From a virus: a DNA stretch of 61,090 nt. Both the position numbers and the translations under genes were made by a program. The stretch is from positions 1 through 61,090 of the IMG/VR virus record IMGVR_UViG_3300025407_001003, one strand, 5' to 3'. Every line of letters begins with the position of its first letter. Position 1 is the stretch's first letter. The notes under the pieces were generated by a model that saw only the letters and a program-made list of their open reading frames with translations, had not been told where the DNA came from and did no database searches. Below, one piece after another: positions 1-61,090 of this stretch.

Positions 1-1
1 T

Positions 2-358
2 GTTAGAGTATCTATAGATTCATTTATAGGTAATTTAATACGATATTATAAATGGTATGACGATATCGATGTATCATTAGATTTTTATAATATAAAAATA
101 ATATACTATGAAGATTTTGTTAGTGATTATCTATATATAGGAAAATCGTTTAATTTTCTCGATATACCATTATATAGTACGTACACAAATAAATCACCAT
201 ATGATTATAAAGATATTATTTTAAATTGGAAAGATTTATATTCTATATATAATAATGCAATTGCTTACAATAAGCACGGATTTGAAAGTTTTGACCAATA
301 TATGAACTATTATATATTAGATCAATATAACGATAGAGACGATAAATTTAGTTTATGA
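2..358 (+). CDS. Partial protein, C-terminal end; possibly sulfotransferase-like
   Basis: The reading frame is open from the window edge to a TGA, giving 118 residues with no start codon in view. The part around residues 35-60 (IKIIYYEDFVSDY followed by a short helix and FLDIP) resembles the region of sulfotransferases where the strand-Tyr-Glu-Asp motif precedes the PAPS-binding helix. The rest is rich in Tyr and Asp and unrecognised. Its stop codon overlaps the next start (ATGA), so it is coupled to the 63-residue gene that follows. The assignment is weak because the catalytic N-terminal part lies outside the window. Confidence 0.5.
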   Translation, partial: VRVSIDSFIGNLIRYYKWYDDIDVSLDFYNIKIIYYEDFVSDYLYIGKSFNFLDIPLYSTYTNKSPYDYKDIILNWKDLYSIYNNAIAYNKHGFESFDQYMNYYILDQYNDRDDKFSL

Positions 359-546
359 AAATTTATATTGTAATTGAAATGCACGTAGCAACCGGAAGAA
401 TTCTAAGAATTGTCGAAGTATATGACAATTATGAATCAGCATTAGCATATGTTGATAGTTGGAAAAAACTTTTCAAAAAAGACGACCCTTACAAATTTGA
501 AATTATCGAAAAAGATGTAGTAACTAACGATGTTGCCAAAAATTAG
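355..546 (+). CDS. Hypothetical protein, 63 aa
   Basis: A small protein with regular beta/alpha character (YIVIEMHV, a charged turn, then a helix containing YESALAYVDSWKK and a final strand FEIIEKD). It starts with ATGA overlap on the preceding gene, so translation is probably coupled. No family is recognised. It runs tail to tail with the reverse-strand gene that follows; the two coding ends overlap by 23 bases. Confidence 0.55.
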   Translation: MKIYIVIEMHVATGRILRIVEVYDNYESALAYVDSWKKLFKKDDPYKFEIIEKDVVTNDVAKN

Positions 547-1507
547 ATAAATCATACTTAACTGAGTTGTCTTTTGATCGAATGAATTCTTTTTCTGCTT
601 GATAAAATGTTGACTGTTGAACAAAAAGAGGAACTTGACTATAATCAGTGACAATATCCAATGCTAGATTTTTATTAAATTCTAGTTTTTCTTTAATCTG
701 ATTATATTGAGAAACTAAGTTATTGTTAGAAATATTTTTCATATTTTCAACAATCATATTTGTTCTAAGAGTTAAATCATCAACTCTATCAAATTTATAA
801 TCGATAATTTCATCATACAATAAAAAACCTAAATTTTCTAAATGTTTATGATATCGAGGTAATGCTAACGCAATAAAGGGCTTTCCTAGCAATAACGGAA
901 TCCAAGTTTTTTCAGTTACAATACCTCTTCTAATAGTAGATTCAGGAACAAGTTGAAAAAATGAATAGGCATATTCTTTGGGAACAGTAAACATATTATT
1001 CCAACCGTCAAATGAATCGGTTAAAGATAATCTTACTTGATTCCAATATTTCCATTCGTAATTTGTTGGATTTTCAAGACGATTCCATGAGATTGCATTA
1101 CTTTCGATTAAATTTTCTCTAGATAAAAAATCAATTAATTGACATCGATGATAGTGTGCATTGTGATTTAAACTGAGAAAGGGATATTTAAAATTAGTGT
1201 TTGACGAAATAAGATCAACATCGTTATGATTTAGAAACATGGCTGTTAATGTTCCTAAATATGTACTCCATTGATGAACTTTACCGATCATACAAAATTG
1301 TCGAACATCATTTAATTCATGTCCACCTAATACAAAATTAATATTAATTTTATCACTGAGAGAATGGTCCCATTCTCTCCACCATGCTCCTAGGACATCA
1401 AATTCATGTGCATTAAACACATTAATAGCTGTAGGATTAAATTTTTCGATGTCTTGTTGTATTATTTTTAATGAAAGGTTTAGTCGATTGTAATTTAAAG
1501 TTGTCAT
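524..1507 (-). CDS. TEKT-motif glycosyltransferase-like protein, 327 aa
   Basis: The C-terminal third contains TEKTWIPLLLGKPFIAL (about residues 198-214) followed by a conserved H..L..LGFLLYDEI segment. This resembles the donor-binding region of fucosyltransferase-like GT-B enzymes, where E-K-x-x-x-x-hydrophobic-G-x-P is typical. The same signature occurs in the 429-residue protein at 3921-5210, so the window carries two members of this family. Family membership is inferred from the motif only; donor and acceptor are unknown. On the reverse strand a TAAATA core (1513-1518) ends six bases before the ATG and there is no ribosome binding site, which suggests a leaderless late transcript. Confidence 0.6.
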   Translation of the reverse strand: MTTLNYNRLNLSLKIIQQDIEKFNPTAINVFNAHEFDVLGAWWREWDHSLSDKININFVLGGHELNDVRQFCMIGKVHQWSTYLGTLTAMFLNHNDVDLISSNTNFKYPFLSLNHNAHYHRCQLIDFLSRENLIESNAISWNRLENPTNYEWKYWNQVRLSLTDSFDGWNNMFTVPKEYAYSFFQLVPESTIRRGIVTEKTWIPLLLGKPFIALALPRYHKHLENLGFLLYDEIIDYKFDRVDDLTLRTNMIVENMKNISNNNLVSQYNQIKEKLEFNKNLALDIVTDYSQVPLFVQQSTFYQAEKEFIRSKDNSVKYDLSNFWQHR

Positions 1508-1530
1508 AGTGTTATTTAATTAAGAAATCG

Positions 1531-1558
1531 TTGACAGATAAATAAAAGGCTGTATAAT
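1531..1558 (+). promoter_or_regulatory. Sigma70-type promoter upstream of the first tRNA
   Basis: Perfect -35 TTGACA (1531-1536) and -10 TATAAT (1553-1558) with a 16-base spacer. Transcription would start near 1565 and run through a boxA-like site into tRNA-Glu. Host RNA polymerase should read it without a phage factor. Confidence 0.85.
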
Positions 1559-1588
1559 ACAGTACATAAGTTAGGGAAATAACTAACT

Positions 1589-1605
1589 TGCTCTTTAACA
1601 ATTTA
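1589..1605 (+). promoter_or_regulatory. rRNA-leader-type boxA antitermination site
   Basis: TGCTCTTTAACAATTTA matches, base for base as I remember it, the boxA region of the E. coli rrn leaders. In rRNA operons boxA RNA recruits NusB/NusE (S10) and makes RNA polymerase resistant to Rho. Here it lies about 25 bases downstream of the predicted start site and 11 bases before tRNA-Glu, the correct side for acting on the tRNA-region transcript. The match is direct; the function is inferred. Confidence 0.75.
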
Positions 1606-1615
1606 ATTTTTATAT

Positions 1616-1687
1616 GCTCCCGTCGACTAGCGGTTAGGTCATCGCCCTTTCACGGCGGCGACACCGGTTCGAATCCGGTCGGGAGTA
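1616..1687 (+). tRNA. tRNA-Glu (anticodon UUC)
   Basis: A full cloverleaf can be drawn: acceptor GCTCCCG/CGGGAGT, anticodon loop CTTTCAC giving UUC, and T arm ACCGG-TTCGAAT-CCGGT. CCA is not encoded. It is the first gene after the promoter and boxA. Confidence 0.93.
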
Positions 1688-1703
1688 CACTTTTAATAAA
1701 TAC

Positions 1704-2330
1704 ATGATGAAAACAATTTTTTATCTGTATCAAGTTACAAACACAATAAACAACAAAATTTATGTTGGTGTTCATAAGACAAAAAACATAAATGATGGCT
1801 ATATGGGATCTGGAAAGATCATTAAATCAGCTATTAAAAAATATGGAATTGAAAATTTTCAAAAAGATATACTTGAATTTTTTTCGACAGAAGTTGAAAT
1901 GTTTAATCGAGAAAAAGAGATTGTAACAGAAGATTTTTTAGCACGAGAAGATGTTTACAATTTAAGAAGAGGAGGTCACGGGGGTTTTGATCATATAAAC
2001 AGCAAACCTTATACAATGACACCTAACAGAACAATCGGGCATCAAAAAAGAAGTGAAAAACTCAAAGGCCGAAAAAATATCGTATTGAGTGAAATACTTA
2101 AACAAAAACATAAATTAGGATCTGTTAAGATTCCTGATTGGACTGGTAGAAAACATAAAGTTGATACTATTGAAAAAATGAGAGGTCTTAGACCACAATC
2201 TTCAGGAAGTAATAATTCACAATATGGAAGTATGTGGATTTATAATGAAGAGCTAAAACAAAATAAGAAAGTACCTATTACTGATCCTATTCCTGATGGA
2301 TGGGTAAAAGGTCGTAAACTTAATTTTTGA
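1704..2330 (+). CDS. GIY-YIG homing endonuclease with NUMOD3-like repeats, 208 aa
   Basis: The N-terminal domain has the GIY-YIG signature in the variant form YLYQV...KIYVGVHKT (residues 7-27), followed by GSG, a helix with IKKYG and a conserved Glu region. The C-terminal half has two NUMOD3-like DNA-binding modules (HQKRSEKLKGRK and GRKHKVDTIEKMRG). Proteins of this build are T4 Seg-like or intron-encoded endonucleases that cut near their own insertion site. It starts 16 bases after tRNA-Glu. Two adjacent ATG codons are possible (1704, 1707). A TAAATA core at 1697-1702 lies directly upstream with no ribosome binding site, so a leaderless start at 1707 fits best. Confidence 0.85.
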   Translation: MMKTIFYLYQVTNTINNKIYVGVHKTKNINDGYMGSGKIIKSAIKKYGIENFQKDILEFFSTEVEMFNREKEIVTEDFLAREDVYNLRRGGHGGFDHINSKPYTMTPNRTIGHQKRSEKLKGRKNIVLSEILKQKHKLGSVKIPDWTGRKHKVDTIEKMRGLRPQSSGSNNSQYGSMWIYNEELKQNKKVPITDPIPDGWVKGRKLNF

Positions 2331-2331
2331 G

Positions 2332-2414
2332 CCATATAAAAACATATTACGGTTGTACTATTTGAAGTTAGTACCTAAGTTGCAAACAAGCCACAGTAGT
2401 ATGTTTCTATATGG
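2332..2414 (+). ncRNA. Candidate structured RNA element closed by a 14 bp helix
   Basis: CCATATA plus AAACATA (2332-2346) pairs with TATGTTT plus TATATGG (2400-2414), with one A/C mismatch between the two halves. The helix encloses about 53 bases. It begins two bases after the endonuclease stop codon. It could be a processing hairpin, a terminator lacking a U tract, or part of a larger RNA. Function unknown. Confidence 0.45.
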
Positions 2415-2835
2415 TGAATGTGGGATACTGACCCACTTACGAGAGAGAGGACGGTTGTATAACAATTAGCCGTATTAGCAGAGTGAGCAAGACCGAGTAG
2501 GTACTCGTGTAGAATTAACTACACAAAGCTCGTGCAGGGTGCTTGGAAAACGGAAGGGCGAAGACACGTACCTTGATACGCCCGTCAGATGAATCCGAAA
2601 AGTGTTTTCCGAAATTGCCACAAGTTAGAGATCAGTGCTAACCACCATAACAATTTTCATTTAGTAGTGATATAGCTCGTTAGCCAATGTACACGGCTAA
2701 CCTTGTTCAATTCGGAGTCCTGTGATACTAGTAAACAACATTTATAAAATGTTGACATCAGGCAGAAAAGAATAGTAAACTGTATCACTACTAAATTATA
2801 TTTTAATATCTATATAGTAAATTAATGAGAACTAT
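2415..2835 (+). ncRNA. Gene-free structured stretch; candidate large non-coding RNA
   Basis: No convincing gene is seen here. Several helices can be drawn: GTGGG/CCCAC near 2420, GTGTAG/CTACAC near 2510-2530, GGAAAAC (2545-2551) with GTTTTCC (2604-2610), GGGCG (2556-2560) with CGCCC (2579-2583), and a perfect 13 bp pair TTTAGTAGTGATA (2660-2672) with TATCACTACTAAA (2783-2795). The last encloses two further hairpins (GTTAGCC/GGCTAAC and CAACATTT/AAATGTTG), giving a three-way junction. Large ornate RNAs such as GOLLD are known near phage tRNAs, but I cannot match this one to a named class. Confidence 0.5.
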
Positions 2836-3042
2836 ATGAGAATAGTTAGATTAGACACAGATGGCATGTATGGTGTTATTGATTATGGTCTTAGCTCTTA
2901 TATTGTAACAATTCGGACAGTAAATTTAGAAGGACTTAATGCTACACTTATTATGAAGTCTTTTGGAAACTGTGTAAGTGCAGAAGACTTTTTACTCAAA
3001 GTTCTGTGTAATCCAACATTTTATAAGTTACAATATAGTTAA
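2836..3042 (+). CDS. Hypothetical protein, 68 aa
   Basis: A small open frame in the tRNA region with plausible beta-strand content (MRIVRLDTDG, YIVTIRTVNLEG, ATLIMKSFG) and codon use like the neighbours. There is no clear ribosome binding site and no recognised family. It may be a real short gene or a chance frame. Confidence 0.4.
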   Translation: MRIVRLDTDGMYGVIDYGLSSYIVTIRTVNLEGLNATLIMKSFGNCVSAEDFLLKVLCNPTFYKLQYS

Positions 3043-3049
3043 AGTTTTT

Positions 3050-3080
3050 GCCCGGGTGGTGGAATGGTAGACACTTTGAA
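3050..3080 (+). pseudogene. 5' half of a tRNA-Leu, truncated at the anticodon loop
   Basis: The segment gives an acceptor strand GCCCGGG, TG at positions 8-9, a Leu-type D arm (GTGGAATGGTAGACAC) and the 5' strand of an anticodon stem (TTTGA). It then runs straight into TAAATA and the HNH endonuclease gene. No 3' half with a CCCGGGC acceptor strand was found in the window. This looks like a tRNA gene cut by insertion of the homing endonuclease in its anticodon loop, the usual target of such elements. A split or trans-assembled tRNA is the alternative. Confidence 0.65.
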
Positions 3081-3095
3081 TAGATAAATAGATGT

Positions 3096-3551
3096 ATGAA
3101 ACTAATAGAAGAATACATCACAGAGTCGAAACAGAATAGACAATCACATTTGAATCTGTCTGAACCGTGTATTGAACGAGGTGGTCCGCAAAATGGAGGA
3201 TTATCGAGTTATTGTAAAGGTTTAATGGCACATTTGTTAGATACTACGATTCCGTCGGGACACAAGATACATATATGTCACGCTTGTAATAATCAAAGGT
3301 GTAGTAATCCTAATCATTTGTATTGGGGAACAGCACAAGAAAACAAGTTGGACCAAAAAACAAATGGTGAAAAAACTATTTGGGAAAGAACTGTTGAAAA
3401 ATATGGCTTAGAAGAAGCAAAGAAATTACAAGCAAAAGGTGATAAATCAGCGGGCGGAAAAGCAAATGCTGGTAAACCTAAAAGCGAAGAACATAAAAGA
3501 AAAATTGCCGCAAATCATAAAGGCGGTAAAAAAAGAAAATTGCCCCTATAG
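3096..3551 (+). CDS. HNH homing endonuclease, 151 aa
   Basis: The core HICHACNNQRCSNPNHLYWG (about residues 67-86) is a His-Cys/HNH nuclease signature with paired cysteines for zinc and the terminal N-H-L-Y-W-G seen in phage HNH enzymes. The tail GKPKSEEHKRKIAANHKGG is a NUMOD3-like DNA-binding module. The start lies six bases after a TAAATA core (3085-3090) with no ribosome binding site. The stop codon TAG lies inside the next tRNA gene, so the nuclease gene and the tRNA overlap by 10 bases. It sits in the remains of a tRNA-Leu, as expected for a tRNA-targeting homing element. Confidence 0.85.
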   Translation: MKLIEEYITESKQNRQSHLNLSEPCIERGGPQNGGLSSYCKGLMAHLLDTTIPSGHKIHICHACNNQRCSNPNHLYWGTAQENKLDQKTNGEKTIWERTVEKYGLEEAKKLQAKGDKSAGGKANAGKPKSEEHKRKIAANHKGGKKRKLPL

Positions 3552-3618
3552 CCCAATTGGTAGAGGTGATGCGCTTAGAACGCATTCAGTGTTGGTTCGA
3601 ATCCGACTAGGGGTACCA
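3542..3618 (+). tRNA. tRNA with anticodon UAG, short variable loop (Leu by anticodon)
   Basis: Acceptor GCCCCTA/TAGGGGT, anticodon stem ATGCG/CGCAT with loop CTTAGAA (anticodon UAG, reading CUA leucine codons), T arm GTTGG-TTCGAAT-CCGAC, and an encoded CCA. The variable loop is only about five bases, whereas bacterial leucine tRNAs have a long variable arm. Amino-acid identity is therefore open. Confidence 0.85.
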
Positions 3619-3620
3619 GT

Positions 3621-3800
3621 TTTGTTGTAAAGTAGATGTTGGGAAAGCAAAGCGTCGAAAACTTTGTGAGCAGGTGATCTCCGCGATGAGGCTAAACTAG
3701 TAACCTTGTACCAACTATTACTACGTACCTCTGTACCGGCCGGCCTAGTATAAACGGTTAAAATGGTTCCGAATGAGGGAGGCGGAACGTTTACAACAAA
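3621..3800 (+). ncRNA. Candidate structured RNA closed by an 11 bp helix, followed by a U tract
   Basis: TTTGTTGTAAA (3621-3631) pairs perfectly with TTTACAACAAA (3790-3800), enclosing about 158 bases without a gene. The 3' strand is followed by TTTTTT (3801-3806), so the element could also terminate transcription. It lies between two tRNA genes. Function unknown. Confidence 0.45.
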
Positions 3801-3807
3801 TTTTTTC

Positions 3808-3900
3808 GGAAGGTTGCCAGAGTCTGGCTTATTGGAACAGTCTTGAAAACTGTCGGCGGCTAATAACCGTCCGTGGGTTCGAATCCCACACCTTCCTCCA
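3808..3900 (+). tRNA. tRNA-Ser (anticodon UGA)
   Basis: Acceptor GGAAGGT/ACCTTCC, anticodon stem ACAGT/ACTGT with loop CTTGAAA (UGA), a long class II variable arm, T arm GTGGG-TTCGAAT-CCCAC and encoded CCA. All fit serine, although the base before CCA is T rather than the usual G. Confidence 0.92.
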
Positions 3901-3920
3901 ATTTACATAATAACTACAAT

Positions 3921-5210
3921 ATGAAAAGAATATTTGTAGTTCATGATTATTTTACAAAAGAATCAGTAATTCCAAATGGATTTAATATGTCCTATGAAGA
4001 ATTTAATGAACATCGTTATAAACTGTCTAGAACATCAAACGTTAAATTTAAAAATGATTCATTATTTCTTCAATTAACACCTATCCATAAAAGTACCATT
4101 TTATCATCAAATTTTCTTACAAAAGACGATAAAATTTATTATTTTGTACATTTAAATCGGAACGCGGGAGATTATCCTGAATTATATGATTATGGTATGA
4201 ATCATTGGACCAGTTACATTGATGAGAAAATAATCGAATTAATTAAAAAAAAGAAAGTAACATTAGCACTTTCGATTTTTATCGAGACGTTAACGTTACA
4301 GGATATTAAAATTATAGGTAATAGACTTTTAAGTCATTTAGGCGAAATTAATTTTGAAATATGGACACCTTGGACATATCCTAAAGAGGACTGGATCAGA
4401 GTTATTGGAAGTTTAAAATACTATCGTTCAATTGTTGATGTTCCTTATTGGGAGATATCGGCTAAAAAATTGTATAATACAACTGGATTGATAATTAATC
4501 ATAAAAGTAAGAAATACATTAATTTGTGTCGTAGATATACACCAGAACGAATTTTGGCACATACATATATATTATCTCATAATTTATTAGATTTGGGATA
4601 TAACAGTATTCCTAGTCATGATACTATCACCGGAAGATCGTTAATAGATGTGGCCCGAGACTTGTTAGATAGTTATTCAGGTATTTTTAATAATGAGATT
4701 AGCTTATCATTAAGCTATTGGAAGGAAAATGATCAAGGAATTACATTAGATCAACCTCCTGTATCAGATTTTGATAGGACTCTTCATAAAGATCAATATT
4801 ACGGGTTTAACAATTCGCCAGATTTAGAAAAATACTACAACGATAGTTATCTAAGTTTAATCGGCGAAGGATGTATGACCGTAGACAGTTACATGATTAC
4901 AGAAAAAACTTACAGATCGATATTATATAAACATCTTTTCCTTATTATAGGACCTAAACATACTTTACAATCTTTAAGGGAAAAGGGGTATAAAACATTT
5001 AACAGCATTTGGTCCGAAGAATACGACAATATCGATGATGATGGAGAACGAATACAAACTGTTCTAAAATTATTTGAAAATATCATTATATCAAACAATC
5101 TCGAAACCCTGTACGAAAAAGCATTACCGATTATAGAACATAACTATAATTTCATGCATGAGAGAATAGAAAATTACATAAAAAACACAGGATATCATGA
5201 AACCTCTTAA
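3921..5210 (+). CDS. TEKT-motif glycosyltransferase-like protein, 429 aa
   Basis: The region around residues 325-360 reads MITEKTYRSILYKHLFLIIGP followed by L..LREKGYKTF and a D/E-rich stretch. This is the same signature as in the reverse-strand gene at 524-1507 and is similar to the donor-site block of fucosyltransferase-like GT-B enzymes. The first 300 residues are unrecognised. I start at the ATG at 3921, because the frame upstream lies inside tRNA-Ser. The first gene of a four-gene run with an oxygenase, an amidinotransferase and a GT-B glycosyltransferase, it probably acts on a sugar or surface glycan. Its end overlaps the next start by 14 bases. Confidence 0.65.
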   Translation: MKRIFVVHDYFTKESVIPNGFNMSYEEFNEHRYKLSRTSNVKFKNDSLFLQLTPIHKSTILSSNFLTKDDKIYYFVHLNRNAGDYPELYDYGMNHWTSYIDEKIIELIKKKKVTLALSIFIETLTLQDIKIIGNRLLSHLGEINFEIWTPWTYPKEDWIRVIGSLKYYRSIVDVPYWEISAKKLYNTTGLIINHKSKKYINLCRRYTPERILAHTYILSHNLLDLGYNSIPSHDTITGRSLIDVARDLLDSYSGIFNNEISLSLSYWKENDQGITLDQPPVSDFDRTLHKDQYYGFNNSPDLEKYYNDSYLSLIGEGCMTVDSYMITEKTYRSILYKHLFLIIGPKHTLQSLREKGYKTFNSIWSEEYDNIDDDGERIQTVLKLFENIIISNNLETLYEKALPIIEHNYNFMHERIENYIKNTGYHETS

Positions 5211-5721
5211 TATAACGTTAGACTACGATTTTAAATTTGTAATCAATGCTGATTATGATTCCAATGAATCTAGTTGTATTAATTATCTAGTGGTAGAACA
5301 AAAAGATACTTATGATAAGTACGGCGGTCTTCCAACTAGTTATTGTTATCAGAACACTTTAATACGACAATTATGGTGGGATAACACTCAACTTGATTTT
5401 CAAGAAATTGGACGTCAATTAGGCATGGAAGTTATTACTATAAGCACTATTCGACAAGATCCAGGATGCGTAATACCAGCTCATAGAGACGAATTTTATC
5501 AGATTAAACTGCGACATCCCGACAGAACCGAATCTAAAGTTAGAGCTAATATCTATCTTCAAGATTGGAAACTAGGGCATTTTTTACAATATGGAGATAA
5601 TATCTCTACGCATTGGACTGCTGGACAAGGACATATGTGGGATCGAGAAACATTACACCTTAGTGCAAACGCAGGGTTAGAACCTAAATTTACTATGCAG
5701 ATTTCGGGGTTTATTCTTTAA
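5197..5721 (+). CDS. Putative 2-oxoglutarate/Fe(II) dioxygenase, 174 aa
   Basis: The order of elements matches the double-stranded beta-helix dioxygenase fold: PAHRDEFY (iron-binding H-x-D, about residues 95-102), a strand with a basic residue (RANIYLQDW), and LHLSANAG (distal His) followed by FTMQISG. Such enzymes hydroxylate a substrate using oxygen and 2-oxoglutarate. The closest relative in the window is the gene at 44643-45143, which shares the spacing and the W-E/W-D-R-E...LH-x-A-N block. The gene overlaps the glycosyltransferase before it and touches the amidinotransferase after it. Substrate unknown. Confidence 0.65.
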   Translation: MKPLNITLDYDFKFVINADYDSNESSCINYLVVEQKDTYDKYGGLPTSYCYQNTLIRQLWWDNTQLDFQEIGRQLGMEVITISTIRQDPGCVIPAHRDEFYQIKLRHPDRTESKVRANIYLQDWKLGHFLQYGDNISTHWTAGQGHMWDRETLHLSANAGLEPKFTMQISGFIL

Positions 5722-6773
5722 TGCCGGTCCAAAGTCATAACGATTGGGATCAACTAGAAGAAATAGTTGTCGGAATTGCTGATTATGCAATGCTGCCGAC
5801 AATTAATAAGAGTACCCATAGCTTTTGTTATGCAGGGGAAACCGTTGAAAACATTAAAAAGTTGCAAGGATCTCACAATCAAACCGTAATTGATGAAGCT
5901 AACGAAGATTTAGATAGGCTTGCGACAGAGTTAAAAACTTTAGGTGTGATTGTACATAGGCCAACGCCGATCGATCATAGTAAAGAATTTTCTACACCGG
6001 AATGGAAAACTACCGGATGGTATACATATTGTCCCAGAGACTTATTACTTCCTCTAGATAACACTATTATCGAATGTCCTAGTCCTATGCGAGCAAGATA
6101 TTTCGAAACTCGAGCATATTATGATTTATTATATAAATGGATGTCCGAAGGCACAAGGTGGATATGTGCTCCAAAGCCTATTTTAAATGATGATAGTTAT
6201 CAATTAGATGATCTTGTAGAACCAACACTATTAAACAAGGAAATAGTATTCGATGCTCCTAATATAGTACGATTAGGAAAAGATTTGTTGTTTCAAGTAA
6301 GCAATAGCGGAAATAAATTAGGTTATGACTGGTTAAAAAGTATTGTCGGAGATAGATATAATATTCATCTTGCAGAAAAATACTATAGTTTCAGCCATTT
6401 TGATTCTACCGTAATTCCATTGAGGCCCGGATTAGTTTTATTTAATGGTGATCGTTGCAACCCTAATTGGTATCCTCCAATTTTCGAGTCATGGGATAAA
6501 ATTTTCTTTCCCGGTGAAAATGTAGTTGATATCGGAAGCAATTTGGAAAACGGAGTTAGTCCTTGTAGCAAGTATATAGGACTTAATTTTTTATCCGTAA
6601 ATCCAGAATTAGTAATTTGCGATGAAAATCAAAATGAACTAAGGAGAGAATTAGATAAATGGGGAATTGAAACAATTGGACTTCCTATGAGACAAGCACG
6701 TACATTAAGTGGCGGATTTCATTGTGTTACTTTAGATGTTAAACGAAAAGGTAAGTTAGAATCGTATTTTTGA
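5721..6773 (+). CDS. Amidinotransferase family protein (glycine/inosamine type), 350 aa
   Basis: Key blocks of the amidinotransferase (pentein) fold are all present: NDWDQLEEIVVG at the N-terminus, CPRDLLLPLDNTIIECP, an Asp block (VFDAPNI), a His block (SFSHFDST) and the catalytic Cys near residue 335 in GGFHCVTL. Length is close to inosamine-phosphate and glycine amidinotransferases, which move the amidino group of arginine to an amine. Enzymes of this family act in guanidinylated sugar or small-molecule synthesis, which fits its glycosyltransferase neighbours. Its ATG shares the last base of the previous stop codon (TAATG). Confidence 0.85.
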   Translation: MPVQSHNDWDQLEEIVVGIADYAMLPTINKSTHSFCYAGETVENIKKLQGSHNQTVIDEANEDLDRLATELKTLGVIVHRPTPIDHSKEFSTPEWKTTGWYTYCPRDLLLPLDNTIIECPSPMRARYFETRAYYDLLYKWMSEGTRWICAPKPILNDDSYQLDDLVEPTLLNKEIVFDAPNIVRLGKDLLFQVSNSGNKLGYDWLKSIVGDRYNIHLAEKYYSFSHFDSTVIPLRPGLVLFNGDRCNPNWYPPIFESWDKIFFPGENVVDIGSNLENGVSPCSKYIGLNFLSVNPELVICDENQNELRRELDKWGIETIGLPMRQARTLSGGFHCVTLDVKRKGKLESYF

Positions 6774-6807
6774 TTTTTCTCTCTAATGTTATTGTAATCA
6801 TACTAAT

Positions 6808-6815
6808 TATAAATA
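6808..6815 (+). promoter_or_regulatory. T4-type late promoter core
   Basis: TATAAATA, identical to the T4 late promoter core, lies 22 bases before the ATG of the glycosyltransferase gene, with a ribosome binding site (AAGGA) between them. This is the usual spacing for a late gene with a leader. Confidence 0.65.
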
Positions 6816-6836
6816 GTCGAAACTAAGGATACTCAA

Positions 6837-7901
6837 ATGATTACAAAACCAAGAGTGTTGTTTATACTTAAAAGACGACATGATTACAACCCAATAGAAC
6901 ACGATAAAATTAATCTTACTACAGGTCTATACAATTCGGTCAACTTTATGAATAAAATGTTGATTAGAGAAAATATAGAAACAAAAATTGTAGTTGTTGA
7001 AGATAATAATTGCATTGATCGCGAAGTTACTGAATACAAACCAACTCATGTTATAATCGAAGCATTATGGGTAGTGCCTACAAAATTTAGCGCACTACAA
7101 AAATTGCACCCTGATGTATCTTGGATTGTTAGATTACATAGCGACACACCATTCATTGCTGGTGAAGGAATTGCAATGGATTGGATAGGCGAATATAGCG
7201 GGTATCGTAATGTTATAGTTGCATGTAATTCACCTAAAATCTTACAGGAAATTAGAACTTATTTAAGAATTCGTAATAAGTGGCCTGAAAAACATACCGA
7301 AGAAAAAGTTATATATCTTCCAAATTATTATCCTAATTTCTATAAAAAGAAGGAACATAATTTTGAAAAAGATTACATTAATGTAGGATGTTTTGGCGCC
7401 GTTCGCCCGTTAAAAAATCATCTGTTACAAGCAATGGCGGCAATTAAGTTTGCAGATGCTGTAGGTAAAAAGTTACATTTTCATGTTAATTCAGGCAGAT
7501 ATGAAATGAAAGGCGAACCTGTGTTTAATAACTTAAAAGCGTTATTTGAACAATTAGCAAGTTCCGGACACGAGTTGATTATACATGGATGGATGCCTCG
7601 AGAAGAATTTTTGCAGATTTGTGCAGAGATGGATATCGGATTACAAGTTAGTTTAAGCGAGACTTTTAATATTGTTAGTGCAGATTTAATTAGTCAAGGA
7701 GTTCCGGTTGTAGGAAGTGCAGAAATTCCGTGGATGACTAACTGGACTCATGCAGACCCTGTAAAAAGTCAAGATATTGCACTTAAATTGCAAGCAACGT
7801 TTGACCACCCTCAAATTAATGTGTGGTTAAATCAACGAGGCTTGACAAAATACACAAATGAGACTAAACTTATTTGGAGTAGATATTTTAAAAAGAATTA
7901 A
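6837..7901 (+). CDS. GT-B glycosyltransferase (GT4-like), 354 aa
   Basis: The C-terminal Rossmann domain shows the GT4 layout: GCFGAVRPLKNH (about residues 183-194), HGWMPREEFLQICAEMD and SLSETFNIVSADLISQGVP, where the E..N...D..S.G.P block binds the nucleotide-sugar donor. The N-terminal domain has a Rossmann-like start (RVLFILKRR) and an acceptor-side HSD motif. It ends just before the tRNA cluster and is driven by its own late promoter core. Probably adds a sugar to a phage or host surface glycan; donor unknown. Confidence 0.8.
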   Translation: MITKPRVLFILKRRHDYNPIEHDKINLTTGLYNSVNFMNKMLIRENIETKIVVVEDNNCIDREVTEYKPTHVIIEALWVVPTKFSALQKLHPDVSWIVRLHSDTPFIAGEGIAMDWIGEYSGYRNVIVACNSPKILQEIRTYLRIRNKWPEKHTEEKVIYLPNYYPNFYKKKEHNFEKDYINVGCFGAVRPLKNHLLQAMAAIKFADAVGKKLHFHVNSGRYEMKGEPVFNNLKALFEQLASSGHELIIHGWMPREEFLQICAEMDIGLQVSLSETFNIVSADLISQGVPVVGSAEIPWMTNWTHADPVKSQDIALKLQATFDHPQINVWLNQRGLTKYTNETKLIWSRYFKKN

Positions 7902-7902
7902 A

Positions 7903-7980
7903 GGGTTGTTAGCATAGTCGGCCTAATGCGCTGGCCTGTCACGCCAGAGACCACGGGTTCGAATCCCGTACAGCCCGCCA
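7903..7980 (+). tRNA. tRNA-Asp (anticodon GUC)
   Basis: Acceptor GGGTTGT/ACAGCCC, anticodon stem CTGGC/GCCAG with loop CTGTCAC (GUC), T arm CGGG-TTCGAAT-CCCG, discriminator G and encoded CCA. Confidence 0.95.
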
Positions 7981-7985
7981 ATTTT

Positions 7986-8071
7986 AGGATCTTTACAGCA
8001 AACCTTAATGGAAAATAAACTGATTTATACTCAGTTTTAGAAGGTTCAAATCCTTTACAATAAAAGATCCT
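7986..8071 (+). ncRNA. CAGCA-bulge RNA element, copy 1 (two-hairpin form)
   Basis: AGGATCTTT (7986-7994) pairs with AAAGATCCT (8063-8071), followed by G. The 5' side continues with ACAGCAA, the conserved unpaired segment of this family. Inside are a hairpin AAACTGA/TCAGTTT with a seven-base loop (TTTATAC, like a UAU anticodon arm) and a T-arm-like hairpin AAGG-TTCAAAT-CCTT. It is not a proper tRNA, since bases remain between the T-like arm and the terminal helix and there is no D arm. It lies between tRNA-Asp and tRNA-Leu. Confidence 0.6.
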
Positions 8072-8095
8072 GTTTAGTAAATACAAAAGAATTAT

Positions 8096-8181
8096 GCCTG
8101 AGTGGTGGAATAGGTAGACACAACAGACTTAAAATCTGTCGCCCATAAAGCATGCCGGTTCGAGTCCGGCCTTAGGTACCA
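8096..8181 (+). tRNA. tRNA-Leu (anticodon UAA)
   Basis: Acceptor GCCTGAG/CTTAGGT, anticodon stem ACAGA/TCTGT with loop CTTAAAA (UAA), a class II variable arm, T arm GCCGG-TTCGAGT-CCGGC, discriminator A and encoded CCA. Confidence 0.95.
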
Positions 8182-8186
8182 AATTA

Positions 8187-8279
8187 GGAGAGTTGGGTGA
8201 GTTGGTTTAAACCAGCAGATTGCTAATCTGTCGATTAGGGAAACCTGGTCCGAGGGTTCGAATCCCTCACTCTCCGCCA
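8187..8279 (+). tRNA. tRNA-Ser (anticodon GCU)
   Basis: Acceptor GGAGAGT/ACTCTCC, anticodon stem GCAGA/TCTGT with loop TTGCTAA (GCU), a long variable arm, T arm GAGGG-TTCGAAT-CCCTC, discriminator G and encoded CCA. Confidence 0.95.
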
Positions 8280-8304
8280 ATTTAAATGATATATAAAGAG
8301 TACT

Positions 8305-8381
8305 TGGCAAGTAGCTCAGACGGTAGTAGCAAGTGACTGTTAATCACTGGGTCGGGGGTTCGATCCCCTCCTTGCCAGCCA
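8305..8381 (+). tRNA. tRNA-Asn (anticodon GUU)
   Basis: Acceptor TGGCAAG/CTTGCCA, anticodon stem AGTGA/TCACT with loop CTGTTAA (GUU), T arm GGGGG-TTCGATC-CCCTC, discriminator G and encoded CCA. Confidence 0.95.
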
Positions 8382-8387
8382 ATTTAA

Positions 8388-8463
8388 GGGGTTGTAGCTC
8401 AGTTGGGAGAGCGCCAGATTTGCATTCTGGATGTCGCAGGTTCGATCCCTGTCAACTCCACCA
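8388..8463 (+). tRNA. tRNA-Ala (anticodon UGC)
   Basis: Acceptor GGGGTTG/CAACTCC, anticodon stem CCAGA/TCTGG with loop TTTGCAT (UGC), T arm GCAGG-TTCGATC-CCTGT, discriminator A and encoded CCA. It ends 14 bases before the proposed start of the radical SAM gene. Confidence 0.95.
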
Positions 8464-8477
8464 TTTTAAGAAAAGAT

Positions 8478-9314
8478 GTGGATATATTCACTTTACGCCA
8501 ACAACAAGAACAAGGATCATATGATTTACGTACTACATTGCGTAGTGTTGTAATAAATCCAGTAGAACGCTGTAATCGAACATGTATAATTTGTCCGAGA
8601 AGTGATGAATTACTATATCCTACATTAAACACCGAAGTAAGTTTAGAAGTTGTAACAAAAATAGCTAACGACTTAGAAGCTATAAATTTTGAAGGGAGAG
8701 TTGGGTTTGATGGTCTTGGAGAACCGTTGTTACATTCTAATCTTGTTGAATGTGTTTCTATAGTACGAAAAACTATTACACGAATAAAATGGTTAGAAGT
8801 TCAAACTAACGGTGACTATTTAACCCGTGACAAGATAAAAGAACTTATAAATGCTGGATGTGATACAATTTCGATCAGTATGTATGATAAAGATGATACT
8901 GAGAAATTTCAGACATTAGCAAAAAATCTCCCAGTATCTTTAATATTGCGGCATCATTATGATAAATCAGTTAATTATAATTTGCACCTAGTAAATAGAA
9001 TTGATTTAGCTAATAAAAACTCGAAAATACTCAACATCAACAGACCATGTTATGTACCATTTTATAAAATGTTTATTGATTGTAATGGGGATGTGTTAGT
9101 ATGTAACAATGATTGGAGCAGATCAAGTTTTATAGGAAACGTATTAATAGATACTATTGAAAATATTTGGCTCGGAAATAATTTAAATACATACAGACAT
9201 AACTTAATTAATGGAAATCGGAAAAATTGTAATCCGTGTAATCGATGTGCAATTGACGGAACATTGTTAGGTAAAGAAAGTGCAGAAATTTTTCGAGAGA
9301 GCTTATTTTCATGA
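8478..9314 (+). CDS. Radical SAM/SPASM protein, 278 aa
   Basis: The iron-sulfur motif C-N-R-T-C-I-I-C (CxxxCxxC) lies near residue 35, followed by a glycine-rich SAM-binding segment (GFDGLGEPLL) and a TIM-barrel pattern. The C-terminal part is a SPASM domain (CYVPF...IDCNGDVLVCNND...IENIW...NPCNRC) that binds auxiliary clusters. SPASM enzymes often modify peptides or act as dehydrogenases. The frame extends upstream into tRNA-Ala, so I start at the in-frame GTG at 8478; the true start is uncertain. It is the first gene of an overlapping operon with a 2OG oxygenase, an unknown protein, a PLP enzyme and two SGNH hydrolases. Confidence 0.85.
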   Translation: MDIFTLRQQQEQGSYDLRTTLRSVVINPVERCNRTCIICPRSDELLYPTLNTEVSLEVVTKIANDLEAINFEGRVGFDGLGEPLLHSNLVECVSIVRKTITRIKWLEVQTNGDYLTRDKIKELINAGCDTISISMYDKDDTEKFQTLAKNLPVSLILRHHYDKSVNYNLHLVNRIDLANKNSKILNINRPCYVPFYKMFIDCNGDVLVCNNDWSRSSFIGNVLIDTIENIWLGNNLNTYRHNLINGNRKNCNPCNRCAIDGTLLGKESAEIFRESLFS

Positions 9315-9850
9315 TAGGAATGCAAGAGATTAAAGATCCGTGGATGCATTGGATAGTAGATGAATTTCTTACACCCGAATGCCTTGCTGAAGTTAAAAAT
9401 GTTAACCATGTGAATGAGCAAATAAACTACGGTCGTAGAGTTGGTAGCCAGCGATTGTTTATTAATGAGCAAGTGCAAGATGCTTATCCAAACTTGTATA
9501 AATTGTACCAAAGTTTACATCAAGGAGAATATAGAGATTTTTTCGAATCTGTTACTAGTCAGTCATTTGAGGGATTATATCCGAGAGTCGAAGTTATTAG
9601 TGATTACGGGTTATTCTACCTCGATCCACATCATGACCACTTAGAAAAAAAGCTAACTGCTATTTTATACACAGATTATGAACAACTGTATCCAGGTACT
9701 GAATTGGAAAACGGATACAGAATTCCAGTAAAAGATAATCGATGTTTTTTCTTTGTTCCTGCCAAACATACAATGCATAGTTATCCAGAAACGAAGTTTG
9801 ATAAAATACGTAGATGTTTACAAATTAATTATTGGACATATACTATATGA
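9311..9850 (+). CDS. Putative 2OG/Fe(II) dioxygenase (prolyl-hydroxylase-like), 179 aa
   Basis: LDPHHDHLEKKLTAILYT (H-x-D around residues 114-120) followed by RCFFFVPAKHTMHSY and a basic KIRRCLQINYW segment gives the facial-triad His/Asp...His pattern plus the Arg that binds the 2-oxoglutarate carboxylate. The start overlaps the radical SAM stop codon (ATGA), so the two are translated together. Probably hydroxylates the same substrate chain that the operon builds; substrate unknown. Confidence 0.75.
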   Translation: MIGMQEIKDPWMHWIVDEFLTPECLAEVKNVNHVNEQINYGRRVGSQRLFINEQVQDAYPNLYKLYQSLHQGEYRDFFESVTSQSFEGLYPRVEVISDYGLFYLDPHHDHLEKKLTAILYTDYEQLYPGTELENGYRIPVKDNRCFFFVPAKHTMHSYPETKFDKIRRCLQINYWTYTI

Positions 9851-10683
9851 CTAGAGAGGAAGTTGACCGATTAAAAGACCTTCTTCCAAAATTTTCCAAT
9901 ATAATACATACTGATAATAACGTATATAATAATTGGAATTACTGTAAACAATATTATAATAATTTTAAATTTCAATTAATCGAAATTGATAGAACGGTTG
10001 ATCCTGTTATGTCGTTGCCTCTTTCTTTACTCGAATTTAAGTGGAAAGATCATCTTAATTACATAGAAGATCGAGACTTCTTTAAGTTACAATGGTTAAT
10101 TAACGATTACTTAACTACTGGGTTTACATTTCCTGTTCAATCAACTTGGAATTTTAAATTACATCACTGGGAGATGCATCCGGGATTATTGAGAGAGTTA
10201 GTATATAGCGCATTTAATCAGACTAAGTGGTTAGCTTTTTATCAAAATATTACAGATACTTCAGTTGTTACTATCGATACATATCATTCGGTTGACGATT
10301 TGTTAGTTAAATTAAATTTTAAAGATCAATACAATGTATATGCAAATCTAGTTAATTATTACGGTTTTCCTCTTTTTGCACTAAATGTTGAAAATTGCAA
10401 TATTGACGAATGTATAAAACTGCATAAGGATATTTTTTATAATAATTTAAAACGAGGAATTAACATACTAGCAGAGGATAATACTATAGATTTAGTCAAG
10501 CAGGAATTAGACAGTTGGCCCGAACACATGATAAAATCTAAAATTCTTTTCAACTCTGCTCACAATGCTCCTTCGATAAAAATAAGTATCTTTAACAAAA
10601 CACAATTTTATCTAAGTTTGTATTTTTTAGGCACTAATGTAAGAAATTATAAACAAACTGAATTTAGGTACATTAATGAATAA
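9847..10683 (+). CDS. Hypothetical protein, 278 aa
   Basis: No family is recognised. The protein is rich in aromatic residues and Asn. I prefer the ATG at 9847, which overlaps the previous stop as ATGA, over the upstream in-frame ATG at 9832. It is held between an oxygenase and a PLP-dependent enzyme with overlaps on both sides, so it probably belongs to the same pathway. Confidence 0.7.
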   Translation: MTREEVDRLKDLLPKFSNIIHTDNNVYNNWNYCKQYYNNFKFQLIEIDRTVDPVMSLPLSLLEFKWKDHLNYIEDRDFFKLQWLINDYLTTGFTFPVQSTWNFKLHHWEMHPGLLRELVYSAFNQTKWLAFYQNITDTSVVTIDTYHSVDDLLVKLNFKDQYNVYANLVNYYGFPLFALNVENCNIDECIKLHKDIFYNNLKRGINILAEDNTIDLVKQELDSWPEHMIKSKILFNSAHNAPSIKISIFNKTQFYLSLYFLGTNVRNYKQTEFRYINE

Positions 10684-11581
10684 AACAGATGAGAGAAAAC
10701 AATTACCATATGGTAGAGCCGAAGCTGTTGTTAGTTCTTCACACAAAAATGTTGTTTTACAAAATACTATATTATGTCTAAACAACCAATGTTTAGATAA
10801 TAACTCAATTCATAAGGATTTTGTTATAAAATATCGAGAGTGGGTTTCTACTACAAAATTAAACACTATAATAGGTTTAGAAAATTTTCCGGTTACTACA
10901 TATAGTAATGGTACGACTGAATCGTTTGATAAGTTTTATTTAAAAAATAAAACCAAACGTCTCCGGGTGTTTAAAGGTGAATACATGTATCATCAAGCAT
11001 CTGGAAGAAATTATTTTCCTAACTGGAAATTTATCGACGATGAAGAGCTAAAAGAAAATGATGTAGTAATTATTAGTCATCCGTTTTCTGATACAGGATG
11101 TGAACATCCATTATATAAACAAACTTTAGATACGTGTGCTAATTTAGGAATACCGGTACTAGTTGATTGTGCATTTTTTGGATTATGTTCGGATATTGTG
11201 TTTGACTTCACGCATCCTGCAATTACTGATATCACGTTTAGTCTGAGTAAATTCCTACCAGTGGCGCATTTACGTATAGGAATGAGATTAACTAAAATTG
11301 ACGATGATGATACATTACTAATTGCACACAAAATGTCGTATGTTAATAGAATAGGCGCAGCAGTTGGCGAGAATCTTATAAAACTGTATTCTCCCGATTT
11401 TAATTATAATACTTACCGATCAACGCAAGAAACTTTTTGTAAAAAATTACAAGTTTTACCAAGTAATACTGTAATTTTTGGTATTGATACTGAAAATAGA
11501 TATCAAGAATACAATAGAGGTTATGTTTCTAATAGACTGTGTTTCCCCAAATATCTAAAAAATAGGAAATTACCGATTTAA
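10676..11581 (+). CDS. PLP-dependent aminotransferase-like protein, 301 aa
   Basis: Fold type I hallmarks: YSNGTTESFD (cofactor phosphate loop), VVIISHPFSDTG, PVLVDCAFFG (the Asp that binds the pyridine nitrogen) and TFSLSKFLP with the Schiff-base Lys near residue 191, followed by LRIGMRL. At 301 residues it is shorter than typical class I enzymes (about 400), so the C-terminal small domain is reduced. Likely transfers an amino group to a sugar or keto intermediate. Overlaps its neighbours by 8 bases and 1 base. Confidence 0.75.
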   Translation: MNKTDERKQLPYGRAEAVVSSSHKNVVLQNTILCLNNQCLDNNSIHKDFVIKYREWVSTTKLNTIIGLENFPVTTYSNGTTESFDKFYLKNKTKRLRVFKGEYMYHQASGRNYFPNWKFIDDEELKENDVVIISHPFSDTGCEHPLYKQTLDTCANLGIPVLVDCAFFGLCSDIVFDFTHPAITDITFSLSKFLPVAHLRIGMRLTKIDDDDTLLIAHKMSYVNRIGAAVGENLIKLYSPDFNYNTYRSTQETFCKKLQVLPSNTVIFGIDTENRYQEYNRGYVSNRLCFPKYLKNRKLPI

Positions 11582-12309
11582 TGAGTACTATAGGATTCTT
11601 CGGTGATAGTTTCTGCGCTAAAAAAGATATGCCTTTTTTTAGTAAGAATACAGGAACTACTTACATCAAAAAACTCGAACTTAATTACAACACTAAAATT
11701 TTACAACTAGGTGTAGATGGGTCGTCTATTTGGGATCTGATTTTATTACAATTTAATCCTATCAAAACAAACTTACCGGATATTTGCATATTCGTATGGA
11801 CTAATAACGGGAGATTGTTTCATAGAGAAGTTCGAAATATAAATGCATCTTCATTATTAAAACATCACAATAGTAAAAATTTAATATGGAAATCTGCACA
11901 ATTATATTATGAAAATTTGCACGATTGGGAAAAAGAAGATTTAGAACATCTATCCGTTATGCATTATTTTGATACCGAAATCTTATCAAAATTAGACACG
12001 GGTATTAAGATTATTCATCTCTGGTCATATGGAGACATAGACTGGGATAACCGTGACAGATTCAATCCAGAAAATATAAAATATCCTTATAGATGGAAAA
12101 CTGGCATGGAAATAAGACCTGCGTTAGCATCAATTAGCATGATTGATGTACAAGATGATAACATACATTTTCATGACTCTCGTCCAAATCATTTAGACGG
12201 TGAACAGAAAAATGAATTAGTTTTTTCGTGGATTAAACATGCTATTGATAACTACAATCCAGGAAGTTGTTTAAATTTTGATTATGATGTAATTAATTTT
12301 ATAAAATAA
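11581..12309 (+). CDS. SGNH-hydrolase-like protein, 242 aa
   Basis: Block I GFFGDSF (Ser10), a Gly block (GVDGSSIWD), an Asn block (WTNNGR) and a C-terminal block with D and H (RPNHLDGEQ) follow the SGNH/GDSL order. Such enzymes are esterases or acyltransferases acting on lipids or glycans. It starts on the last base of the previous stop codon and is followed two bases later by a second SGNH gene. Confidence 0.6.
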   Translation: MSTIGFFGDSFCAKKDMPFFSKNTGTTYIKKLELNYNTKILQLGVDGSSIWDLILLQFNPIKTNLPDICIFVWTNNGRLFHREVRNINASSLLKHHNSKNLIWKSAQLYYENLHDWEKEDLEHLSVMHYFDTEILSKLDTGIKIIHLWSYGDIDWDNRDRFNPENIKYPYRWKTGMEIRPALASISMIDVQDDNIHFHDSRPNHLDGEQKNELVFSWIKHAIDNYNPGSCLNFDYDVINFIK

Positions 12310-12311
12310 TA

Positions 12312-13169
12312 ATGCGTATTACAGAATTAAATTTATCAAAATATAATCGAGTGTTTACATTCGGTTGTAGTTATACAAATTATATTTGGCCGACATGGGC
12401 GGATATAATAGGCCGAGAGGTCCCAGTGTATGAAAACTGGGGTAAATCCGGTGGAGGCAATAGTTTTATCGTTAATTCTGTAATAGAATGTCATACAACA
12501 CATAAATTCCAAAAAGGAGATCTTGTGTTAATAATGTGGTCCTCCCTATCTCGAGAGGATCGATATATAAATGGCTCTTGGTTGTGTGTAGGTGGCATTG
12601 GCCATCAAACAGTATACAGTAAAGATTGGGTTAAAAAGTTTGGATTAGACATGCGCGGATATGCTATACGAGATTATGCTAATATTTTGTTAATACAAAA
12701 TTTATTAGAGAATCTTGAATGCGATTATGACCAGTATTCAATGCATCATCTTCTTTGTTTTGATCATAGTAATGTCGATCGATTGTTTCCTGATTTAGAA
12801 TATAGATATAATTTGTATAGAAGAATACTAATAGGAATAAATAAATCTGGAACTATTATCGAAGAAGGAAAGACAATAGTAGAAAATCAAGATGTTGTTG
12901 AACTTTATAAAACAATTTTTCCTAAAATTCATCTTTCAATTCAAGAAATAGTATATGATAATTTTTGGAAGACTAGGTTAATAGTGAACTTTGGAGATAC
13001 TCATCCGTCACCAAGTGAGCATTTATTATATTTAGATCGATTATATCCTAACAATTCTATCAGTCAATCGACAAGAGAATACGTTGAACAATATGATTGT
13101 ATAGTCAGGAATACTAACTCAAAATTGGAAGAAAATATACACACTCCGTCTAAAATAGTTAGATTATAG
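12312..13169 (+). CDS. SGNH-hydrolase-like protein, 285 aa
   Basis: Block I FTFGCSYT (Ser20), a Gly block (WGKSGGGNSF), and a C-terminal GDTHPSPSEHLLYL block carrying Asp and His. This is the arrangement in phage SGNH family proteins that may deacylate or acylate glycans. It is the last gene of the operon that starts at 8478. Confidence 0.65.
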   Translation: MRITELNLSKYNRVFTFGCSYTNYIWPTWADIIGREVPVYENWGKSGGGNSFIVNSVIECHTTHKFQKGDLVLIMWSSLSREDRYINGSWLCVGGIGHQTVYSKDWVKKFGLDMRGYAIRDYANILLIQNLLENLECDYDQYSMHHLLCFDHSNVDRLFPDLEYRYNLYRRILIGINKSGTIIEEGKTIVENQDVVELYKTIFPKIHLSIQEIVYDNFWKTRLIVNFGDTHPSPSEHLLYLDRLYPNNSISQSTREYVEQYDCIVRNTNSKLEENIHTPSKIVRL

Positions 13170-13179
13170 GAAATTAAAA

Positions 13180-13314
13180 ATGTCACAATGGTATGGCGGT
13201 AAAGGATCTACTCCGCGTAAAGTAGATAAGAAAAAGTTTGACGAAAACTGGGATAGAATTTTTGGAAAGAAAGATCAAAATAAACCGGTTGACAAACGTG
13301 AAGAAGATAAGTAA
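13180..13314 (+). CDS. Small basic protein, 44 aa
   Basis: A highly charged peptide (MSQWYGGKGS, KKKFDENWDRIFGKK, KREEDK). I have the impression that similar very small proteins occur in large T4-like phages, but no function is known to me. There is an AT-rich leader without a strong ribosome binding site. It is short, but its composition is unlike random sequence. Confidence 0.6.
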   Translation: MSQWYGGKGSTPRKVDKKKFDENWDRIFGKKDQNKPVDKREEDK

Positions 13315-13347
13315 ACTATACAAATATTAACGCAATAGAGAAACAAG

Positions 13348-13530
13348 ATGGCAACAATTAGTAAAGCAAATAGACCAAGACAGGCTCCGGGAATGACCCA
13401 CAATGGTCGTCCACGCTTAAGAGCAAAGAGTGTTGCACAGTTAGAAGAAATGTATAGTAAGGCTAGCGATAAAAAGTCAAAAGGTAAAATCCTAAACGAG
13501 CTTAATCGTCAGCGTTCAAGAGTTAAATAG
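13348..13530 (+). CDS. Small basic protein, 60 aa
   Basis: Lys/Arg-rich (MATISKANRPRQAPG, QLEEMYSKASDKKSKGK, LNRQRSRVK), consistent with a small nucleic-acid-binding protein. The C-terminal half is predicted helical. A weak leader with GAAACAAG precedes the start. Unknown function; it ends seven bases before tRNA-Thr. Confidence 0.6.
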   Translation: MATISKANRPRQAPGMTHNGRPRLRAKSVAQLEEMYSKASDKKSKGKILNELNRQRSRVK

Positions 13531-13536
13531 TTTATT

Positions 13537-13611
13537 GCCCCTTAAGCATTGATGGCGATGCGCATGACTTGTAATCATGATAACTCGGTTCGATTCCGGG
13601 CGGGGGCTCCA
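13537..13611 (+). tRNA. tRNA-Thr (anticodon UGU)
   Basis: Acceptor GCCCCTT/CGGGGGC with one mismatch next to the D arm, anticodon stem CATGA/TCATG with loop CTTGTAA (UGU), T arm CTCGG-TTCGATT-CCGGG, and encoded CCA. Confidence 0.9.
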
Positions 13612-13619
13612 AACACTAG

Positions 13620-13776
13620 GTTACACTTTTACCTAAAGAAGTGGGTTATTGTCTGACCATACACGACACGGTGCTTAGGATCTATACCGCAAAGGCTTCA
13701 AATAAGGAGCGACTTGAGAATATCCTAGGGCGGGAACTGTACCGTCCAAATGGAAAAGCAGATGGACAGGTGTAAC
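13620..13776 (+). ncRNA. Candidate structured RNA between tRNA-Thr and tRNA-Gly, part 1
   Basis: GTTACAC (13620-13626) pairs with GTGTAAC (13770-13776), enclosing about 143 gene-free bases. Smaller helices inside include TAGGAT/ATCCTA around 13675-13733 and GTCCA/TGGAC near 13743-13767. It resembles the other closed elements in the tRNA region in layout, though not in sequence. Function unknown. Confidence 0.4.
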
Positions 13777-13814
13777 AACTCAGTTTAGGGCTTTGGTAGT
13801 GCGAAGTAGCTAAA

Positions 13815-13901
13815 CACTTTAATTAAACACATCGGCTTGTACAGGACGCTGTTTAAGACCTTGAGAGAGGCGCAAGTTGTACGGTGTGTTTAATTAAAGT
13901 G
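13815..13901 (+). ncRNA. Candidate structured RNA closed by a perfect 16 bp helix, abutting tRNA-Gly
   Basis: CACTTTAATTAAACAC (13815-13830) is fully complementary to the segment 13886-13901, enclosing 55 bases that themselves can pair (TTGTAC/GTAC pieces). The 3' strand ends on the first base of tRNA-Gly, so RNase P cleavage of the tRNA would free this hairpin RNA almost exactly at its 3' end. It may be a stable small RNA or a processing device. Confidence 0.55.
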
Positions 13902-13976
13902 CGGGTGTAACTCAGTGGCTAGAGTGTCAGCCTTCCAAGCTGTTCGTCGTGGGTTCGAGTCCCATCTCCCGCTCCA
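13901..13976 (+). tRNA. tRNA-Gly (anticodon UCC)
   Basis: Acceptor GCGGGTG/CTCCCGC (one T-T mismatch), anticodon stem TCAGC/GCTGT with loop CTTCCAA (UCC), T arm GTGGG-TTCGAGT-CCCAT, and encoded CCA. Confidence 0.92.
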
Positions 13977-13994
13977 ATTTAAATAGAGGTTATA

Positions 13995-14255
13995 ATGAGA
14001 GCAAGTCATATTTTAGTTGACACGTTAGATCAAGCAACTGCAATCTTAGAAGAAGCAAATGCATTAAATTTTGCTAGTTTAGCACAAGCACATAGCAAGT
14101 GTCCGAGTAAAGCAAGAGGCGGTGACTTAGGTGATTTTGGTCCAGGCATGATGGTAAAACCATTTGAAGATGCTACATTAGCAACAGCGGTTGGACAAAT
14201 TAGTCAGCCGGTCCAGACACAATTCGGATATCATTTAATTCACAGGACTGGTTAA
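13995..14255 (+). CDS. Parvulin-type peptidyl-prolyl isomerase, 86 aa
   Basis: A complete single-domain parvulin: ASHILVDT at the N-terminus, FASLAQAHSKCPSKARGGDLGDFGPG in the middle (the Gly-Gly-Asp-Leu-Gly motif) and a C-terminal TQFGYHLIHRTG with the conserved His. Length and layout match E. coli PpiC (about 93 residues). It catalyses cis/trans isomerisation of X-Pro bonds and has no signal peptide, so it acts in the cytoplasm. A GAGG ribosome binding site precedes the ATG. It overlaps the following gene by one base. Confidence 0.93.
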   Translation: MRASHILVDTLDQATAILEEANALNFASLAQAHSKCPSKARGGDLGDFGPGMMVKPFEDATLATAVGQISQPVQTQFGYHLIHRTG

Positions 14256-14551
14256 TGGCTGATTTCAAAGAATTGATTACAGGAAAAGATAATGAAACGC
14301 TTTGCATGGGCCGAATCAGTTGGGCCGCTAGTTATATTGCTATTGTTGGGGTTGCTAGTGGCATTATTTTATCAGGCGGGGTCCTTGGAATCGCAGAACT
14401 CGGCATTGCGCTCGCAACAATCGCAGCTGGTCACGGAGCAGCAATCAAACTTAAAGAAACTACTGAACCAACAGTAGAACCAAAACAAGAACCAGTAGTA
14501 CCATTTTTTTCCGGATTGCAAGTAGTAATGCCGGAAACAGAAGAAAAATAA
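14255..14551 (+). CDS. Small membrane protein, 98 aa
   Basis: One long or two short hydrophobic segments lie at about residues 23-60 (SYIAIVGVASGIILSGGVLGI and ELGIALATIAAGHGAAI), followed by a Pro/Glu-rich cytoplasmic-type tail (TEPTVEPKQEPVVPF). The start is coupled to the parvulin stop (TAATG). It could be a holin-like or other small inner-membrane protein; no family recognised. A second plausible frame is nested inside (14292-14477). Confidence 0.6.
   Translation: MADFKELITGKDNETLCMGRISWAASYIAIVGVASGIILSGGVLGIAELGIALATIAAGHGAAIKLKETTEPTVEPKQEPVVPFFSGLQVVMPETEEK
14292..14477 (+). CDS. Nested membrane-anchored coiled-coil peptide, 61 aa (alternative frame)
   Basis: In the +1 frame inside the preceding gene, a 61-residue frame begins with an AGGA site eight bases upstream of its ATG. 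It encodes a single hydrophobic segment (VGPLVILLLLGLLVALF, residues 10-26) followed by a Gln/Ser/Leu-rich heptad-like stretch up to the stop. A short N-terminal membrane anchor plus coiled coil is the build of inner-membrane spanins and similar lysis proteins, which are often nested. It could also be a chance frame over a hydrophobic gene. Confidence 0.35.
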   Translation: MKRFAWAESVGPLVILLLLGLLVALFYQAGSLESQNSALRSQQSQLVTEQQSNLKKLLNQQ

Positions 14552-14623
14552 AGATTTTACACAGGATTAGCTTAGTTAATATTCATTTTGTAAGATAAAA
14601 GTCTAATGTTAAATAAATATTAG

Positions 14624-15328
14624 ATGAATTACAAAAAACATTATTTGTTATTAATAGAACGGGCAAAGTTAAGAAATATCGAGGACTATACCGAAAGACA
14701 TCATATTATTCCGCGATGTTTAGGTGGTTCTAATGCAGTAGATAATTTAGTTAATTTAACGCCAGAAGAGCATTATTTAGCACACCAATTATTAGTAAAA
14801 ATTCATCCTAATAATAAAAAATTACTACATGCAGCAATGATGATGATTCCGTCATCATCATACCAAAATAGAAATAATAAGTTATATGGATGGTTAAGAA
14901 AACGGTATTCTAAACAAAGAAAACGCGATACAATAGGAGATAAAAATCCAAATTTTGGAAAAAAATGGTATCATGAGCCAACTACACTTGAAAAAATAAG
15001 AGTAGTTCCAGGAACACAGCCAACAAATTTTGTCGAAGGCAGAACTCCAAAATTTAAAAATCGATATTGTAGAGTGTGTAAGAATTTTGTTGATAAAGTT
15101 CCATTATGGAATGGTAAATTAAAATTTTGCGATGGTTGTAAACCGCTTCATAAAAAAGAAAGATTGTTAAAATATGATTATTCAATCATTTCTTTGATTT
15201 ATAAAGAAGGAGTTAGTACTAAACAAGGGTATTATAGTATTGCTAAAAAATATGGTATAAACAAATGGTCGATTTATGATTACATTGAAAGATACAAAGA
15301 TCGATTAGAAAAAGAACACGGGGTTTAG
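14624..15328 (+). CDS. HNH homing endonuclease, 234 aa
   Basis: The N-terminal motif ERHHIIPRCLGG...NLVNLTPEEHYLAH (residues 24-53) is a standard HNH nuclease core. GDKNPNFGKKW is a NUMOD3-type element. A zinc-ribbon-like pair CRVC...CDGC (about residues 146-168) and a C-terminal helix-turn-helix-like region complete a typical mobile endonuclease. The ATG lies five bases after a TAAATA core (14614-14619) without a ribosome binding site. The stop codon TAG lies inside the next gene, tRNA-Pro, so the two genes overlap by 11 bases. Confidence 0.88.
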   Translation: MNYKKHYLLLIERAKLRNIEDYTERHHIIPRCLGGSNAVDNLVNLTPEEHYLAHQLLVKIHPNNKKLLHAAMMMIPSSSYQNRNNKLYGWLRKRYSKQRKRDTIGDKNPNFGKKWYHEPTTLEKIRVVPGTQPTNFVEGRTPKFKNRYCRVCKNFVDKVPLWNGKLKFCDGCKPLHKKERLLKYDYSIISLIYKEGVSTKQGYYSIAKKYGINKWSIYDYIERYKDRLEKEHGV

Positions 15329-15394
15329 CTGAGGTTGGTTTAGCATACCGTTTGGGGCGGTAAGACGCAGGTTCGAATCCTGCAATCCCGACCA
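15318..15394 (+). tRNA. tRNA-Pro (anticodon UGG)
   Basis: Acceptor CGGGGTT/AATCCCG, starting with C as usual for proline, anticodon stem TACCG/CGGTA with loop TTTGGGG (UGG), T arm GCAGG-TTCGAAT-CCTGC, discriminator A and encoded CCA. It overlaps the end of the HNH gene. Confidence 0.94.
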
Positions 15395-15399
15395 ATTTT

Positions 15400-15454
15400 A
15401 GGATCCATTCAGCAATTAAACATTTTACTTTTCATGTGAAACAAAGCGGATCCT
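15400..15454 (+). ncRNA. CAGCA-bulge RNA element, copy 2 (minimal form)
   Basis: AGGATCC (15400-15406) pairs with GGATCCT (15448-15454), followed by G. The 5' side continues ATTCAGCAATTAA, the conserved unpaired segment. The interior is short, with at most a weak CTTT/AAAG helix. It starts six bases after the CCA of tRNA-Pro. Confidence 0.6.
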
Positions 15455-15471
15455 GTTAGTTTTAAGATTTT

Positions 15472-15589
15472 AGGATGCTTTCAGCATAAAATTATTACAA
15501 GCCAAAAACGGCGGGTGTAGGTGCAATTCCTACTTCCTACGGGGATGATGTAACAGTAGCATGGCCGTCCGTAAATAATAATGCATCCT
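15472..15589 (+). ncRNA. CAGCA-bulge RNA element, copy 3, with inside-out tRNA-like module (YrlA-like)
   Basis: Terminal helix AGGATGC (15472-15478)/GCATCCT (15583-15589); 5' bulge with TTTCAGCATAAA; second helix ATTATTA (15491-15497)/TAATAAT (15576-15582), stacked without a gap on the 3' side. Inside, in order: anticodon-stem 3' strand ACGGC (15508-15512), T arm GTAGG-TGCAATT-CCTAC (15517-15533), a short acceptor-like hairpin TTCC-TACG-GGGA (15534-15545) capped by a cUACGg tetraloop, TG at positions 8-9, D arm ATGT-AACAGTA-GCAT (15548-15562), base 26, and anticodon-stem 5' strand GCCGT (15564-15568). This is a circularly permuted tRNA fold that opens into the CAGCA helix instead of an anticodon loop. 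I recall the same layout for bacterial YrlA RNAs. Confidence 0.7.
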
Positions 15590-15602
15590 GTTTATTTAGA
15601 GG

Positions 15603-15631
15603 TTGACAACTACCTTAAAAAGTTGTACTAT
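15603..15631 (+). promoter_or_regulatory. Promoter upstream of the fourth CAGCA element
   Basis: TTGACA (15603-15608) with TACTAT (15626-15631) at 17 bases; an overlapping TATAAT (15629-15634) would have a 20-base spacer. Transcription would start near 15640, just before the AGGATGC helix at 15646, so the RNA element would form the 5' end of its own transcript. Confidence 0.7.
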
Positions 15632-15645
15632 AATTTTAAGAATTT

Positions 15646-15778
15646 AGGATGCTTACAGCAAATATTTTCTAAAAGAATCAGGCATCGAAAGATTTGTAGG
15701 TTCAAGTCCTACACCCGATCACGCTGATTGGGTTGGCGAAATTGGTAAACGCACTTGACAAAAAAGAAAATGCATCCT
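15646..15778 (+). ncRNA. CAGCA-bulge RNA element, copy 4, with inside-out tRNA-Leu-like module (YrlA-like)
   Basis: Terminal helix AGGATGC (15646-15652)/GCATCCT (15772-15778); 5' bulge TTACAGCAAAT; second helix ATTTTCT (15664-15670)/AGAAAAT (15765-15771). Inside, in order: anticodon-stem 3' strand TCAGG (15678-15682); a variable arm hairpin ATC-GAAA-GAT; T arm GTAGG-TTCAAGT-CCTAC (15696-15712); an acceptor-like 9 bp hairpin ACCCGATCA/TGATTGGGT with a CGC loop (15713-15733); TG; a Leu-type D arm GCG...CGC with AAATTGGTAAA (15736-15752); and CTTGA (15754-15758). All tRNA parts of a class II leucine tRNA are present but permuted, with the acceptor end closed. It has its own promoter. Confidence 0.75.
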
Positions 15779-15786
15779 GTTAAAAG

Positions 15787-15902
15787 TCTTTATACACATG
15801 CACACAAATGCGTAGGCCACGCAGATGTACTGGAGGACAGCTTTGTCGTTGGCGACATAGTTGGCAGGTTCGATTCCTGTGAGTGTGCAGATGTATAAAG
15901 AT
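15787..15902 (+). ncRNA. tRNA-like structured RNA with an extended terminal helix
   Basis: CTTTATACA pairs with TGTATAAAG, and after a 2x2 internal loop TGCACAC pairs with GTGTGCA, giving a 16 bp helix around the whole element. The interior has a T-arm-like hairpin GCAGG-TTCGATT-CCTGT, a hairpin TGCGT/ACGCA and a hairpin TGTC/GACA. The T arm is separated from the acceptor-like strand by two bases and no convincing anticodon loop with U33 is seen. It could be a degenerate tRNA or another tRNA mimic. It lies seven bases upstream of tRNA-Gln and lacks the CAGCA bulge. Confidence 0.5.
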
Positions 15903-15906
15903 TTAT

Positions 15907-15980
15907 TTCGGGTTCGTCTAATGGTAGGACATGTGACTTTGACTCACAGAATCGAGGTTCGAGCCCTTGACCCGAAGCCA
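15907..15980 (+). tRNA. tRNA-Gln (anticodon UUG)
   Basis: Acceptor TTCGGGT/ACCCGAA, starting with U as usual for glutamine, anticodon stem TGTGA/TCACA with loop CTTTGAC (UUG), a T arm with loop TTCGAGC, discriminator G and encoded CCA. Confidence 0.92.
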
Positions 15981-15989
15981 ATTTAAAAT

Positions 15990-16076
15990 ATGAAATTAAT
16001 ACAAAATACAATTATAATACTAATAATCTTGTTCGTCCTTATAACATTTGGGGGCGTAACAGGACTCATCCAATAG
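15990..16076 (+). CDS. Very small hydrophobic peptide, 28 aa
   Basis: Between tRNA-Gln and tRNA-Met an ATG opens a 28-codon frame encoding a single membrane-spanning peptide (NTIIILIILFVLITFGG in the middle). Its TAG stop lies in the first bases of tRNA-Met, the same arrangement as in the two HNH genes. Hydrophobicity of the whole frame is unlikely by chance but can arise in AT-rich DNA. It could be a small membrane-active peptide or spurious. Confidence 0.35.
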   Translation: MKLIQNTIIILIILFVLITFGGVTGLIQ

Positions 16077-16148
16077 CGGGATGGAGTAACGGTAACTTAT
16101 GAGTCTCATAAGCTCAAGATCCTGGTTCGATTCCGGGTCCCGCTTCCA
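16075..16148 (+). tRNA. tRNA-Met (anticodon CAU)
   Basis: Acceptor AGCGGGA/TCCCGCT, anticodon stem TGAGT/GCTCA with loop CTCATAA (CAU), T arm CCTGG-TTCGATT-CCGGG and encoded CCA. The A1-U72 pair recalls an elongator tRNA-Met; a CAU tRNA-Ile that is modified to read AUA cannot be excluded. Confidence 0.9.
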
Positions 16149-16162
16149 AATTACTTCTGCGA

Positions 16163-16168
16163 TAAATA
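16163..16168 (+). promoter_or_regulatory. Late promoter core with normal leader
   Basis: TAAATA in the context GATAAATAAT, 27 bases before the next ATG, with a GGAGG ribosome binding site between. Compare the leaderless arrangements elsewhere in the window. Confidence 0.45.
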
Positions 16169-16194
16169 ATATACGTACATAATGGAGGTATATT

Positions 16195-16356
16195 ATGGCA
16201 GGATGTGTTGTTAAAAAATGTGGATGCAAAAGCACTCCACCGGGTATTTCAGAATACCAAGATAAAAGATATGGTCAGGATATGCGTGTTATGAATCTTG
16301 ATCAAAAGAAGTCCGAAGCAGTTTGTACTGTATGCGGTAAAACGCACAAGGCTTAA
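16195..16356 (+). CDS. Small zinc-ribbon-like protein, 53 aa
   Basis: Four cysteine pairs or singles (CVVKKCGC near the start and CTVCGKTH at the end) suggest a zinc-bound fold. The sequence MRVMNLDQKK in the middle is familiar to me from small proteins of many tailed phages, but no function is known. A strong GGAGG ribosome binding site precedes the ATG. It is followed by a terminator, so it closes the tRNA-region transcript. Confidence 0.75.
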   Translation: MAGCVVKKCGCKSTPPGISEYQDKRYGQDMRVMNLDQKKSEAVCTVCGKTHKA

Positions 16357-16362
16357 ACAATA

Positions 16363-16402
16363 ACCCCTAATATCAAACATGTATTAGGGGTTTTTCTTTT
16401 TT
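16363..16402 (+). terminator. Rho-independent terminator
   Basis: CCCCTAATA and TATTAGGGG form a 9 bp hairpin with a nine-base loop, followed by TTTTTCTTTTTT. This is a strong intrinsic terminator separating the tRNA region from ftsH. Confidence 0.93.
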
Positions 16403-16427
16403 ACTAAGTAGTTGAGAGGTTGAATAC

Positions 16428-18221
16428 ATGATTAATAAAAATATCTCAACTGCAATTCTTTTTGCAGTTCTCATTGTATCGTTGTATGTTATGTTTAACA
16501 CAATAAACGGAAACAAAGAACGCGGTCCAATGCCATTTCCTTATAGTCAATTTGTTAGGGAAGTTCACGGGCATACAATCAAACGAGTTATGATCGATGA
16601 TAGGGTGATTAGAGGTGAATCAAGAGACGGAGAACAGTTTATTGTTTATACACCAAATGATCCTGCATTGATTAATGACTTACTTAATAACGATGTAGAA
16701 GTTCGAGCTCAAGAACCTCCACATAGAAGTTTATTCTTTGAAATTTTCATCAGTTGGTTCCCGATGCTTGTTTTGATCGGCGTGTGGATTTGGTTCATGC
16801 GTAAACAGAATAGAATGATGGGTAGCGGTACTAATGGAATGGGCAAGAGCAAACATAAATTGCTCAACGAAACAAGCCAAAAAATTACGTTTGCCGATGT
16901 AGCAGGATGCGATGAAGCAAAAGGAGATGTTGTAGAAATTGTAGACTTCTTAAAGGATCCAAAGAAGTTTAGTAAATTAGGTGGTAAAATACCTCGTGGT
17001 GTCTTACTAGTAGGCCCCCCAGGAACAGGTAAAACATTACTAGCAAGAGCAGTAGCAGGAGAGGCGGGTGTTTCATTCTTTAGTATCTCCGGTTCCGACT
17101 TTGTTGAAATGTTTGTCGGTGTAGGTGCAAGTCGTGTACGTGATATGTTTGTTGAAGCAAAGAAACAATCACCTTGTATTATATTTATTGACGAAATTGA
17201 TGCAATCGGTAAAGCACGTAATGGTAGCATTATGGGCAACGACGAACGTGATCAAACCCTTAACGCATTACTTGTTGAAATGGACGGATTTGAAGCATCA
17301 ACTGGCATCATTATTATTGCCGCAACTAATCGTCCCGAAATTCTTGATAAAGCATTACTTCGTCCAGGACGATTTGATAGACAAGTTACAGTAGGACTTC
17401 CAGACATTAACGGACGCGAACAAATACTTAAAGTACACACTAAAGATGTTCCATTAGCAAAAGATGTTAAGTTACATGATTTAGCACGTGGTACACCTGG
17501 ATTTAGTGGTGCAGAACTTGCAAACCTAGTCAATGAAGCAAGTATTTTAGCAAGTAAATGCGATCGTGAAGCAATTCATATGAAGCATTTTGAAAAGGCC
17601 AAGGACAAGATCCTAATGGGTGCGGAACGTAAAACTTTTGCAATGAGTGAAGATGAAAAGCGTTTAACTGCATATCATGAAGCAGGACACGCAGTAGTTG
17701 GTTACTTAACACCAGAGCATGATCCGATTTACAAAGTCAGCATCATTCCGCGGGGACGCGCATTAGGTATCACAATGTTCCTTCCAGAACGTGACTCAGT
17801 TAGTATGAGTAAGCGTAAATTAGAAGGACAGATCGCAAGTCTTTATGGAGGAAGAATTGCTGAAGAAATTATTGCAGGCGAAGATGGAATTACTACAGGT
17901 GCTAGCAATGATATTGAACGTGCAACTCTACTTGCTACTAAAATGGTAACAGAGTGGGGCATGAGCAAAAACTTACAACCTATTAAATACGTCGAGGAAG
18001 ATGGCGGATATGTAGGTGCAGGACATAGCCACTTAAAACAAGGACTAGATGAAATCAATAATCAAATTGAAAAGGAAATTGAAGAGGTTATTGAACGTAA
18101 TTACGGTCGTGCTAAGACAATCCTTAAAACTAATTGGGATAAAGTCGAAGCAATGGTTACTGCCCTAATGAAACACGAAACAATCGATGTTAAACAGATT
18201 GAGAAAATTATGAAAGGTTGA
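16428..18221 (+). CDS. ftsH: FtsH ATP-dependent zinc metalloprotease, 597 aa
   Basis: A full-length FtsH: membrane helix 1 at about residues 7-24, a small periplasmic domain, membrane helix 2 at about 102-124, an AAA+ domain with Walker A GPPGTGKT (about 195-202), Walker [10 protein letters not shown] and the arginine-finger region RPGRFDRQV, and an M41 protease domain with the zinc motif HEAGH (about 416-420) and a downstream Glu/Asp ligand region. FtsH degrades membrane proteins and short-lived regulators; hexameric in the inner membrane. A phage copy could remodel host protein turnover or hijack the lysis/lysogeny and photosystem-type repair roles of host FtsH. Its TGA stop is embedded in the -35 box of the next promoter. 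Confidence 0.97.
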
Positions 18222-18245
18222 CATTACATTAAATTAGTGTATAAT
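18218..18245 (+). promoter_or_regulatory. Sigma70-type promoter overlapping the ftsH stop codon
   Basis: TTGACA (18218-18223) and TATAAT (18240-18245), 16-base spacer. The TGA stop of ftsH is contained in the -35 box. Transcription would start near 18252 inside the following hairpin. Confidence 0.85.
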
Positions 18246-18246
18246 A

Positions 18247-18277
18247 AAGGCTTACGTAACAACTAAGCCTTTATTTT
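18247..18277 (+). terminator. Hairpin with U tract between ftsH and the next gene
   Basis: AAAGGCTTA and TAAGCCTTT form a 9 bp hairpin with a nine-base loop, followed by ATTTTT. It can terminate the ftsH transcript, while transcripts from the overlapping promoter would begin inside the hairpin and escape it. Confidence 0.7.
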
Positions 18278-18278
18278 T

Positions 18279-18458
18279 ATGACAAAGAAAGAACTTGTAC
18301 GAATTCTTAATAAACTTGATGACGAGGACGAAGTTTATGTGCATGTAGCATATAACACTTACGAAATTCGACAAGTTATCAATTGGGGTGATTTTGCTGT
18401 CCTTAATGCAGGTGCAACGATCAATCCCGAACCATTTAATTTAGACGAACTTGCATAA
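18279..18458 (+). CDS. Hypothetical protein, 59 aa
   Basis: An acidic small protein (MTKKELVRILNKLDDEDEVYVH..., INPEPFNLDELA) with an alpha/beta pattern. It lies directly behind a strong promoter, so it is probably an early gene. The U tract of the hairpin runs into its start, and no clear ribosome binding site is seen. Confidence 0.6.
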   Translation: MTKKELVRILNKLDDEDEVYVHVAYNTYEIRQVINWGDFAVLNAGATINPEPFNLDELA

Positions 18459-18462
18459 TAAG

Positions 18463-18490
18463 TTGACAAGATTTAAAAAGATAGTATACT
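18463..18490 (+). promoter_or_regulatory. Sigma70-type promoter upstream of two CAGCA elements
   Basis: TTGACA (18463-18468) and TATACT (18485-18490) with a 16-base spacer. The transcript would start near 18497, 13 bases before the fifth CAGCA element, and could continue into the early gene block. Confidence 0.8.
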
Positions 18491-18509
18491 ATACATATAG
18501 TTAGATTTT

Positions 18510-18563
18510 AGGCTCAGTTCAGCAATTAACTTTTCACCATTATAGAAAAACCAAGTTGAGCCT
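18510..18563 (+). ncRNA. CAGCA-bulge RNA element, copy 5 (minimal form)
   Basis: AGGCTCA (18510-18516) pairs with TGAGCCT (18557-18563), followed by G. The 5' bulge is GTTCAGCAATTA; a second short helix ACTT/AAGT stacks directly on the 3' side, leaving a 20-base loop. This is the clearest minimal version: two stacked helices with a 5' asymmetric bulge. The terminal helix differs from the other copies at several pairs (CTC/GAG for ATG/CAT) while keeping complementarity, which supports a real RNA structure. Confidence 0.65.
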
Positions 18564-18574
18564 GTTAATATCAT

Positions 18575-18804
18575 AGGATGAATACAGCAAAATATAACTT
18601 TATTACTGCAACCAACTAAGGCAGTAGACGGTGGCCCGGAAGGCAAGTAGCAATACTTTCTAGAAATAGACGCTAACGGAACTGATGACTTATGGAAAGA
18701 CATATATGCGCTATTGCAGACACAAGAATAGCTAGGCTTGGGGAACTGAACCAATATACAGGGGATGGGGCCAAGCAGAAAATAAAAACTGTTCCGCTCA
18801 TCCT
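18575..18804 (+). ncRNA. CAGCA-bulge RNA element, copy 6 (large form, 230 nt)
   Basis: AGGATGA (18575-18581) pairs with TCATCCT (18798-18804), followed by G; the 5' side continues ATACAGCAAAA. The gene-free interior of about 216 bases can form TACTGC/GCAGTA, CGGAAC/GTTCCG next to the terminal helix, GCTATT/AATAGC and GCTTGG/CCAAGC. No T-arm-like hairpin is evident, so its inner module differs from copies 3 and 4. It lies 12 bases after copy 5 on the same predicted transcript. Confidence 0.6.
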
Positions 18805-18830
18805 GCATTTAAACTTATTCGGAATTAAAA

Positions 18831-19007
18831 ATGATTACACTCGGCAACCACGTATTCACAGTTCGGTGGAGTTCAGACGGCTGGATTAGAAACGGTAATA
18901 AACAATATATTACGTTTACAAGAATTGTTCGCCCGTATGTTACAACTTACGGACTTATCTTTTTTAATCTTGCAATGATTTTAGGAATTGCGCACAATGA
19001 ACTATAA
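18831..19007 (+). CDS. Hypothetical protein with C-terminal hydrophobic segment, 58 aa
   Basis: Begins MITLGNHVFTVRW and ends with a hydrophobic stretch (YGLIFFNLAMILGIA), so it may be membrane attached. The first gene of a tightly coupled block of about 18 small genes; its end overlaps the next gene by 11 bases. No family recognised. Confidence 0.5.
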   Translation: MITLGNHVFTVRWSSDGWIRNGNKQYITFTRIVRPYVTTYGLIFFNLAMILGIAHNEL

Positions 19008-19296
19008 ATGGATTGGTTGGATGCAGGAAGGTAACTCCGATAAAGTGTGGGGCGTTATTACACTTATCGAAGATATTTGGCCTACTCCGGGGAAATACTG
19101 TACATTCTGGGGACGTAGAGGCAAGAAGCTTCAAACTAAAATTGTTGAAGGGTCTGATTATGAGATTCGCCGTTTAATATCCAAAAAGACGGAAAAAGGA
19201 TATGAAGGTGTGGATATGACTAAACTCAATGAAGTATATCCAGAGTTCGAAGCTGATTTAAAGAAAACAGCATTTTGGGCATCATTTAAGATATAA
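18997..19296 (+). CDS. WGR-domain-like protein, 99 aa
   Basis: YCTFWGRRGKKLQTK (about residues 34-48) contains the Trp-Gly-Arg motif after a short beta-strand region, and the whole protein is about the size of one WGR domain. WGR domains bind nucleic acid ends in PARP proteins and occur alone in some phages and bacteria. I start at the ATG at 18997, not at the upstream TTG. Confidence 0.65.
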   Translation: MNYKWIGWMQEGNSDKVWGVITLIEDIWPTPGKYCTFWGRRGKKLQTKIVEGSDYEIRRLISKKTEKGYEGVDMTKLNEVYPEFEADLKKTAFWASFKI

Positions 19297-19297
19297 T

Positions 19298-19492
19298 ATG
19301 CGTCCTGATCCTATAAAATTTGGTTATGATGTTATGTGGTGGGTACTTTTGCCATTTGCCTTAGCTAGAGAGGCGTATGATGTGGTAGTTGACAAATATC
19401 AAAAAATCAAATATAATCGAAAAATTAAACAAATTGTAAAAGAGAATCCAGACATTGCCGAACTACGCAAACTATCAGGACAGGATAAATGA
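19298..19492 (+). CDS. Hypothetical protein, 64 aa
   Basis: An N-terminal aromatic/hydrophobic stretch (YDVMWWVLLPFALAREAYD) precedes a Lys-rich helix. Possibly peripheral to the membrane. It overlaps the next gene as ATGA. Confidence 0.55.
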   Translation: MRPDPIKFGYDVMWWVLLPFALAREAYDVVVDKYQKIKYNRKIKQIVKENPDIAELRKLSGQDK

Positions 19493-19671
19493 GACGAATC
19501 GATATTTACATGTTTGCATTAACTGCTGTATACTTTATAGCAGGGATGATTAACATATTTGTTTACAAGTTTACCGATCATATAGAGTATATTCAAATGC
19601 CGTGGGTCATTCTTTTATGTTTGCCTATTTTTATTACACCGTTACGCAAGTGGATGGATAATAAAAAATGA
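19489..19671 (+). CDS. Small membrane protein, 60 aa
   Basis: Two hydrophobic segments (MFALTAVYFIAGMINIFVY and WVILLCLPIFITP) separated by a short acidic loop, ending in a Lys-rich tail. ATGA overlaps on both sides show tight translational coupling. Unknown function. Confidence 0.6.
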   Translation: MRRIDIYMFALTAVYFIAGMINIFVYKFTDHIEYIQMPWVILLCLPIFITPLRKWMDNKK

Positions 19672-19868
19672 CGAAAGAAAACACTTGGCGAGCAATGAAG
19701 GATCTTAAACCAATCCAATCGTGGAAGTGTAGAATAGGATGGCATCGTTGGACAAATTATTCTATCGAATCTCGCGAACGAGACTATTTGCCGTCACTGT
19801 GTTATTGTGCATGTGCTGATTGCGGACTTCTTCGTGTTGAAAAACCTTATAGCAAAACAATAAAATGA
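19668..19868 (+). CDS. Small Cys-rich protein, 66 aa
   Basis: Contains WKCRIGWHRW and LCYCACADCGLL, a possible zinc site made of the C-terminal cysteines and nearby His. Many phages encode such single zinc-ribbon proteins. Coupled to its neighbours by ATGA overlaps. Confidence 0.6.
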   Translation: MTKENTWRAMKDLKPIQSWKCRIGWHRWTNYSIESRERDYLPSLCYCACADCGLLRVEKPYSKTIK

Positions 19869-20314
19869 TAAACGCAAGAAAAAACGATTATTATGATTGG
19901 GCTTATGATCTCAAGCCTGAAATTATTAAGAACTTAAATGAACTACTTGTAGCAGAAGGAACCGAGCCATTAAATGAGTTGCATGGCGGTAAATTCCTTA
20001 ATGGCAAATGGGTCTGTACTTTAGATAGTAATGATTATCGTAACTATTGGCATGTGTATCTTGAATTATTTGCCGAAGGTTTGCGAAATGACCAATTTTT
20101 GGTAACATATTTCCCACATCCTGATAATGACGAAGAGTGGGATTATTATTACAGCACAGCCGATGAATTTTGCGAGAAAAAAAGAAGTGGCTATGAGCAT
20201 AGTGATCCGCATTGGGCTAGACATTTAGTAACTGCCGTTCGTAAGATGTTAAAGGATAACGATATGATTAAGGATATTGACGGTGATACTCTTACAATTT
20301 GGTGGAGTTGGTAA
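19865..20314 (+). CDS. Hypothetical protein, 149 aa
   Basis: An acidic, aromatic-rich protein (YYDWAYDLKPEIIKNLNELL, WHVYLELFAEGLRNDQF, YFPHPDNDEEWDYYY). No family recognised. Its stop overlaps the next start (TAATG). Confidence 0.65.
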   Translation: MINARKNDYYDWAYDLKPEIIKNLNELLVAEGTEPLNELHGGKFLNGKWVCTLDSNDYRNYWHVYLELFAEGLRNDQFLVTYFPHPDNDEEWDYYYSTADEFCEKKRSGYEHSDPHWARHLVTAVRKMLKDNDMIKDIDGDTLTIWWSW

Positions 20315-20553
20315 TGAGTAGAAAAGCAAAAATTAAAAATTACTTCGAAGGTATGCGAGAAGGTGTTAAACTATACGCACATTGGAAAGACGGTGTGCAG
20401 TATGTTGGAACTTGTGGTCGCACCTTAAAAGAAGCATTTGCTGACATTGATAAAATGGAGCAAGATATGATGGATGCTTTAGAAGAGAATAGAACGGTCT
20501 ATAGCGAATTAGGATATAGTCGTGTTGGCAGAGATGCAATGAGGAGAGGTTAA
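20314..20553 (+). CDS. Hypothetical protein, 79 aa
   Basis: Start chosen at the ATG that overlaps the preceding stop (TAATG); the upstream in-frame ATG would overlap more. Contains a small beta-hairpin-like part (YAHWKDGVQYVGTCGRTL) and a C-terminal helix. Unknown function. Confidence 0.6.
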   Translation: MSRKAKIKNYFEGMREGVKLYAHWKDGVQYVGTCGRTLKEAFADIDKMEQDMMDALEENRTVYSELGYSRVGRDAMRRG

Positions 20554-20840
20554 TGGCTAGAGGTCGTGTACAATCAGAGTTCACCGTTGAATATAATAAA
20601 AGTCATAGAATCATATTTCTTAAAGATACTGGACAGGGAAAAAAGACTATTACTAATGACGCTGACGAGGTGTATGCGTACTACAAACAGATAGATCCGT
20701 TAATTCGTATTGTATACCAAGGCACAGATGATGTTTGGATGGAAATTGTCCAACGCGAAACTTGGATGGGCAAGGGAATCGGATTTGAACCTTGGCACGG
20801 ACTTACTTGGGATGCATTAAAGCGAGATTACTCGGAATAA
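20553..20840 (+). CDS. Hypothetical protein, 95 aa
   Basis: Mixed alpha/beta sequence (HRIIFLKDTGQGKKTITNDADEVYAYYKQ, IRIVYQGTDDVWMEIVQ). TAATG overlaps on both ends place it in the same translational chain. Unknown function. Confidence 0.6.
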   Translation: MARGRVQSEFTVEYNKSHRIIFLKDTGQGKKTITNDADEVYAYYKQIDPLIRIVYQGTDDVWMEIVQRETWMGKGIGFEPWHGLTWDALKRDYSE

Positions 20841-21079
20841 TGACCCGGAATGAACTGATTGACTTAGTTGCTGAATATGCTATACTAATATTAGAAGCAG
20901 ACGATGCTAATCCCGATGTTGGCATGGGAATAGGTCCGCTGAGTGCCGTTTTATCAGCTGAAAAACAAGTATATCGAGAAGCAGTAAGATGGAATAGTCT
21001 TGCCGCATTAGCATTAGATTTTGAAGACATTAGATCAGAAGTTGTTAACAATGTAAATTTACAGAGGCGTATGTGGTAA
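20840..21079 (+). CDS. Hypothetical helical protein, 79 aa
   Basis: Start chosen at the ATG overlapping the previous stop. The sequence is nearly all helix-forming (LIDLVAEYAILILEADDANPD, LSAVLSAEKQVYREAVRWN). Unknown function. Confidence 0.6.
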   Translation: MTRNELIDLVAEYAILILEADDANPDVGMGIGPLSAVLSAEKQVYREAVRWNSLAALALDFEDIRSEVVNNVNLQRRMW

Positions 21080-21342
21080 TGACTACAGCCGAACTATTAG
21101 AAAAGTATCAAAAAGAAGTCGATACCATTCCGGAAATGAGGCAACTGGTTTCTTATAAATGCGAAACTGCTGTGATAATTATTTCTAATTTTATGGCAAA
21201 AGGGTATTGCAAAAACGAAGAATTTGCTGTATTATTCGGAGACAGTATGAGACGTCTTAAGGGTTGTGCAAATCCTGCGGCAGTTAAAGATATCATTAAC
21301 GAGTGGAAAGAAACTGATGACCAAGGTATACAAAATCCGTGA
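21079..21342 (+). CDS. Hypothetical helical protein, 87 aa
   Basis: Starts at the ATG overlapping the previous TAA. Helical with two cysteines (YKCETAVIIISNFMAKGYCKNEEF, RRLKGCANPAAVK). Overlaps the next gene by 26 bases. Unknown function. Confidence 0.6.
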   Translation: MTTAELLEKYQKEVDTIPEMRQLVSYKCETAVIIISNFMAKGYCKNEEFAVLFGDSMRRLKGCANPAAVKDIINEWKETDDQGIQNP

Positions 21343-21562
21343 TCCTAAGACTGGAGAGTTTTATACCGGCGATATGTATAAAACAACACCTACTACTAAG
21401 CAAGGGCGTGTATATAATAGCATCAGCACCGTTAAAGCGTTCTTGACTCGGTTTGGATACGATCCCCGTGTAAACGTATTGCTCAACGATACCGATATGG
21501 AAATTGTTGAGTACGATCTCGTCGAAGTATCATCTACTAAACTTTCTAACTTTAAAAGATAA
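21317..21562 (+). CDS. Hypothetical protein, 81 aa
   Basis: A beta-rich opening (TKVYKIRDPKTGEFYTGD) followed by RVYNSISTVKAFLTRFGYDP and an acidic strand. This looks like the small family of phage proteins that begin with a K-x-R-x-P-K-T-G-E-F hairpin. Function unknown. Start chosen to limit the overlap with the preceding gene. Confidence 0.6.
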   Translation: MTKVYKIRDPKTGEFYTGDMYKTTPTTKQGRVYNSISTVKAFLTRFGYDPRVNVLLNDTDMEIVEYDLVEVSSTKLSNFKR

Positions 21563-21801
21563 TGAACAAACAAATTAAAGAACTTTATGAACAGGCTCAT
21601 ATTGAACACCGACAGGAATACTTTAGTTCCGTAGTTGATCCTACTATTAAGTCAGTGTCAGTGACCCGTCATTTTAATCCCGAAAAGTTCGCCGAGTTGA
21701 TAATCAAAGATTGTTTGGAATTAGCAGATCTATTTGAAATCGATGTAAACCAGAGTGGACTTGTTAGTTCTATAAAAAACCATTTTGGAATTGAAGAATG
21801 A
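21562..21801 (+). CDS. MNxxIKELxEQA family protein, first of three tandem paralogues, 79 aa
   Basis: The N-terminal helix MNKQIKELYEQA and the later block FNPEKFAELIIKDCLEL recur in the next two genes (FNREKFAELIVREC and TTQKFAEMIVSAVL). The middle parts differ in length and sequence. Proteins of this build are common and often multicopy in large phages; function unknown. Tandem duplication with divergence of the insert is the simplest history. Confidence 0.7.
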   Translation: MNKQIKELYEQAHIEHRQEYFSSVVDPTIKSVSVTRHFNPEKFAELIIKDCLELADLFEIDVNQSGLVSSIKNHFGIEE

Positions 21802-22118
21802 ACAAACGAATTAAAGAACTTGCTGAACAAGCGTGCGAAATGAAACCATACATGGTCGCGGACCCCGAAACATTCGAGATTGTTCAGAAGATCGGTTACG
21901 ATGGTCAGCCAATGTTCCACAGAGACTTTAACCGTGAGAAGTTCGCCGAGTTGATTGTTCGGGAATGTATGTCAATGTGTGACGAAACACGAGCTAACTA
22001 TCTAAAGCATCGTAAAGCAACTATAGACTTTGATGAAAAGAATATCTTTGCTGAAGGCGAAGCGGCAAGTGACGTAATCAAGTACAAGATGAAGAAACAT
22101 TTCGGAGTTGAAGAATGA
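21798..22118 (+). CDS. MNxxIKELxEQA family protein, second paralogue, 106 aa
   Basis: MNKRIKELAEQA at the N-terminus, an insert with VADPETFEIVQKIGYDGQP, then REKFAELIVRECMSM and a C-terminal helix. The C-terminal KKHFGVEE matches the KNHFGIEE of the first paralogue. ATGA overlaps on both sides. Confidence 0.7.
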   Translation: MNKRIKELAEQACEMKPYMVADPETFEIVQKIGYDGQPMFHRDFNREKFAELIVRECMSMCDETRANYLKHRKATIDFDEKNIFAEGEAASDVIKYKMKKHFGVEE

Positions 22119-22423
22119 ACGAACGAATTAAAAAACTTGCCGAACAAGCATCAGTAATTGCCCGAGGAGATAACCCCGATTTAGCAAAGTCTGTAACTGT
22201 TAATGATATACTTGGTAGAACTGATCGCAAAGTTTATGTAATTGACGATGCTACAACACAGAAATTTGCCGAGATGATTGTTTCCGCAGTATTAGACGAA
22301 GTTAACGAAAGAGCATATTATAGCGGCGATAGAGCGTGGAGTGACGACTTAGACCGCAAATGGATTGAATTAGAATTTGGATTCGGCGAACTTGCTAAGA
22401 TAAAAAATGGCAACGCTCCGTAA
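22115..22423 (+). CDS. MNxxIKELxEQA family protein, third paralogue, 102 aa
   Basis: MNERIKKLAEQA at the N-terminus and TTQKFAEMIVSAVLDEV in the second half. The most divergent of the three, with a different acidic tail. ATGA overlap with the second paralogue. Confidence 0.7.
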   Translation: MNERIKKLAEQASVIARGDNPDLAKSVTVNDILGRTDRKVYVIDDATTQKFAEMIVSAVLDEVNERAYYSGDRAWSDDLDRKWIELEFGFGELAKIKNGNAP

Positions 22424-22601
22424 ATTTGAAATTCTAAATGTTGAACTGAATCCTGGCGGTCCTGGCCCGGAACGTTTATACATTGTCAAATATCGAGCTA
22501 TAAAAAACAAGCAATGGATCGAAGGGTATTTCTATATCGTAGCAAGAAATGAAAAAGAAGCACGGCATTACGCAGAAAAACGATGGGGTGGAAAATTATG
22601 A
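22407..22601 (+). CDS. Hypothetical protein, 64 aa
   Basis: Contains LYIVKYRAIKNKQWIEGYFYIVARNEKEARHYAEKRW, a beta-hairpin then a helix. The start lies inside the previous gene by 17 bases. No family recognised. Confidence 0.55.
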   Translation: MATLRKFEILNVELNPGGPGPERLYIVKYRAIKNKQWIEGYFYIVARNEKEARHYAEKRWGGKL

Positions 22602-22774
22602 ACATCTCTAAGCGGTTAAACAGTATTTTAGAGATTAGACTCGAAGCGTGGAAACGAATCGAAGATAATAAAGAATTATATAAACAGTTCTGTTACTCCG
22701 ATAGTCAATTAGAACGAGACCTTATTATTTTTGAAGAAGTTTACAAAATGGGCATTGAAAAAGGAAAATTATGA
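22598..22774 (+). CDS. Hypothetical helical protein, 58 aa
   Basis: Start chosen at the ATGA overlap with the previous gene. Strongly helical and charged (MNISKRLNSILEIRLEAW, QLERDLIIFEEVYKMGIEK). Unknown function. Confidence 0.55.
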   Translation: MNISKRLNSILEIRLEAWKRIEDNKELYKQFCYSDSQLERDLIIFEEVYKMGIEKGKL

Positions 22775-22956
22775 GTAACGAAGTTAAAGCATTATATTAT
22801 ACGATTTCTATTTTTGTATTCTTCGCAATCTTTATGTCTATCTATCATTACTACCCAGATGCTGCCGCAGTTCTAATCGCTGTTTTTGCTTTTATAATGA
22901 TTTTTTGTATAATGTACACAGTTGTATTTTGGGTAGGGTTAGGAGGACCGAAGTAA
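22771..22956 (+). CDS. Small membrane protein, 61 aa
   Basis: Two membrane segments (YYTISIFVFFAIFMSIYHYY and AAVLIAVFAFIMIFCIMYTVVFWV) and very few charges. Probably an inner-membrane protein; unknown function. Its TAA overlaps the next start. Confidence 0.6.
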   Translation: MSNEVKALYYTISIFVFFAIFMSIYHYYPDAAAVLIAVFAFIMIFCIMYTVVFWVGLGGPK

Positions 22957-23381
22957 TGACTAAGATTTATATCGACACAGAATTTAATGGGTTTCAAGGT
23001 GAACTCATTAGTATGGCATTAGTATCAGTAAACGGGCACGAATTTTACGAAGTATTAGAATGTAAGGATCCGACACCTTGGGTAGCAGAGCATGTAATGC
23101 CGTACTTAGAAAAAGAACCTGTTACTATGGATGTATTTCAAACAAAACTAATGCTGTTTTTACATTACCATAAACAAGTAACTATTGTTGCCGATTGGCC
23201 CGATGATATTAAGTATTTTTGCGAATCGTTAATTACAGGGCCCGGAGTAGCAATGAATCATCCGCCTATTTCATTTGAATTGGATCGGACTCTTTCTAGC
23301 GAAGACAGCAAAGTACCGCATAATGCGTTACACGATGCAAGAGCTATCGCTGATAATGATTTAAGTCAACAATGGGGTTGA
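22956..23381 (+). CDS. DEDDh-type 3'-5' exonuclease, 141 aa
   Basis: Exo I motif YIDTEFNGF (Asp-x-Glu, residues 5-8) and exo III HNALHDARA (His and Asp, about 129-137) are the metal-ligand residues of DEDDh exonucleases such as RNase T and oligoribonuclease. At 141 residues it is a minimal domain. I start at the ATG overlapping the previous stop. It is followed immediately by the TROVE gene; since bacterial Ro proteins work with 3' exonucleases on structured RNA, a functional link is plausible. Its TGA is embedded in the -35 box of the TROVE promoter. Confidence 0.75.
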   Translation: MTKIYIDTEFNGFQGELISMALVSVNGHEFYEVLECKDPTPWVAEHVMPYLEKEPVTMDVFQTKLMLFLHYHKQVTIVADWPDDIKYFCESLITGPGVAMNHPPISFELDRTLSSEDSKVPHNALHDARAIADNDLSQQWG

Positions 23382-23407
23382 CACAAACGCTAGCATAGCG
23401 TATACTA
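23379..23407 (+). promoter_or_regulatory. Sigma70-type promoter of the TROVE gene
   Basis: TTGACA (23379-23384) and TATACT (23402-23407) with a 17-base spacer; the -35 box contains the stop codon of the exonuclease gene. The start site would be near 23414, so the mRNA begins a few bases before the CAGCA element. Confidence 0.85.
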
Positions 23408-23420
23408 TGCTTATTAGTTA

Positions 23421-23459
23421 GGTTACTTACAGCAACTAATTTTTTTTAACAATAACCTG
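23421..23459 (+). ncRNA. CAGCA-bulge RNA element, copy 7, in the TROVE mRNA leader
   Basis: AGGTTA (23421-23426) pairs with TAACCT (23454-23459), followed by GG of the ribosome binding site. The 5' side continues CTTACAGCAACT, matching the bulge of the free-standing copies. Its terminal helix uses other base pairs (GTTA/TAAC) than the others, a compensatory change. Sitting at the 5' end of the mRNA and touching the GGAG site, it could let the TROVE protein bind and repress its own translation. Confidence 0.65.
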
Positions 23460-23470
23460 GAGATAATATT

Positions 23471-24874
23471 ATGACTACTTTTACTAATGCAGTTAAGGAT
23501 CAAGAGGCTCGTACTAAGAATGGTATGAAGGCACGTAAGTCTACTACCGATAAGGTTGTCGACTTGTTTTTCAAGATCGGTGCAAGCCGTGGTAAGGACA
23601 TTGTACCTGACTTTGTCGGCGCATATGTTCAAGATAAGGATTTGGCAGCTCGTGTAGCACTTTGGGCGCGTGACGCTCGTGGCGGTGCTGGTGAGCGTAA
23701 GTTGTTCCGTGACATCCTTGTTTACCTAGAGACTAGTGATCCAGACATGGCTAAGGCTATGTTACACAAGGTTCCAGAGCTTGGACGTTGGGATGACATT
23801 TTTGTGTTTAAGACTGTAGAGTTCAAGCATGCCGCATATGACATGTTAAAGACTGCACTTTTAAACGGAGATGGATTGGCAGCTAAGTGGACTCCTCGTA
23901 AGGGCGAGTTGGCAGCTGAGATCCGCAACTATTTTGGTTGGTCTCCAAAGTTTTACCGTAAGACTTTGGTTACTTTGACTAAGGTTGTTGAGACTCAAAT
24001 GTGTGCTAACGATTGGGATGAGATTAACTTTAACCATGTTCCTTCTTTGGCATCTGCGCGATACAAGAAGGCATTTAACCGTCATACTACTAAGTTTGCG
24101 GACTATGTAGCGGCGTTGGTTAAGGGAGACCCAACTGCCAAGGTTAACGCTGGTGCAGTTTACCCATATGATGTACTAAAGGGTGTAGCATACGCTCGCT
24201 TTGATAAGACTGAGAAGGATCATGTTATCGCACAATGGGAGGCTTTGCCAAACTTTGTAGGTGACGCAAACATTCTTCCAATGGTCGATGTTAGTGGTTC
24301 TATGAACACTCCAGCAGGCGGCAAGGGATCTACTACTTGTATGGATGTTGCAGTTAGCTTGGGCTTGTACCTTGCCGAGAAGAACCAAGGAAAGTTCAAG
24401 GATACCTTCCTTACTTTCTCAAGTGATCCAGAACTACTTCACCTTAAGGGTAATGTAGTTGAGAAGATGACTCAAATGGTTCGTAGCGCATGGGGCATGA
24501 GCACCAATCTACATGCAGCATTTGACGAGATCCTTAAGGTCGCAGTTAAGGGTAACGTTCCACAAGCTGAGATGCCAGAGATGGTGCTTATCCTTAGCGA
24601 CATGCAATTTAACCATTGTACTCGTTTCGACGATAGCGCAATGGAGATGATTGCACGTAAGTTTGAGCAAGCAGGATACGCTGTACCACAGGTTGTATTC
24701 TGGAACTTGAACGCTAGCGATAACGTTCCTGTTAAGGCTGATGCATCTGGTGCAGCACTTGTATCTGGTTTTAGCCCAAGCATTGTTAAGGCAGTTCTTG
24801 GTGCAGATATGAGTGAGTTTACTCCACATGGTATCATGATGAAGACCATCATGAACGATCGTTACACACTCTAA
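23471..24874 (+). CDS. TROVE-domain protein (Ro60/Rsr orthologue), 467 aa
   Basis: The N-terminal two thirds are the HEAT-like TROVE repeat (VDLFFKIGASRG, ARVALWARDARGGAGERKLFRDIL, LGRWDDIFVF, HVPSLASARYKKAFNRHT), and the C-terminal domain is a vWA fold with a complete MIDAS start DVSGSMNT (Asp near residue 272) and a late D-M-Q motif (LSDMQF). Length fits bacterial Rsr. Ro proteins form a ring that binds misfolded RNA ends in its hole and Y RNAs on its outside. Almost every Lys codon is AAG and most Glu codons are GAG, unlike all neighbouring genes. Upstream are its own promoter and a CAGCA element; downstream is a terminator, so it is a single-gene unit. Confidence 0.95.
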   Translation: MTTFTNAVKDQEARTKNGMKARKSTTDKVVDLFFKIGASRGKDIVPDFVGAYVQDKDLAARVALWARDARGGAGERKLFRDILVYLETSDPDMAKAMLHKVPELGRWDDIFVFKTVEFKHAAYDMLKTALLNGDGLAAKWTPRKGELAAEIRNYFGWSPKFYRKTLVTLTKVVETQMCANDWDEINFNHVPSLASARYKKAFNRHTTKFADYVAALVKGDPTAKVNAGAVYPYDVLKGVAYARFDKTEKDHVIAQWEALPNFVGDANILPMVDVSGSMNTPAGGKGSTTCMDVAVSLGLYLAEKNQGKFKDTFLTFSSDPELLHLKGNVVEKMTQMVRSAWGMSTNLHAAFDEILKVAVKGNVPQAEMPEMVLILSDMQFNHCTRFDDSAMEMIARKFEQAGYAVPQVVFWNLNASDNVPVKADASGAALVSGFSPSIVKAVLGADMSEFTPHGIMMKTIMNDRYTL

Positions 24875-24890
24875 AGTGTGATAACTATAA

Positions 24891-24915
24891 GGGCAGTCTA
24901 GTACTGCCCTTTTTT
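24891..24915 (+). terminator. Rho-independent terminator after the TROVE gene
   Basis: GGGCAG and CTGCCC form a 6 bp hairpin with a seven-base loop, followed by TTTTTT. It closes the TROVE transcription unit. Confidence 0.9.
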
Positions 24916-24929
24916 AATGAGGATAAGTT

Positions 24930-25130
24930 ATGGGTTGGTATTTAGTGTTATATCTTGTTGGCACATCTGATGTATTAGTAAAACCGTTTGAAAATAAAGC
25001 TGCTTGTGAAGTTTACAGACATGCTCATCAAACAGAATACAAGAAAGATAAGAATATTAAGAAATATGTATGCGAGGAAGGTGTTCCGATTGATGGTCTC
25101 GATAACCAATCATACGAAACGAGTATCTGA
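24930..25130 (+). CDS. Hypothetical protein, 66 aa
   Basis: Begins MGWYLVLYLVGTSDVLVKPF and continues with a helix containing CEVYRHAHQ; alpha/beta, with two cysteines. GAGGATAAG upstream can serve as ribosome binding site. Stop overlaps the next start (TGATG). Unknown function. Confidence 0.6.
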   Translation: MGWYLVLYLVGTSDVLVKPFENKAACEVYRHAHQTEYKKDKNIKKYVCEEGVPIDGLDNQSYETSI

Positions 25131-25294
25131 TGTACTTATGTGTTTGTAATGGGCTAACTGTTGATGATGTAAAGAACCTCATCAAAGAATACCCAGGTCT
25201 TGACATAGAACAGTTGAGAGATCTAGGGGTTGCAGATAACTGTTATAAATGTTATTATGAAGTACAAGAATTGTTAATCAACGAGTCAAAATGA
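25130..25294 (+). CDS. Bfd-like [2Fe-2S] protein, 54 aa
   Basis: MYLCVCNGLTVDDVKNLI at the N-terminus and LGVADNCYKCYYEV near the C-terminus supply the C-x-C...C-x-x-C cluster ligands of bacterioferritin-associated ferredoxin domains. Bfd delivers electrons to bacterioferritin to release iron. A phage copy may raise free iron for its many iron-sulfur and Fe(II) enzymes; that link is my inference. Translationally coupled to both neighbours. Confidence 0.75.
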   Translation: MYLCVCNGLTVDDVKNLIKEYPGLDIEQLRDLGVADNCYKCYYEVQELLINESK

Positions 25295-25683
25295 AGATTA
25301 CAAAAAAACTTCAATCAGAAATGGTCGAATTCAATCGTCTATATCGAAAACCTAATAACGAGCGTCCTCTAACTATCGAAGAATATGCTCGATATGTATA
25401 CGGTAAAGGACTTCCTAGAACTAAAATTGAGCAGTCTAAAAAAAGACTAAAGTCTACGGGCATTCCGACTTGGGCAAATAATCCTTACGACATTCCTAGT
25501 GCGGTTCCCACTGATCATATTGCTGTCAAGAACTCTATTATGGAACGTCTTGATAATGAACCAGAGGAGGTCCGTAAGGAGATTATGGATAAAAAGAATC
25601 GTATTGCGCTTCCGTATAGTAAGGGTGCATATCAATATATTACCGATGCTGACTTAGCAAAATGTTTAGGTAGAAAGTTATAA
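25291..25683 (+). CDS. Hypothetical protein, 130 aa
   Basis: A basic, helical protein (TIEEYARYVYGKGLPRTK, RLKSTGIPTWANNP, PEEVRKEIMDKKNRIALPY). No recognised family. Starts with ATGA overlap and is followed by a terminator. Confidence 0.65.
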   Translation: MKITKKLQSEMVEFNRLYRKPNNERPLTIEEYARYVYGKGLPRTKIEQSKKRLKSTGIPTWANNPYDIPSAVPTDHIAVKNSIMERLDNEPEEVRKEIMDKKNRIALPYSKGAYQYITDADLAKCLGRKL

Positions 25684-25710
25684 ATACATTTTTATTTTAT
25701 TTTTCTTTTT

Positions 25711-25735
25711 AGGGCTCATTGAGCCCTATTTTTTT
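25711..25735 (+). terminator. Rho-independent terminator
   Basis: AGGGCTC-ATT-GAGCCCT is a perfect 7 bp hairpin followed by ATTTTTTT. It separates this block from the tail-fibre gene. An AT-rich U tract also precedes it. Confidence 0.9.
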
Positions 25736-25760
25736 GGCTATTATATCTCTTCTCGTTTAA

Positions 25761-25766
25761 TAAATA
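25761..25766 (+). promoter_or_regulatory. Late promoter core of the tail-fibre gene
   Basis: TAAATA in the context TTTAATAAATAC, 29 bases before the ATG, with a GGAG ribosome binding site in between. A structural gene is the expected target of a late promoter. Confidence 0.55.
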
Positions 25767-25794
25767 CACAATAAAAGAATTATGGAGATAGCAC

Positions 25795-26970
25795 ATGTCG
25801 CTACGAATTAGAAGAGGAACGGATGCTCAGAGAGGCAGCGTAATATTTGATTTAGGTGAACCAGTCTGGACCACCAATTTTGAACAATTATGGGTCGGGG
25901 ATGGTGTAACTAGAGGCGGAATAAGTATTGCACAGGGAATTGCAGGACCGGGACTAGCATACAATGCTACTACTGGTAAGTTAGAAACTTCAAATGCAAC
26001 TTTAACTACAGACGATATTATAGAAGGATCTACTCACAAATACTTTGCAAATTCGTTAGCAGTTACCGCAGTTGCAGCAGCATTTGCAAGTGGAACACAA
26101 ACAGGTATTACTATTTCATATAATAACGGATCGTTAAATGCAATAGTTCCCGGTCATGGCACACTAACTGAGAATCTACAATTAAATTCTTATAGTATTA
26201 CAGGAACAGGTAGTATTAACATTAATGGTAATATAACTTCGAACGCATATTATGGGGACTTATTTAATGCAACTGATAACGTAACCCCGATTACCATGAT
26301 TGCACCGGGTGGAATAATACAAGATACAAGTCGATTAAGTATTACATCTTGTAGTAATTCTCTTAATAGCGATTTTTCTTCTTCTACTGGATTAAGGCTT
26401 TCAACTGCTCGTAATACGATTGCTTCTCCGACTGCTACTACTGCATTGGATTACCTAGGATATATTGGATTCGAAACCTATATCGATTCGGTACACGATT
26501 ATGAATTAGTAAGTTTAATTCAATCTCGAGTTAGTTGGAATACTTCTGGATTATTTGCAAATCCGACGGAAATAGATTTTAGCGTCAGAGGATTGGACGG
26601 ATCGGTTATTACTACCTCAATACTTCACAACGGCATGATCGTTTCGCCGGCTCTTCAAACTAAAGGACTATCTACAACTAACAAAAATGCAATAGTATCG
26701 TCTATCTCACCTACAAATACTAATTCTGATTTGTATGGAACTATTGTTTATGATACAACTCTACAAAGATTACAAGCATTTGACAGTACAGGTTGGAACA
26801 ATGTTTTATTAGCAAATCACCCGTTACAAACTGTAGTATACGCATCGAGTGCTGCTCGAGATTCTGCTCTTCCTACTCCTTCGATCGGTATGATTATATT
26901 TAATACTCAAACTGGTAAATTCGAAGGTAATACTAATGGTACTACAGGCGGGTGGGCAGCATTAAACTAA
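25795..26970 (+). CDS. Tail-fibre-like structural protein, 391 aa
   Basis: The N-terminus (LRIRRGTDAQRGSVIFDLGEPVW...LWVGDG) is typical of phage and marine virus fibre proteins, and the C-terminus (IGMIIFNTQTGKFEGNTNGTTGGWAALN) is the common fibre-tip motif in which a hairpin precedes G-G-W. The middle is Ser/Thr/Asn/Gly-rich with repeated beta-strands and no enzyme motif. It presumably forms a trimeric fibre contacting the host surface. It is next to a sulfotransferase and a large modification island, which could alter its glycan receptor or the fibre itself. Confidence 0.85.
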   Translation: MSLRIRRGTDAQRGSVIFDLGEPVWTTNFEQLWVGDGVTRGGISIAQGIAGPGLAYNATTGKLETSNATLTTDDIIEGSTHKYFANSLAVTAVAAAFASGTQTGITISYNNGSLNAIVPGHGTLTENLQLNSYSITGTGSININGNITSNAYYGDLFNATDNVTPITMIAPGGIIQDTSRLSITSCSNSLNSDFSSSTGLRLSTARNTIASPTATTALDYLGYIGFETYIDSVHDYELVSLIQSRVSWNTSGLFANPTEIDFSVRGLDGSVITTSILHNGMIVSPALQTKGLSTTNKNAIVSSISPTNTNSDLYGTIVYDTTLQRLQAFDSTGWNNVLLANHPLQTVVYASSAARDSALPTPSIGMIIFNTQTGKFEGNTNGTTGGWAALN

Positions 26971-27569
26971 TATTTAAAATATTCGATATCTTGCTCAAAA
27001 ATCTTAGAAATTAATTTGATACTACGATCATTAAAATATTTTTTATATTCATAATGATCGTAGCCACTTATATCGGGTAATGTTGAATAGTTATTAAGAT
27101 ATTCGTTCACTATTTTAAAGTCGTTTTCTAAATTTTCAACTTTTAAAATAAAATCTACCCAATTGTTATCGTAATTTAAAAAATCAATCTGGTTAGTAAA
27201 CCGATTAAACCATCTTGGAAAATTAAATACAACTTCTGGATTACAGTAATCTTCGACCCATTCATTAATTGGTTTTAAATCCATTAGAACTTGTCCGTTC
27301 CAATCTAACCAATAGCCTTCGTCATTGATTTTTCGATAAAAACTAAAAAGTCTTTGCCACGGATTTCTAACAACAGTTAAAGTTTTTCCTGTAGGGATTT
27401 TCTCTCGAACCATTTGTAAATTTGGGTGATCTAGCATCCAATCTTCGTGATCATTGACGGTATAATGTATTTTAAACCAATCAGAAATAATCTTTTTCAT
27501 AGCCATTCCTGTACGGGGAACATGTATGTATGATAATTCTATTGGTTCTTTAATGTGAAATGTGCCCAC
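26967..27569 (-). CDS. Sulfotransferase-like protein, 200 aa
   Basis: YIHVPRTGMAM (5'-phosphosulfate loop, residues 14-24), TVVRNPWQRLFSFYRK (3'-phosphate site, about 65-80) and a C-terminal Y-x-x-Y-F...F-x-x-D-I-x-Y-F pattern are the marks of PAPS-dependent sulfotransferases of the carbohydrate type. GTG start. A TAAATA core on the reverse strand (27574-27579) ends five bases before that GTG, and no ribosome binding site is seen. It converges on the tail-fibre gene with a 4-base overlap. Likely sulfates a glycan; substrate unknown. Confidence 0.8.
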   Translation of the reverse strand: MGTFHIKEPIELSYIHVPRTGMAMKKIISDWFKIHYTVNDHEDWMLDHPNLQMVREKIPTGKTLTVVRNPWQRLFSFYRKINDEGYWLDWNGQVLMDLKPINEWVEDYCNPEVVFNFPRWFNRFTNQIDFLNYDNNWVDFILKVENLENDFKIVNEYLNNYSTLPDISGYDHYEYKKYFNDRSIKLISKIFEQDIEYFKY

Positions 27570-27612
27570 AAAATATTTATTGATTGAATAAAAATAGATA
27601 AATTAATGTGAT

Positions 27613-28353
27613 ATGATAGATTATTTGACACAACAATTCTATGAAAAAAATAAAGAATTAAATTGGATCCCACCTCCAGTTCCGACTAATATCACTTCTG
27701 ATAAAGATGTCGCAACTTGGATTACACAAAACAATGATATCGGATGGGTTGAACTAGATATAAAAATTGCTTTAGATATATGGAAGGAAGAATCTAAACA
27801 AGCATCTAAATACTTTGTAGATCATCGAGGACAAGAGCATCCAGGATGGAATAGTTGTTGCATTCATGGTATAGATATTGATAAGACAGGATCTTGGACA
27901 AATTACGGATATGACTCCGAATCAGAAGTACGGTATAAATGGACTGATTTAGCATATAGAGTTCCAGTTATTACTAATTTTTGGAAGAATATATTTCCAT
28001 CTGAAACTTATAGAAGAATTAGATTCATGGAATTAGAACCTAATGGCTATATTGCTCCGCATAGTGATATGCCTGAATATACAGATATTAGTGTCATCGA
28101 TCATGGAATTCCTGTTAATATTGCTATTACTCATCCCGAAGATTGTTACATGGTAATAGAAGGGTGTGGAATAGTTCCGTGGAAAGAAGGTAAGGTTATG
28201 ATGTTAAATATCCGTAAATATCATTCGGTTATCAATTTTAGTAACTCTTCGAGAATACACATGATAGGGCACGGCACATATGGAAAATATACAAATAAAT
28301 TTTGCGAACTAATTGCAAGAAGTTATCGTAAACAATATGAAAATTATACTTAA
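27613..28353 (+). CDS. Putative aspartyl/asparaginyl-hydroxylase-like 2OG oxygenase, 246 aa
   Basis: IRFMELEPNGYIAPHSDMPE (H-x-D with the preceding G-x-I-x-P, about residues 137-156), PVNIAITHPEDCYMVIEG and VMMLNIRKYHSVINFS...RIHMIGHG give the iron triad and the Arg of the Asp_Arg_Hydrox fold. The next gene begins inside its last 17 bases. Substrate unknown; a residue on a protein or peptide is usual for this family. Confidence 0.75.
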   Translation: MIDYLTQQFYEKNKELNWIPPPVPTNITSDKDVATWITQNNDIGWVELDIKIALDIWKEESKQASKYFVDHRGQEHPGWNSCCIHGIDIDKTGSWTNYGYDSESEVRYKWTDLAYRVPVITNFWKNIFPSETYRRIRFMELEPNGYIAPHSDMPEYTDISVIDHGIPVNIAITHPEDCYMVIEGCGIVPWKEGKVMMLNIRKYHSVINFSNSSRIHMIGHGTYGKYTNKFCELIARSYRKQYENYT

Positions 28354-30172
28354 TAAACTTAGAGATAATCTAGCACAGTTAACATTTGATATAGAGTATT
28401 CTTATCAGATTCTATTAACTGAATTTAAAAATGAGCATTGGATCGATCATGGTGAATATATCGGTAAACACGGCCCAACTATTCCGCATCGACATATTTT
28501 AGTAGATCCAAAGAGTCAAATCTTACATAAAATTCTTAAGTTTATTGAATCAGATGACTGTAAACAGAATTTATTAACTGAAATGTTTAAAGTGTTTCCT
28601 TGTATAGAAAAAGAATGGATGAGGAAATTAGACAACAACACATCGAACTTTATGATCAAAGGATATTTTATGAAAGATACTCCGGGATACGAGTTTGATG
28701 TACATATCGATACTCCTGTATATGATACATTATCTATAATATATTTTACCGAAACCGACGATCCTGCCGTAGCTACAACTTTTTACACCGATAAATTCTT
28801 ATCAAATCCTATAAGGATGAATACGGATTTTTGTAACGGAGTTGTACATATTAACACAAGAGATTCGTGGCATTCTGCATATAATCGATCTAACCTTGAT
28901 CGATATATTCTTCTTATAACTATGAAACTACCGTTAACAAAACATGTTATTACTTATAATGCACCAAATGACAATGAACTAGATTCGTCGATAGTATACT
29001 GTGTCGTCGATAACACTAGTAAATGCAGATCGGATTGGATAAGAGAGATTGTAAAAAATCAAGCGGATTATACCGTGAATAACATAACAGCTAAAGGGTA
29101 TACAGTATTACAAGGAACCGATGAAGATACGTTAATCGAATATGCATCAGAATATTACGATCATGCAGTAATTTTTAAAACCGGAACAGAATTTATCAAC
29201 GGTGATGATTTTTTTAATCATATCGAGGATATTTCCAAAAATAACATAGCATTAGCTGGGCATATTTTGGATCATGATATTGGCTATTACGAATTACACG
29301 ATCAATGTTATTATATTAATTTAAATATTTGGAAACAATCTAATAATCCTAAAATAGGACAGCTTGAGTTCGATATCACTCATACTAAAACTGAACCCTT
29401 ACGAAGCGAGGAAAACTTCCATGACGATTACACACCGTTATGGATTAAATCAGGAAATACCTTAAGAACATATCAGCATCAAGCACATGGGTGGAATATC
29501 TTATCACATTATTTAAATCTTGGTCATACTATTAGTGTTTTTAACGAAAAAATTAGATCGAGTAAAATCTATCTGTATCCAGAGGATTTTACTGATTTTC
29601 ACAAAAATTGTTCGTTTTTATATAAACGTCAACATATTTGTTTAACTGAATTCGTACACACCTCGACTACTGATCATTACACATATAACGGACCAAAAAT
29701 TAAACAACTAATAACACCTGCAAGTGGTTCTTTATTTGAAAATTTTTGTGACGATGATGTAAAAATTGTAATGTATGATTATAACTTAAAATCATTAGAC
29801 TATTGGAAAAATATACCTACATTAGATAGCAATTATACATATGAATTTACGCATATCGACCTACTAGCCGATGATATCATATGGAAAGATATATTAGATA
29901 CTTCTTTAGAAGAAAACACGCTAATTAATTTAACAAATATTTTTGCGTACGAAGCAACGGCGCCGTTTGCAAGTTTACATTATCGGATGTATAGGGAAAA
30001 TAAAATAATTCAAGATCTAAAAGAATTAATTCCTAACGGCAGAATACTGTTTAGTCGTAGATCGTGGCAAGGATATAAACCTTATTCTAAAAATAGTTTA
30101 AGTTGCAAAATTAAAGATTGTGAAATTGTTCAATTTAAAGATTTAAATCTTCCAACATGGCATATTAATTAA
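28337..30172 (+). CDS. Large two-part protein with N-terminal 2OG oxygenase-like domain, 611 aa
   Basis: The first 210 residues carry a second oxygenase-like domain (GYEFDVHIDTPVYDTLSIIYF with H-x-D, then INTRDSWHSAYNRSN.DRYILLIT with the distal His and Arg). The remaining 400 residues are unrecognised but include CRSDWIREIVKNQADY, HAVIFKTGTEFINGDDFF and HDQCYYINLNIWK, reminiscent of nucleotide-sugar or other Rossmann-like modules. A hydroxylase fused to a transferase-like part recalls collagen-lysyl hydroxylase/glycosyltransferase fusions; this is only a suggestion. I use the ATG at 28337 instead of the upstream TTG. Confidence 0.6.
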   Translation: MKIILNKLRDNLAQLTFDIEYSYQILLTEFKNEHWIDHGEYIGKHGPTIPHRHILVDPKSQILHKILKFIESDDCKQNLLTEMFKVFPCIEKEWMRKLDNNTSNFMIKGYFMKDTPGYEFDVHIDTPVYDTLSIIYFTETDDPAVATTFYTDKFLSNPIRMNTDFCNGVVHINTRDSWHSAYNRSNLDRYILLITMKLPLTKHVITYNAPNDNELDSSIVYCVVDNTSKCRSDWIREIVKNQADYTVNNITAKGYTVLQGTDEDTLIEYASEYYDHAVIFKTGTEFINGDDFFNHIEDISKNNIALAGHILDHDIGYYELHDQCYYINLNIWKQSNNPKIGQLEFDITHTKTEPLRSEENFHDDYTPLWIKSGNTLRTYQHQAHGWNILSHYLNLGHTISVFNEKIRSSKIYLYPEDFTDFHKNCSFLYKRQHICLTEFVHTSTTDHYTYNGPKIKQLITPASGSLFENFCDDDVKIVMYDYNLKSLDYWKNIPTLDSNYTYEFTHIDLLADDIIWKDILDTSLEENTLINLTNIFAYEATAPFASLHYRMYRENKIIQDLKELIPNGRILFSRRSWQGYKPYSKNSLSCKIKDCEIVQFKDLNLPTWHIN

Positions 30173-30941
30173 TTTTAAGTATCTTAATTGCTAACCCGAT
30201 TAGATCCCATTCCCACCATTTTTCTTGTAAATTATACTTGTTAGGTTTAGCATGGTGATTATTATGCCATCCTTCTCCTAGCGTTATAAGATTTGCGATC
30301 CAACTATTAGTACTATGATCTCTAGTTGTATGATTTCTATAACCGTGCGAATGTCCCAACACGTTAACTAATCCGATAGAATGTAATGTTAGCGCCGCCG
30401 GTAAAAAATAAGCAAATAAAGGCAATAACGGGTGAATTAAAAACAACAGATATATTCCTGTGAACAGTATTCTAAAATAATTGTTTAATATAAATTTATG
30501 TATGGGCTTTTTTAGCAAATCTTTGACAAACTTTAATGGAATATTTGGAATATGCCATCCGATACCAGACCATGCAATGATTGCTTGTGTTAAACTAAAT
30601 TTTCCAGTCTTTGGGCTATATGGCGTATGTGGATCTGTAGGTTCATCTGAATGTACGTGGTGATACCGATGTAATCCTACCCATGCGATTGTTGTTCCAA
30701 CCGTGGAAAAAACTGTAATAAGAGATAATGTAGTTTCAACACAATCGTATGTTTTAAACGACCGATGAGTTAATAAACGATGTAATGTTAATCCTGTACT
30801 AATCGGGGATAACAATATATACATCGGAAGGGAAATATATAACCAAAAATATTCATGCGTATTGATAACATAATATACTGAATATATACCGATAAATTGA
30901 CAAATTATTTGCCAACTTCTAATTTTAAAATTGAAACTCAT
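30165..30941 (-). CDS. Fatty-acid desaturase (delta-9 acyl desaturase type), 258 aa
   Basis: The three histidine boxes of membrane desaturases are complete: HRLLTH (about residues 54-59), HRYHHVHSD (about 90-98) and GEGWHNNHH (about 221-229). There are four or more hydrophobic segments in the right order. Such di-iron enzymes insert a double bond into acyl chains and need an electron donor from the host. A phage copy would change membrane fluidity or an acyl group on a lipid A or lipoprotein. It is coupled to the upstream gene on the same strand (shared base at 30941). Confidence 0.93.
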   Translation of the reverse strand: MSFNFKIRSWQIICQFIGIYSVYYVINTHEYFWLYISLPMYILLSPISTGLTLHRLLTHRSFKTYDCVETTLSLITVFSTVGTTIAWVGLHRYHHVHSDEPTDPHTPYSPKTGKFSLTQAIIAWSGIGWHIPNIPLKFVKDLLKKPIHKFILNNYFRILFTGIYLLFLIHPLLPLFAYFLPAALTLHSIGLVNVLGHSHGYRNHTTRDHSTNSWIANLITLGEGWHNNHHAKPNKYNLQEKWWEWDLIGLAIKILKIN

Positions 30942-31543
30942 TAGTTACCTACCGGAAGTTGGCTCCATTCTTCGTGTGTAATTGTGGGCATTGATAATGG
31001 ACCGCAATATACGAAATTTTGCCAGCATTTTTGTACAGGAACATTCTTAGTTTGAATATATCCATCACCGGGAATCCATAATCCGTTACTCGCCTTATCC
31101 ATAGTAGATTTCCATACTTCCCACCAACCTTTTGTTGATCTGTTGTATCTATTTTGCATAGTTATAAGATAACAGTCATAGTTATTAACTTCCATAAGAG
31201 GATAAATTAGATATTTGTGTAAAATTTGAAATCCTAATAACAGGCAAGATCTATCTCTAGAACGAAACTTCGGAAATGTGAATGTTCTATTAATCATCCT
31301 TGCGGTATTTTCCGGATATGACGGATCACGATATACTCCTCCCATAACAATAGGTTCTCCGGTACTTGTTTTATATGCTACTCCAAAACCTGTGTGATCT
31401 TCTACAATAAGAGAATTTTCAAGATAATTTTTTCTAAGCCAATTATCTTCCGATAAACACTCATCTCGAACTTTCTTAAAAGCCGGAGTTTCGGTATAAT
31501 AAATTTCATAATGACAGTCATCTAAACTAAATGGATATCGCAT
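30941..31543 (-). CDS. Hypothetical protein, possibly GNAT-fold acetyltransferase, 200 aa
   Basis: FGVAYKTSTGEPIVMGGVYRD followed by a basic segment (INRTFTFPKFRSRDRSCLLLGFQILHKYLIYPLM) resembles the strand-turn-helix region of GNAT proteins, where acetyl-CoA binds, but the R/Q-x-x-G-x-G/A motif is not clear. A strong GGGAGG ribosome binding site precedes the ATG. It is transcribed with the desaturase. Confidence 0.5.
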   Translation of the reverse strand: MRYPFSLDDCHYEIYYTETPAFKKVRDECLSEDNWLRKNYLENSLIVEDHTGFGVAYKTSTGEPIVMGGVYRDPSYPENTARMINRTFTFPKFRSRDRSCLLLGFQILHKYLIYPLMEVNNYDCYLITMQNRYNRSTKGWWEVWKSTMDKASNGLWIPGDGYIQTKNVPVQKCWQNFVYCGPLSMPTITHEEWSQLPVGN

Positions 31544-31599
31544 CTCTACCTCCCAAGACAGTACTTAACTAAATATTTTTTTAGTATGATTATTTTCGA

Positions 31600-32223
31600 A
31601 TGACGTGGATTATTAAAACATTAAACTTTACTATCGATCTAGATGAACTACATCGGTATCATCAATTTTTAACGGAAAATCATGAGAATCTAAAATGGAC
31701 ATTTGAGAAATGTAAGCAAGATCTTACAGAAGAATGGTATAATAAAATTATTTCAAATCCTGGCGCCGAAAAGGGATATGGATGGGCATTACAAAGTAAT
31801 TTAGTAGAAGAGGATATTCCTTGTACTCCTTATAATGTAAGCACTCGAGATCGACTTACCTATTATCGAAATACTAAAATGATTACTGGTATAGTTTCTC
31901 GATTACAAGACAGGATCCCATATGCGCAGCGATGGTCGCTTTTTATTCAACCTCCAGGTGGACATGTTCCATTGCATACTGATCAAGAAGACGAATACAC
32001 AATACATATTCCGCTTCAATGGGAAAAAGAAACAGTATTTGAGTTTGTATCAAACAATATTATTAAATCAATAACTATGCCAGCTACTGGGAAGTCATAC
32101 ATACTTGATACCACTATCCCACATGCAACCTATAATAGATCATCGAAAGATAGAATCGGATTAATTTTTCGTATCAATCATTCTCATCTCAATGATCTAA
32201 TTAGTGTAACTGGATTGATATAA
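31600..32223 (+). CDS. Putative 2OG/Fe(II) oxygenase, 207 aa
   Basis: RWSLFIQPPGGHVPLHTDQEDEYTIHIPLQWE gives H-x-D around residue 127, and ILDTTIPHATYNRSSKDRIGLIFRI gives the distal His and the Arg. The next gene has the same domain plan, including the N-terminal LDELHRYHQ/LEELRNYYQ helix and the terminal D-L-I-S-V-T-G motif, so these are tandem paralogues. A late promoter core (TAAATA, 31570-31575) lies upstream. Confidence 0.75.
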   Translation: MTWIIKTLNFTIDLDELHRYHQFLTENHENLKWTFEKCKQDLTEEWYNKIISNPGAEKGYGWALQSNLVEEDIPCTPYNVSTRDRLTYYRNTKMITGIVSRLQDRIPYAQRWSLFIQPPGGHVPLHTDQEDEYTIHIPLQWEKETVFEFVSNNIIKSITMPATGKSYILDTTIPHATYNRSSKDRIGLIFRINHSHLNDLISVTGLI

Positions 32224-32858
32224 TGAATTTTCCTGAATTATATAAAAAGTTTAATTGCACAGTTAATTTAGAAGAACTGAGAAATTACTATCAAATAGTA
32301 ACCGATCAATTTGAACATCTTCGATGGAGTTGGTATAAAAATCGACATGAGGTAGAAGTTGGATGGCAAGAAAAATTAAAAGAATATTCCCACTTTGAAT
32401 ATCATACCGGATGGGCTATACAAAGCAATATTATAGATAAAACTAAAATTTGTCCTCCATTTAATATTAGTAATTACTCCACTGGAGATTACTATAATAC
32501 AGAACTTGTATTTGGTGTAGTTGATAGACTTTGTAAAGCCTTTCCATTTGCGTATCGGTGGTCATTAGTGGTACAACCACCCGGTGGTTGTGTCCCTAGA
32601 CATAATGATGGTACTATCGAATATACGTGCCATATTCCAATTTATTGGCCAAAAGGAGCAGTATTCGAATGCAGTTATCCATCAAATAATTCTTCTATTA
32701 CTAATTTAGAACTTCCGGCTACTGGAGAAATTTATTGGTTTAATACCGAAGTAGATCATTTTACTATGAATTATTCAACTGAACCTAGAGTTAATATTAT
32801 GTTTAGATGTAAAAAAGATAATATACCAGACTTATTCAAAGTAACGGGCGAAATTTAA
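32223..32858 (+). CDS. Putative 2OG/Fe(II) oxygenase, tandem paralogue, 211 aa
   Basis: Matches the preceding gene in order: helix LEELRNYYQ, GWAIQSN, RWSLVVQPPGGCVPRHNDGTIEYTCHIPIYW (H-x-D), YWFNTEVDHFTMNYS..PRVNIMFR (His and Arg) and a final PDLFKVTG. Divergence is high outside the iron site, so the two probably act on different positions or substrates. Starts on the last base of the previous stop (TAATG). Confidence 0.75.
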   Translation: MNFPELYKKFNCTVNLEELRNYYQIVTDQFEHLRWSWYKNRHEVEVGWQEKLKEYSHFEYHTGWAIQSNIIDKTKICPPFNISNYSTGDYYNTELVFGVVDRLCKAFPFAYRWSLVVQPPGGCVPRHNDGTIEYTCHIPIYWPKGAVFECSYPSNNSSITNLELPATGEIYWFNTEVDHFTMNYSTEPRVNIMFRCKKDNIPDLFKVTGEI

Positions 32859-33520
32859 TGAAAAATAAAAAAATTGTATATACTCCTATTGACATAGAAT
32901 TTGATATGCCTTCTGAGAATGCACTGATCGAGTGGTTTGAAAATAATAAAGTATTAGACACCGATTACTGGGAATATACTGAGAACAGGCATACTTGGTG
33001 CTTTATAGCAATGCGACATATGCCGTCGGACTGGCGAAGATTTAACGCATGGAGAGAATGGTTTAACGAACGAGTAGCATCTAACTCGACTGACTTATTT
33101 TTTGCACCCGGATTTGAAGAACTGTTTCCATCTCTTGCAAATGCTATTCGACAATTGCCGTTTAAGGAAATAGGGGCATCTGGGATGTTAATGCAAATGG
33201 GAGCAGTACCGCCTCATAGAGATACATATGATCCGGACCAACCGCAAGAACCCCGGAGATATATAATTTATATAACAAATCCATCAGATTCGACGTTTTA
33301 TATTCAACACGGCGATGTTAAAATCTATCCACAAATTGATGAAAAATATAGATGCTTTGCTTTTAATAATACTGATGTGCTGCATGGTGCAGATCCGACA
33401 TTTAAAACTAAAATTATTCTATCTACCGCAGGGATTATCGATCAAAAAAAACATAACGAATTATTATCACGAAGTATAAAGAAATTTTCTAATAAGGTGA
33501 TTTACATAGATGACATTTGA
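32858..33520 (+). CDS. Putative 2OG/Fe(II) oxygenase, 220 aa
   Basis: MQMGAVPPHRDTYDPDQ (H-x-D, around residue 119), RRYIIYITNPSDSTFYI and CFAFNNTDVLHGADPTFKTKIILSTAG (distal His and Lys/Arg side). The spacing is like that of the other phage oxygenases here but it belongs to a different subfamily from the tandem pair. Overlaps the next gene by 11 bases. Confidence 0.75.
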   Translation: MKNKKIVYTPIDIEFDMPSENALIEWFENNKVLDTDYWEYTENRHTWCFIAMRHMPSDWRRFNAWREWFNERVASNSTDLFFAPGFEELFPSLANAIRQLPFKEIGASGMLMQMGAVPPHRDTYDPDQPQEPRRYIIYITNPSDSTFYIQHGDVKIYPQIDEKYRCFAFNNTDVLHGADPTFKTKIILSTAGIIDQKKHNELLSRSIKKFSNKVIYIDDI

Positions 33521-34190
33521 ATATTATTATAACGATGTTCCGGGAAAAGGGTTATGTAGGAATAATCTAATTTATACCAGTTTAATATCAACAGATAAAA
33601 AGGTATTTTGCCAGTGGTACCATAATGACACAGTATATCATCAAGGACAAAATGAAGTAGTAGATCCTGCGATTATGGACGAAAAATGGAATAGAGAAGT
33701 ACAATTTTTAACAACTATGACATCTGAGTTTATTCCAAAAATTTTAGATATAAACGACCGAGAAAAAAAGATATATTTGTCTATCGACGGAGTAGATTTT
33801 TGGCAGCGTAGTTTAAACAATAGTAGTTATAACGAAGTATTGCCCGATTGGCAAGAACAAATGCTAACCATTATTAAAGAATATCGTCGGTTAGGTTGGT
33901 ACAAATACAGTATGCACCCTAGTAGTTATTTTATAGTAGATGGGAGATTAAAAAGTATCAATTACTTTTTTACATATCAAGAAGGAGAACCGTTAATTAG
34001 CATTAAAGATGTTGAAAGTCATATATATTCTACGCGCCAAGAGGAACTTAAAAAATATACCGAACGCATGGGTATATCGTGGTCTGAACCTCAATCGTTT
34101 ACAAAATTACAACATCTATGCTTTGAAAGTTTTAGAAAAAACTATCCTAACGATTTTATAAATAAAGCCCGAGAGATTTATAATGATTAA
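33510..34190 (+). CDS. Kinase-like protein with a degenerate active site, 226 aa
   Basis: The layout suggests a protein/sugar kinase fold: a Glu helix (WNREVQFLTTMTSEFIPKILDI), a hinge-like IYLSIDGVDFWQ, and a catalytic-loop-like MHPSSYFIVDGRLKSINYFF near residue 140, which parallels H-x-D-x-x-x-x-N-x-x-x...D-F. The expected catalytic Asp and metal Asp positions hold Pro/Ser and Asn, so it may be a pseudokinase or another fold. It lies between oxygenase genes with overlaps on both sides. Assignment tentative. Confidence 0.45.
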   Translation: MTFEYYYNDVPGKGLCRNNLIYTSLISTDKKVFCQWYHNDTVYHQGQNEVVDPAIMDEKWNREVQFLTTMTSEFIPKILDINDREKKIYLSIDGVDFWQRSLNNSSYNEVLPDWQEQMLTIIKEYRRLGWYKYSMHPSSYFIVDGRLKSINYFFTYQEGEPLISIKDVESHIYSTRQEELKKYTERMGISWSEPQSFTKLQHLCFESFRKNYPNDFINKAREIYND

Positions 34191-34989
34191 AGGTATTAAT
34201 AATCATCCGTATATTGACATGTCGCAGCATATCGATATGCAAAGATTTGATGAATTGCAACCTGAAATAATTCGAGGATTTGCAGATGCGAGAGAATTTG
34301 CTAAAGAAGGAACTTGGATGACTCCTGCATTTAAGCTCGAAGATATGAGTTACATTCCTAATTGGAAGCCGATTTACAGAGCTATTGAAGAGTTCTTAGC
34401 ATTACCCGACAACGATCCCATTAAAAAAGGTGGAATCGACTTATACAGAGATTTTGAAGATTTCCGTGTACGTAATAGATTTACCCGATATATTAAAATG
34501 GCTATGGGAGCATATGATCCTTACATCTATTATTTCTTATGGGAACAAGGAAGTTGGGACGATCGAACTTCGGCCCGTAATTTAACGCCGGAAGCAGAAT
34601 TCTTTCCGGGAGTAGTTAAATGGGTTGAAGAAATGATTACCGATAACATTTTTGATCATATTGGGAGGGTAATTTTCTTTCATCGGGAAGCAGATGGAAT
34701 ACAATTTGAACACCGAGATTTAGATGGAACTAAAGGCATCCAAGATGGTTATACTCCTCATCGAAATGAATTCATTCATATACGCCCTAATTTAAAATCC
34801 CCTTTTTATTTGTGGGATCCAGAACAAAAAAATAAGGTTTATATTAATACTCGTGCAGCATGGTGGAACGATCAAGACTGGCATGGAGGCAACAGTATCA
34901 TGGAACAAAGTTATGGATTACGTATCGACGGCCAATTTTCTGAACAATTTAGAACACAACTAGGACTACAGCATTTAGATAGTTATTGA
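34183..34989 (+). CDS. Putative 2OG/Fe(II) oxygenase, 268 aa
   Basis: FHREADGIQFEHRDLDG supplies H-x-D near residue 178, followed by FIHIRPNLKSPFYLWD and WWNDQDWHGGNSIMEQSYGLRIDGQF with the distal His and Arg. A longer N-terminal helical region than in the neighbours. It converges on the reverse-strand pair of oxygenases, overlapping by 7 bases. Confidence 0.7.
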   Translation: MIKGINNHPYIDMSQHIDMQRFDELQPEIIRGFADAREFAKEGTWMTPAFKLEDMSYIPNWKPIYRAIEEFLALPDNDPIKKGGIDLYRDFEDFRVRNRFTRYIKMAMGAYDPYIYYFLWEQGSWDDRTSARNLTPEAEFFPGVVKWVEEMITDNIFDHIGRVIFFHREADGIQFEHRDLDGTKGIQDGYTPHRNEFIHIRPNLKSPFYLWDPEQKNKVYINTRAAWWNDQDWHGGNSIMEQSYGLRIDGQFSEQFRTQLGLQHLDSY

Positions 34990-35534
34990 TATCCCGTGAA
35001 GGTGAACAGATATTTAGATGTATACCCGGCATTTGAACCGGCATGCCATGTGTCTAGAGCCGGGTATTGATAAACAGATCCTTGGGACTCATAATAAAAG
35101 CATTCTTTCTCGACCATAAACACATGCCCTGGTTGAGGAGGCGTTATAAAGCAGAAAAATCTAACTAACTTTCCCTTCTTTTCCCATTCGTGTTGCCATG
35201 GATTAATATCCCAATGCCATGGAACACATTTTCCTGGTCTAACTTCACTAATCCAAGTCATTAATGGAGTTGCATTTACAAATTCTCCAAATTTAGTTTC
35301 AACTGCCTGATCAAAATGTGTTCCTGCATTATAGTGTCGATATTCTAATGAATCACCGGCTGCATACCCCGATTCTATAATAAGTTTTTTTTGATGTAAA
35401 TGATCTTCGTAAAATAAATCACCAGGTTGTAAATCCATGTTACTATGAAAGGGCGGTACATCATGTTGTTTAATCTGATCTATGACAAGGTTCCAGTTAA
35501 TTAACGTAGAACAGTTTCCTATGTATAATTTCAT
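34983..35534 (-). CDS. Putative 2OG/Fe(II) oxygenase, 183 aa
   Basis: EVRPGKCVPWHWDINPW (H-x-D around residue 107), VRFFCFITPPQPGHVFMVE and VYQYPALDTWHAGSNAGYTSKYLFTFTG (distal His and Lys). Closely parallels the fold order of the 44643 and 5197 proteins. Coupled to the upstream reverse-strand oxygenase by a 4-base overlap. Confidence 0.75.
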   Translation of the reverse strand: MKLYIGNCSTLINWNLVIDQIKQHDVPPFHSNMDLQPGDLFYEDHLHQKKLIIESGYAAGDSLEYRHYNAGTHFDQAVETKFGEFVNATPLMTWISEVRPGKCVPWHWDINPWQHEWEKKGKLVRFFCFITPPQPGHVFMVEKECFYYESQGSVYQYPALDTWHAGSNAGYTSKYLFTFTGYQ

Positions 35535-36196
35535 AAAATAATAAACTCAGACGGCATAATATCTTCTAGTTCACTATAAAATTCTGCCTCCATTGTAAAA
35601 GAAACTATACCATTCTTATAATCAAAATTATTAATAATTCGTCGTTTATTTGCTCGATTTATCCATGGACTAATCTTTTCATCAAATAAAAACCTTCGAT
35701 CGTCAATACTTAAAGACGGAGCATCGATTCGAACATTAATAGGATTATTACAGTTAGCCCAAAATAATCGTTGACGAATCACTAGTTGTATTCTATATAA
35801 ATTTCCAAAATTTGCAGCACTATGTTTCCAACCAGCATCCATGATATACCACACGCCGTCTCGATAAACTGGATACATTTTTTCATCTTGTAAATTTATT
35901 AAGTAAGATTTATTACCTGCTAAATTTAAGTGATACCGGTCATCTATATCGGCATGACTAATATAGCATTTTCCTCCCTCTAATACAATTAATCTAGCTT
36001 CTCCTTTATCTTCGGGCATTGAATTATAAATCTTTTCCCATATTGTTCCTTTAAATTCTTCTTTAAGAATCCAAGGGTCATAAAAGAAATTACCCGTCGG
36101 ACGATTTAATGTATAACGTAATTCATTTGAGGGTAACTCATCTAATGCTTGATCTATATCTGCCATGGATACTGTATATGGGGTTTTTGAAATCAT
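35531..36196 (-). CDS. Putative 2OG/Fe(II) oxygenase, 221 aa
   Basis: GGKCYISHADIDDRYHLNLAG (H-x-D around residue 80), YLINLQDEKMYPVYRDGVWYIMDAGWKHSAANFGN (distal His) and YRIQLVIRQ (Arg). A TAAATA core on the reverse strand (36201-36206) ends five bases before the ATG with no ribosome binding site, so the mRNA is probably leaderless. It faces the divergent PP-loop gene. Confidence 0.75.
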   Translation of the reverse strand: MISKTPYTVSMADIDQALDELPSNELRYTLNRPTGNFFYDPWILKEEFKGTIWEKIYNSMPEDKGEARLIVLEGGKCYISHADIDDRYHLNLAGNKSYLINLQDEKMYPVYRDGVWYIMDAGWKHSAANFGNLYRIQLVIRQRLFWANCNNPINVRIDAPSLSIDDRRFLFDEKISPWINRANKRRIINNFDYKNGIVSFTMEAEFYSELEDIMPSEFIIL

Positions 36197-36234
36197 AAAA
36201 TATTTATGAGTGATTGTTAATCAGTAAATAACTC

Positions 36235-36987
36235 ATGAAAGAATACAACTTATATAGTATCGACGGTGTTGAAATACCGTTTTCACCTAATTGGAACGAT
36301 ATAGCTATTAGTTTAAGTGGCGGTGCTGATAGCGCATTATTGGCGTATCTACTTTGTGAATTAGTTGAACAATATAATAAAGAAATTAATATACATCTCA
36401 TTTCGCATATTCGAATGTGGAAAACACGACCGTGGCAACAATACGATGCAAATAGAATCTATCAATATCTAACTCAATTGTTTCCAAATTTAAAATTTAT
36501 TCGTTACACAAATTTTATTGCGCCAGATCTCGAATATGGTTTCATCGGCCATTCTATTAATGACGAATACGGAAAGCAAGTAAGCGGTGATAATATTCAG
36601 ATCAGGGCATATTCGGAATATGTATGTTACCATAATAAAGTTAATGCGTATTATAATGCTGTAACACGAAATCCTAAAAATGTTGATTTTTCGCTCGATG
36701 GCATGGATCGAAGAGATATAGAACCTACTGACGATAACACACATTTACAATTAATGGTTCATATGAATGTATTAGTAAGTCATCCATTTCGATTTACCGA
36801 AAAGTCGTGGGTAATAAAACAATATAAAAGTAAAAATTTAATGGATCTATTTAATCTCACTCGTAGCTGTGAAGGTGATTTTAAAAATCTAGATTATGTT
36901 ACATATATACCGTACCAAGACGTGCCAGTATGCAACAACTGCTTTTGGTGTAAAGAGAGGAACTGGGCAATTGAACAAAACAAGTAA
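36235..36987 (+). CDS. PP-loop ATP pyrophosphatase, 250 aa
   Basis: NDIAISLSGGADSALLAYLL (residues 21-40) contains the SGGxDS pyrophosphate loop of the N-type ATP pyrophosphatases (asparagine synthase, tRNA-lysidine synthase, QueC families). These enzymes adenylate a carboxylate, carbonyl or base before adding a nucleophile. The C-terminus has CNNCFWC, a possible metal site. No glutaminase domain is present. A TAAATA core (36225-36230) lies five bases before the ATG. It is followed, with a short overlap, by a twitch radical SAM gene. Confidence 0.8.
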   Translation: MKEYNLYSIDGVEIPFSPNWNDIAISLSGGADSALLAYLLCELVEQYNKEINIHLISHIRMWKTRPWQQYDANRIYQYLTQLFPNLKFIRYTNFIAPDLEYGFIGHSINDEYGKQVSGDNIQIRAYSEYVCYHNKVNAYYNAVTRNPKNVDFSLDGMDRRDIEPTDDNTHLQLMVHMNVLVSHPFRFTEKSWVIKQYKSKNLMDLFNLTRSCEGDFKNLDYVTYIPYQDVPVCNNCFWCKERNWAIEQNK

Positions 36988-38236
36988 TACATTCTGTATG
37001 CATCCGTTTACAGGATTAGCAACGAGAGAAGACGGAGCTATAAAAGTTTGTTGCCGTAGTCATCCTATCGGGTATATTCAAGAGAATACACTTGAAGAGA
37101 TTTGGAATAACGACACAATGTGCCGAATTAGAAAACAAATACTCAATAATGAACGTCCTCCCGAATGCCAGCCCTGTTTTAGTCTCGAAGATCAAGGAGT
37201 CGAAAGTTTAAGACAGAGGCATATTGCAGGAATCATCCCAGAAGCAAGGATTACGTTATACCCTACCGCATTAGATAGTTTAAAAGATGACTATACGATG
37301 CCGTTTGAAATTCCTACGATGGAAATTAAAATAAACAATTTATGCAATCTCAAATGTCGCATGTGCAATCCTACCGATAGCACTAGTTGGACAGATTGGA
37401 AGGAAATTGAAGAATTTTATATTAAAGAGGATAATTTTTTAGTTGACAATATTAATATGCTCAATTTATTAAAACATCCCTATTTAGACAAGTTTCAAAA
37501 TAATCCTAATTGGTGGGAAAGTTTTGAAAAATTACTACCTCATTTTCGTAGGGTAGAATTTGCCGGAGGCGAACCGTTAATGGATCCACAGCATTATCGA
37601 ATACTTGATATGCTTATACCGTACGGAAATAACATCCAAATTAAATATGCAACTAATCTAACCATGCTCGGCAAAGGCATTCACACGATTCATGAATATT
37701 GGCCAAAATTTTCAAGTGTAGCAGTTAACGTAAGTATAGACGGATACAAAGACAGTTACGAGTATATTCGTAGAAATGCTAATTGGAATCAGTTAATTGA
37801 AAATATCAAATCAATACAGACTATTCCAAATATTGATCGAATCGTCGGAGCAGTTGCGGTACAAGTTAGTAATATATTAGTATTAGATAAAATGATCGAA
37901 TACTTCTTAGATGAATTAGGGGTTGTTTTTTACACAAATATGGTAAGGTATCCAAGTGTACTCTCTATACAAGTATTACCGTTTGAATTGAAATCATTAG
38001 TTACACTACGTTTGAAATTAACAAAATGTAAAGTTTCTAAGTTTAAGTATGTACAAGAAAATCCAATTCTTGAAGAAATAACACTTAAACAAATAGATGG
38101 AGTAATTAATTTCTTATGGGCTAGTGATGACAGTGACCTTTGGAAAGATTGCATTGAATATAATACAAGATTGGATAAAAGTCGTAATTCTTTAAAATTT
38201 GAAGAAGTAACGCCAGAATTTAAAATGTTTTTATGA
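36971..38236 (+). CDS. Twitch-domain radical SAM protein, module 1 gene A, about 421 aa
   Basis: The N-terminus is a twitch/SPASM-like half domain (FCMHPFTGLATREDGAIKVCC ... LEEIWN ... ECQPCFSLE) placed before the radical SAM core, whose cluster motif is CNLKCRMC (CxxxCxxC), followed by FAGGEPLMD (SAM-binding). The C-terminus ends near VTPEFKMF, a weak form of the R-x-x-D-F-x-x-T-F-P-E-L tail seen in the other members. Such enzymes usually act on peptides or peptide-bound substrates. I start at an in-frame TTG at 36971, which overlaps the PP-loop stop; a longer frame upstream would overlap that gene by 92 bases. Followed by gene B with a 4-base overlap. Confidence 0.85.
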   Translation: MNKTSNTFCMHPFTGLATREDGAIKVCCRSHPIGYIQENTLEEIWNNDTMCRIRKQILNNERPPECQPCFSLEDQGVESLRQRHIAGIIPEARITLYPTALDSLKDDYTMPFEIPTMEIKINNLCNLKCRMCNPTDSTSWTDWKEIEEFYIKEDNFLVDNINMLNLLKHPYLDKFQNNPNWWESFEKLLPHFRRVEFAGGEPLMDPQHYRILDMLIPYGNNIQIKYATNLTMLGKGIHTIHEYWPKFSSVAVNVSIDGYKDSYEYIRRNANWNQLIENIKSIQTIPNIDRIVGAVAVQVSNILVLDKMIEYFLDELGVVFYTNMVRYPSVLSIQVLPFELKSLVTLRLKLTKCKVSKFKYVQENPILEEITLKQIDGVINFLWASDDSDLWKDCIEYNTRLDKSRNSLKFEEVTPEFKMFL

Positions 38237-39138
38237 ATCAATTTAAACTAACAATAACAAATCAAGTAGACGATTTTGACCTGTACTTTGATATTTTTGA
38301 AACAAATATTGCTAAAAAATGGAAACTGGAAATAGAGAACGCATATTCGTTATTCGAAACCGAACGATTCACTAATTGGCCTAACAGTTTGAAAACTCGC
38401 AATTATTATACAGCAGAATTAAATAAACAGATTGACATTATTAACTTTTATCATCCAAATTCTATAGATGCTGTGTTTGATGAAAATGCAACACAAGAAA
38501 CAATGAATTACTTACATAAGTTTTTTGAAGTTTTACGCGGTCCAGTTAACGAAGGCACAGAATGGTATAATAATGCTAACCCGATTGCTCAAGATGCATT
38601 GTCACAGTATAATGTCCTTATCCATGAATACGAACATTTTTGTTTTAATGAAACAGCAATTAAAGAAACAAATCATCCATACGCAACAATCGTCGGAACT
38701 TATCATTGTGAAAGACATTGTCTAACAGATGGGGACTACGGACATTTTACATTTAAGTGGAAATTTGGTACTGTTTATATCAATTATTGTGAGATAGGAA
38801 AACCTTTATTAGATGTTTTTAAAGATAATGATCAGATAGTAGGGTCTAACAATATAAAACCTTTACAATATTATAGTGCAGATTTTCAAATTAAATTTGG
38901 TCCTAGTACATTAGATCATGTTTATAATCAACGAGTAAAGGATTTTTGTGATTGGTATGATCGTAAAGCTAACTATCTTTGCTCGTTAGGATTGTTTCGT
39001 TCTAATCGATTAGCATTAGGATTAATTCCTGTCGCATCGTTGAATATAAAAGATAGCAGACTTGAAAACTTGTCCGAAGTTGAAATTATTCAAAAACTAA
39101 GCAAATACAATCGTATTAAATCAACATGCATAAAATAA
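38233..39138 (+). CDS. Partner protein of the radical SAM module, module 1 gene B, 301 aa
   Basis: No known family is recognised. It is related to the 346-residue protein at 58057-59097: both have a central aromatic block (FKWKFGTVYINYCEIGKP against QWGWAYLGYNTLGKHW), an R-V-x-x-x-x-W/D-W block (YNQRVKDFCDWYDRK against YNTRVNLHNWWLKN) and a final LALGLIPVASL / LALGFIPVAKL. Both lie between a twitch radical SAM gene and a second radical SAM gene, with overlapping ends. It may be the substrate, a scaffold or a recognition protein. Overlaps gene C by 13 bases. Confidence 0.75.
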   Translation: MNQFKLTITNQVDDFDLYFDIFETNIAKKWKLEIENAYSLFETERFTNWPNSLKTRNYYTAELNKQIDIINFYHPNSIDAVFDENATQETMNYLHKFFEVLRGPVNEGTEWYNNANPIAQDALSQYNVLIHEYEHFCFNETAIKETNHPYATIVGTYHCERHCLTDGDYGHFTFKWKFGTVYINYCEIGKPLLDVFKDNDQIVGSNNIKPLQYYSADFQIKFGPSTLDHVYNQRVKDFCDWYDRKANYLCSLGLFRSNRLALGLIPVASLNIKDSRLENLSEVEIIQKLSKYNRIKSTCIK

Positions 39139-40040
39139 CATCTCGATGGGGACAACACGATCAGCTTAGAATCGAATGGAATTTAGGAAAACGTTGTAAT
39201 TACGATTGTTCATATTGCCCATCTGAAATACACGATCATAATAGTCCACATACAAATTTTGATATTTTAAAAACTACAATCGATAATTTATTAAAAATTA
39301 ATAAGCCCTTGAGAATTAGTTTTACCGGCGGTGAACCGTGCGTACATCCTCGATTTAAAGAACTAGTTGATTATGCAAAACATAAAGGAATCTACTGGGT
39401 CAATGTAACTACAAACGGAACACGCCGCCCGGAATACTATATGAGTTTAAATGTAGATCATATTGTTTTTAGTTTGCATTTCGAACATGATTGGCGTAGG
39501 GTAATGACTACTATTATTAAAGTACAAAAAGAAAGCAATAAAACAATAATGGTTAACGTAATGGTTCATCCCGATAAGATCGAAGACGCAAAATTATGTT
39601 GTTCAAGATTTCAACTATCCAATGTTAAGTACACTCTCAGGCGTATTAGATGGACACAAGGAAATCACGATTTATTTGATGACATGCGATATCATCCCGA
39701 CGATTTAGAATGGATGTTAAATCGAGAATCAACAGCACACGCTAACTGTGCTATTAATGACGGAGAATCATATGTTCACGCAAATGATATACTTAAACAT
39801 AAACTTAATAGTTTCACTAATTGGACATGCAATGCAGGAATCGAAAGTTTAATGATCAATTGGGATGGAGAGATATTCCGAGCAACATGCCGAGTGGGCG
39901 GAAGTCTTGGAAACATTTACAATAATATATATAGTTTCCCTACGGACTCGATCACTTGCACACGTAATTGGTGTACTTGTGCCGCGGATATTCCTATAAC
40001 TAAATATATTTCTTTAAATCTGCAAATTCCGGAAAAGTAG
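39126..40040 (+). CDS. Radical SAM protein with C-terminal Cys motif, module 1 gene C, 304 aa
   Basis: CNYDCSYC (CxxxCxxC, near residue 24), ISFTGGEPCVHP (SAM site), VTTNGTRR and a C-terminal auxiliary cluster region WTCNAGIESLMINWDGEIFRATC ... CTRNWCTCAADIPI. The same C-terminal pattern occurs in the genes at 41139, 47170 and 59094, so this is a recognisable subfamily. Its end overlaps the oppositely directed gene at 40000-41142 by 41 bases. Confidence 0.88.
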   Translation: MHKITSRWGQHDQLRIEWNLGKRCNYDCSYCPSEIHDHNSPHTNFDILKTTIDNLLKINKPLRISFTGGEPCVHPRFKELVDYAKHKGIYWVNVTTNGTRRPEYYMSLNVDHIVFSLHFEHDWRRVMTTIIKVQKESNKTIMVNVMVHPDKIEDAKLCCSRFQLSNVKYTLRRIRWTQGNHDLFDDMRYHPDDLEWMLNRESTAHANCAINDGESYVHANDILKHKLNSFTNWTCNAGIESLMINWDGEIFRATCRVGGSLGNIYNNIYSFPTDSITCTRNWCTCAADIPITKYISLNLQIPEK

Positions 40041-41142
40041 TAAAAAAATCATTGTTTCGGATTTTATCTTTACTAAATGTGTGTGCAAAAAAATCAGGTA
40101 ACAATTTGCTATCGTCCGACGACCACATATGAGATAAAAATAGTTTAACATACTCATTAGATGAAAATTCACTCCAATGTTCTTCAACCCGTTGTTTTAT
40201 CTCAATTGGCAATACCGTTAATTGATAGTATTTAGGATTAACCAATATAGTGTAAGTTATGCTATGAACTAACTCATTATCATTCATAAATTTATGAAGA
40301 TTTAACGCATCGAACGCATTAAGTAGTTGTATAGTTAGTGCAAGATCAATTTTTACATTAGGACAACTGTTTTTAATTAAAGTTAAATTAGAAATTATAT
40401 TGTCCCAGTTCGACGGATATCTTATATAATGGTTTCGGTTTTCACATGCATCTATACTAACACGTAATTCGATCTCATTAAAATGTGACCACATCTCAAT
40501 AATATCATAATTTTTTAATTTTATATTTGTAAGATTACTATGGTATTTTAATCGAACATTAACTTTGTTTTTATTGATAAGATATTCTAAAATCTTAAAA
40601 TGTTCTTCGATCATCATCGGTTCGCCGCCTTCGAATGCAATTTCTTCTAAGGTTTCGAGATTATCGTTAAAAAATCTATAAAAATCATCAATGTTATTAA
40701 ATGATGCAGTTTTTGGCAAGTGGTTCTCTTCTATCGCAATCGATGTGCTTAATAACGGAGAGCACATCCGGCATTTTAAATTACATAAATTAGAAAATCC
40801 TGCACCACACCAAAATGCAATATATAATTCGTGCGTTTCAATCGGAATTTTAGGCAGTAAATGCTCGTATTTTTCATTTGAGAATATTCGATGACTCTTA
40901 TGGCCAGCTTGCTCTTTTTGAATACAACGAATACAAGACGGCGGCAACTTCGACCCTGTTAAAAACTGTTGTCGAAACTCTGTCCATTTTTTATTATCAG
41001 TAGAATATATATCATATAAGGATTCTTCGATGGTTGATCCAAAAGAATACTCATGATTAATGCAACAAGGTACAGCTCTCCCATGCCATATCCTCACGCT
41101 CATGAATGGCAATATACAAAAATGTTGAGGTAAACTTTTCAT
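40000..41142 (-). CDS. Twitch-domain radical SAM protein, 380 aa
   Basis: N-terminal twitch domain (FCILPFMSVRIWHGRAVPCC ... SCIRCIQKEQ), radical SAM motif CNLKCRMC, SAM site FEGGEPMM, and a C-terminal tail IRNNDFFTTFPEFADL that matches the tail of the other twitch members. The last gene of a reverse-strand block of four radical SAM genes (44597 down to 40000), each overlapping the next by 4-8 bases. Confidence 0.87.
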   Translation of the reverse strand: MKSLPQHFCILPFMSVRIWHGRAVPCCINHEYSFGSTIEESLYDIYSTDNKKWTEFRQQFLTGSKLPPSCIRCIQKEQAGHKSHRIFSNEKYEHLLPKIPIETHELYIAFWCGAGFSNLCNLKCRMCSPLLSTSIAIEENHLPKTASFNNIDDFYRFFNDNLETLEEIAFEGGEPMMIEEHFKILEYLINKNKVNVRLKYHSNLTNIKLKNYDIIEMWSHFNEIELRVSIDACENRNHYIRYPSNWDNIISNLTLIKNSCPNVKIDLALTIQLLNAFDALNLHKFMNDNELVHSITYTILVNPKYYQLTVLPIEIKQRVEEHWSEFSSNEYVKLFLSHMWSSDDSKLLPDFFAHTFSKDKIRNNDFFTTFPEFADLKKYI

Positions 41143-42131
41143 TTATATTTTGTTACATGTGTCTCAGGTTGACATCCGCATAATGTTCGTGGACAAATGA
41201 TTGATTTAAATTCAACATCATCTAAGTTAAAATCATTATCTGAAAAAACGTTAAATATTTTACCGTTAAATATTCCTTCCTGACATGATCCTGTTACGGT
41301 ACCGTCAAAGTTTATCAATAACGTTTCTAATCCGACGTTGCATGTCCATCCTTTAAAATAATTCCATTTATTAACAATGATGGTTTCTGGACGAGCAACC
41401 ATTATTGACTCATCGTCGAATAATACCACACTCTCATATATACGCAAGTTGTTAAAGTTTTTTAATAGCCAATCCGAGTCTGGTAATCGTTTCATACTTT
41501 GTGAACAATAGTCGAGTTGATCTTGAGTATATGAATCAACGTCCATTCCGGGAGCCATTATTACTTCTTTTGTTTGTATATACCACGGATATTTGCTAGT
41601 TTTCATTTTTTCAACAGCGGCAACACACTCGTCCCATTTTTCTGCGTTCATTAACACAAGTGACGTGACTTTTAATCCTTCTTCAAATAGCGTATCTGCA
41701 ACTGCAATATGATGATCGATATCTCCATATTCTTGATGAAAACTCAAGACCGCATCATCAAAATATTTAGAATTTTCTTTCCACCACCGAATCGTTCTAG
41801 AACCGTTTGAAATAATAGTAATATAAACATTATGTGTTTTTTTTATTTCTTCGCAAAAATAACTAATATGCGGCCATAAAGATGGATCACCGCCTCCTGT
41901 GATTTGCAAATGAAATCGGGTTTTATTTAACTTGCGTTCATATATATCAAATAATTTTCTAAAATTGTTAATTACAGTATCGACATTTTTTGGGTATCTA
42001 AATTTTCCGTCTTTTTGTCCTGGAAAACAATATGAACAATCAAAGTTGCAAATATCAGTAGGCAAAAATCTTACATGTAACGTAGATTGCTCTTGAGTTG
42101 AAATTATCTTAATAGGGATACGTTTATTCAT
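41139..42131 (-). CDS. Radical SAM protein with C-terminal Cys motif, 330 aa
   Basis: CNFDCSYC cluster motif, QITGGGDPSLWP as the SAM-site variant (GGD in place of GGE), IISNGSRT, and the C-terminal auxiliary region WTCNVGLETLLINFDGTVTGSC ... CPRTLCGCQPETHVTK as in genes C of the modules. The GGGDP variant is unusual among the family here. Overlaps both neighbours by 4 bases. Confidence 0.87.
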   Translation of the reverse strand: MNKRIPIKIISTQEQSTLHVRFLPTDICNFDCSYCFPGQKDGKFRYPKNVDTVINNFRKLFDIYERKLNKTRFHLQITGGGDPSLWPHISYFCEEIKKTHNVYITIISNGSRTIRWWKENSKYFDDAVLSFHQEYGDIDHHIAVADTLFEEGLKVTSLVLMNAEKWDECVAAVEKMKTSKYPWYIQTKEVIMAPGMDVDSYTQDQLDYCSQSMKRLPDSDWLLKNFNNLRIYESVVLFDDESIMVARPETIIVNKWNYFKGWTCNVGLETLLINFDGTVTGSCQEGIFNGKIFNVFSDNDFNLDDVEFKSIICPRTLCGCQPETHVTKYK

Positions 42132-43513
42132 ACTAATCCTTTTAATTCCGGAAACGTGCTAGAAAAATCAGTTCCTCTAATTCTATCTAAATTTTTTATA
42201 TATTCAGAAAAATCTGGCAACAAATGACTCAAATCTTCACATTCGATAAAGTCGATTCCGCTGTCCCACCTTTTCCATCCGTATGAACTCACATTCCAAA
42301 AAACGTCATCGGTTGTGTAGTTTTTCTGTAACCATAGTTTAAATTCTTCAAACCGTTTTCTTAATTCTTGTTTGTATTCCAATGGCAGTATCTTTGCACT
42401 AAGGAAAGTTGGAATATATAAAAAATGCATGTTAATTAGCCCTCCTCCCATTACGAATTCTCCGGGCATAACTGATAAATTTATTTTTTTATAATTTTGT
42501 GAAATTTTCCATTTTACAAAATCTGGTAGATGCATTACATTTAATACTTGAATAGCCGTTGCAATGCTTACTACTACATTATCCGGTGTATTATCTAACA
42601 TGTGTAATGCCCTCTCAACTTCGGCCCATTTTGTAGGAAATCTTATATAATGATTTCGATCTCCATATGCATCTATACTAATTGCAAATTTAACCTGTTT
42701 AAAATAAGACCAAAGATCTATAATTTCATCAGTTAAAAATACTCCATTACTTGAGTATCTAACAACTATGTCTTTTGCATATCCTCGGCGAATAATTTCC
42801 TCCAAAAACAATTTATGTTCCTTGATCATTAATGGTTCGCCACCGGCAAAATATACTTGCTTTAAGTTTGGTATTTGATCATAAATATCGGACCAAAACG
42901 ACGGTTGCTCATACCATCGATTGTTAAACGATATGTCATCAAACTCAATTTGGCTCCTTACTACACTACTAGATGTTACAGACATTAGCTTAGAATGATC
43001 TTGTAACCATCTACTACTATCATGCGGGCTACACATTACACATTTTAAATTACACGTATTTCCTAATCTCAAGTCTAAATACCGAAATTTATTCGAGATC
43101 GAACCATCTTGATTAGTCGAAGTTACTAATTCATTAATATCTATACCTTCTTCGATCCAGTATTTTGTCTCCCATACTCTCTTACTAACCACTCCGGATG
43201 ATTCTTCTTTAAAACATTTTGTACAACTTTTTGGAATTTGATTACTTAACATTTGTAATCTTACTGATTTCATATAATCATTGTTCCATGCTTCTAAGGG
43301 AGATTCTCGTGAAAAATTAGCGGGACCGCCGTGAAAGTGTTTTACTAGCCCGATTTCGATCTCATTTGTTTCAGCGCCGCTTGCATTAGATGTGCAACAT
43401 AATCGCATATCACCGTTCGGCCTAGTTGCCAAATGAATCCATGGTAATATACAAAACGTCGATGACGAGTTCGCTGTAATTTCATCGCATAGTGATTTTA
43501 ACTCGCTAGTCAT
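42128..43513 (-). CDS. Twitch-domain radical SAM protein, 461 aa
   Basis: N-terminal twitch domain (FCILPWIHLATRPNGDMRLCC ... LEAWNND ... SCTKCFKEE), radical SAM motif CNLKCVMC, SAM site FAGGEPLM and the C-terminal tail RIRGTDFSSTFPELKGL. The largest of the twitch members. It overlaps the upstream SPASM-type radical SAM gene by 8 bases and the downstream one by 4. Confidence 0.88.
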   Translation of the reverse strand: MTSELKSLCDEITANSSSTFCILPWIHLATRPNGDMRLCCTSNASGAETNEIEIGLVKHFHGGPANFSRESPLEAWNNDYMKSVRLQMLSNQIPKSCTKCFKEESSGVVSKRVWETKYWIEEGIDINELVTSTNQDGSISNKFRYLDLRLGNTCNLKCVMCSPHDSSRWLQDHSKLMSVTSSSVVRSQIEFDDISFNNRWYEQPSFWSDIYDQIPNLKQVYFAGGEPLMIKEHKLFLEEIIRRGYAKDIVVRYSSNGVFLTDEIIDLWSYFKQVKFAISIDAYGDRNHYIRFPTKWAEVERALHMLDNTPDNVVVSIATAIQVLNVMHLPDFVKWKISQNYKKINLSVMPGEFVMGGGLINMHFLYIPTFLSAKILPLEYKQELRKRFEEFKLWLQKNYTTDDVFWNVSSYGWKRWDSGIDFIECEDLSHLLPDFSEYIKNLDRIRGTDFSSTFPELKGLV

Positions 43514-44597
43514 TTAACTTTAAAACTTCTACAAATTGATTTGACGGTTTTGATAAATTATTTTTTTCCATTTTGCCACATATTCTAGCACACATAATTA
43601 GTTTTTTTGTAGTCCAGTATTCGTTCCATAAATTCTGATATTCATAAGAATTTATTATAGTTTTAATATCATATGTTAGCGCGTGTACTCGTTCAATACC
43701 ACCGAACGAATTAATTAACTCATTATATTGATCTACAATTGTATTTCTTACCTCAGAAGCATAATCGTCGGGTTCGATATATGTATACGGAATGCTAGCA
43801 AGCCAACAACATGGAAATACATTTCGATAAGCATCGATATATATTTCTTTATTTCGATCTGCATAGCAATGAATTGTTGATGTTTCAATAACTTCCTTAT
43901 ATGAATCAATAGTATTCTTATCTATAAAGGTTAATTTGTTTGTAGTCGGGGGTTCGATATAATAAAGATGTTCATTGTTTTTATTTTTAACAGAATACCT
44001 TGGTTCTAAAACAAATCGCGAACTATTTTTAACTGTAAACTTTTTAAATCCGTACTGTTTGGCAATTTCTTTTGCTTGTTCTTCTTGGTGTTCGTTGTGT
44101 TTAAATTTTATAAAACACCACTCAGCTATTCCGCCGGCCTCAATAAATGCTAACGCATTTTGTAAAATAAGGTTGTATTTTGTACCAATTCGATAAATTT
44201 CGTGCGTATCGCCTACCCCATCTAATGCAAATATTACATTATGATTTTTTGGAAGTACCTTTGCTAATGTTTTCCACCAATCGACCTGACGGGCACTACC
44301 ATTTGTATGGATTCGCAAATATTGATCGGGAGAATTTATAGAAACATACTGACACATTTCGATAAGATCATTATTTAAAATCGGATCACCAAAATTACCA
44401 CAGAAATACATGCCTTCTATCTGATTGAGAACATCTTGTGTGATTATTTTCTTAAATTCATCAAGGGTCCAATTTTGATTTTTTATCAAAGGATTATCAA
44501 TCCCCCCGTGAATGTTCCTTGCGCACATAGGGCAACTTGCTTGACAATTATTGCTAATTTCTAGATGTATCTGTTTTAAATTTTCAAAAGTAAACAT
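43506..44597 (-). CDS. Radical SAM/SPASM protein, 363 aa
   Basis: HLEISNNCQASCPMCARN gives the cluster motif CxxxCxxC near residue 18; YFCGNFGDPILN is the SAM-site variant; IHTNGSAR and the FALDGV segment follow the usual TIM-barrel order. The C-terminal half has YIDAYRNVFPCCWLA and CARICGKM, a SPASM-like auxiliary site. It heads the reverse-strand radical SAM block. The upstream region has a TAAATA core on the reverse strand (44619-44624) 22 bases before the ATG. Confidence 0.87.
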   Translation of the reverse strand: MFTFENLKQIHLEISNNCQASCPMCARNIHGGIDNPLIKNQNWTLDEFKKIITQDVLNQIEGMYFCGNFGDPILNNDLIEMCQYVSINSPDQYLRIHTNGSARQVDWWKTLAKVLPKNHNVIFALDGVGDTHEIYRIGTKYNLILQNALAFIEAGGIAEWCFIKFKHNEHQEEQAKEIAKQYGFKKFTVKNSSRFVLEPRYSVKNKNNEHLYYIEPPTTNKLTFIDKNTIDSYKEVIETSTIHCYADRNKEIYIDAYRNVFPCCWLASIPYTYIEPDDYASEVRNTIVDQYNELINSFGGIERVHALTYDIKTIINSYEYQNLWNEYWTTKKLIMCARICGKMEKNNLSKPSNQFVEVLKLND

Positions 44598-44642
44598 AAA
44601 ATAAATATTTTTCTCAACTATTTACATAAGAAACAACATTGT

Positions 44643-45143
44643 ATGAAATTTATTGGCAATTATAATTACATCGACCCTAAATGGATTGAATATGTCTTGA
44701 GTAATCCAGGATACGGTCGTCCAAAAGAAGGTAAAAGACCCGATAGTCCCGAAGAAGAACAAGAATATACGATTGCACGAAATGCAGGGTACAATGATAA
44801 TGCAATTTATTTTTGGATGTTCGACAACTCAAACTTCCCATTCGATTTAGATCTACCATTCATTGATAAACCGTATCATTGGTGGATTACTAAAATGTTA
44901 CCGGGGAACTTTATGCCAATGCACATTGATCCACATACTGTATATCAAAAAAATAGTAAACGATTGTGGTTACCGTGGCAAGACTGGGAAGCAGGACATG
45001 TCTTTGCATATGAGGATATTGTTCTTACAAAGTATCGAAAAGGCGATGTTTGGGAATATGAATCAGCAACTGGTTTGCACGGTGCTGCCAATATCGGGCA
45101 TGTCCCTAGAATTATATTACAAGTGAGTACATATGATGTATAA
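44643..45143 (+). CDS. Putative 2OG/Fe(II) oxygenase, 166 aa
   Basis: MLPGNFMPMHIDPHTVYQ (H-x-D around residue 98), RLWLPWQDWEAGHVFAYED, and WEYESATGLHGAANIGHVPRIILQVSTYD (distal His and Arg) form a complete minimal oxygenase domain. It is similar in plan to the 5197-5721 gene, including the D-W-x-x-G-H-x-x-x-Y stretch. A TAAATA core lies 36 bases upstream. Overlaps the next gene by 11 bases. Confidence 0.75.
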   Translation: MKFIGNYNYIDPKWIEYVLSNPGYGRPKEGKRPDSPEEEQEYTIARNAGYNDNAIYFWMFDNSNFPFDLDLPFIDKPYHWWITKMLPGNFMPMHIDPHTVYQKNSKRLWLPWQDWEAGHVFAYEDIVLTKYRKGDVWEYESATGLHGAANIGHVPRIILQVSTYDV

Positions 45144-45855
45144 AAAATTATATAACAAGATCACCTCCTGGAAAAAATCATCGGTGGTGTCGTTCTATAA
45201 TAATCAACCATTGCCGGTTCTTCCCGAAACATATTTTTTTATTCACGAATATGATGATGACGGATTATATATATATGATGATCATCAGGCAATATATTAT
45301 CACAATGATGGATCAACATTTTTATTAACAGATGAATATCTTGTCTCCGACTGGTATGTATTAAAAGCGTTATATGATTCTAATACGGTTCCAATGTCAA
45401 TTCCGGTCGAATTCACCGAATATAAACATTTTGGATACTATCATTTTCAGAGTCCTACCGGGCACATTGGTGACCCTTGGATTATACAGCCTTATTATAC
45501 TACCGAATATTGGATTAAATTGGCCGATATTATTACTAATCTTATTGTTGCATTAAAAGAAGGCAACCATCCGTTTCCTTCAGATGCAATAAATCTTCCG
45601 ACATTTATCTATGATGGCGACAACAGTTATTATTCTCATGCGTCAGGAACCAATAGAATAGTGTTTAATAATACTTGTAATTTTTTTATAACTGAACAGT
45701 TTAAACGATTTAAATTATACAGTATAAATATTAGAGAAGCACTTGTATTAGATCCAAGTAGAGATGAATTGCTTTCAAATATCAACTGGACATACATTCG
45801 TAAGTATATTAAAGAAAAATGGTTACCATTAAGAATCACGAAGCCGAATTTGTAG
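45133..45855 (+). CDS. Hypothetical protein, 240 aa
   Basis: Rich in Tyr, Asp and His (FIHEYDDDGLYIYDDHQAIYY, YKHFGYYHFQSPTGHIGDPW). No family recognised. It follows the oxygenase with an overlap and is followed by a small gene that also overlaps, so they form one unit with the phosphoesterase. Confidence 0.6.
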   Translation: MMYKKLYNKITSWKKSSVVSFYNNQPLPVLPETYFFIHEYDDDGLYIYDDHQAIYYHNDGSTFLLTDEYLVSDWYVLKALYDSNTVPMSIPVEFTEYKHFGYYHFQSPTGHIGDPWIIQPYYTTEYWIKLADIITNLIVALKEGNHPFPSDAINLPTFIYDGDNSYYSHASGTNRIVFNNTCNFFITEQFKRFKLYSINIREALVLDPSRDELLSNINWTYIRKYIKEKWLPLRITKPNL

Positions 45856-46070
45856 TATTTCAAGGAACAGTTGAATCAATGAGATTTACCTCGAACTTAT
45901 GGAAATTCCAGGAAACATTTCGTCAATTGCTCGGCCCAACATCGAAAAATACTCATTTTACTATGACCTATAACGGAATCACTCGCATATTTGCAGATCC
46001 GACAAATTGGGACAATCCAACTTGTTGTGCAGCATGTCGAGAAGCAGCGAAATCACTTAAATTATCATAA
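45819..46070 (+). CDS. Hypothetical protein, 83 aa
   Basis: Contains WKFQETFRQLLGP and a Cys cluster PTCCAACREAAKSLKL near the C-terminus. The start lies 37 bases inside the previous gene; an internal start is possible. Its stop overlaps the next ATG (TAATG). Confidence 0.55.
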   Translation: MVTIKNHEAEFVVFQGTVESMRFTSNLWKFQETFRQLLGPTSKNTHFTMTYNGITRIFADPTNWDNPTCCAACREAAKSLKLS

Positions 46071-46618
46071 TGGCCATTTTCCTCATAAGTGACACACATT
46101 TTGAGCATACATCTATGTATGAAAAGGTATATGCTGGAAACAGATTACGACCTTGGAATACCTATGAAGAAGGTGATAATATAATAATTGAACGTTGGAA
46201 CAACACCGTAAATGAATCCGATACTGTGTTTCATTTAGGCGATATTATCGGTCAAACTGAAGAGTCTTTATCAGTATTAGCTCGATTAAATGGCAACAAG
46301 GTTTTAATTAGGGGAAATCATGATACAGGAGATTTAGCATTATATACAAAATACTTTTCTAATGTATATGGATGCTACGAACTTGGTGATCTTTTACTTA
46401 CCCACATACCAGCTCACCCTATGCTTCGATGTAAAAATCTAGCAAATGTACACGGTCACATGCACGGATTAATGATGGATGTGGATCCTTGGTACTTTGA
46501 TGTATCGGTAGAGGTCATTAATTACACTCCAATTTTACTAGAAGATCTTCTTATCAAAATTAAAGAAAGACAAGAATCACCGAATCAATTTACCTATAAT
46601 CATATATCTTGTATATAA
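46070..46618 (+). CDS. Calcineurin-like metallophosphoesterase, 182 aa
   Basis: All metal-binding motifs occur in order: SDTHFEH (residues 7-13), HLGDIIG, RGNHD, THIPAH and VHGHMHG. This small form resembles phage and bacterial YfcE-like or DUF-type phosphodiesterases. Substrate not predictable from sequence; nucleotide 2',3'-cyclic phosphates are one option. It converges on the methyltransferase gene with an overlap of 42 bases. Confidence 0.9.
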   Translation: MAIFLISDTHFEHTSMYEKVYAGNRLRPWNTYEEGDNIIIERWNNTVNESDTVFHLGDIIGQTEESLSVLARLNGNKVLIRGNHDTGDLALYTKYFSNVYGCYELGDLLLTHIPAHPMLRCKNLANVHGHMHGLMMDVDPWYFDVSVEVINYTPILLEDLLIKIKERQESPNQFTYNHISCI

Positions 46619-47179
46619 CGGTAATGCTAGTTCCCCTGCCCATAGTTCCTGAAGATGACATTGCTGTTTAAATTCATCTAACGAATGCGCAATTCTACAA
46701 TGTTCGTCAATCTCATAATTATTACTCTGGACTACTACTAAACTATCAGGCAATAGTAATTCTAACCATTGTTCATACGCTGCTTGTGAAATGTGTTCGG
46801 CGCTAGTATTAATGGCAATAGGATTAGGCCCGAAATTAGGATATGTTTCCATTGGTCGACAAACTGATCGAAACCTTCCTTGAATTTCTTCAACCTTGTT
46901 CATAGTAACAGCCGTTTCTAAACAATCAATGTCGATATCAACACTTTCGATTTTGTCTATAGGAATATCTGATTGGAATAACATACTAGCTAAAACGCCT
47001 ACCCAACCACCATATATAGTAATATTCGCTGGGTGGTCGATGTACGGACGTAAATTGTTAATTAGCCATTCTTTACTTTTTAATTGTCCTCCCCAAAACG
47101 CTTCTAATGTTCGCAATGGATTCTCACTATTTCGAATAGCATCCATCCAAAATTTAATATGATCTAAATTTATCTGCAT
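46577..47179 (-). CDS. Class I SAM-dependent methyltransferase-like protein, 200 aa
   Basis: NITIYGGWVGVLASMLFQ (motif I-like glycine loop), IESVDIDIDCLETA (acidic motif II), NTSAEHIS (motif IV position) and LVVVQSNNY follow the class I order. Proteins of this kind in phages are of unknown specificity. It is upstream-coupled to the radical SAM gene at 47170 with a 10-base overlap, so it may act in the same pathway. Confidence 0.7.
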   Translation of the reverse strand: MQINLDHIKFWMDAIRNSENPLRTLEAFWGGQLKSKEWLINNLRPYIDHPANITIYGGWVGVLASMLFQSDIPIDKIESVDIDIDCLETAVTMNKVEEIQGRFRSVCRPMETYPNFGPNPIAINTSAEHISQAAYEQWLELLLPDSLVVVQSNNYEIDEHCRIAHSLDEFKQQCHLQELWAGELALPLYTRYMIIGKLIR

Positions 47180-48141
47180 TTTGGTATTTTACTATCTGCT
47201 GAACTAACACATCTCGGAGTTGTGCATATAACTGGATTATTAAATAACTCAAACCCATCAGTTAATGTACCTAATGGTTCATCATAACAGCTATAACTCC
47301 TTTTAACTTCATTCCCACGTATAACTACACTTTGAAATCCACTGTTGCAATTCCACCCGTTAAACTGATTAAAATTAAATGCGTTAAACCGTTCAGCTTG
47401 ATCAAATTGATAATTATTATCATTTTTATCAAATAACGATATTTGATATAATTCTTTTCCGCAAACATGTTGAGGAAATCCCTCTTGCATTAAATCAATC
47501 ATACGATCAGTATAGCCATCAATAATAGAACTAGCAGTAACATTACTTTGAGGTTTTAATGTAACATTAATCCCTTTGTCGTGGAATCGTTTACATCGAT
47601 CATACAAATCATAAAATTGACTAGGAATCATAACTTGATTAATAGTTACAAATATTCCCTGCTCCATGAGCATTAAAATTTTATTAGCAAATTCTATTTC
47701 ATTGGCAAATTCTGTATGAAAACTCGCTGTAATCGATACCCTATCAAGCCATCTTGTAGCGGTTGTCCACTTTTTCCAATATTTATAGGGCGGACTTAGA
47801 TTTGTTGTCATATGTAATGACTGATATGATTGGCTATCATTCAAATAACTGATTAATTTATTTAGGTTCTTATATACTGTAGGTTCTCCACCGCTAAACG
47901 ACCAATGAAATTCTGTAAATCCATTTAATCGAGCTTGATATTTAATTTGATTAATTGTATTATAATATACATTCAAATCTAAATAATCCGGAATTGACGA
48001 ATTTGCGTAAGGCCAACAGTAACTACACTTGTAATTGCAAAATCTTCCTAATATCCAACTTACAGAAAATAACGGTTGATCAATCATTGTCCTTTGACCG
48101 AATCGAACGATATTATTAAAAGGAATGTTGGAAAAACTCAT
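47170..48141 (-). CDS. Radical SAM protein with C-terminal Cys motif, 323 aa
   Basis: CNYKCSYC cluster motif, WSFSGGEPTVYK SAM site, HMTTNLSPP, and the C-terminal WNCNSGFQSVVIRGNEVKRSYSC ... CTTPRCVSSAD region that matches the subfamily of module gene C. A TAAATA core on the reverse strand (48147-48152) ends six bases before the ATG without a ribosome binding site. Confidence 0.87.
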   Translation of the reverse strand: MSFSNIPFNNIVRFGQRTMIDQPLFSVSWILGRFCNYKCSYCWPYANSSIPDYLDLNVYYNTINQIKYQARLNGFTEFHWSFSGGEPTVYKNLNKLISYLNDSQSYQSLHMTTNLSPPYKYWKKWTTATRWLDRVSITASFHTEFANEIEFANKILMLMEQGIFVTINQVMIPSQFYDLYDRCKRFHDKGINVTLKPQSNVTASSIIDGYTDRMIDLMQEGFPQHVCGKELYQISLFDKNDNNYQFDQAERFNAFNFNQFNGWNCNSGFQSVVIRGNEVKRSYSCYDEPLGTLTDGFELFNNPVICTTPRCVSSADSKIPKCR

Positions 48142-48185
48142 ACTGATATTTAATCACAAATAATGTACACACAAATAAATAAGAA

Positions 48186-48845
48186 ATGATACCGATATAC
48201 ATAGGTTACGATCCAAAAGAAGCACTTGCTTATCATGTATGTACAAATAGTATTATAAGACATGCTACATCTCCCGTGTCTTTCATACCACTATCATTGA
48301 ATACATTATGCAATTATACTGAGACGCACAATGACGGTAGTAATCAGTTTATCTATACTAGATTTCTAGTTCCTAGTTTACAAAATTATAAAGGATGGGC
48401 TATCTATATAGATAGCGATATAATTCTAAAAGCAGATATTGCAGAATTATGGAATTTAAGAGATAACTCTAAAGCAGTGATGTGTGTGCATCATGATTAT
48501 AAAACAACATCATCTTTTAAATATTTTGGAAATAAAAATGAAGATTATCCTAGAAAAAATTGGTCGAGTGTAATTCTTTGGAATTGCGATCATAAATTAA
48601 ATCAAAATTTATCACCAAGAATCGTTCAACAACATCCCGGATCATATTTACACCGGTTTTCTTGGATTCCAGATACGTTTATAGGAGAAATCCCGAATAC
48701 ATGGAATTGGCTTCCTGACGAATTTGGCACATCAGAGAATGCAAAACTGATACATTATACGTTAGGTGTTCCTGATATCTATACTAATGTAGCGATGGCT
48801 AGCGATTGGCAACAAGAAAAAAATCATGCGCTCAAAATTGGTTGA
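48186..48845 (+). CDS. Glycosyltransferase family 8-like protein, 219 aa
   Basis: GYDPKEALAYHVCTNSI at the N-terminus and AIYIDSDIILKADIAELW with the D-x-D metal motif (Asp76, Asp78) are typical of GT-A family 8 enzymes. KLIHYTLG near the end matches the H-x-x-G-x-x-K-P-W-type metal ligand in reduced form. A TAAATA core (48176-48181) lies five bases before the ATG. Its TGA stop is part of the -35 box of the following promoter. Confidence 0.8.
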   Translation: MIPIYIGYDPKEALAYHVCTNSIIRHATSPVSFIPLSLNTLCNYTETHNDGSNQFIYTRFLVPSLQNYKGWAIYIDSDIILKADIAELWNLRDNSKAVMCVHHDYKTTSSFKYFGNKNEDYPRKNWSSVILWNCDHKLNQNLSPRIVQQHPGSYLHRFSWIPDTFIGEIPNTWNWLPDEFGTSENAKLIHYTLGVPDIYTNVAMASDWQQEKNHALKIG

Positions 48846-48870
48846 CGCATGATGATAGTTTTTGTATACT
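48842..48870 (+). promoter_or_regulatory. Sigma70-type promoter of the tRNA-like gene
   Basis: TTGACG (48842-48847) and TATACT (48865-48870) with a 17-base spacer; the glycosyltransferase TGA lies inside the -35 box. The start site would be at about the first base of the tRNA-like gene. Confidence 0.8.
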
Positions 48871-48876
48871 TTAACT

Positions 48877-48976
48877 GTAGACGTGAGCGGAATTGGTATA
48901 CCTCCTCCCTTCGGGGAGGGAAGTGGGCTAGGCTATAACGCTGCCTTTGGAGGTTCGAATCCTCCCGTCTGCACCA
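48877..48976 (+). tRNA. Atypical 100-base tRNA-like gene with an extra UUCG hairpin
   Basis: Acceptor GTAGACG/CGTCTGC, a D arm with GAATTGGTATA, T arm GGAGG-TTCGAAT-CCTCC, discriminator A and encoded CCA are all clear. Between D arm and T arm there is first a strong CTCCC-TTCG-GGGAG hairpin, then a second stem GGGC/GCCT around GCTATAACG. Neither loop is a normal seven-base anticodon loop with U33 in a perfect stem; the best alternative (loop CTTCGGG, UCG) needs a mismatched stem. Its D and T arms resemble leucine or serine tRNAs. Identity unresolved. Confidence 0.65.
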
Positions 48977-49001
48977 TTTTAACTTACTATTAGGCATAAC
49001 A

Positions 49002-49334
49002 ATGAAGGCTCTTTTATTTTTTCTTTTGATTCCTACTTCAGTTTTTGCTTGGCAAGACGATCCATACGAGTTATTCAATTCATCAAGTACAATGTACAAT
49101 AGTTCACAAATTGAAATTCATTCTGTTAATACTGACAACGATGGAATGTGGAAAGTATGTGAAAAAGAAAGTCGTAAACGAGGATTCAATGGTTTTCCTA
49201 ACAGGGTATATGCCTGTAGTTTTTGGAATGAAGGCGGACAACATAAATGTTCTATCTATATTCCTAAATACACCGACATGCATCAACTAGGACACGAAAT
49301 AAGGCATTGTTTTTACGGAGCATGGCACCCGTGA
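49002..49334 (+). CDS. Secreted HExxH protein (putative metalloprotease), 110 aa
   Basis: A clear signal peptide (MKALLFFLLIPTSVFA, cleavage after VFA) is followed by a small domain with five cysteines and GHEIRHCFYG, a zincin-type H-E-x-x-H near residue 97. Small secreted proteins of this kind occur in T4-like phages; they may cleave a periplasmic protein or act in superinfection exclusion or lysis. The stop overlaps the next gene. Confidence 0.75.
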   Translation: MKALLFFLLIPTSVFAWQDDPYELFNSSSTMYNSSQIEIHSVNTDNDGMWKVCEKESRKRGFNGFPNRVYACSFWNEGGQHKCSIYIPKYTDMHQLGHEIRHCFYGAWHP

Positions 49335-49795
49335 TAAGCAAGAGTTCTGAACGACACGCTAAACTAAAACAAAATCATATCGATCGATGTCTAGAAAAGG
49401 GCAGAGACCCAACTGATTATGTTAATGTCTTAGACGAGTGGGAACGTATATCACAAGAAAAAGAAGCCGATCCGGAATGGGCTAAAAACAATCTCGAATA
49501 CGATTTACGCTCAACTGATTGGATACTAAATAAAGTTCGTTCGTCAGATGATTATGCAGGTGCATTATATTCAGCATTGTGCAATAATGACTTCATTAAA
49601 CGAGAAATGTGGCAAATCCTAAAAGAAGATACATGGGGTTGTTCATGGAGATATGCCGGGGGTATAGTCGCCGATATGAAAGAGCACGGAGACTATATAG
49701 ACTGGTATTGTCATGGTAATGAAGGATATGTATCTGAAGAAATCAAAGAAGACTTATATGAATTAGGTTGGATAGTTGTAACAAACGGAGAGTAA
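49331..49795 (+). CDS. Hypothetical protein, 154 aa
   Basis: An acidic protein with many Trp and Tyr (VNVLDEWERISQEKEADPEW, DSTDWILNKV-like segment, WGCSWRYAGGIVADM). I use the GTG that overlaps the previous stop (GTGA); an in-frame ATG lies nine bases upstream. No family recognised. Confidence 0.6.
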   Translation: MISKSSERHAKLKQNHIDRCLEKGRDPTDYVNVLDEWERISQEKEADPEWAKNNLEYDLRSTDWILNKVRSSDDYAGALYSALCNNDFIKREMWQILKEDTWGCSWRYAGGIVADMKEHGDYIDWYCHGNEGYVSEEIKEDLYELGWIVVTNGE

Positions 49796-49805
49796 ATACA
49801 AGCGA

Positions 49806-50027
49806 ATGGCTAAAAAAGATGATGTTATTGAATTGAAGGGAGTAGTAAAAGAAGTATTACCAGGTAATATGTACCGGGTTAAGGTAGAGGAACTCCCTGA
49901 TTTGCTCCTGTGTTACCTTGGAGGTAAATTAAAACAGCACAAGATTAGAATTATCTTAGGTGATGCTGTAAAACTCGAAATCAGTCCATATGATTTAACC
50001 AAAGGAAGGGTAACATACCGATTATGA
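49806..50027 (+). CDS. infA: Translation initiation factor IF-1, 73 aa
   Basis: MAKKDDVIELKGVVKEVLPG, then MYRVKVE, and IRIILGDAVKLEISPYDLTKGR match bacterial IF-1 along the whole length (72 residues in E. coli), including the OB-fold G-D-x-V-x-V/L-E-x-S/T-P-Y-D-L-x-K-G-R signature. IF-1 binds the ribosomal A site with IF-2 and IF-3 during initiation. A phage copy could bias initiation toward phage mRNAs, particularly leaderless ones. No ribosome binding site of the usual strength is visible before the ATG. Confidence 0.95.
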   Translation: MAKKDDVIELKGVVKEVLPGNMYRVKVEELPDLLLCYLGGKLKQHKIRIILGDAVKLEISPYDLTKGRVTYRL

Positions 50028-50028
50028 C

Positions 50029-50694
50029 ATGAATGGGCTAATGGAAACTATCTGTCTAATATGTAATGCTATTAGACTTAACACCGAAAGAGGAGTTTGT
50101 TTCCATAAGCTAATGTCTATTATTCGCAAAGAATTTCGAATACACGGAATTGATCTACACATCCGATCTCATAGAAGACAATCATTAGATCCCGCTGAAT
50201 ATTATGTTAATGCCTATTACGATTCGGAAAATGATCGTAATTTTGATATAGCTATTGAAGTAATCATTTATCATAATTTTAAGAAAAAAATCGACTGGGA
50301 TCGATATCATGTCACAGAATTACTAATACAAATTTTTGATGCAGTTATCCATGAATACAAGCATCGTAGACAAAGCATTAAAAGAAATCATAAAAGTTTT
50401 TGGGCAACATCGTCTGTTGTAAACGAATATTTGAGCGATCCGGACGAAATAGATGCATATGCGTTCTCGATTGCTGTAGAACTTTGTCGATCATTGGGCA
50501 AATATCGCGCATTAAAATACATGTCTAAGTTAACTACATTAAGTAGGATTAAAATTCGAACAAGATACGCGAGTCCTACTTTATACGGGTACGTCAAGGA
50601 ATTTCAATCAATTGATCATCCTGTTCTTATCAAACTTTCCAAAAAAATTTATAAAAGATTACTAAAGGTTGACACTGACACTATTTTCATGTAA
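50029..50694 (+). CDS. Hypothetical protein with HExxH motif, 221 aa
   Basis: IFDAVIHEYKHRRQS (residues 101-115) contains H-E-x-x-H in a helix, suggesting a zincin-type peptidase, supported by acidic residues downstream (YLSDPDEIDAYAF). No signal peptide. The start at 50029 follows the IF-1 stop; a second ATG at 50041 is possible. The promoter for the next gene lies inside its last codons. Confidence 0.6.
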   Translation: MNGLMETICLICNAIRLNTERGVCFHKLMSIIRKEFRIHGIDLHIRSHRRQSLDPAEYYVNAYYDSENDRNFDIAIEVIIYHNFKKKIDWDRYHVTELLIQIFDAVIHEYKHRRQSIKRNHKSFWATSSVVNEYLSDPDEIDAYAFSIAVELCRSLGKYRALKYMSKLTTLSRIKIRTRYASPTLYGYVKEFQSIDHPVLIKLSKKIYKRLLKVDTDTIFM

Positions 50695-50697
50695 ACT
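50669..50697 (+). promoter_or_regulatory. Sigma70-type promoter inside the end of the upstream gene
   Basis: TTGACA (50669-50674) and TAAACT (50692-50697) with a 17-base spacer, about 22 bases before the phosphoesterase ATG. The -10 box is weaker than in the other promoters of the window. Confidence 0.6.
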
Positions 50698-50719
50698 GTT
50701 TTTATTTTCAACAAACACC

Positions 50720-51553
50720 ATGAAATTTAAAGTAGTCTCCGATCTTCATTTAGAATTTTCTGACATTGAGATTCCAAATAATGGATGCGATGTGCTAGTT
50801 CTTAGTGGAGATATTATGTTAGCAGACGTATTACATGATTTTCCTGCTGACTATGATAACACTAATATTGTTTCCAAGCGGCAAGCACAAGCAACTCGAT
50901 TCAGGAATTTTTTAAGATACTGTTCTGAAGATTTCCCACATGTTGTCTACATTGCAGGGAATCATGAATTCTACCACGGAAAATTTTATCAGTCACTTGA
51001 TACTTTAAGGGAGGAATGCGCACAGTTTAATAATGTTCATTTCTTAGAAGACAACTCAGTTACAATCGATGATACTATTTTTGTCGGAGGCACACTTTGG
51101 ACCGATATGAACGACTGCGATCCTCTTACAATGATGCGTTCGGAACAAGGTATGAACGATTATCATATCATTAAAAACGACCAAAAAGGGTACAGGTCAA
51201 TCGATGCAATGGATACTATTAAGCGGCATCGTAAAACTTTAGAATACATCAGTGTAGTTGTAGACAATGCACCAGCCGACAAAAAGATTGTAGTCGTAGG
51301 GCATCATTCACCTAGTCATCAAAGTGTTGATTCTCGATATAAGAATGATATTCTTAACGGAGCATATGCGACTGATCTTACAGACTTTATTCTTGACCGG
51401 CCTCGAATTAAAGTTTGGACCCATGGACATATGCATAAAAGAAACGATTACATGATTGGCCCAACTCGAATCGTATGTAATCCCCGAGGATATCACCAAC
51501 ATGGTTATGGAGAAGACACTGGTTGGGATATCGATCTGGTTGTAGAAATTTAA
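50720..51553 (+). CDS. Calcineurin-like metallophosphoesterase, 277 aa
   Basis: SDLHLEF (residues 6-12), LSGDIML, AGNHEFYHG, GHHSPSH and THGHMH are the five metal-ligand blocks. Extra conserved residues (TLWTDM, NPRGY) are common to a phosphoesterase family found in phages and bacteria. Start at the ATG after the promoter; the frame is open further upstream but that part lies in the previous gene. Substrate unknown. Confidence 0.9.
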   Translation: MKFKVVSDLHLEFSDIEIPNNGCDVLVLSGDIMLADVLHDFPADYDNTNIVSKRQAQATRFRNFLRYCSEDFPHVVYIAGNHEFYHGKFYQSLDTLREECAQFNNVHFLEDNSVTIDDTIFVGGTLWTDMNDCDPLTMMRSEQGMNDYHIIKNDQKGYRSIDAMDTIKRHRKTLEYISVVVDNAPADKKIVVVGHHSPSHQSVDSRYKNDILNGAYATDLTDFILDRPRIKVWTHGHMHKRNDYMIGPTRIVCNPRGYHQHGYGEDTGWDIDLVVEI

Positions 51554-51566
51554 AAGAGGTATTATA

Positions 51567-51746
51567 ATGTCAACTGAAAATGAAGGAACAATTCGCGTTA
51601 GTGAGATGATTTTACAAACTAACAATAATATGTTCGAATTTAATAAAAAGATCGCCGAACATGTTGAACTTTTAGAAAACACGATCGTCGAACTTCAAAA
51701 TGAAATCAATCAACTTAAAGGTGAAACAAATGGATATGAAGAATAA
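51567..51746 (+). CDS. Small coiled-coil protein, 59 aa
   Basis: Nearly all of it is predicted helix with heptad spacing (KKIAEHVELLENTIVELQNEINQLKG). An AGAGG ribosome binding site precedes the ATG. Overlaps the next gene by 17 bases. Unknown partner. Confidence 0.6.
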   Translation: MSTENEGTIRVSEMILQTNNNMFEFNKKIAEHVELLENTIVELQNEINQLKGETNGYEE

Positions 51747-52008
51747 AGAAGAACTTGATGCTCTCAAGAACTGGCTAAATGGTATGCTTAAGATCGAAAA
51801 GGTCACTGTTACGTTTACTAAGCAAGACGGTTCTGAACGAGTGATGAAGTGTACTGCAAATCCTATTTACTTTAACAACAAGGTAGACGAAGTTGTTAAT
51901 CGTAACGAGGATGTGTGTACTGTATATGATTTAGAAGTTGACGAGTGGCGTAGTTTCAGATACGAGTCAATCAAGCGTATTGAATTTAGCACTCTTTCAG
52001 ACGAATGA
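51730..52008 (+). CDS. SH3-like beta-barrel phage protein, 92 aa
   Basis: The central part (VTVTFTKQDGSERVMKCTANP) and the C-terminal VYDLEVDEWRSFRYESIKRIEF form the paired-strand pattern of a family of small T4-like phage proteins with an Sm/SH3-like barrel, in which V-Y-D-x-x-x-x-x-W-R-S-F/I-R is typical. I use the ATG at 51730. Possibly nucleic-acid binding; unproven. Confidence 0.65.
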   Translation: MDMKNKEELDALKNWLNGMLKIEKVTVTFTKQDGSERVMKCTANPIYFNNKVDEVVNRNEDVCTVYDLEVDEWRSFRYESIKRIEFSTLSDE

Positions 52009-52166
52009 ACCAAGATACTAAAGATATTGTCTTAGACAGATTTACTGTACTAAGCGAAAGTAAGGTGTGTGTCCTACACTATAATGAGCGTGTAGGCACA
52101 CCAAATGTTCGTTATATTTTTGATAGCGAAACACTCGAACTCAAATCGGTTGAAATTATTAAATGA
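52005..52166 (+). CDS. Hypothetical protein, 53 aa
   Basis: A short beta-rich protein (IVLDRFTVLSESKVCVLHYN, VRYIFDSETLELKSVEII). ATGA overlaps on both sides put it in a tight translational chain. No family recognised. Confidence 0.6.
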   Translation: MNQDTKDIVLDRFTVLSESKVCVLHYNERVGTPNVRYIFDSETLELKSVEIIK

Positions 52167-52396
52167 AAACTAGAGAATACATTGACGATAGGTGTGAAGT
52201 TATTTGTGAAGATAACGGTCGCAAAATGGTAGCAGAAGTATTATCATATACACAGAAGAAGAGTTTAACGGTCAGCATAGATCGTAGTCTCAAACTTACA
52301 CTTATGTGGAATGGTAGGGTGTACGAAGGCAACCAAGGACCGTTAAGTTTTGTTAGCAATGGCCCGGACATTAGAGTAGTAAAATTAAGACGATGA
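52163..52396 (+). CDS. Hypothetical protein, 77 aa
   Basis: Beta-rich (RCEVICEDNGRKMVAEVLSY, SLTVSIDRSLKLTLMW). ATGA overlaps at both ends. No family recognised. Confidence 0.6.
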   Translation: MKTREYIDDRCEVICEDNGRKMVAEVLSYTQKKSLTVSIDRSLKLTLMWNGRVYEGNQGPLSFVSNGPDIRVVKLRR

Positions 52397-52638
52397 ACAA
52401 TACACCAAATGCATTAGTGTATTTTATAGGGATTTTTGCAGGATTGTTTGCAGGAGTTTTTACAATGTATATGGGTTATGTTAATGATAATCTGTTACTT
52501 TCCAAACACAATTATATCTGTGTAGATGCAGAGCCTACGGATAATGATCCTAGCATTGTAGCATGTACTATTGTACTTAGAAAAGGCAGTCATGCTTACA
52601 ATCAATATCTGGAGTTAGCAAATGACCGCACTAATTAA
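52393..52638 (+). CDS. Small membrane protein, 81 aa
   Basis: An N-terminal membrane segment (ALVYFIGIFAGLFAGVFTMY) followed by a short soluble tail with two cysteines. Unknown function; ATGA overlap with the gene before and 17 bases with the one after. Confidence 0.6.
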   Translation: MNNTPNALVYFIGIFAGLFAGVFTMYMGYVNDNLLLSKHNYICVDAEPTDNDPSIVACTIVLRKGSHAYNQYLELANDRTN

Positions 52639-52822
52639 AGAAGATGTGGAACGTATCATTGATCAGTACATCATCGAACGTCTTCAAAATTATAACAATC
52701 TCAAAGAAGAACTTAGACAGATTAAAAGTGGCGAATTAGTAGTTGTTCCTGCAAGTAAAACACACGCAGAAAACTTAATTCGAATGGGTCAATTTTACTT
52801 AGATACATCAAATGAAAATTAA
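52622..52822 (+). CDS. Hypothetical helical protein, 66 aa
   Basis: Helical and charged (EDVERIIDQYIIERLQNYNNLKEELRQIK), probably a short coiled coil. Overlaps both neighbours. Unknown function. Confidence 0.55.
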   Translation: MTALIKEDVERIIDQYIIERLQNYNNLKEELRQIKSGELVVVPASKTHAENLIRMGQFYLDTSNEN

Positions 52823-53105
52823 TCTACTTAAAAATGCAGGATCGGCAAAATCAGAAGTTCGTAAAATGCTAAAGGAGTTAGCAATACAGTTTGCATATGA
52901 ATACGACATTATCGAAAAAGAAGCAGTATTCTACGCACTCACCGATAGTACAGTTAGAAAAGAGTTTTGCAATTATTTAAACGATAACGACATTCTTCAC
53001 GTTACGATTTACCGGGTAACAAAAAGTAATGGGGAAGATTTAGCCTGCGGATTTGACATTGAAGAAGATTCGTTGTATACTGCTGCTATTTTAAAATATT
53101 CATAA
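52812..53105 (+). CDS. Hypothetical protein, 97 aa
   Basis: Alpha/beta sequence (RKMLKELAIQFAYEYDIIEKE, DILHVTIYRVTKSNGED). Ends ten bases before clpP and shares its transcript. No family recognised. Confidence 0.6.
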   Translation: MKINLLKNAGSAKSEVRKMLKELAIQFAYEYDIIEKEAVFYALTDSTVRKEFCNYLNDNDILHVTIYRVTKSNGEDLACGFDIEEDSLYTAAILKYS

Positions 53106-53114
53106 GGAGTAAAA

Positions 53115-53702
53115 ATGCCACATTTGGTACCAATGGTTGTTGAACAAGAAGCGCGTGGTGAACGTAGTTATGACATTTACAGTCGGCTGCTTAAAGATCG
53201 TATTATTATGCTCGACACCGATGTTAATGAACATTCAGCAAGTCTTATCGTAGCACAGTTGCTATTTTTAGAAAGTCAAGGAAATGAAGATATTAACTTT
53301 TTTATTAACAGCCCCGGCGGTGTTGTTACTGCTGGTATGGCTATCTACGATACTATGCAGTTTATTAATCCTGACGTTGCTACTATCGTTATGGGGCAAG
53401 CCTGTTCCATGGGTAGCTTACTTGCTACAGCAGGTGCTCCTGGCAAGCGAAAGATGCTACCTAATGCTCGTCACATGATTCATCAGCCGAGTGGAGGTGC
53501 AGGCGGTCAAGCAACTGACATGGAAATTCAAGTTAAGGAAATCTTGAAGATGAAAAAATCTTTGACTGAGATTTATGTTAAGCATAATTCAAAGGGTAAG
53601 ACATATGACGAGTTCCATCGTGATATGGAACGTGATTACTTCATGAGTGCAGAAGAAGCACTTGCATATGGTCTTATTGACGAGATCGTAACTAATCGAT
53701 AA
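53115..53702 (+). CDS. clpP: ClpP serine protease subunit, 195 aa
   Basis: A full-length Clp[13 protein letters not shown]-type N-terminal loop, FINSPGGVV oxyanion block, [14 protein letters not shown] with catalytic Ser98, [13 protein letters not shown] with His123, and a late Asp region ([19 protein letters not shown]). An AAGGAG ribosome binding site lies upstream. ClpP forms a 14-mer that degrades substrates fed by ClpX or ClpA; no such ATPase is in the window, so it would have to use host or phage partners elsewhere. Confidence 0.97.
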
Positions 53703-53708
53703 TTCAAC

Positions 53709-53737
53709 TTGACAGTTACGGCTGACGGCACTATAAT
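53709..53737 (+). promoter_or_regulatory. Sigma70-type promoter of the ligase operon
   Basis: Perfect TTGACA (53709-53714) and TATAAT (53732-53737) with a 17-base spacer, located between clpP and the DNA ligase gene. Confidence 0.85.
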
Positions 53738-53768
53738 AATTAGTATATTAACTAATTGAGATAAACAA

Positions 53769-55082
53769 ATGCGTCAGCCGTGGCAAGTCATCACCGATCT
53801 TGAAGCAGACAACAGCCGTCTTGCTAAAGAAGCAATTATTAAAAGAGAAGCAGAAGCAAACAACACCGAATTTTTTGAAGGTGTACAAACTGCTCTCAAT
53901 CCTCTAATCACTTTTGGTCTTAAACAAATCAATGAAAAAACTGACGAAGATGGTCCAGGTCTTACTTGGGATTCCTTTAGTCTTATTATCACTGGCTTTG
54001 TTAATCGTGAGCTTACCGGAAATTTGGCTCGCGATACTGTTAGCCGAATGATGTCATCTGCTACTAAAGAGCAGTGGAATAATTGGTATCGTAGAATTTT
54101 AATTAAGGACTTGCGCTGTGGTGTGAGTGAAAAGACAGTTAACAAGGTGGTAAATAAAAAATATGACCACTTTGCTATACCTGTCTTTAGTTGTCAATTG
54201 GCTCACGATTCTAATAATCATGAATCTAAGATTAGTGGAAAGAAATACGTCGAAGTCAAGCTGGATGGGGTTCGCGTTATCACTATCGTTTATCCAGATG
54301 GTCGTGTGGATCAGTTTAGTCGAAATGGTCGAGAACTTGTAAACTTCGATCATATTAAGAATCAATTTAGTTCCGTTGCAAATCACTTTACCGAACCGAT
54401 GGTGTTCGACGGTGAAGTTATGTCTGCATCATTCCAAGATCTTATGAAACAAGTACATCGCAAAGAAGATGTTAACACAGCCGACGCGGTACTGCATTTG
54501 TTCGACATTATACCGTTAACTAGTTTTGAGAACGGATTCTGTCCTTTTAGGCAAGAAGATAGAAGCCGGCTGGTATATAGTTGGCATAAAATTAATAAGG
54601 ATCAATTACCTAATATTGCTGTAGTTGGGCACGAACTTGTTGACCTCGATACCGTAGAAGGCGATAACAGATTAAAAGAAATTAATGCCCTTGCGCTCGA
54701 GGGCGGATACGAAGGGATTATGATGAAAGATCCCGAAGCACCGTATGAATGCAAGCGTAGTACAGCATGGCTCAAGTTAAAACCATTTATTGAGGTAAGT
54801 CTAAATGTTACTGATGTCGAAGAAGGTACTGGAAGGAATGTGGGACGCCTTGGTGCTCTTGTGTGCAGTGGTGTGGACGACAATAAGCACATCAATGTTA
54901 ATGTTGGTAGTGGGTTTAGTGATAGTCAACGTGACGATTTTTGGAGTAATCGCGCTAGCCTGCATGGAACTATTGTGGAAGTTCGAGCAGATGCTATCAC
55001 CCAAAACCAAGACGGAACATATAGTTTAAGGTTTCCTCGCTTTAAGGGGTTTAGAGGATTTAATAAAGGAGAAAAAATCTAA
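53769..55082 (+). CDS. ATP-dependent DNA ligase (T4 gp30-like), 437 aa
   Basis: Motif I VEVKLDGVRV with the nucleotidyl Lys near residue 163, motif III (FDGEVMSA), motif IV (YEGIMMKDP) and motif V (STAWLKLKPF) occur in order, with an N-terminal helical domain and a C-terminal OB fold (IVEVRADA...LRFPRFKGFR). Length is close to T4 ligase (487), slightly shorter at the N-terminus. It seals nicks during replication and repair. Starts an operon with an L7/L12-like and a MazG-like gene. Confidence 0.95.
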   Translation: MRQPWQVITDLEADNSRLAKEAIIKREAEANNTEFFEGVQTALNPLITFGLKQINEKTDEDGPGLTWDSFSLIITGFVNRELTGNLARDTVSRMMSSATKEQWNNWYRRILIKDLRCGVSEKTVNKVVNKKYDHFAIPVFSCQLAHDSNNHESKISGKKYVEVKLDGVRVITIVYPDGRVDQFSRNGRELVNFDHIKNQFSSVANHFTEPMVFDGEVMSASFQDLMKQVHRKEDVNTADAVLHLFDIIPLTSFENGFCPFRQEDRSRLVYSWHKINKDQLPNIAVVGHELVDLDTVEGDNRLKEINALALEGGYEGIMMKDPEAPYECKRSTAWLKLKPFIEVSLNVTDVEEGTGRNVGRLGALVCSGVDDNKHINVNVGSGFSDSQRDDFWSNRASLHGTIVEVRADAITQNQDGTYSLRFPRFKGFRGFNKGEKI

Positions 55083-55471
55083 TGACTCAAGACGAATCGT
55101 TAGAAGAAGTAATTGCCGATGGCATTAATTTCATGCAGAGTCTTACAAAACATTATGGCAACGAACGAGGCATGGAAATTTGGGAAACAATCGGCGAAGC
55201 AGTAGGTCGAGAAATTAAAGGCAAAATCTTCTTTGCTATGATTAACGGATCCCATAATAATCGTATGAAATTTACAGCAGATCTTGCTGAATACAAAGGA
55301 AATTCTGTATCAGTAATTAAAACTATTCGTCAGTATACTGGTCTCGGATTAAAGGAAGCTAAAGATATTTGGGTCGAAAGTAAAGGTAAATTTGTCACTA
55401 TCGATGCCGACAATGACTCGATAAAACATCTTCGAGAGGAATTGCGAGCGTTAGGTTGTAGAATAATTTAA
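55082..55471 (+). CDS. Ribosomal L7/L12 C-terminal-domain-like protein, 129 aa
   Basis: The last 55 residues (SVSVIKTIRQYTGLGLKEAKDIW ... IKHLREELRALGCRI) follow the L7/L12 C-terminal fold: V-I-K-x-I/V-R-x-x-T-G-L-G-L-K-E-A-K-D, then a charged stretch and a final helix E-E-L-x-x-x-G. The first 70 residues are unrelated helices. The L7/L12 CTD recruits translation GTPases to the ribosome. A phage protein with this domain could bind the same factors. Overlaps the ligase stop (TAATG). Confidence 0.8.
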   Translation: MTQDESLEEVIADGINFMQSLTKHYGNERGMEIWETIGEAVGREIKGKIFFAMINGSHNNRMKFTADLAEYKGNSVSVIKTIRQYTGLGLKEAKDIWVESKGKFVTIDADNDSIKHLREELRALGCRII

Positions 55472-55482
55472 AGGAGAAAAAT

Positions 55483-55848
55483 ATGAGTGTCTTTTCAGAC
55501 CAAAAAAAGTTTATGGAAGCAGGTGATCAAACTGTGGGGTATTTTAATGAAACACAGTTTAATATGTACGTTAATCTAATCGATGAAGAATATAATACAG
55601 AACTCAAAGATGCTATTGCGGCAAATGATCGGATTGAAATCTTTGACGCACTCTTAGACATTGTAGTTGTAACTATTGGTGCAATGCATTCACTAGGTGT
55701 AGATGCAGAAGGCGGATGGGACGAGGTCATGAAAACTAACTTTGCTAAGATCGATCCAGAAACTGGTAAGGTACGGAAGCGTGAAGATGGCAAAATCCTT
55801 AAGCCAGAAGGATGGGTAGCACCTGACTTAACTAAGTTTATTAAGTAA
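55483..55848 (+). CDS. MazG-like nucleotide pyrophosphohydrolase, 121 aa
   Basis: LIDEEYNTELKDAIAANDRIEIFDALLDIVVVTIGAM contains the E-x-x-E...E-x-x-D helices of the all-alpha NTP pyrophosphatase fold; the C-terminus FAKIDPETGKVRKREDGKILKPEGWVAPDL is the typical tail of the phage family. It would hydrolyse nucleoside triphosphates to monophosphates and may adjust ppGpp or dNTP pools. A GGAGA ribosome binding site precedes the ATG. Confidence 0.85.
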   Translation: MSVFSDQKKFMEAGDQTVGYFNETQFNMYVNLIDEEYNTELKDAIAANDRIEIFDALLDIVVVTIGAMHSLGVDAEGGWDEVMKTNFAKIDPETGKVRKREDGKILKPEGWVAPDLTKFIK

Positions 55849-55849
55849 T

Positions 55850-56677
55850 ATGAGAAGAAATTATTGGACTTGTAGTAAATTTGCAGATTGGCTTCGTGGC
55901 ACACCAAAAGGTGGCGCTAAGACTGGCCGTGAGTGGAGAGAATGGAAAGAAGCCTCTAAGGAAAAACATCCTATTCGCTACTGGATTGCTGAAGAAGGTC
56001 TCGACTACTTGCAAGATTTCATTTTTTGGCCGGTTGACAAGTTGTATGCAGTTAAGTATTGGATTGTTAATCGATACGTTTCTAAGACACACGCATTAAC
56101 TTCTAACCTTAAAAAAGGCCAATATCACGAGTTTGATACTCGTATGCTCCACTGCTTGTTTGATGAACTTGTTAACTTCGTTGAAATCGAACAAGCATGG
56201 AGTCATATCTTATGGAACGATGAAGCTCATAGGATGTTTAAGGCTCCGTGGTACGCCAAAGGATGGTTTAGAACTCGTACATGGCGTGATCCCGAAGCGG
56301 GAATTTCGTATCTTAACTGGGCATCAAAGTTAACTTCTAAGGAAGATTACGGGCTTGAACCTGGAGATCCTAATTACGGTAAACTAACTCCTCAGGCCGA
56401 GACAGCAAGAGAAACCCTAGTGCTTTATTACTGGTGGAAAGATATTCGTCCAGCTCGTCCTGATCCGTATGATGCGAGCGGGTGGACAGAACTTTGTAAT
56501 CGTCGCCGATCTAAAGAAGATGAGGACATGTGGTGGATTGAAGATCAAACTGACGAAGAGAAAGATGAGACACGATCGTCACTTAATATTTGTGACAAAT
56601 TAGAAGAAGAATATGAAAAAGAAGACGAAGAGATGATGATTCGTTTAATTAAAATTCGACGCGGGCTATGGACTTAA
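55850..56677 (+). CDS. Conserved-type phage protein, 275 aa
   Basis: Trp-rich, with charged ends (WTCSKFADWLRGTPKGGAKTGREWREWK at the start; an acidic C-terminal stretch DEEKDETRSS...EEEYEKEDEE). I have the impression of similar proteins in T4-like cyanophages and relatives, without a known role. It follows the MazG-like gene by one base and ends before the second radical SAM module. Confidence 0.65.
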   Translation: MRRNYWTCSKFADWLRGTPKGGAKTGREWREWKEASKEKHPIRYWIAEEGLDYLQDFIFWPVDKLYAVKYWIVNRYVSKTHALTSNLKKGQYHEFDTRMLHCLFDELVNFVEIEQAWSHILWNDEAHRMFKAPWYAKGWFRTRTWRDPEAGISYLNWASKLTSKEDYGLEPGDPNYGKLTPQAETARETLVLYYWWKDIRPARPDPYDASGWTELCNRRRSKEDEDMWWIEDQTDEEKDETRSSLNICDKLEEEYEKEDEEMMIRLIKIRRGLWT

Positions 56678-56717
56678 TCACCATAATTTTTCAGACTATA
56701 GTTAAGCAATTATAAGT

Positions 56718-58043
56718 ATGTTAAAGAGACGAATAATTAATTTAATTCGAAAATGGCGAGCAGCTCGCAATATTAAGAAATTTTCAAAAAAAACTATGAA
56801 ACCAGAAGATGTAATTTGTGCAATACCGTGGATGCATTTAGCATTTGAACCCAGCGGTAAAATCGTTCCCTGTTGTTTAACTTCACATCATAATTATTTT
56901 TCAGGTGATTTAACTAAAGAATCAATCGAAGAAATATGGAATAGTGAGAATATGAAATCCTTACGTCGAGAGATGTTAGAGGGTCGGGAACCAAAAATCT
57001 GTAGTACATGTTTCGACAGAGAACGTGTTACAGGAGAAAGTGCTAGAACTTTTCACGAGAAAGAATTCAAAGAAGTTGTTAAGAGAATTCCAGAAATTAC
57101 ACAGCCAGACGGCACATGTACTGAAATGAAATTACGATATTGGGATTTTAGATTCAGTAATTTGTGTAACTATAAATGTCGCAGTTGTGGGCCAAGATTT
57201 AGTAGTGCATGGGTGCCGGATGCTAAAAAATTAGGTCACATAAATGATCAGGATAAAGTGTGGAGTATTGAACAGGTTAGCAATATGTCTAACTATGACT
57301 TTTTAAAAGATCAAGTTCAATATGTGCAAAAAATTTATTTTGCAGGTGGAGAACCATTGTTAATGCCCGAACATTGGCAAATTTTAGATATGTTAGTTGA
57401 AAATCAAAAATTCAACATTAGAATATCATATAATACAAATGCGTCAACGTTAACTTATAGTGGAAAAAACGCATTGGATTATTGGAAAAAGTGGGATAAT
57501 AATAAAGTTGAAGTTTGGCCTAGTATCGATGAAATTGGAGAACGTGCTGAACTTATTCGATCCGGAACTGTTTGGACAAAAGTTGAAGAGAATCTCAAAA
57601 AGATCACAGCATTAGATAATGTTTGGATTAGACCAGGCATCACAGTCGGCGCGTGGAATGTACGAAGATTACCTATAATTTTAAATCATTTAATCGATCT
57701 CGGTGTTATCAAAGAAAAATATAATTATGCAAATTTCTTTTTTAATATACTTCAAAACCCATCACATTATCATGTTCATATTCTACCCGAAGATTATCGA
57801 TTAGAGACAATTAAAGAGTTAAATGATTTTGTAACCGACCATAATAACAAATATAATACTAACATCTCTCATTTGTTTACTCATATTTTGCACGAATTGG
57901 AAAAACCTCAGGATAAACAAGCAGTTAAAAATTTTTTACGGATTACTAATAATATTGATACATTGCGAAACGAAGACATCTGGACTACCATTCCGGAACT
58001 AGCATGTGTTAAACTTAGTGTAGACGATAATAACGAACTATAA
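56718..58043 (+). CDS. Twitch-domain radical SAM protein, module 2 gene A, 441 aa
   Basis: N-terminal twitch domain (ICAIPWMHLAFEPSGKIVPCC ... IEEIWNSENM ... ICSTCFDRERV), radical SAM motif CNYKCRSC, SAM site YFAGGEPLLMP and the C-terminal tail LRNEDIWTTIPELACV. It corresponds to the gene at 36971-38236 in position and plan. Its frame begins with a basic segment (MLKRRIINLIRKWRAARNIKK) not seen in the other members. Confidence 0.88.
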   Translation: MLKRRIINLIRKWRAARNIKKFSKKTMKPEDVICAIPWMHLAFEPSGKIVPCCLTSHHNYFSGDLTKESIEEIWNSENMKSLRREMLEGREPKICSTCFDRERVTGESARTFHEKEFKEVVKRIPEITQPDGTCTEMKLRYWDFRFSNLCNYKCRSCGPRFSSAWVPDAKKLGHINDQDKVWSIEQVSNMSNYDFLKDQVQYVQKIYFAGGEPLLMPEHWQILDMLVENQKFNIRISYNTNASTLTYSGKNALDYWKKWDNNKVEVWPSIDEIGERAELIRSGTVWTKVEENLKKITALDNVWIRPGITVGAWNVRRLPIILNHLIDLGVIKEKYNYANFFFNILQNPSHYHVHILPEDYRLETIKELNDFVTDHNNKYNTNISHLFTHILHELEKPQDKQAVKNFLRITNNIDTLRNEDIWTTIPELACVKLSVDDNNEL

Positions 58044-58056
58044 GACCGGAGAATTT

Positions 58057-59097
58057 ATGGATCCTTTTTTAAAAACACATTACCTTACAGTAACGGCTAG
58101 TAATTCAAAAACCGGCGATAAATTATCACTTTACTATTCGATTTTAGATACTAGTGTTAGCCATCGATGGATGACACTTATTGATAAAAGTAATGAATTA
58201 GAATATTCACTACGATATAATTATCGGAGAAATTTATCAATAGATGATATCGAAGAACGATTTGAACGTTTCAAAGAAAATATTTTATATATTAATTCTA
58301 ATTACGATCGTCATTTAACTGAATTAATCGACATTGATCATTTAGATCAAAATCAGTATATTCTTAATGACCTCCATCAAGAATATGAAATCTATGGCGA
58401 TCGACTAGCACATTTAATAGAGGTTGGTTATTTTAGTAAACCTTCTAATTTCCCCGACCTTTTTAATCCTGTATGGCCCGGCGACAAAAATTACAACGAT
58501 AAAGTATTACATGAAAGATTTTTATTGTTGAATGAGCAAATTCATAATTTTGAAGCTATTTTTAGAAGTCGTAAAAGTGGCAATCCTATGTTATGTACGT
58601 GTTTATTCGACTTTATGCCTGCTGGACTTCACGAAGATTTAAATCCCGAAGATTTTTTCCTATTTTCTCCGGAACATCAGTGGGGATGGGCATATTTAGG
58701 TTACAATACATTAGGTAAACATTGGTCTAGCGCAAGTCATGATAACGATACTGAAGTTGTATTAAGAAAGCAAATACGACCACAACATCGATTTGCAGCC
58801 GAAACGTACTTAAATTTTACACTTCATACTAATGACTACAATACTAGAGTTAATCTTCATAATTGGTGGTTAAAAAATAACTTTAGTGAAACAATTAATC
58901 CTAAGATGTATCTCGATGAATTAGCTCTAGGATTTATTCCTGTTGCTAAACTTACGGGATATAAAGTTAATGATGATGAATTTAAAGAAATACTAGAACA
59001 CATCGATTACGATGATCGAGAAGATTGGAATTTAAATATATGGAGCAAATTTGATTCTATTATCGATGTTAGAATCGGAGTTAAATCTAAAAAATGA
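58057..59097 (+). CDS. Partner protein of the radical SAM module, module 2 gene B, 346 aa
   Basis: Homologous in plan to the 301-residue protein at 38233-39138: aromatic block QWGWAYLGYNTLGKHW, then YNTRVNLHNWWLKNN, then LALGFIPVAKL. An extra segment with CTCLFDFMPAGLHEDL precedes the aromatic block. It has a ribosome binding site (GGAG) of its own. Ends with a 4-base overlap on the radical SAM gene that follows, repeating the gene order of module 1. Confidence 0.75.
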   Translation: MDPFLKTHYLTVTASNSKTGDKLSLYYSILDTSVSHRWMTLIDKSNELEYSLRYNYRRNLSIDDIEERFERFKENILYINSNYDRHLTELIDIDHLDQNQYILNDLHQEYEIYGDRLAHLIEVGYFSKPSNFPDLFNPVWPGDKNYNDKVLHERFLLLNEQIHNFEAIFRSRKSGNPMLCTCLFDFMPAGLHEDLNPEDFFLFSPEHQWGWAYLGYNTLGKHWSSASHDNDTEVVLRKQIRPQHRFAAETYLNFTLHTNDYNTRVNLHNWWLKNNFSETINPKMYLDELALGFIPVAKLTGYKVNDDEFKEILEHIDYDDREDWNLNIWSKFDSIIDVRIGVKSKK

Positions 59098-60035
59098 ATA
59101 GAATTATTCGAGTAAAACAAGTAGATGATGCTCCTGAGATGCAGCTTACATGGCTAATTAATAACATTTGCACTAACTCATGTTCGTATTGTCCTCCTAC
59201 ATTACATTCAGGCACTAATCATCATTATGAATGGAAAAATGCAAAAAGATTCTTTGAAATCCTCTTCGAAAAATATTCATCGGTTCATTGTAGCGTAGCC
59301 GGCGGAGAACCCAGTGTAAGTCCATTTTTTACAGATTTAATTAAAATATTTTATAATTCAGGACATTCTATTGGAATTACATCAAATGCTGCTAGGTCAG
59401 TTCGATTCTGGGAGGAGAATTCTAAATATTTAAATTATGTTTGTTTTTCATATCATCCCGAATCTCCGGATCCGCACTTTATTGAAAAAATAAATGTTGC
59501 AAAAATGCAAACTTTAGTTACTGTTAGGGTAATGATGTTACCTTCTAAATGGGATCACTGTGTCGAAATGTTCGAAAAACTTTCCGAACTTAATCACATT
59601 TGTGTAGAATCAGTGAGAATTTTTGATTGGGACGGTACTAACAAAACGGCACATGTATATACAGAAGATCAATTATTATGGTTTACACATAATGAAAGAA
59701 ATCAATCTCTTAACAAAACTCCGGGCGTTGATAAAAAGGCAGTGAGAATTCTTTGCGATTATCATCTAGAGGACGGTACAGTTCTCGAGACTCCAAACGC
59801 GGTTGACTATATAAATTCAGGGATGACAAATTTTTACGGGTACACCTGTGAAGTTGGATTAAGGAGTTTATTTGTAGACTGGAGAGGACGTATTTTTCTT
59901 GGAAATTGCGGAGTAGGAGGAATAATCGGAAATATAAATTACCCTTCTACAATTCAATGGCCGACTACGTCTGTTGTTTGTAACAAAACTCTTTGTCATT
60001 GTGCAACCGATGTAAACATTAACAAATGGGTTTAA
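59094..60035 (+). CDS. Radical SAM protein with C-terminal Cys motif, module 2 gene C, 313 aa
   Basis: Cluster motif CTNSCSYC, SAM site SVAGGEPSVSP, GITSNAARS, and the C-terminal YTCEVGLRSLFVDWRGRIFLGNC ... CNKTLCHCATDVNINK region that defines the module gene C subfamily. It is the counterpart of 39126-40040. Overlaps the next twitch radical SAM gene by 10 bases. Confidence 0.87.
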   Translation: MNRIIRVKQVDDAPEMQLTWLINNICTNSCSYCPPTLHSGTNHHYEWKNAKRFFEILFEKYSSVHCSVAGGEPSVSPFFTDLIKIFYNSGHSIGITSNAARSVRFWEENSKYLNYVCFSYHPESPDPHFIEKINVAKMQTLVTVRVMMLPSKWDHCVEMFEKLSELNHICVESVRIFDWDGTNKTAHVYTEDQLLWFTHNERNQSLNKTPGVDKKAVRILCDYHLEDGTVLETPNAVDYINSGMTNFYGYTCEVGLRSLFVDWRGRIFLGNCGVGGIIGNINYPSTIQWPTTSVVCNKTLCHCATDVNINKWV

Positions 60036-61090
60036 CTGTGACCTTTTGTAATTATCTCCGAAATCAGTATCATTTTACGTATGATGTAATTAAACCGTGT
60101 TGCTGGATCAAGGACACAAAAGTAGATATTCGTGATAACAATATAAAAACCATAAGTGCTTCTTGGGCACAGATATCAGATTGGACACCATCTTGCGAAT
60201 ATTGCCATAAGTTAGAACTTAATGGTGCCGAGTCTCCTCGAACTTCAGCGTTTAAAGAAGACATATTCGATTACGACTCGGATCCTAGATCTCCTATAAA
60301 ATTAGAAGTACAAATCGATGATACCTGTAATGCAGCGTGTCTCATGTGCGGGTCTTGGAACAGTTCAACTTGGCAGCAATATGTAGTGAATACTATGAAA
60401 GATAAGGTAATACTTAATCTTCGAGAAACCTCAATTAACGACCGAATAGACGCTATAAAAAGTACTATCGATTTTAATAAAGTTAAACAGATACATTTTT
60501 TTGGTGGAGAACCATTTAAAACTGATACACATCTTAGAGTTTTAAGAGAAGTTCAAAGGCCAAACGATACAAATCTTTTGTATGTCACTAACGGAAGCAT
60601 CTTTCCAAATAAAGAAATAATAGATCTTTTAAGTTCGTTTAAATCAGTTACGATAGCAATTAGTATAGACGGAATAAATGAACATTTTAATTATTTACGA
60701 TGGCCGTTACAGTGGAACAAGATTGAAGATAATTTACTAGAATATTCTAAATTGTCACCTTCTGTATTTAACATACAAGTTAGTTTTATTGCTACACCGT
60801 TTAATATGTATTATCAAGATAGGTATACAGAATGGGCTGTTGGGTTTTTTAAAAATTCGCATATTAATGGTTCGACCTGGTTTTTAAATCCTAACCCTGT
60901 TGATGGTATAATTAACTTATCATGTGTTCCTCCTAATTTGCAACATGCTATTCGTCAAAAATATGGCGAATCTCGTATAGTTAAATTGATAGAACCGTTT
61001 GATATTAAAAAATATAAAAATTTCATCAGGTATGTTCATTATCATGACCGATTTAGAAATTTAAATTGGAGAGAAACATTTCCTGAAATA
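60026..61090 (+). CDS. Twitch-domain radical SAM protein, cut off at the window end, at least 355 aa
   Basis: Starts at ATG 60026 inside the previous gene and stays open to the window edge. A reduced twitch part (VIKPCCWIKD ... CEYCHKLE) precedes the radical SAM motif CNAACLMC (about residues 103-110) and the SAM site FFGGEPFKT. The visible end reads NLNWRETFPEI, the family tail, so only a few residues are missing. This makes at least 11 radical SAM genes in the window. Confidence 0.85.
   Translation, partial: MGLTVTFCNYLRNQYHFTYDVIKPCCWIKDTKVDIRDNNIKTISASWAQISDWTPSCEYCHKLELNGAESPRTSAFKEDIFDYDSDPRSPIKLEVQIDDTCNAACLMCGSWNSSTWQQYVVNTMKDKVILNLRETSINDRIDAIKSTIDFNKVKQIHFFGGEPFKTDTHLRVLREVQRPNDTNLLYVTNGSIFPNKEIIDLLSSFKSVTIAISIDGINEHFNYLRWPLQWNKIEDNLLEYSKLSPSVFNIQVSFIATPFNMYYQDRYTEWAVGFFKNSHINGSTWFLNPNPVDGIINLSCVPPNLQHAIRQKYGESRIVKLIEPFDIKKYKNFIRYVHYHDRFRNLNWRETFPEI

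What the first reader, a model, noticed from the sequence alone, without database searches (positions are those of the whole stretch)
48842..48976. A 100-base tRNA-like gene with a UUCG hairpin in place of a normal anticodon arm
It has its own promoter that would start exactly at its first base, plus clear acceptor, D and T arms and CCA. The centre holds a very stable CTCCC-TTCG-GGGAG hairpin and a second irregular stem. It may be an intron-like insertion, a tRNA with an expanded arm, or another tRNA mimic.
Basis: partly seen in the sequence, partly recalled or inferred. Interest (0 to 1): 0.6.

Follow-up and report, generated by a model that had tools for sequence, protein, structure and literature searches.

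The report
Phage tRNA-like RNA without an anticodon
This stretch encodes one member of a previously undescribed family of RNAs, found once per genome in large uncultured phages, that are folded and probably leucine-charged like a transfer RNA but carry a plain structural hairpin where the code-reading anticodon should be, so they must do something other than decode messages.

Summary
Window 48877-48976 (+) is a 100-nt class II tRNA-like RNA: 7-bp acceptor, D arm, long variable arm, T arm, A73-CCA. A CCUCCC-UUCG-GGGAGG hairpin sits where the anticodon arm belongs. I found 119 distinct relatives at 184 loci in IMG/VR. There is exactly one copy in each of 26 phage records checked (up to 356 kb). 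None turned up in 85,000 GTDB genomes or in isolate phages, and Rfam has no such family. Base pairs co-vary strongly, so the structure is selected. The apex of the 'anticodon' hairpin is exchanged freely (UUCG, GCAA, CUUG, ACCCC and others) and is never a 7-nt loop. A near-consensus sigma-70 promoter is fixed at exactly one distance in 108/110 loci, predicting transcription from nucleotide 1. A73, U48, A14 and A15 are invariant (119/119) and D-loop GGUA essentially so. This is the E. coli leucine identity set, and LeuRS does not need the anticodon arm to charge. Best reading: a tRNA-Leu derivative, probably leucylated by the host, that cannot decode. Its role is inferred and open: decoy or titrator of LeuRS/EF-Tu, leucyl donor, or operon leader.

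The parts
48842..48847 (+). -35 element TTGACG
   Evidence: TTGAC at this exact distance in 97-99% of 110 distinct loci
48865..48870 (+). -10 element TATACT, 17 bp from the -35, ending at -7
   Evidence: 17-bp spacing and the -10 end at -7 in 108/110 loci
48877..48976 (+). tRNA-like RNA without anticodon (whole RNA, 100 nt)
   Evidence: Model R1 95.3 bits, next best in the window 29.8 bits; covariation
48877..48883 (+). acceptor stem, 5' strand (GUAGACG)
   Evidence: 7 pairs; 5 of 7 columns with two-sided changes, 99.2% paired across 69 sequences
48884..48904 (+). U8 and D arm; A14 A15 = 48891-48892, G18 G19 U20 A20a = 48895-48898
   Evidence: Sequence; A14A15 invariant in 119/119; recovered without using it as bait
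48905..48918 (+). hairpin CUCCC-UUCG-GGGAG in the anticodon-arm position (extends to 48904/48919 if C48904 is not in the D stem)
   Evidence: (3 of 4 outer pairs with two-sided changes)
48925..48946 (+). long variable arm: two stacked stems with a UA bulge
   Evidence: 8 of 9 pairs with two-sided changes
48948..48948 (+). U48 (Levitt partner of A15)
   Evidence: U in 119/119
48949..48965 (+). T arm GGAGG-UUCGAAU-CCUCC
   Evidence: 100% paired, 3 of 5 pairs with two-sided changes
48966..48976 (+). acceptor 3' strand, discriminator A73 (48973) and CCA (48974-48976)
   Evidence: A73 119/119, CCA 116/119
49002..49334 (+). following gene, 110 aa, apparent signal peptide and HExxH-like motif (HEIRH); starts 25 nt after the CCA
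   Evidence: its cluster is the first downstream gene in 122 loci
49806..50027 (+). phage translation initiation factor IF-1 homologue (73 aa)
   Evidence: PF01176 63.6 bits at 49827-50021; in 10/10 phages, but not always adjacent

Best explanation
It is a free-standing, non-decoding derivative of tRNA-Leu. SHOWN: a conserved tRNA fold with CCA; no anticodon; one copy per phage genome; a near-consensus sigma-70 promoter whose expected start is nucleotide 1; an invariant A14/A15-U48/A73 set with GGUA in the D loop. INFERRED: host RNA polymerase makes it early, starting at G1, so it needs no 5' trimming by RNase P. The 3' end is released at CCA from a transcript that runs on into the next genes. 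Host LeuRS charges it with leucine, since bacterial LeuRS reads A73 and the elbow and not the anticodon, and EF-Tu may then bind it. With no anticodon it cannot decode. I think it most likely acts as a decoy or titrator that occupies a host tRNA-handling factor (LeuRS, EF-Tu, or a tRNA-cutting or sensing enzyme) during takeover of translation, rather than as a translation substrate. Confidence is split: a real non-decoding tRNA-like RNA about 0.95; derived from tRNA-Leu about 0.8; leucylated in vivo about 0.55; decoy/titrator role about 0.35. The figure given is for the core statement (non-decoding, Leu-type, chargeable tRNA-like RNA).
For: 119 distinct sequences at 184 loci. Covariation: 19 of 29 pairs with two-sided changes, score 0.393 against 0.139 shuffled and at most 0.08 slid. 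One copy in 26 of 26 family phages at 86-120 bits, next best at most 41 bits. No 7-nt anticodon loop: apical loops of 3-15 nt, none of 7; 2/119 against 12/13 controls. Promoter fixed in 108/110. A73, U48 and A14A15 each 119/119, matching the E. coli leucine set A73, A15-U48, G18G19, A20a, with anticodon-arm-less tRNA-Leu still charged (PMC9976931). The phages' own tRNAs: all 32 Leu carry A14A15+U48+A73, 0 of 24 Ser, 3 of 8 Tyr. Closest ordinary tRNAs by model score: 16 of the top 25 are Leu.
Against: No expression, charging or binding data. The same three identity positions also occur in some class I phage tRNAs (Ile, Lys, Met, Thr, Arg), so they are not unique to leucine, though those synthetases use the anticodon. 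The D arm has an extra nucleotide and only one or two linker bases after the acceptor, so the core may not pack exactly like tRNA-Leu. D-stem pairs never vary and so give no covariation support. No phage LeuRS, Leu/Phe transferase or SmpB was found, so any partner must be a host factor or an unknown protein. The gene is always at the head of an operon, so a cis role is not excluded.
Confidence: 0.6

Rival explanations
1. Cis-acting 5' leader: the tRNA-like fold is the 5' end of the operon mRNA (the transcript starts at its first base) and protects, processes or times that mRNA; the tRNA shape is a handle for RNase P/Z/E or CCA enzymes.
For: The promoter would start at nt 1 and the next start codon usually lies ~20-32 nt after CCA with no terminator between. 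The first downstream gene is the same cluster in 122 loci.
Against: The RNA and promoter stay constant while the next gene is replaced in several ways. Conserved CCA and A73/U48/A14A15 are not needed for a simple leader.
Confidence: 0.2
2. Decoy against host anti-phage tRNA nucleases or sensors: a tRNA body that binds the enzyme but offers no anticodon to cut.
For: Competitive inhibition of an anticodon nuclease by a tRNA-like RNA has been proposed for YrlA (PMC7790460). The phages carry 23-36 tRNAs in the regions read, consistent with a tRNA arms race.
Against: Anticodon nucleases usually read the anticodon stem-loop, the very part missing here. Single copy and strict leucine-type elbow suggest one specific partner.
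Confidence: 0.15
3. Leucyl donor for a non-ribosomal reaction (N-terminal leucylation, peptide or lipid aminoacylation), with the anticodon discarded because ribosomal use would be wasteful.
For: Leucine identity set; several radical SAM/SPASM genes next to the RNA in most loci.
Against: No Leu/Phe-transferase in 10 phages; the radical SAM neighbours are not universal; no known aminoacyl-tRNA-using enzyme identified nearby.
Confidence: 0.1
4. A decayed tRNA-Leu gene, or an assembly error.
For: Only that the RNA lacks an anticodon and is near tRNA-Leu in sequence.
Against: 244 compensatory cells and 119 intact relatives; invariant promoter; adjacent protein cluster at 47% median identity while the RNA's D arm is identical.
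Confidence: 0.01

Closest known systems
tRNA-Leu (class II tRNA; Rfam RF00005)
   Same: Acceptor, D-loop GGAA..UGGUA, long variable arm, T arm, A73-CCA, A15-U48; nearest ordinary tRNAs by model score are the phages' own tRNA-Leu
   Different: No anticodon loop; hairpin of variable length in its place; extra base in the D stem; own promoter starting at nt 1; tens of kilobases from the tRNA cluster in the mapped records
tRNA-Sec (Rfam RF01852)
   Same: Length and long variable arm; best Rfam hit of the sequence (30.1 bits)
   Different: Below the family threshold (47); no UCA anticodon; 7-bp acceptor rather than 8; 4-bp bulged D stem rather than 6
tmRNA (RF00023)
   Same: tRNA-like RNA that does not decode by an anticodon
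   Different: No mRNA-like domain, no tag reading frame, full class II variable arm, a third the size; no phage SmpB
Bacterial Y RNA YrlA (tRNA-like module)
   Same: Non-coding tRNA mimic, some in phages (general knowledge; tRNA-like domain in PMC7790460)
   Different: From general knowledge YrlA lacks a CCA acceptor end and works with the Ro protein Rsr; here the acceptor, A73 and CCA are the conserved parts
23S rRNA sarcin-ricin loop (structural motif only)
   Same: 50 of 119 relatives have CUCCUAGUA...GAACGGAG in the hairpin, close to E. coli CUCCUAGUACGAGAGGACCGGAG (PMC13351119)
   Different: No GAGA tetraloop; absent from the other relatives including the window copy; may be only a stable bulged-G module

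Membership tests
Decoding tRNA (any isotype) | 7-nt anticodon loop with U33 on a 5-bp stem | tested here: not met
   2/119 by chance overlap against 12/13 ordinary tRNAs; apical loops 3-15 nt, none of 7
Decoding tRNA (any isotype) | Score above Rfam RF00005 gathering threshold | tested here: not met
   Not reported for the window copy nor for L091, L170, L159 up to E 0.01
Decoding tRNA (any isotype) | 7-bp acceptor, 5-bp T stem with UUCGANU loop, CCA | tested here: met
tRNA-Leu identity (chargeable by LeuRS) | A73, A15-U48, G18G19, A20a (E. coli set, PMC9976931) | tested here: met
   A73, U48 and A14A15 in 119/119; GGUA present in all, including those found from the 3' half alone
tRNA-Leu identity (chargeable by LeuRS) | Actually leucylated | not testable with these tools
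   Needs an aminoacylation assay
tRNA-Sec (RF01852) | Score at or above the family threshold; UCA anticodon | tested here: not met
   30.1 bits against 47; no anticodon
tmRNA | mRNA-like domain with tag ORF; alanine-type tRNA domain | tested here: not met
   94-121 nt in total; ARAGORN finds no tmRNA; Rfam none
Intron-bearing tRNA | Normal anticodon arm once the insert is removed | tested here: not met
   Shortest members have only CUUG/UUCG caps; ARAGORN with introns allowed gives the same broken arm
YrlA Y RNA | Match to a known Rfam RNA family; Rsr (Ro) partner gene | tested here: inconclusive
   No Rfam hit other than tRNA-Sec below threshold; Rsr gene not searched

The most novel reading that the evidence does not exclude
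A new class of phage regulatory RNA: a leaderless, leucyl-tRNA-like molecule that host LeuRS charges but cannot properly edit, because the anticodon arm needed for editing is gone. It feeds charged, non-decoding tRNA into EF-Tu or another partner to reprogram host translation, in some lineages with a sarcin-ricin-like element presented where the anticodon would be.
Probability: 0.2. Interest if true: 0.92.

Novelty: new variant of a known kind. Interest (0 to 1): 0.8.

Why it matters
Anticodon-less RNAs charged by LeuRS have been built in the laboratory, but I found no described natural family of this kind. This one is old (an adjacent protein cluster is at about 47% median identity), single-copy and under strong selection, so it does something important outside decoding. 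It would give a natural case for asking what a tRNA body and a leucine identity set are worth without an anticodon. It also points to an unknown step in how large phages take over host translation. tRNA gene finders miss it or mislabel it as tRNA-Pro.

Tried and rejected
(1) ARAGORN's Pro(GGG) call: rejected, mismatched stem and no U33. (2) Alternative anticodon arm in the variable region (AGGCU-AUAACGC-UGCCU, 'Val AAC', from reading the window alone): rejected, it is the variable-arm stem with covariation. (3) Intron: rejected. (4) Single-sequence folding energy: uninformative (z = -1.65). (5) BLAST with the RNA in INPHARED: only T-arm matches to ordinary tRNAs. (6) tblastn of two window proteins in isolate phages: no relative; the DNA ligase finds only distant ligases. 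(7) Search for relatives with a changed D stem: one hit, a different RNA with a normal-looking 7-nt loop (sequence); L004 scores 33.7 bits, within the range of ordinary tRNAs, so not accepted. (8) GTDB: the tight pattern gave 0; a loose pattern gave only tRNA-like matches of at most 37 bits. (9) Phage-encoded LeuRS, Leu/Phe transferase or SmpB as partner: none. (10) IF-1 as obligate partner: weakened, because in G003 and G008 IF-1 lies 35-46 kb from the RNA. (11) Neighbour glycosyltransferase relatives: the first 28 or so loci scanned carry no tRNA by ARAGORN. (12) In one search my acceptor finder was off by one base; only the 5' halves printed there were used.

Full report
WHAT IS THERE. The window is a 61,090-base virus record from IMG/VR with 13 ordinary tRNA genes at 1.6-16.1 kb. 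The candidate lies about 33 kb away from them, at 48877-48976 (+). Its sequence reads as acceptor GUAGACG, U8, a D arm with the tRNA-Leu-like loop GGAAUUGGUA, a hairpin CUCCC-UUCG-GGGAG, a long bulged variable arm, T arm GGAGG-UUCGAAU-CCUCC, the acceptor complement CGUCUGC, A73 and CCA. Rfam's tRNA model reports 12 of the 13 ordinary tRNAs but not this RNA. With permissive settings the best family is tRNA-Sec at 30.1 bits, below its threshold of 47. ARAGORN labels it Pro(GGG), with a mismatched anticodon stem and C at position 33.

A FAMILY. A degenerate pattern placed on G18G19, CUUCGG and the T loop found 69 stretches in IMG/VR, most of them close relatives. A third, on the 3' half only, also reached its limit and returned the same 5' half in every case, so the D-arm conservation is not an artefact of the bait. 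In total 119 distinct sequences at 184 loci were collected, 94-121 nt long. None was found in 84,980 GTDB genomes with the tight pattern or in INPHARED by blastn. Rfam has no such family: three other family members (L091, L170, L159) give no hit at all up to E 0.01.

STRUCTURE UNDER SELECTION. On 69 aligned sequences the drawn structure is 97.8% paired. Nineteen of 29 pairs have two-sided changes and 244 cells are compensatory. The covariation score is 0.393 against 0.139 for shuffles (0 of 500 as high) and at most 0.08 for slid partners. The acceptor, anticodon-position hairpin, both stems of the variable arm and the T stem all contribute. D-stem pairs do not vary, so they neither support nor oppose the D stem.

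NO ANTICODON. The outer stem of the hairpin is kept while its apex is exchanged wholesale: UUCG, GCAA, GAAA, CUUG, UUUG, ACCCC, CUUAAAAAA and others. Predicted apical loops range from 3 to 15 nt and none has 7. A 5+7+5 arm with U33 can be drawn in 2 of 119 (overlaps with other stems) but in 12 of 13 ordinary tRNAs of the window. The shortest relatives leave no room for an intron. In 57 of 119 the arm contains an AGUA/GAA bulged-G motif, and 50 of these have CUCCUAGUA...GAACGGAG, close to the E. coli 23S sarcin-ricin sequence CUGCUCCUAGUACGAGAGGACCGGAGUGGA (PMC13351119). Because other relatives and the window copy lack it, I treat this as a structural module and an open lead.

PROMOTER. In 110 distinct upstream regions TTGAC occupies -35 to -31 in 97-99%, and T-A-T-A-A/C-T occupies -12 to -7. 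The spacer is 17 bp and the -10 ends at -7 in 108 of 110. Position 1 of the RNA is therefore the expected transcription start. This is inferred, not measured. No terminator is evident after CCA, and the next start codon is usually about 20-32 nt downstream, so the RNA is probably the first unit of an operon. The next gene is the same cluster in 122 loci but is replaced by others in several lineages while the RNA and promoter stay the same.

GENOMES. Searching 27 whole records with the covariance model gave exactly one strong match (86-120 bits) in each of 26 family phages, up to 356 kb. The next best were at most 41 bits and are ordinary tRNAs. The 27th record, L115, came from a chance pattern hit and has none. 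An IF-1 homologue is encoded in all 10 phages tested, usually about 1 kb downstream, but 35-46 kb away in G003 and G008, so physical linkage is not obligatory. Huge phages are known to carry IF1 and IF3 (PMC7162821). A neighbouring protein cluster (c4, 50029-50694) has a median pairwise identity of 47%, so the family is old.

LEUCINE-TYPE IDENTITY. For E. coli, leucine identity rests on A73, the A15-U48 pair, G18G19 and A20a, not on the anticodon. [quoted passage not shown] The family has A73 119/119, U48 119/119 and A14A15 119/119. A73 was in none of the search patterns; U48 and A14A15 were each free in at least one search. Among 283 distinct ordinary tRNAs of this window and 11 related phages, all 32 Leu have A14A15+U48+A73, 0 of 24 Ser and 3 of 8 Tyr. 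Some class I tRNAs (Ile, Lys, Met, Thr, Arg) also have it, but their synthetases read the anticodon (for the counts; the last point is general knowledge). Of the 25 ordinary sequences closest to the family model, 16 are tRNA-Leu. I infer descent from tRNA-Leu and probable leucylation by host LeuRS. The phages tested encode no class I synthetase of the Leu/Ile/Val kind, no Leu/Phe transferase and no SmpB.

HOW IT PROBABLY WORKS. Shown: fold, absence of an anticodon, single copy, fixed promoter, leucine-type elbow and discriminator. Inferred: early transcription from G1, 3' release at CCA, leucylation, possible EF-Tu binding. Proposed: a non-decoding Leu-tRNA mimic that occupies a host tRNA-handling factor during takeover of translation. 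The final step is the weakest. A cis role as operon leader, a decoy for tRNA-attacking enzymes, and a leucyl donor remain open and are separable by the experiments listed.

STATUS. As a tRNA it fails the defining test (anticodon). It is also not tRNA-Sec, tmRNA or an intron-bearing tRNA by tested features. It works like a tRNA-Leu body without the reading head. My literature searches in the open-access library found no description of such a family, but most subscription papers are not held there.

Noticed in passing
L425:7832-7930 (+); 92-nt tRNA-Ile(UAU) in L418, L420 and L427: tRNA-Ile(UAU)-like genes of 92-99 nt with an unusually long, class II-like variable region in several of the related phages.
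   Followed up: no
window 3542-3618; also L422, L424, L426, L428: Several tRNA-Leu genes of these phages are only 77-79 nt long, i.e. have lost the long variable arm typical of tRNA-Leu.
   Followed up: no
L136:13187-13287 (-): In a 20-tRNA cluster of another phage, a ~101-nt tRNA (52.4 bits) carries an extra AAUUAC-UUCG-GUAAUU hairpin after the D arm.
   Followed up: partly
L004:9480-9563 (-) and 10317-10693 (-): An 84-nt tRNA-like RNA with a D loop like the family's and no obvious anticodon arm, about 0.8 kb from a phage-encoded tmRNA (76 bits).
   Followed up: partly
window 40000-48141 (-): Five radical SAM genes (two with SPASM domains); a radical SAM gene cluster on the opposite strand is the immediate upstream neighbour of the RNA in 112 loci.
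   Followed up: partly
hairpin of 50 of 119 relatives, e.g. L091:3031-3141 (-): CUCCUAGUA...GAACGGAG resembles the 23S rRNA sarcin-ricin loop stem and bulged-G motif, with the GAGA tetraloop replaced; meaning unknown.
   Followed up: partly
window 49806-50027 (+): Phage translation initiation factor IF-1 homologue, present in all 10 related phages tested.
   Followed up: partly
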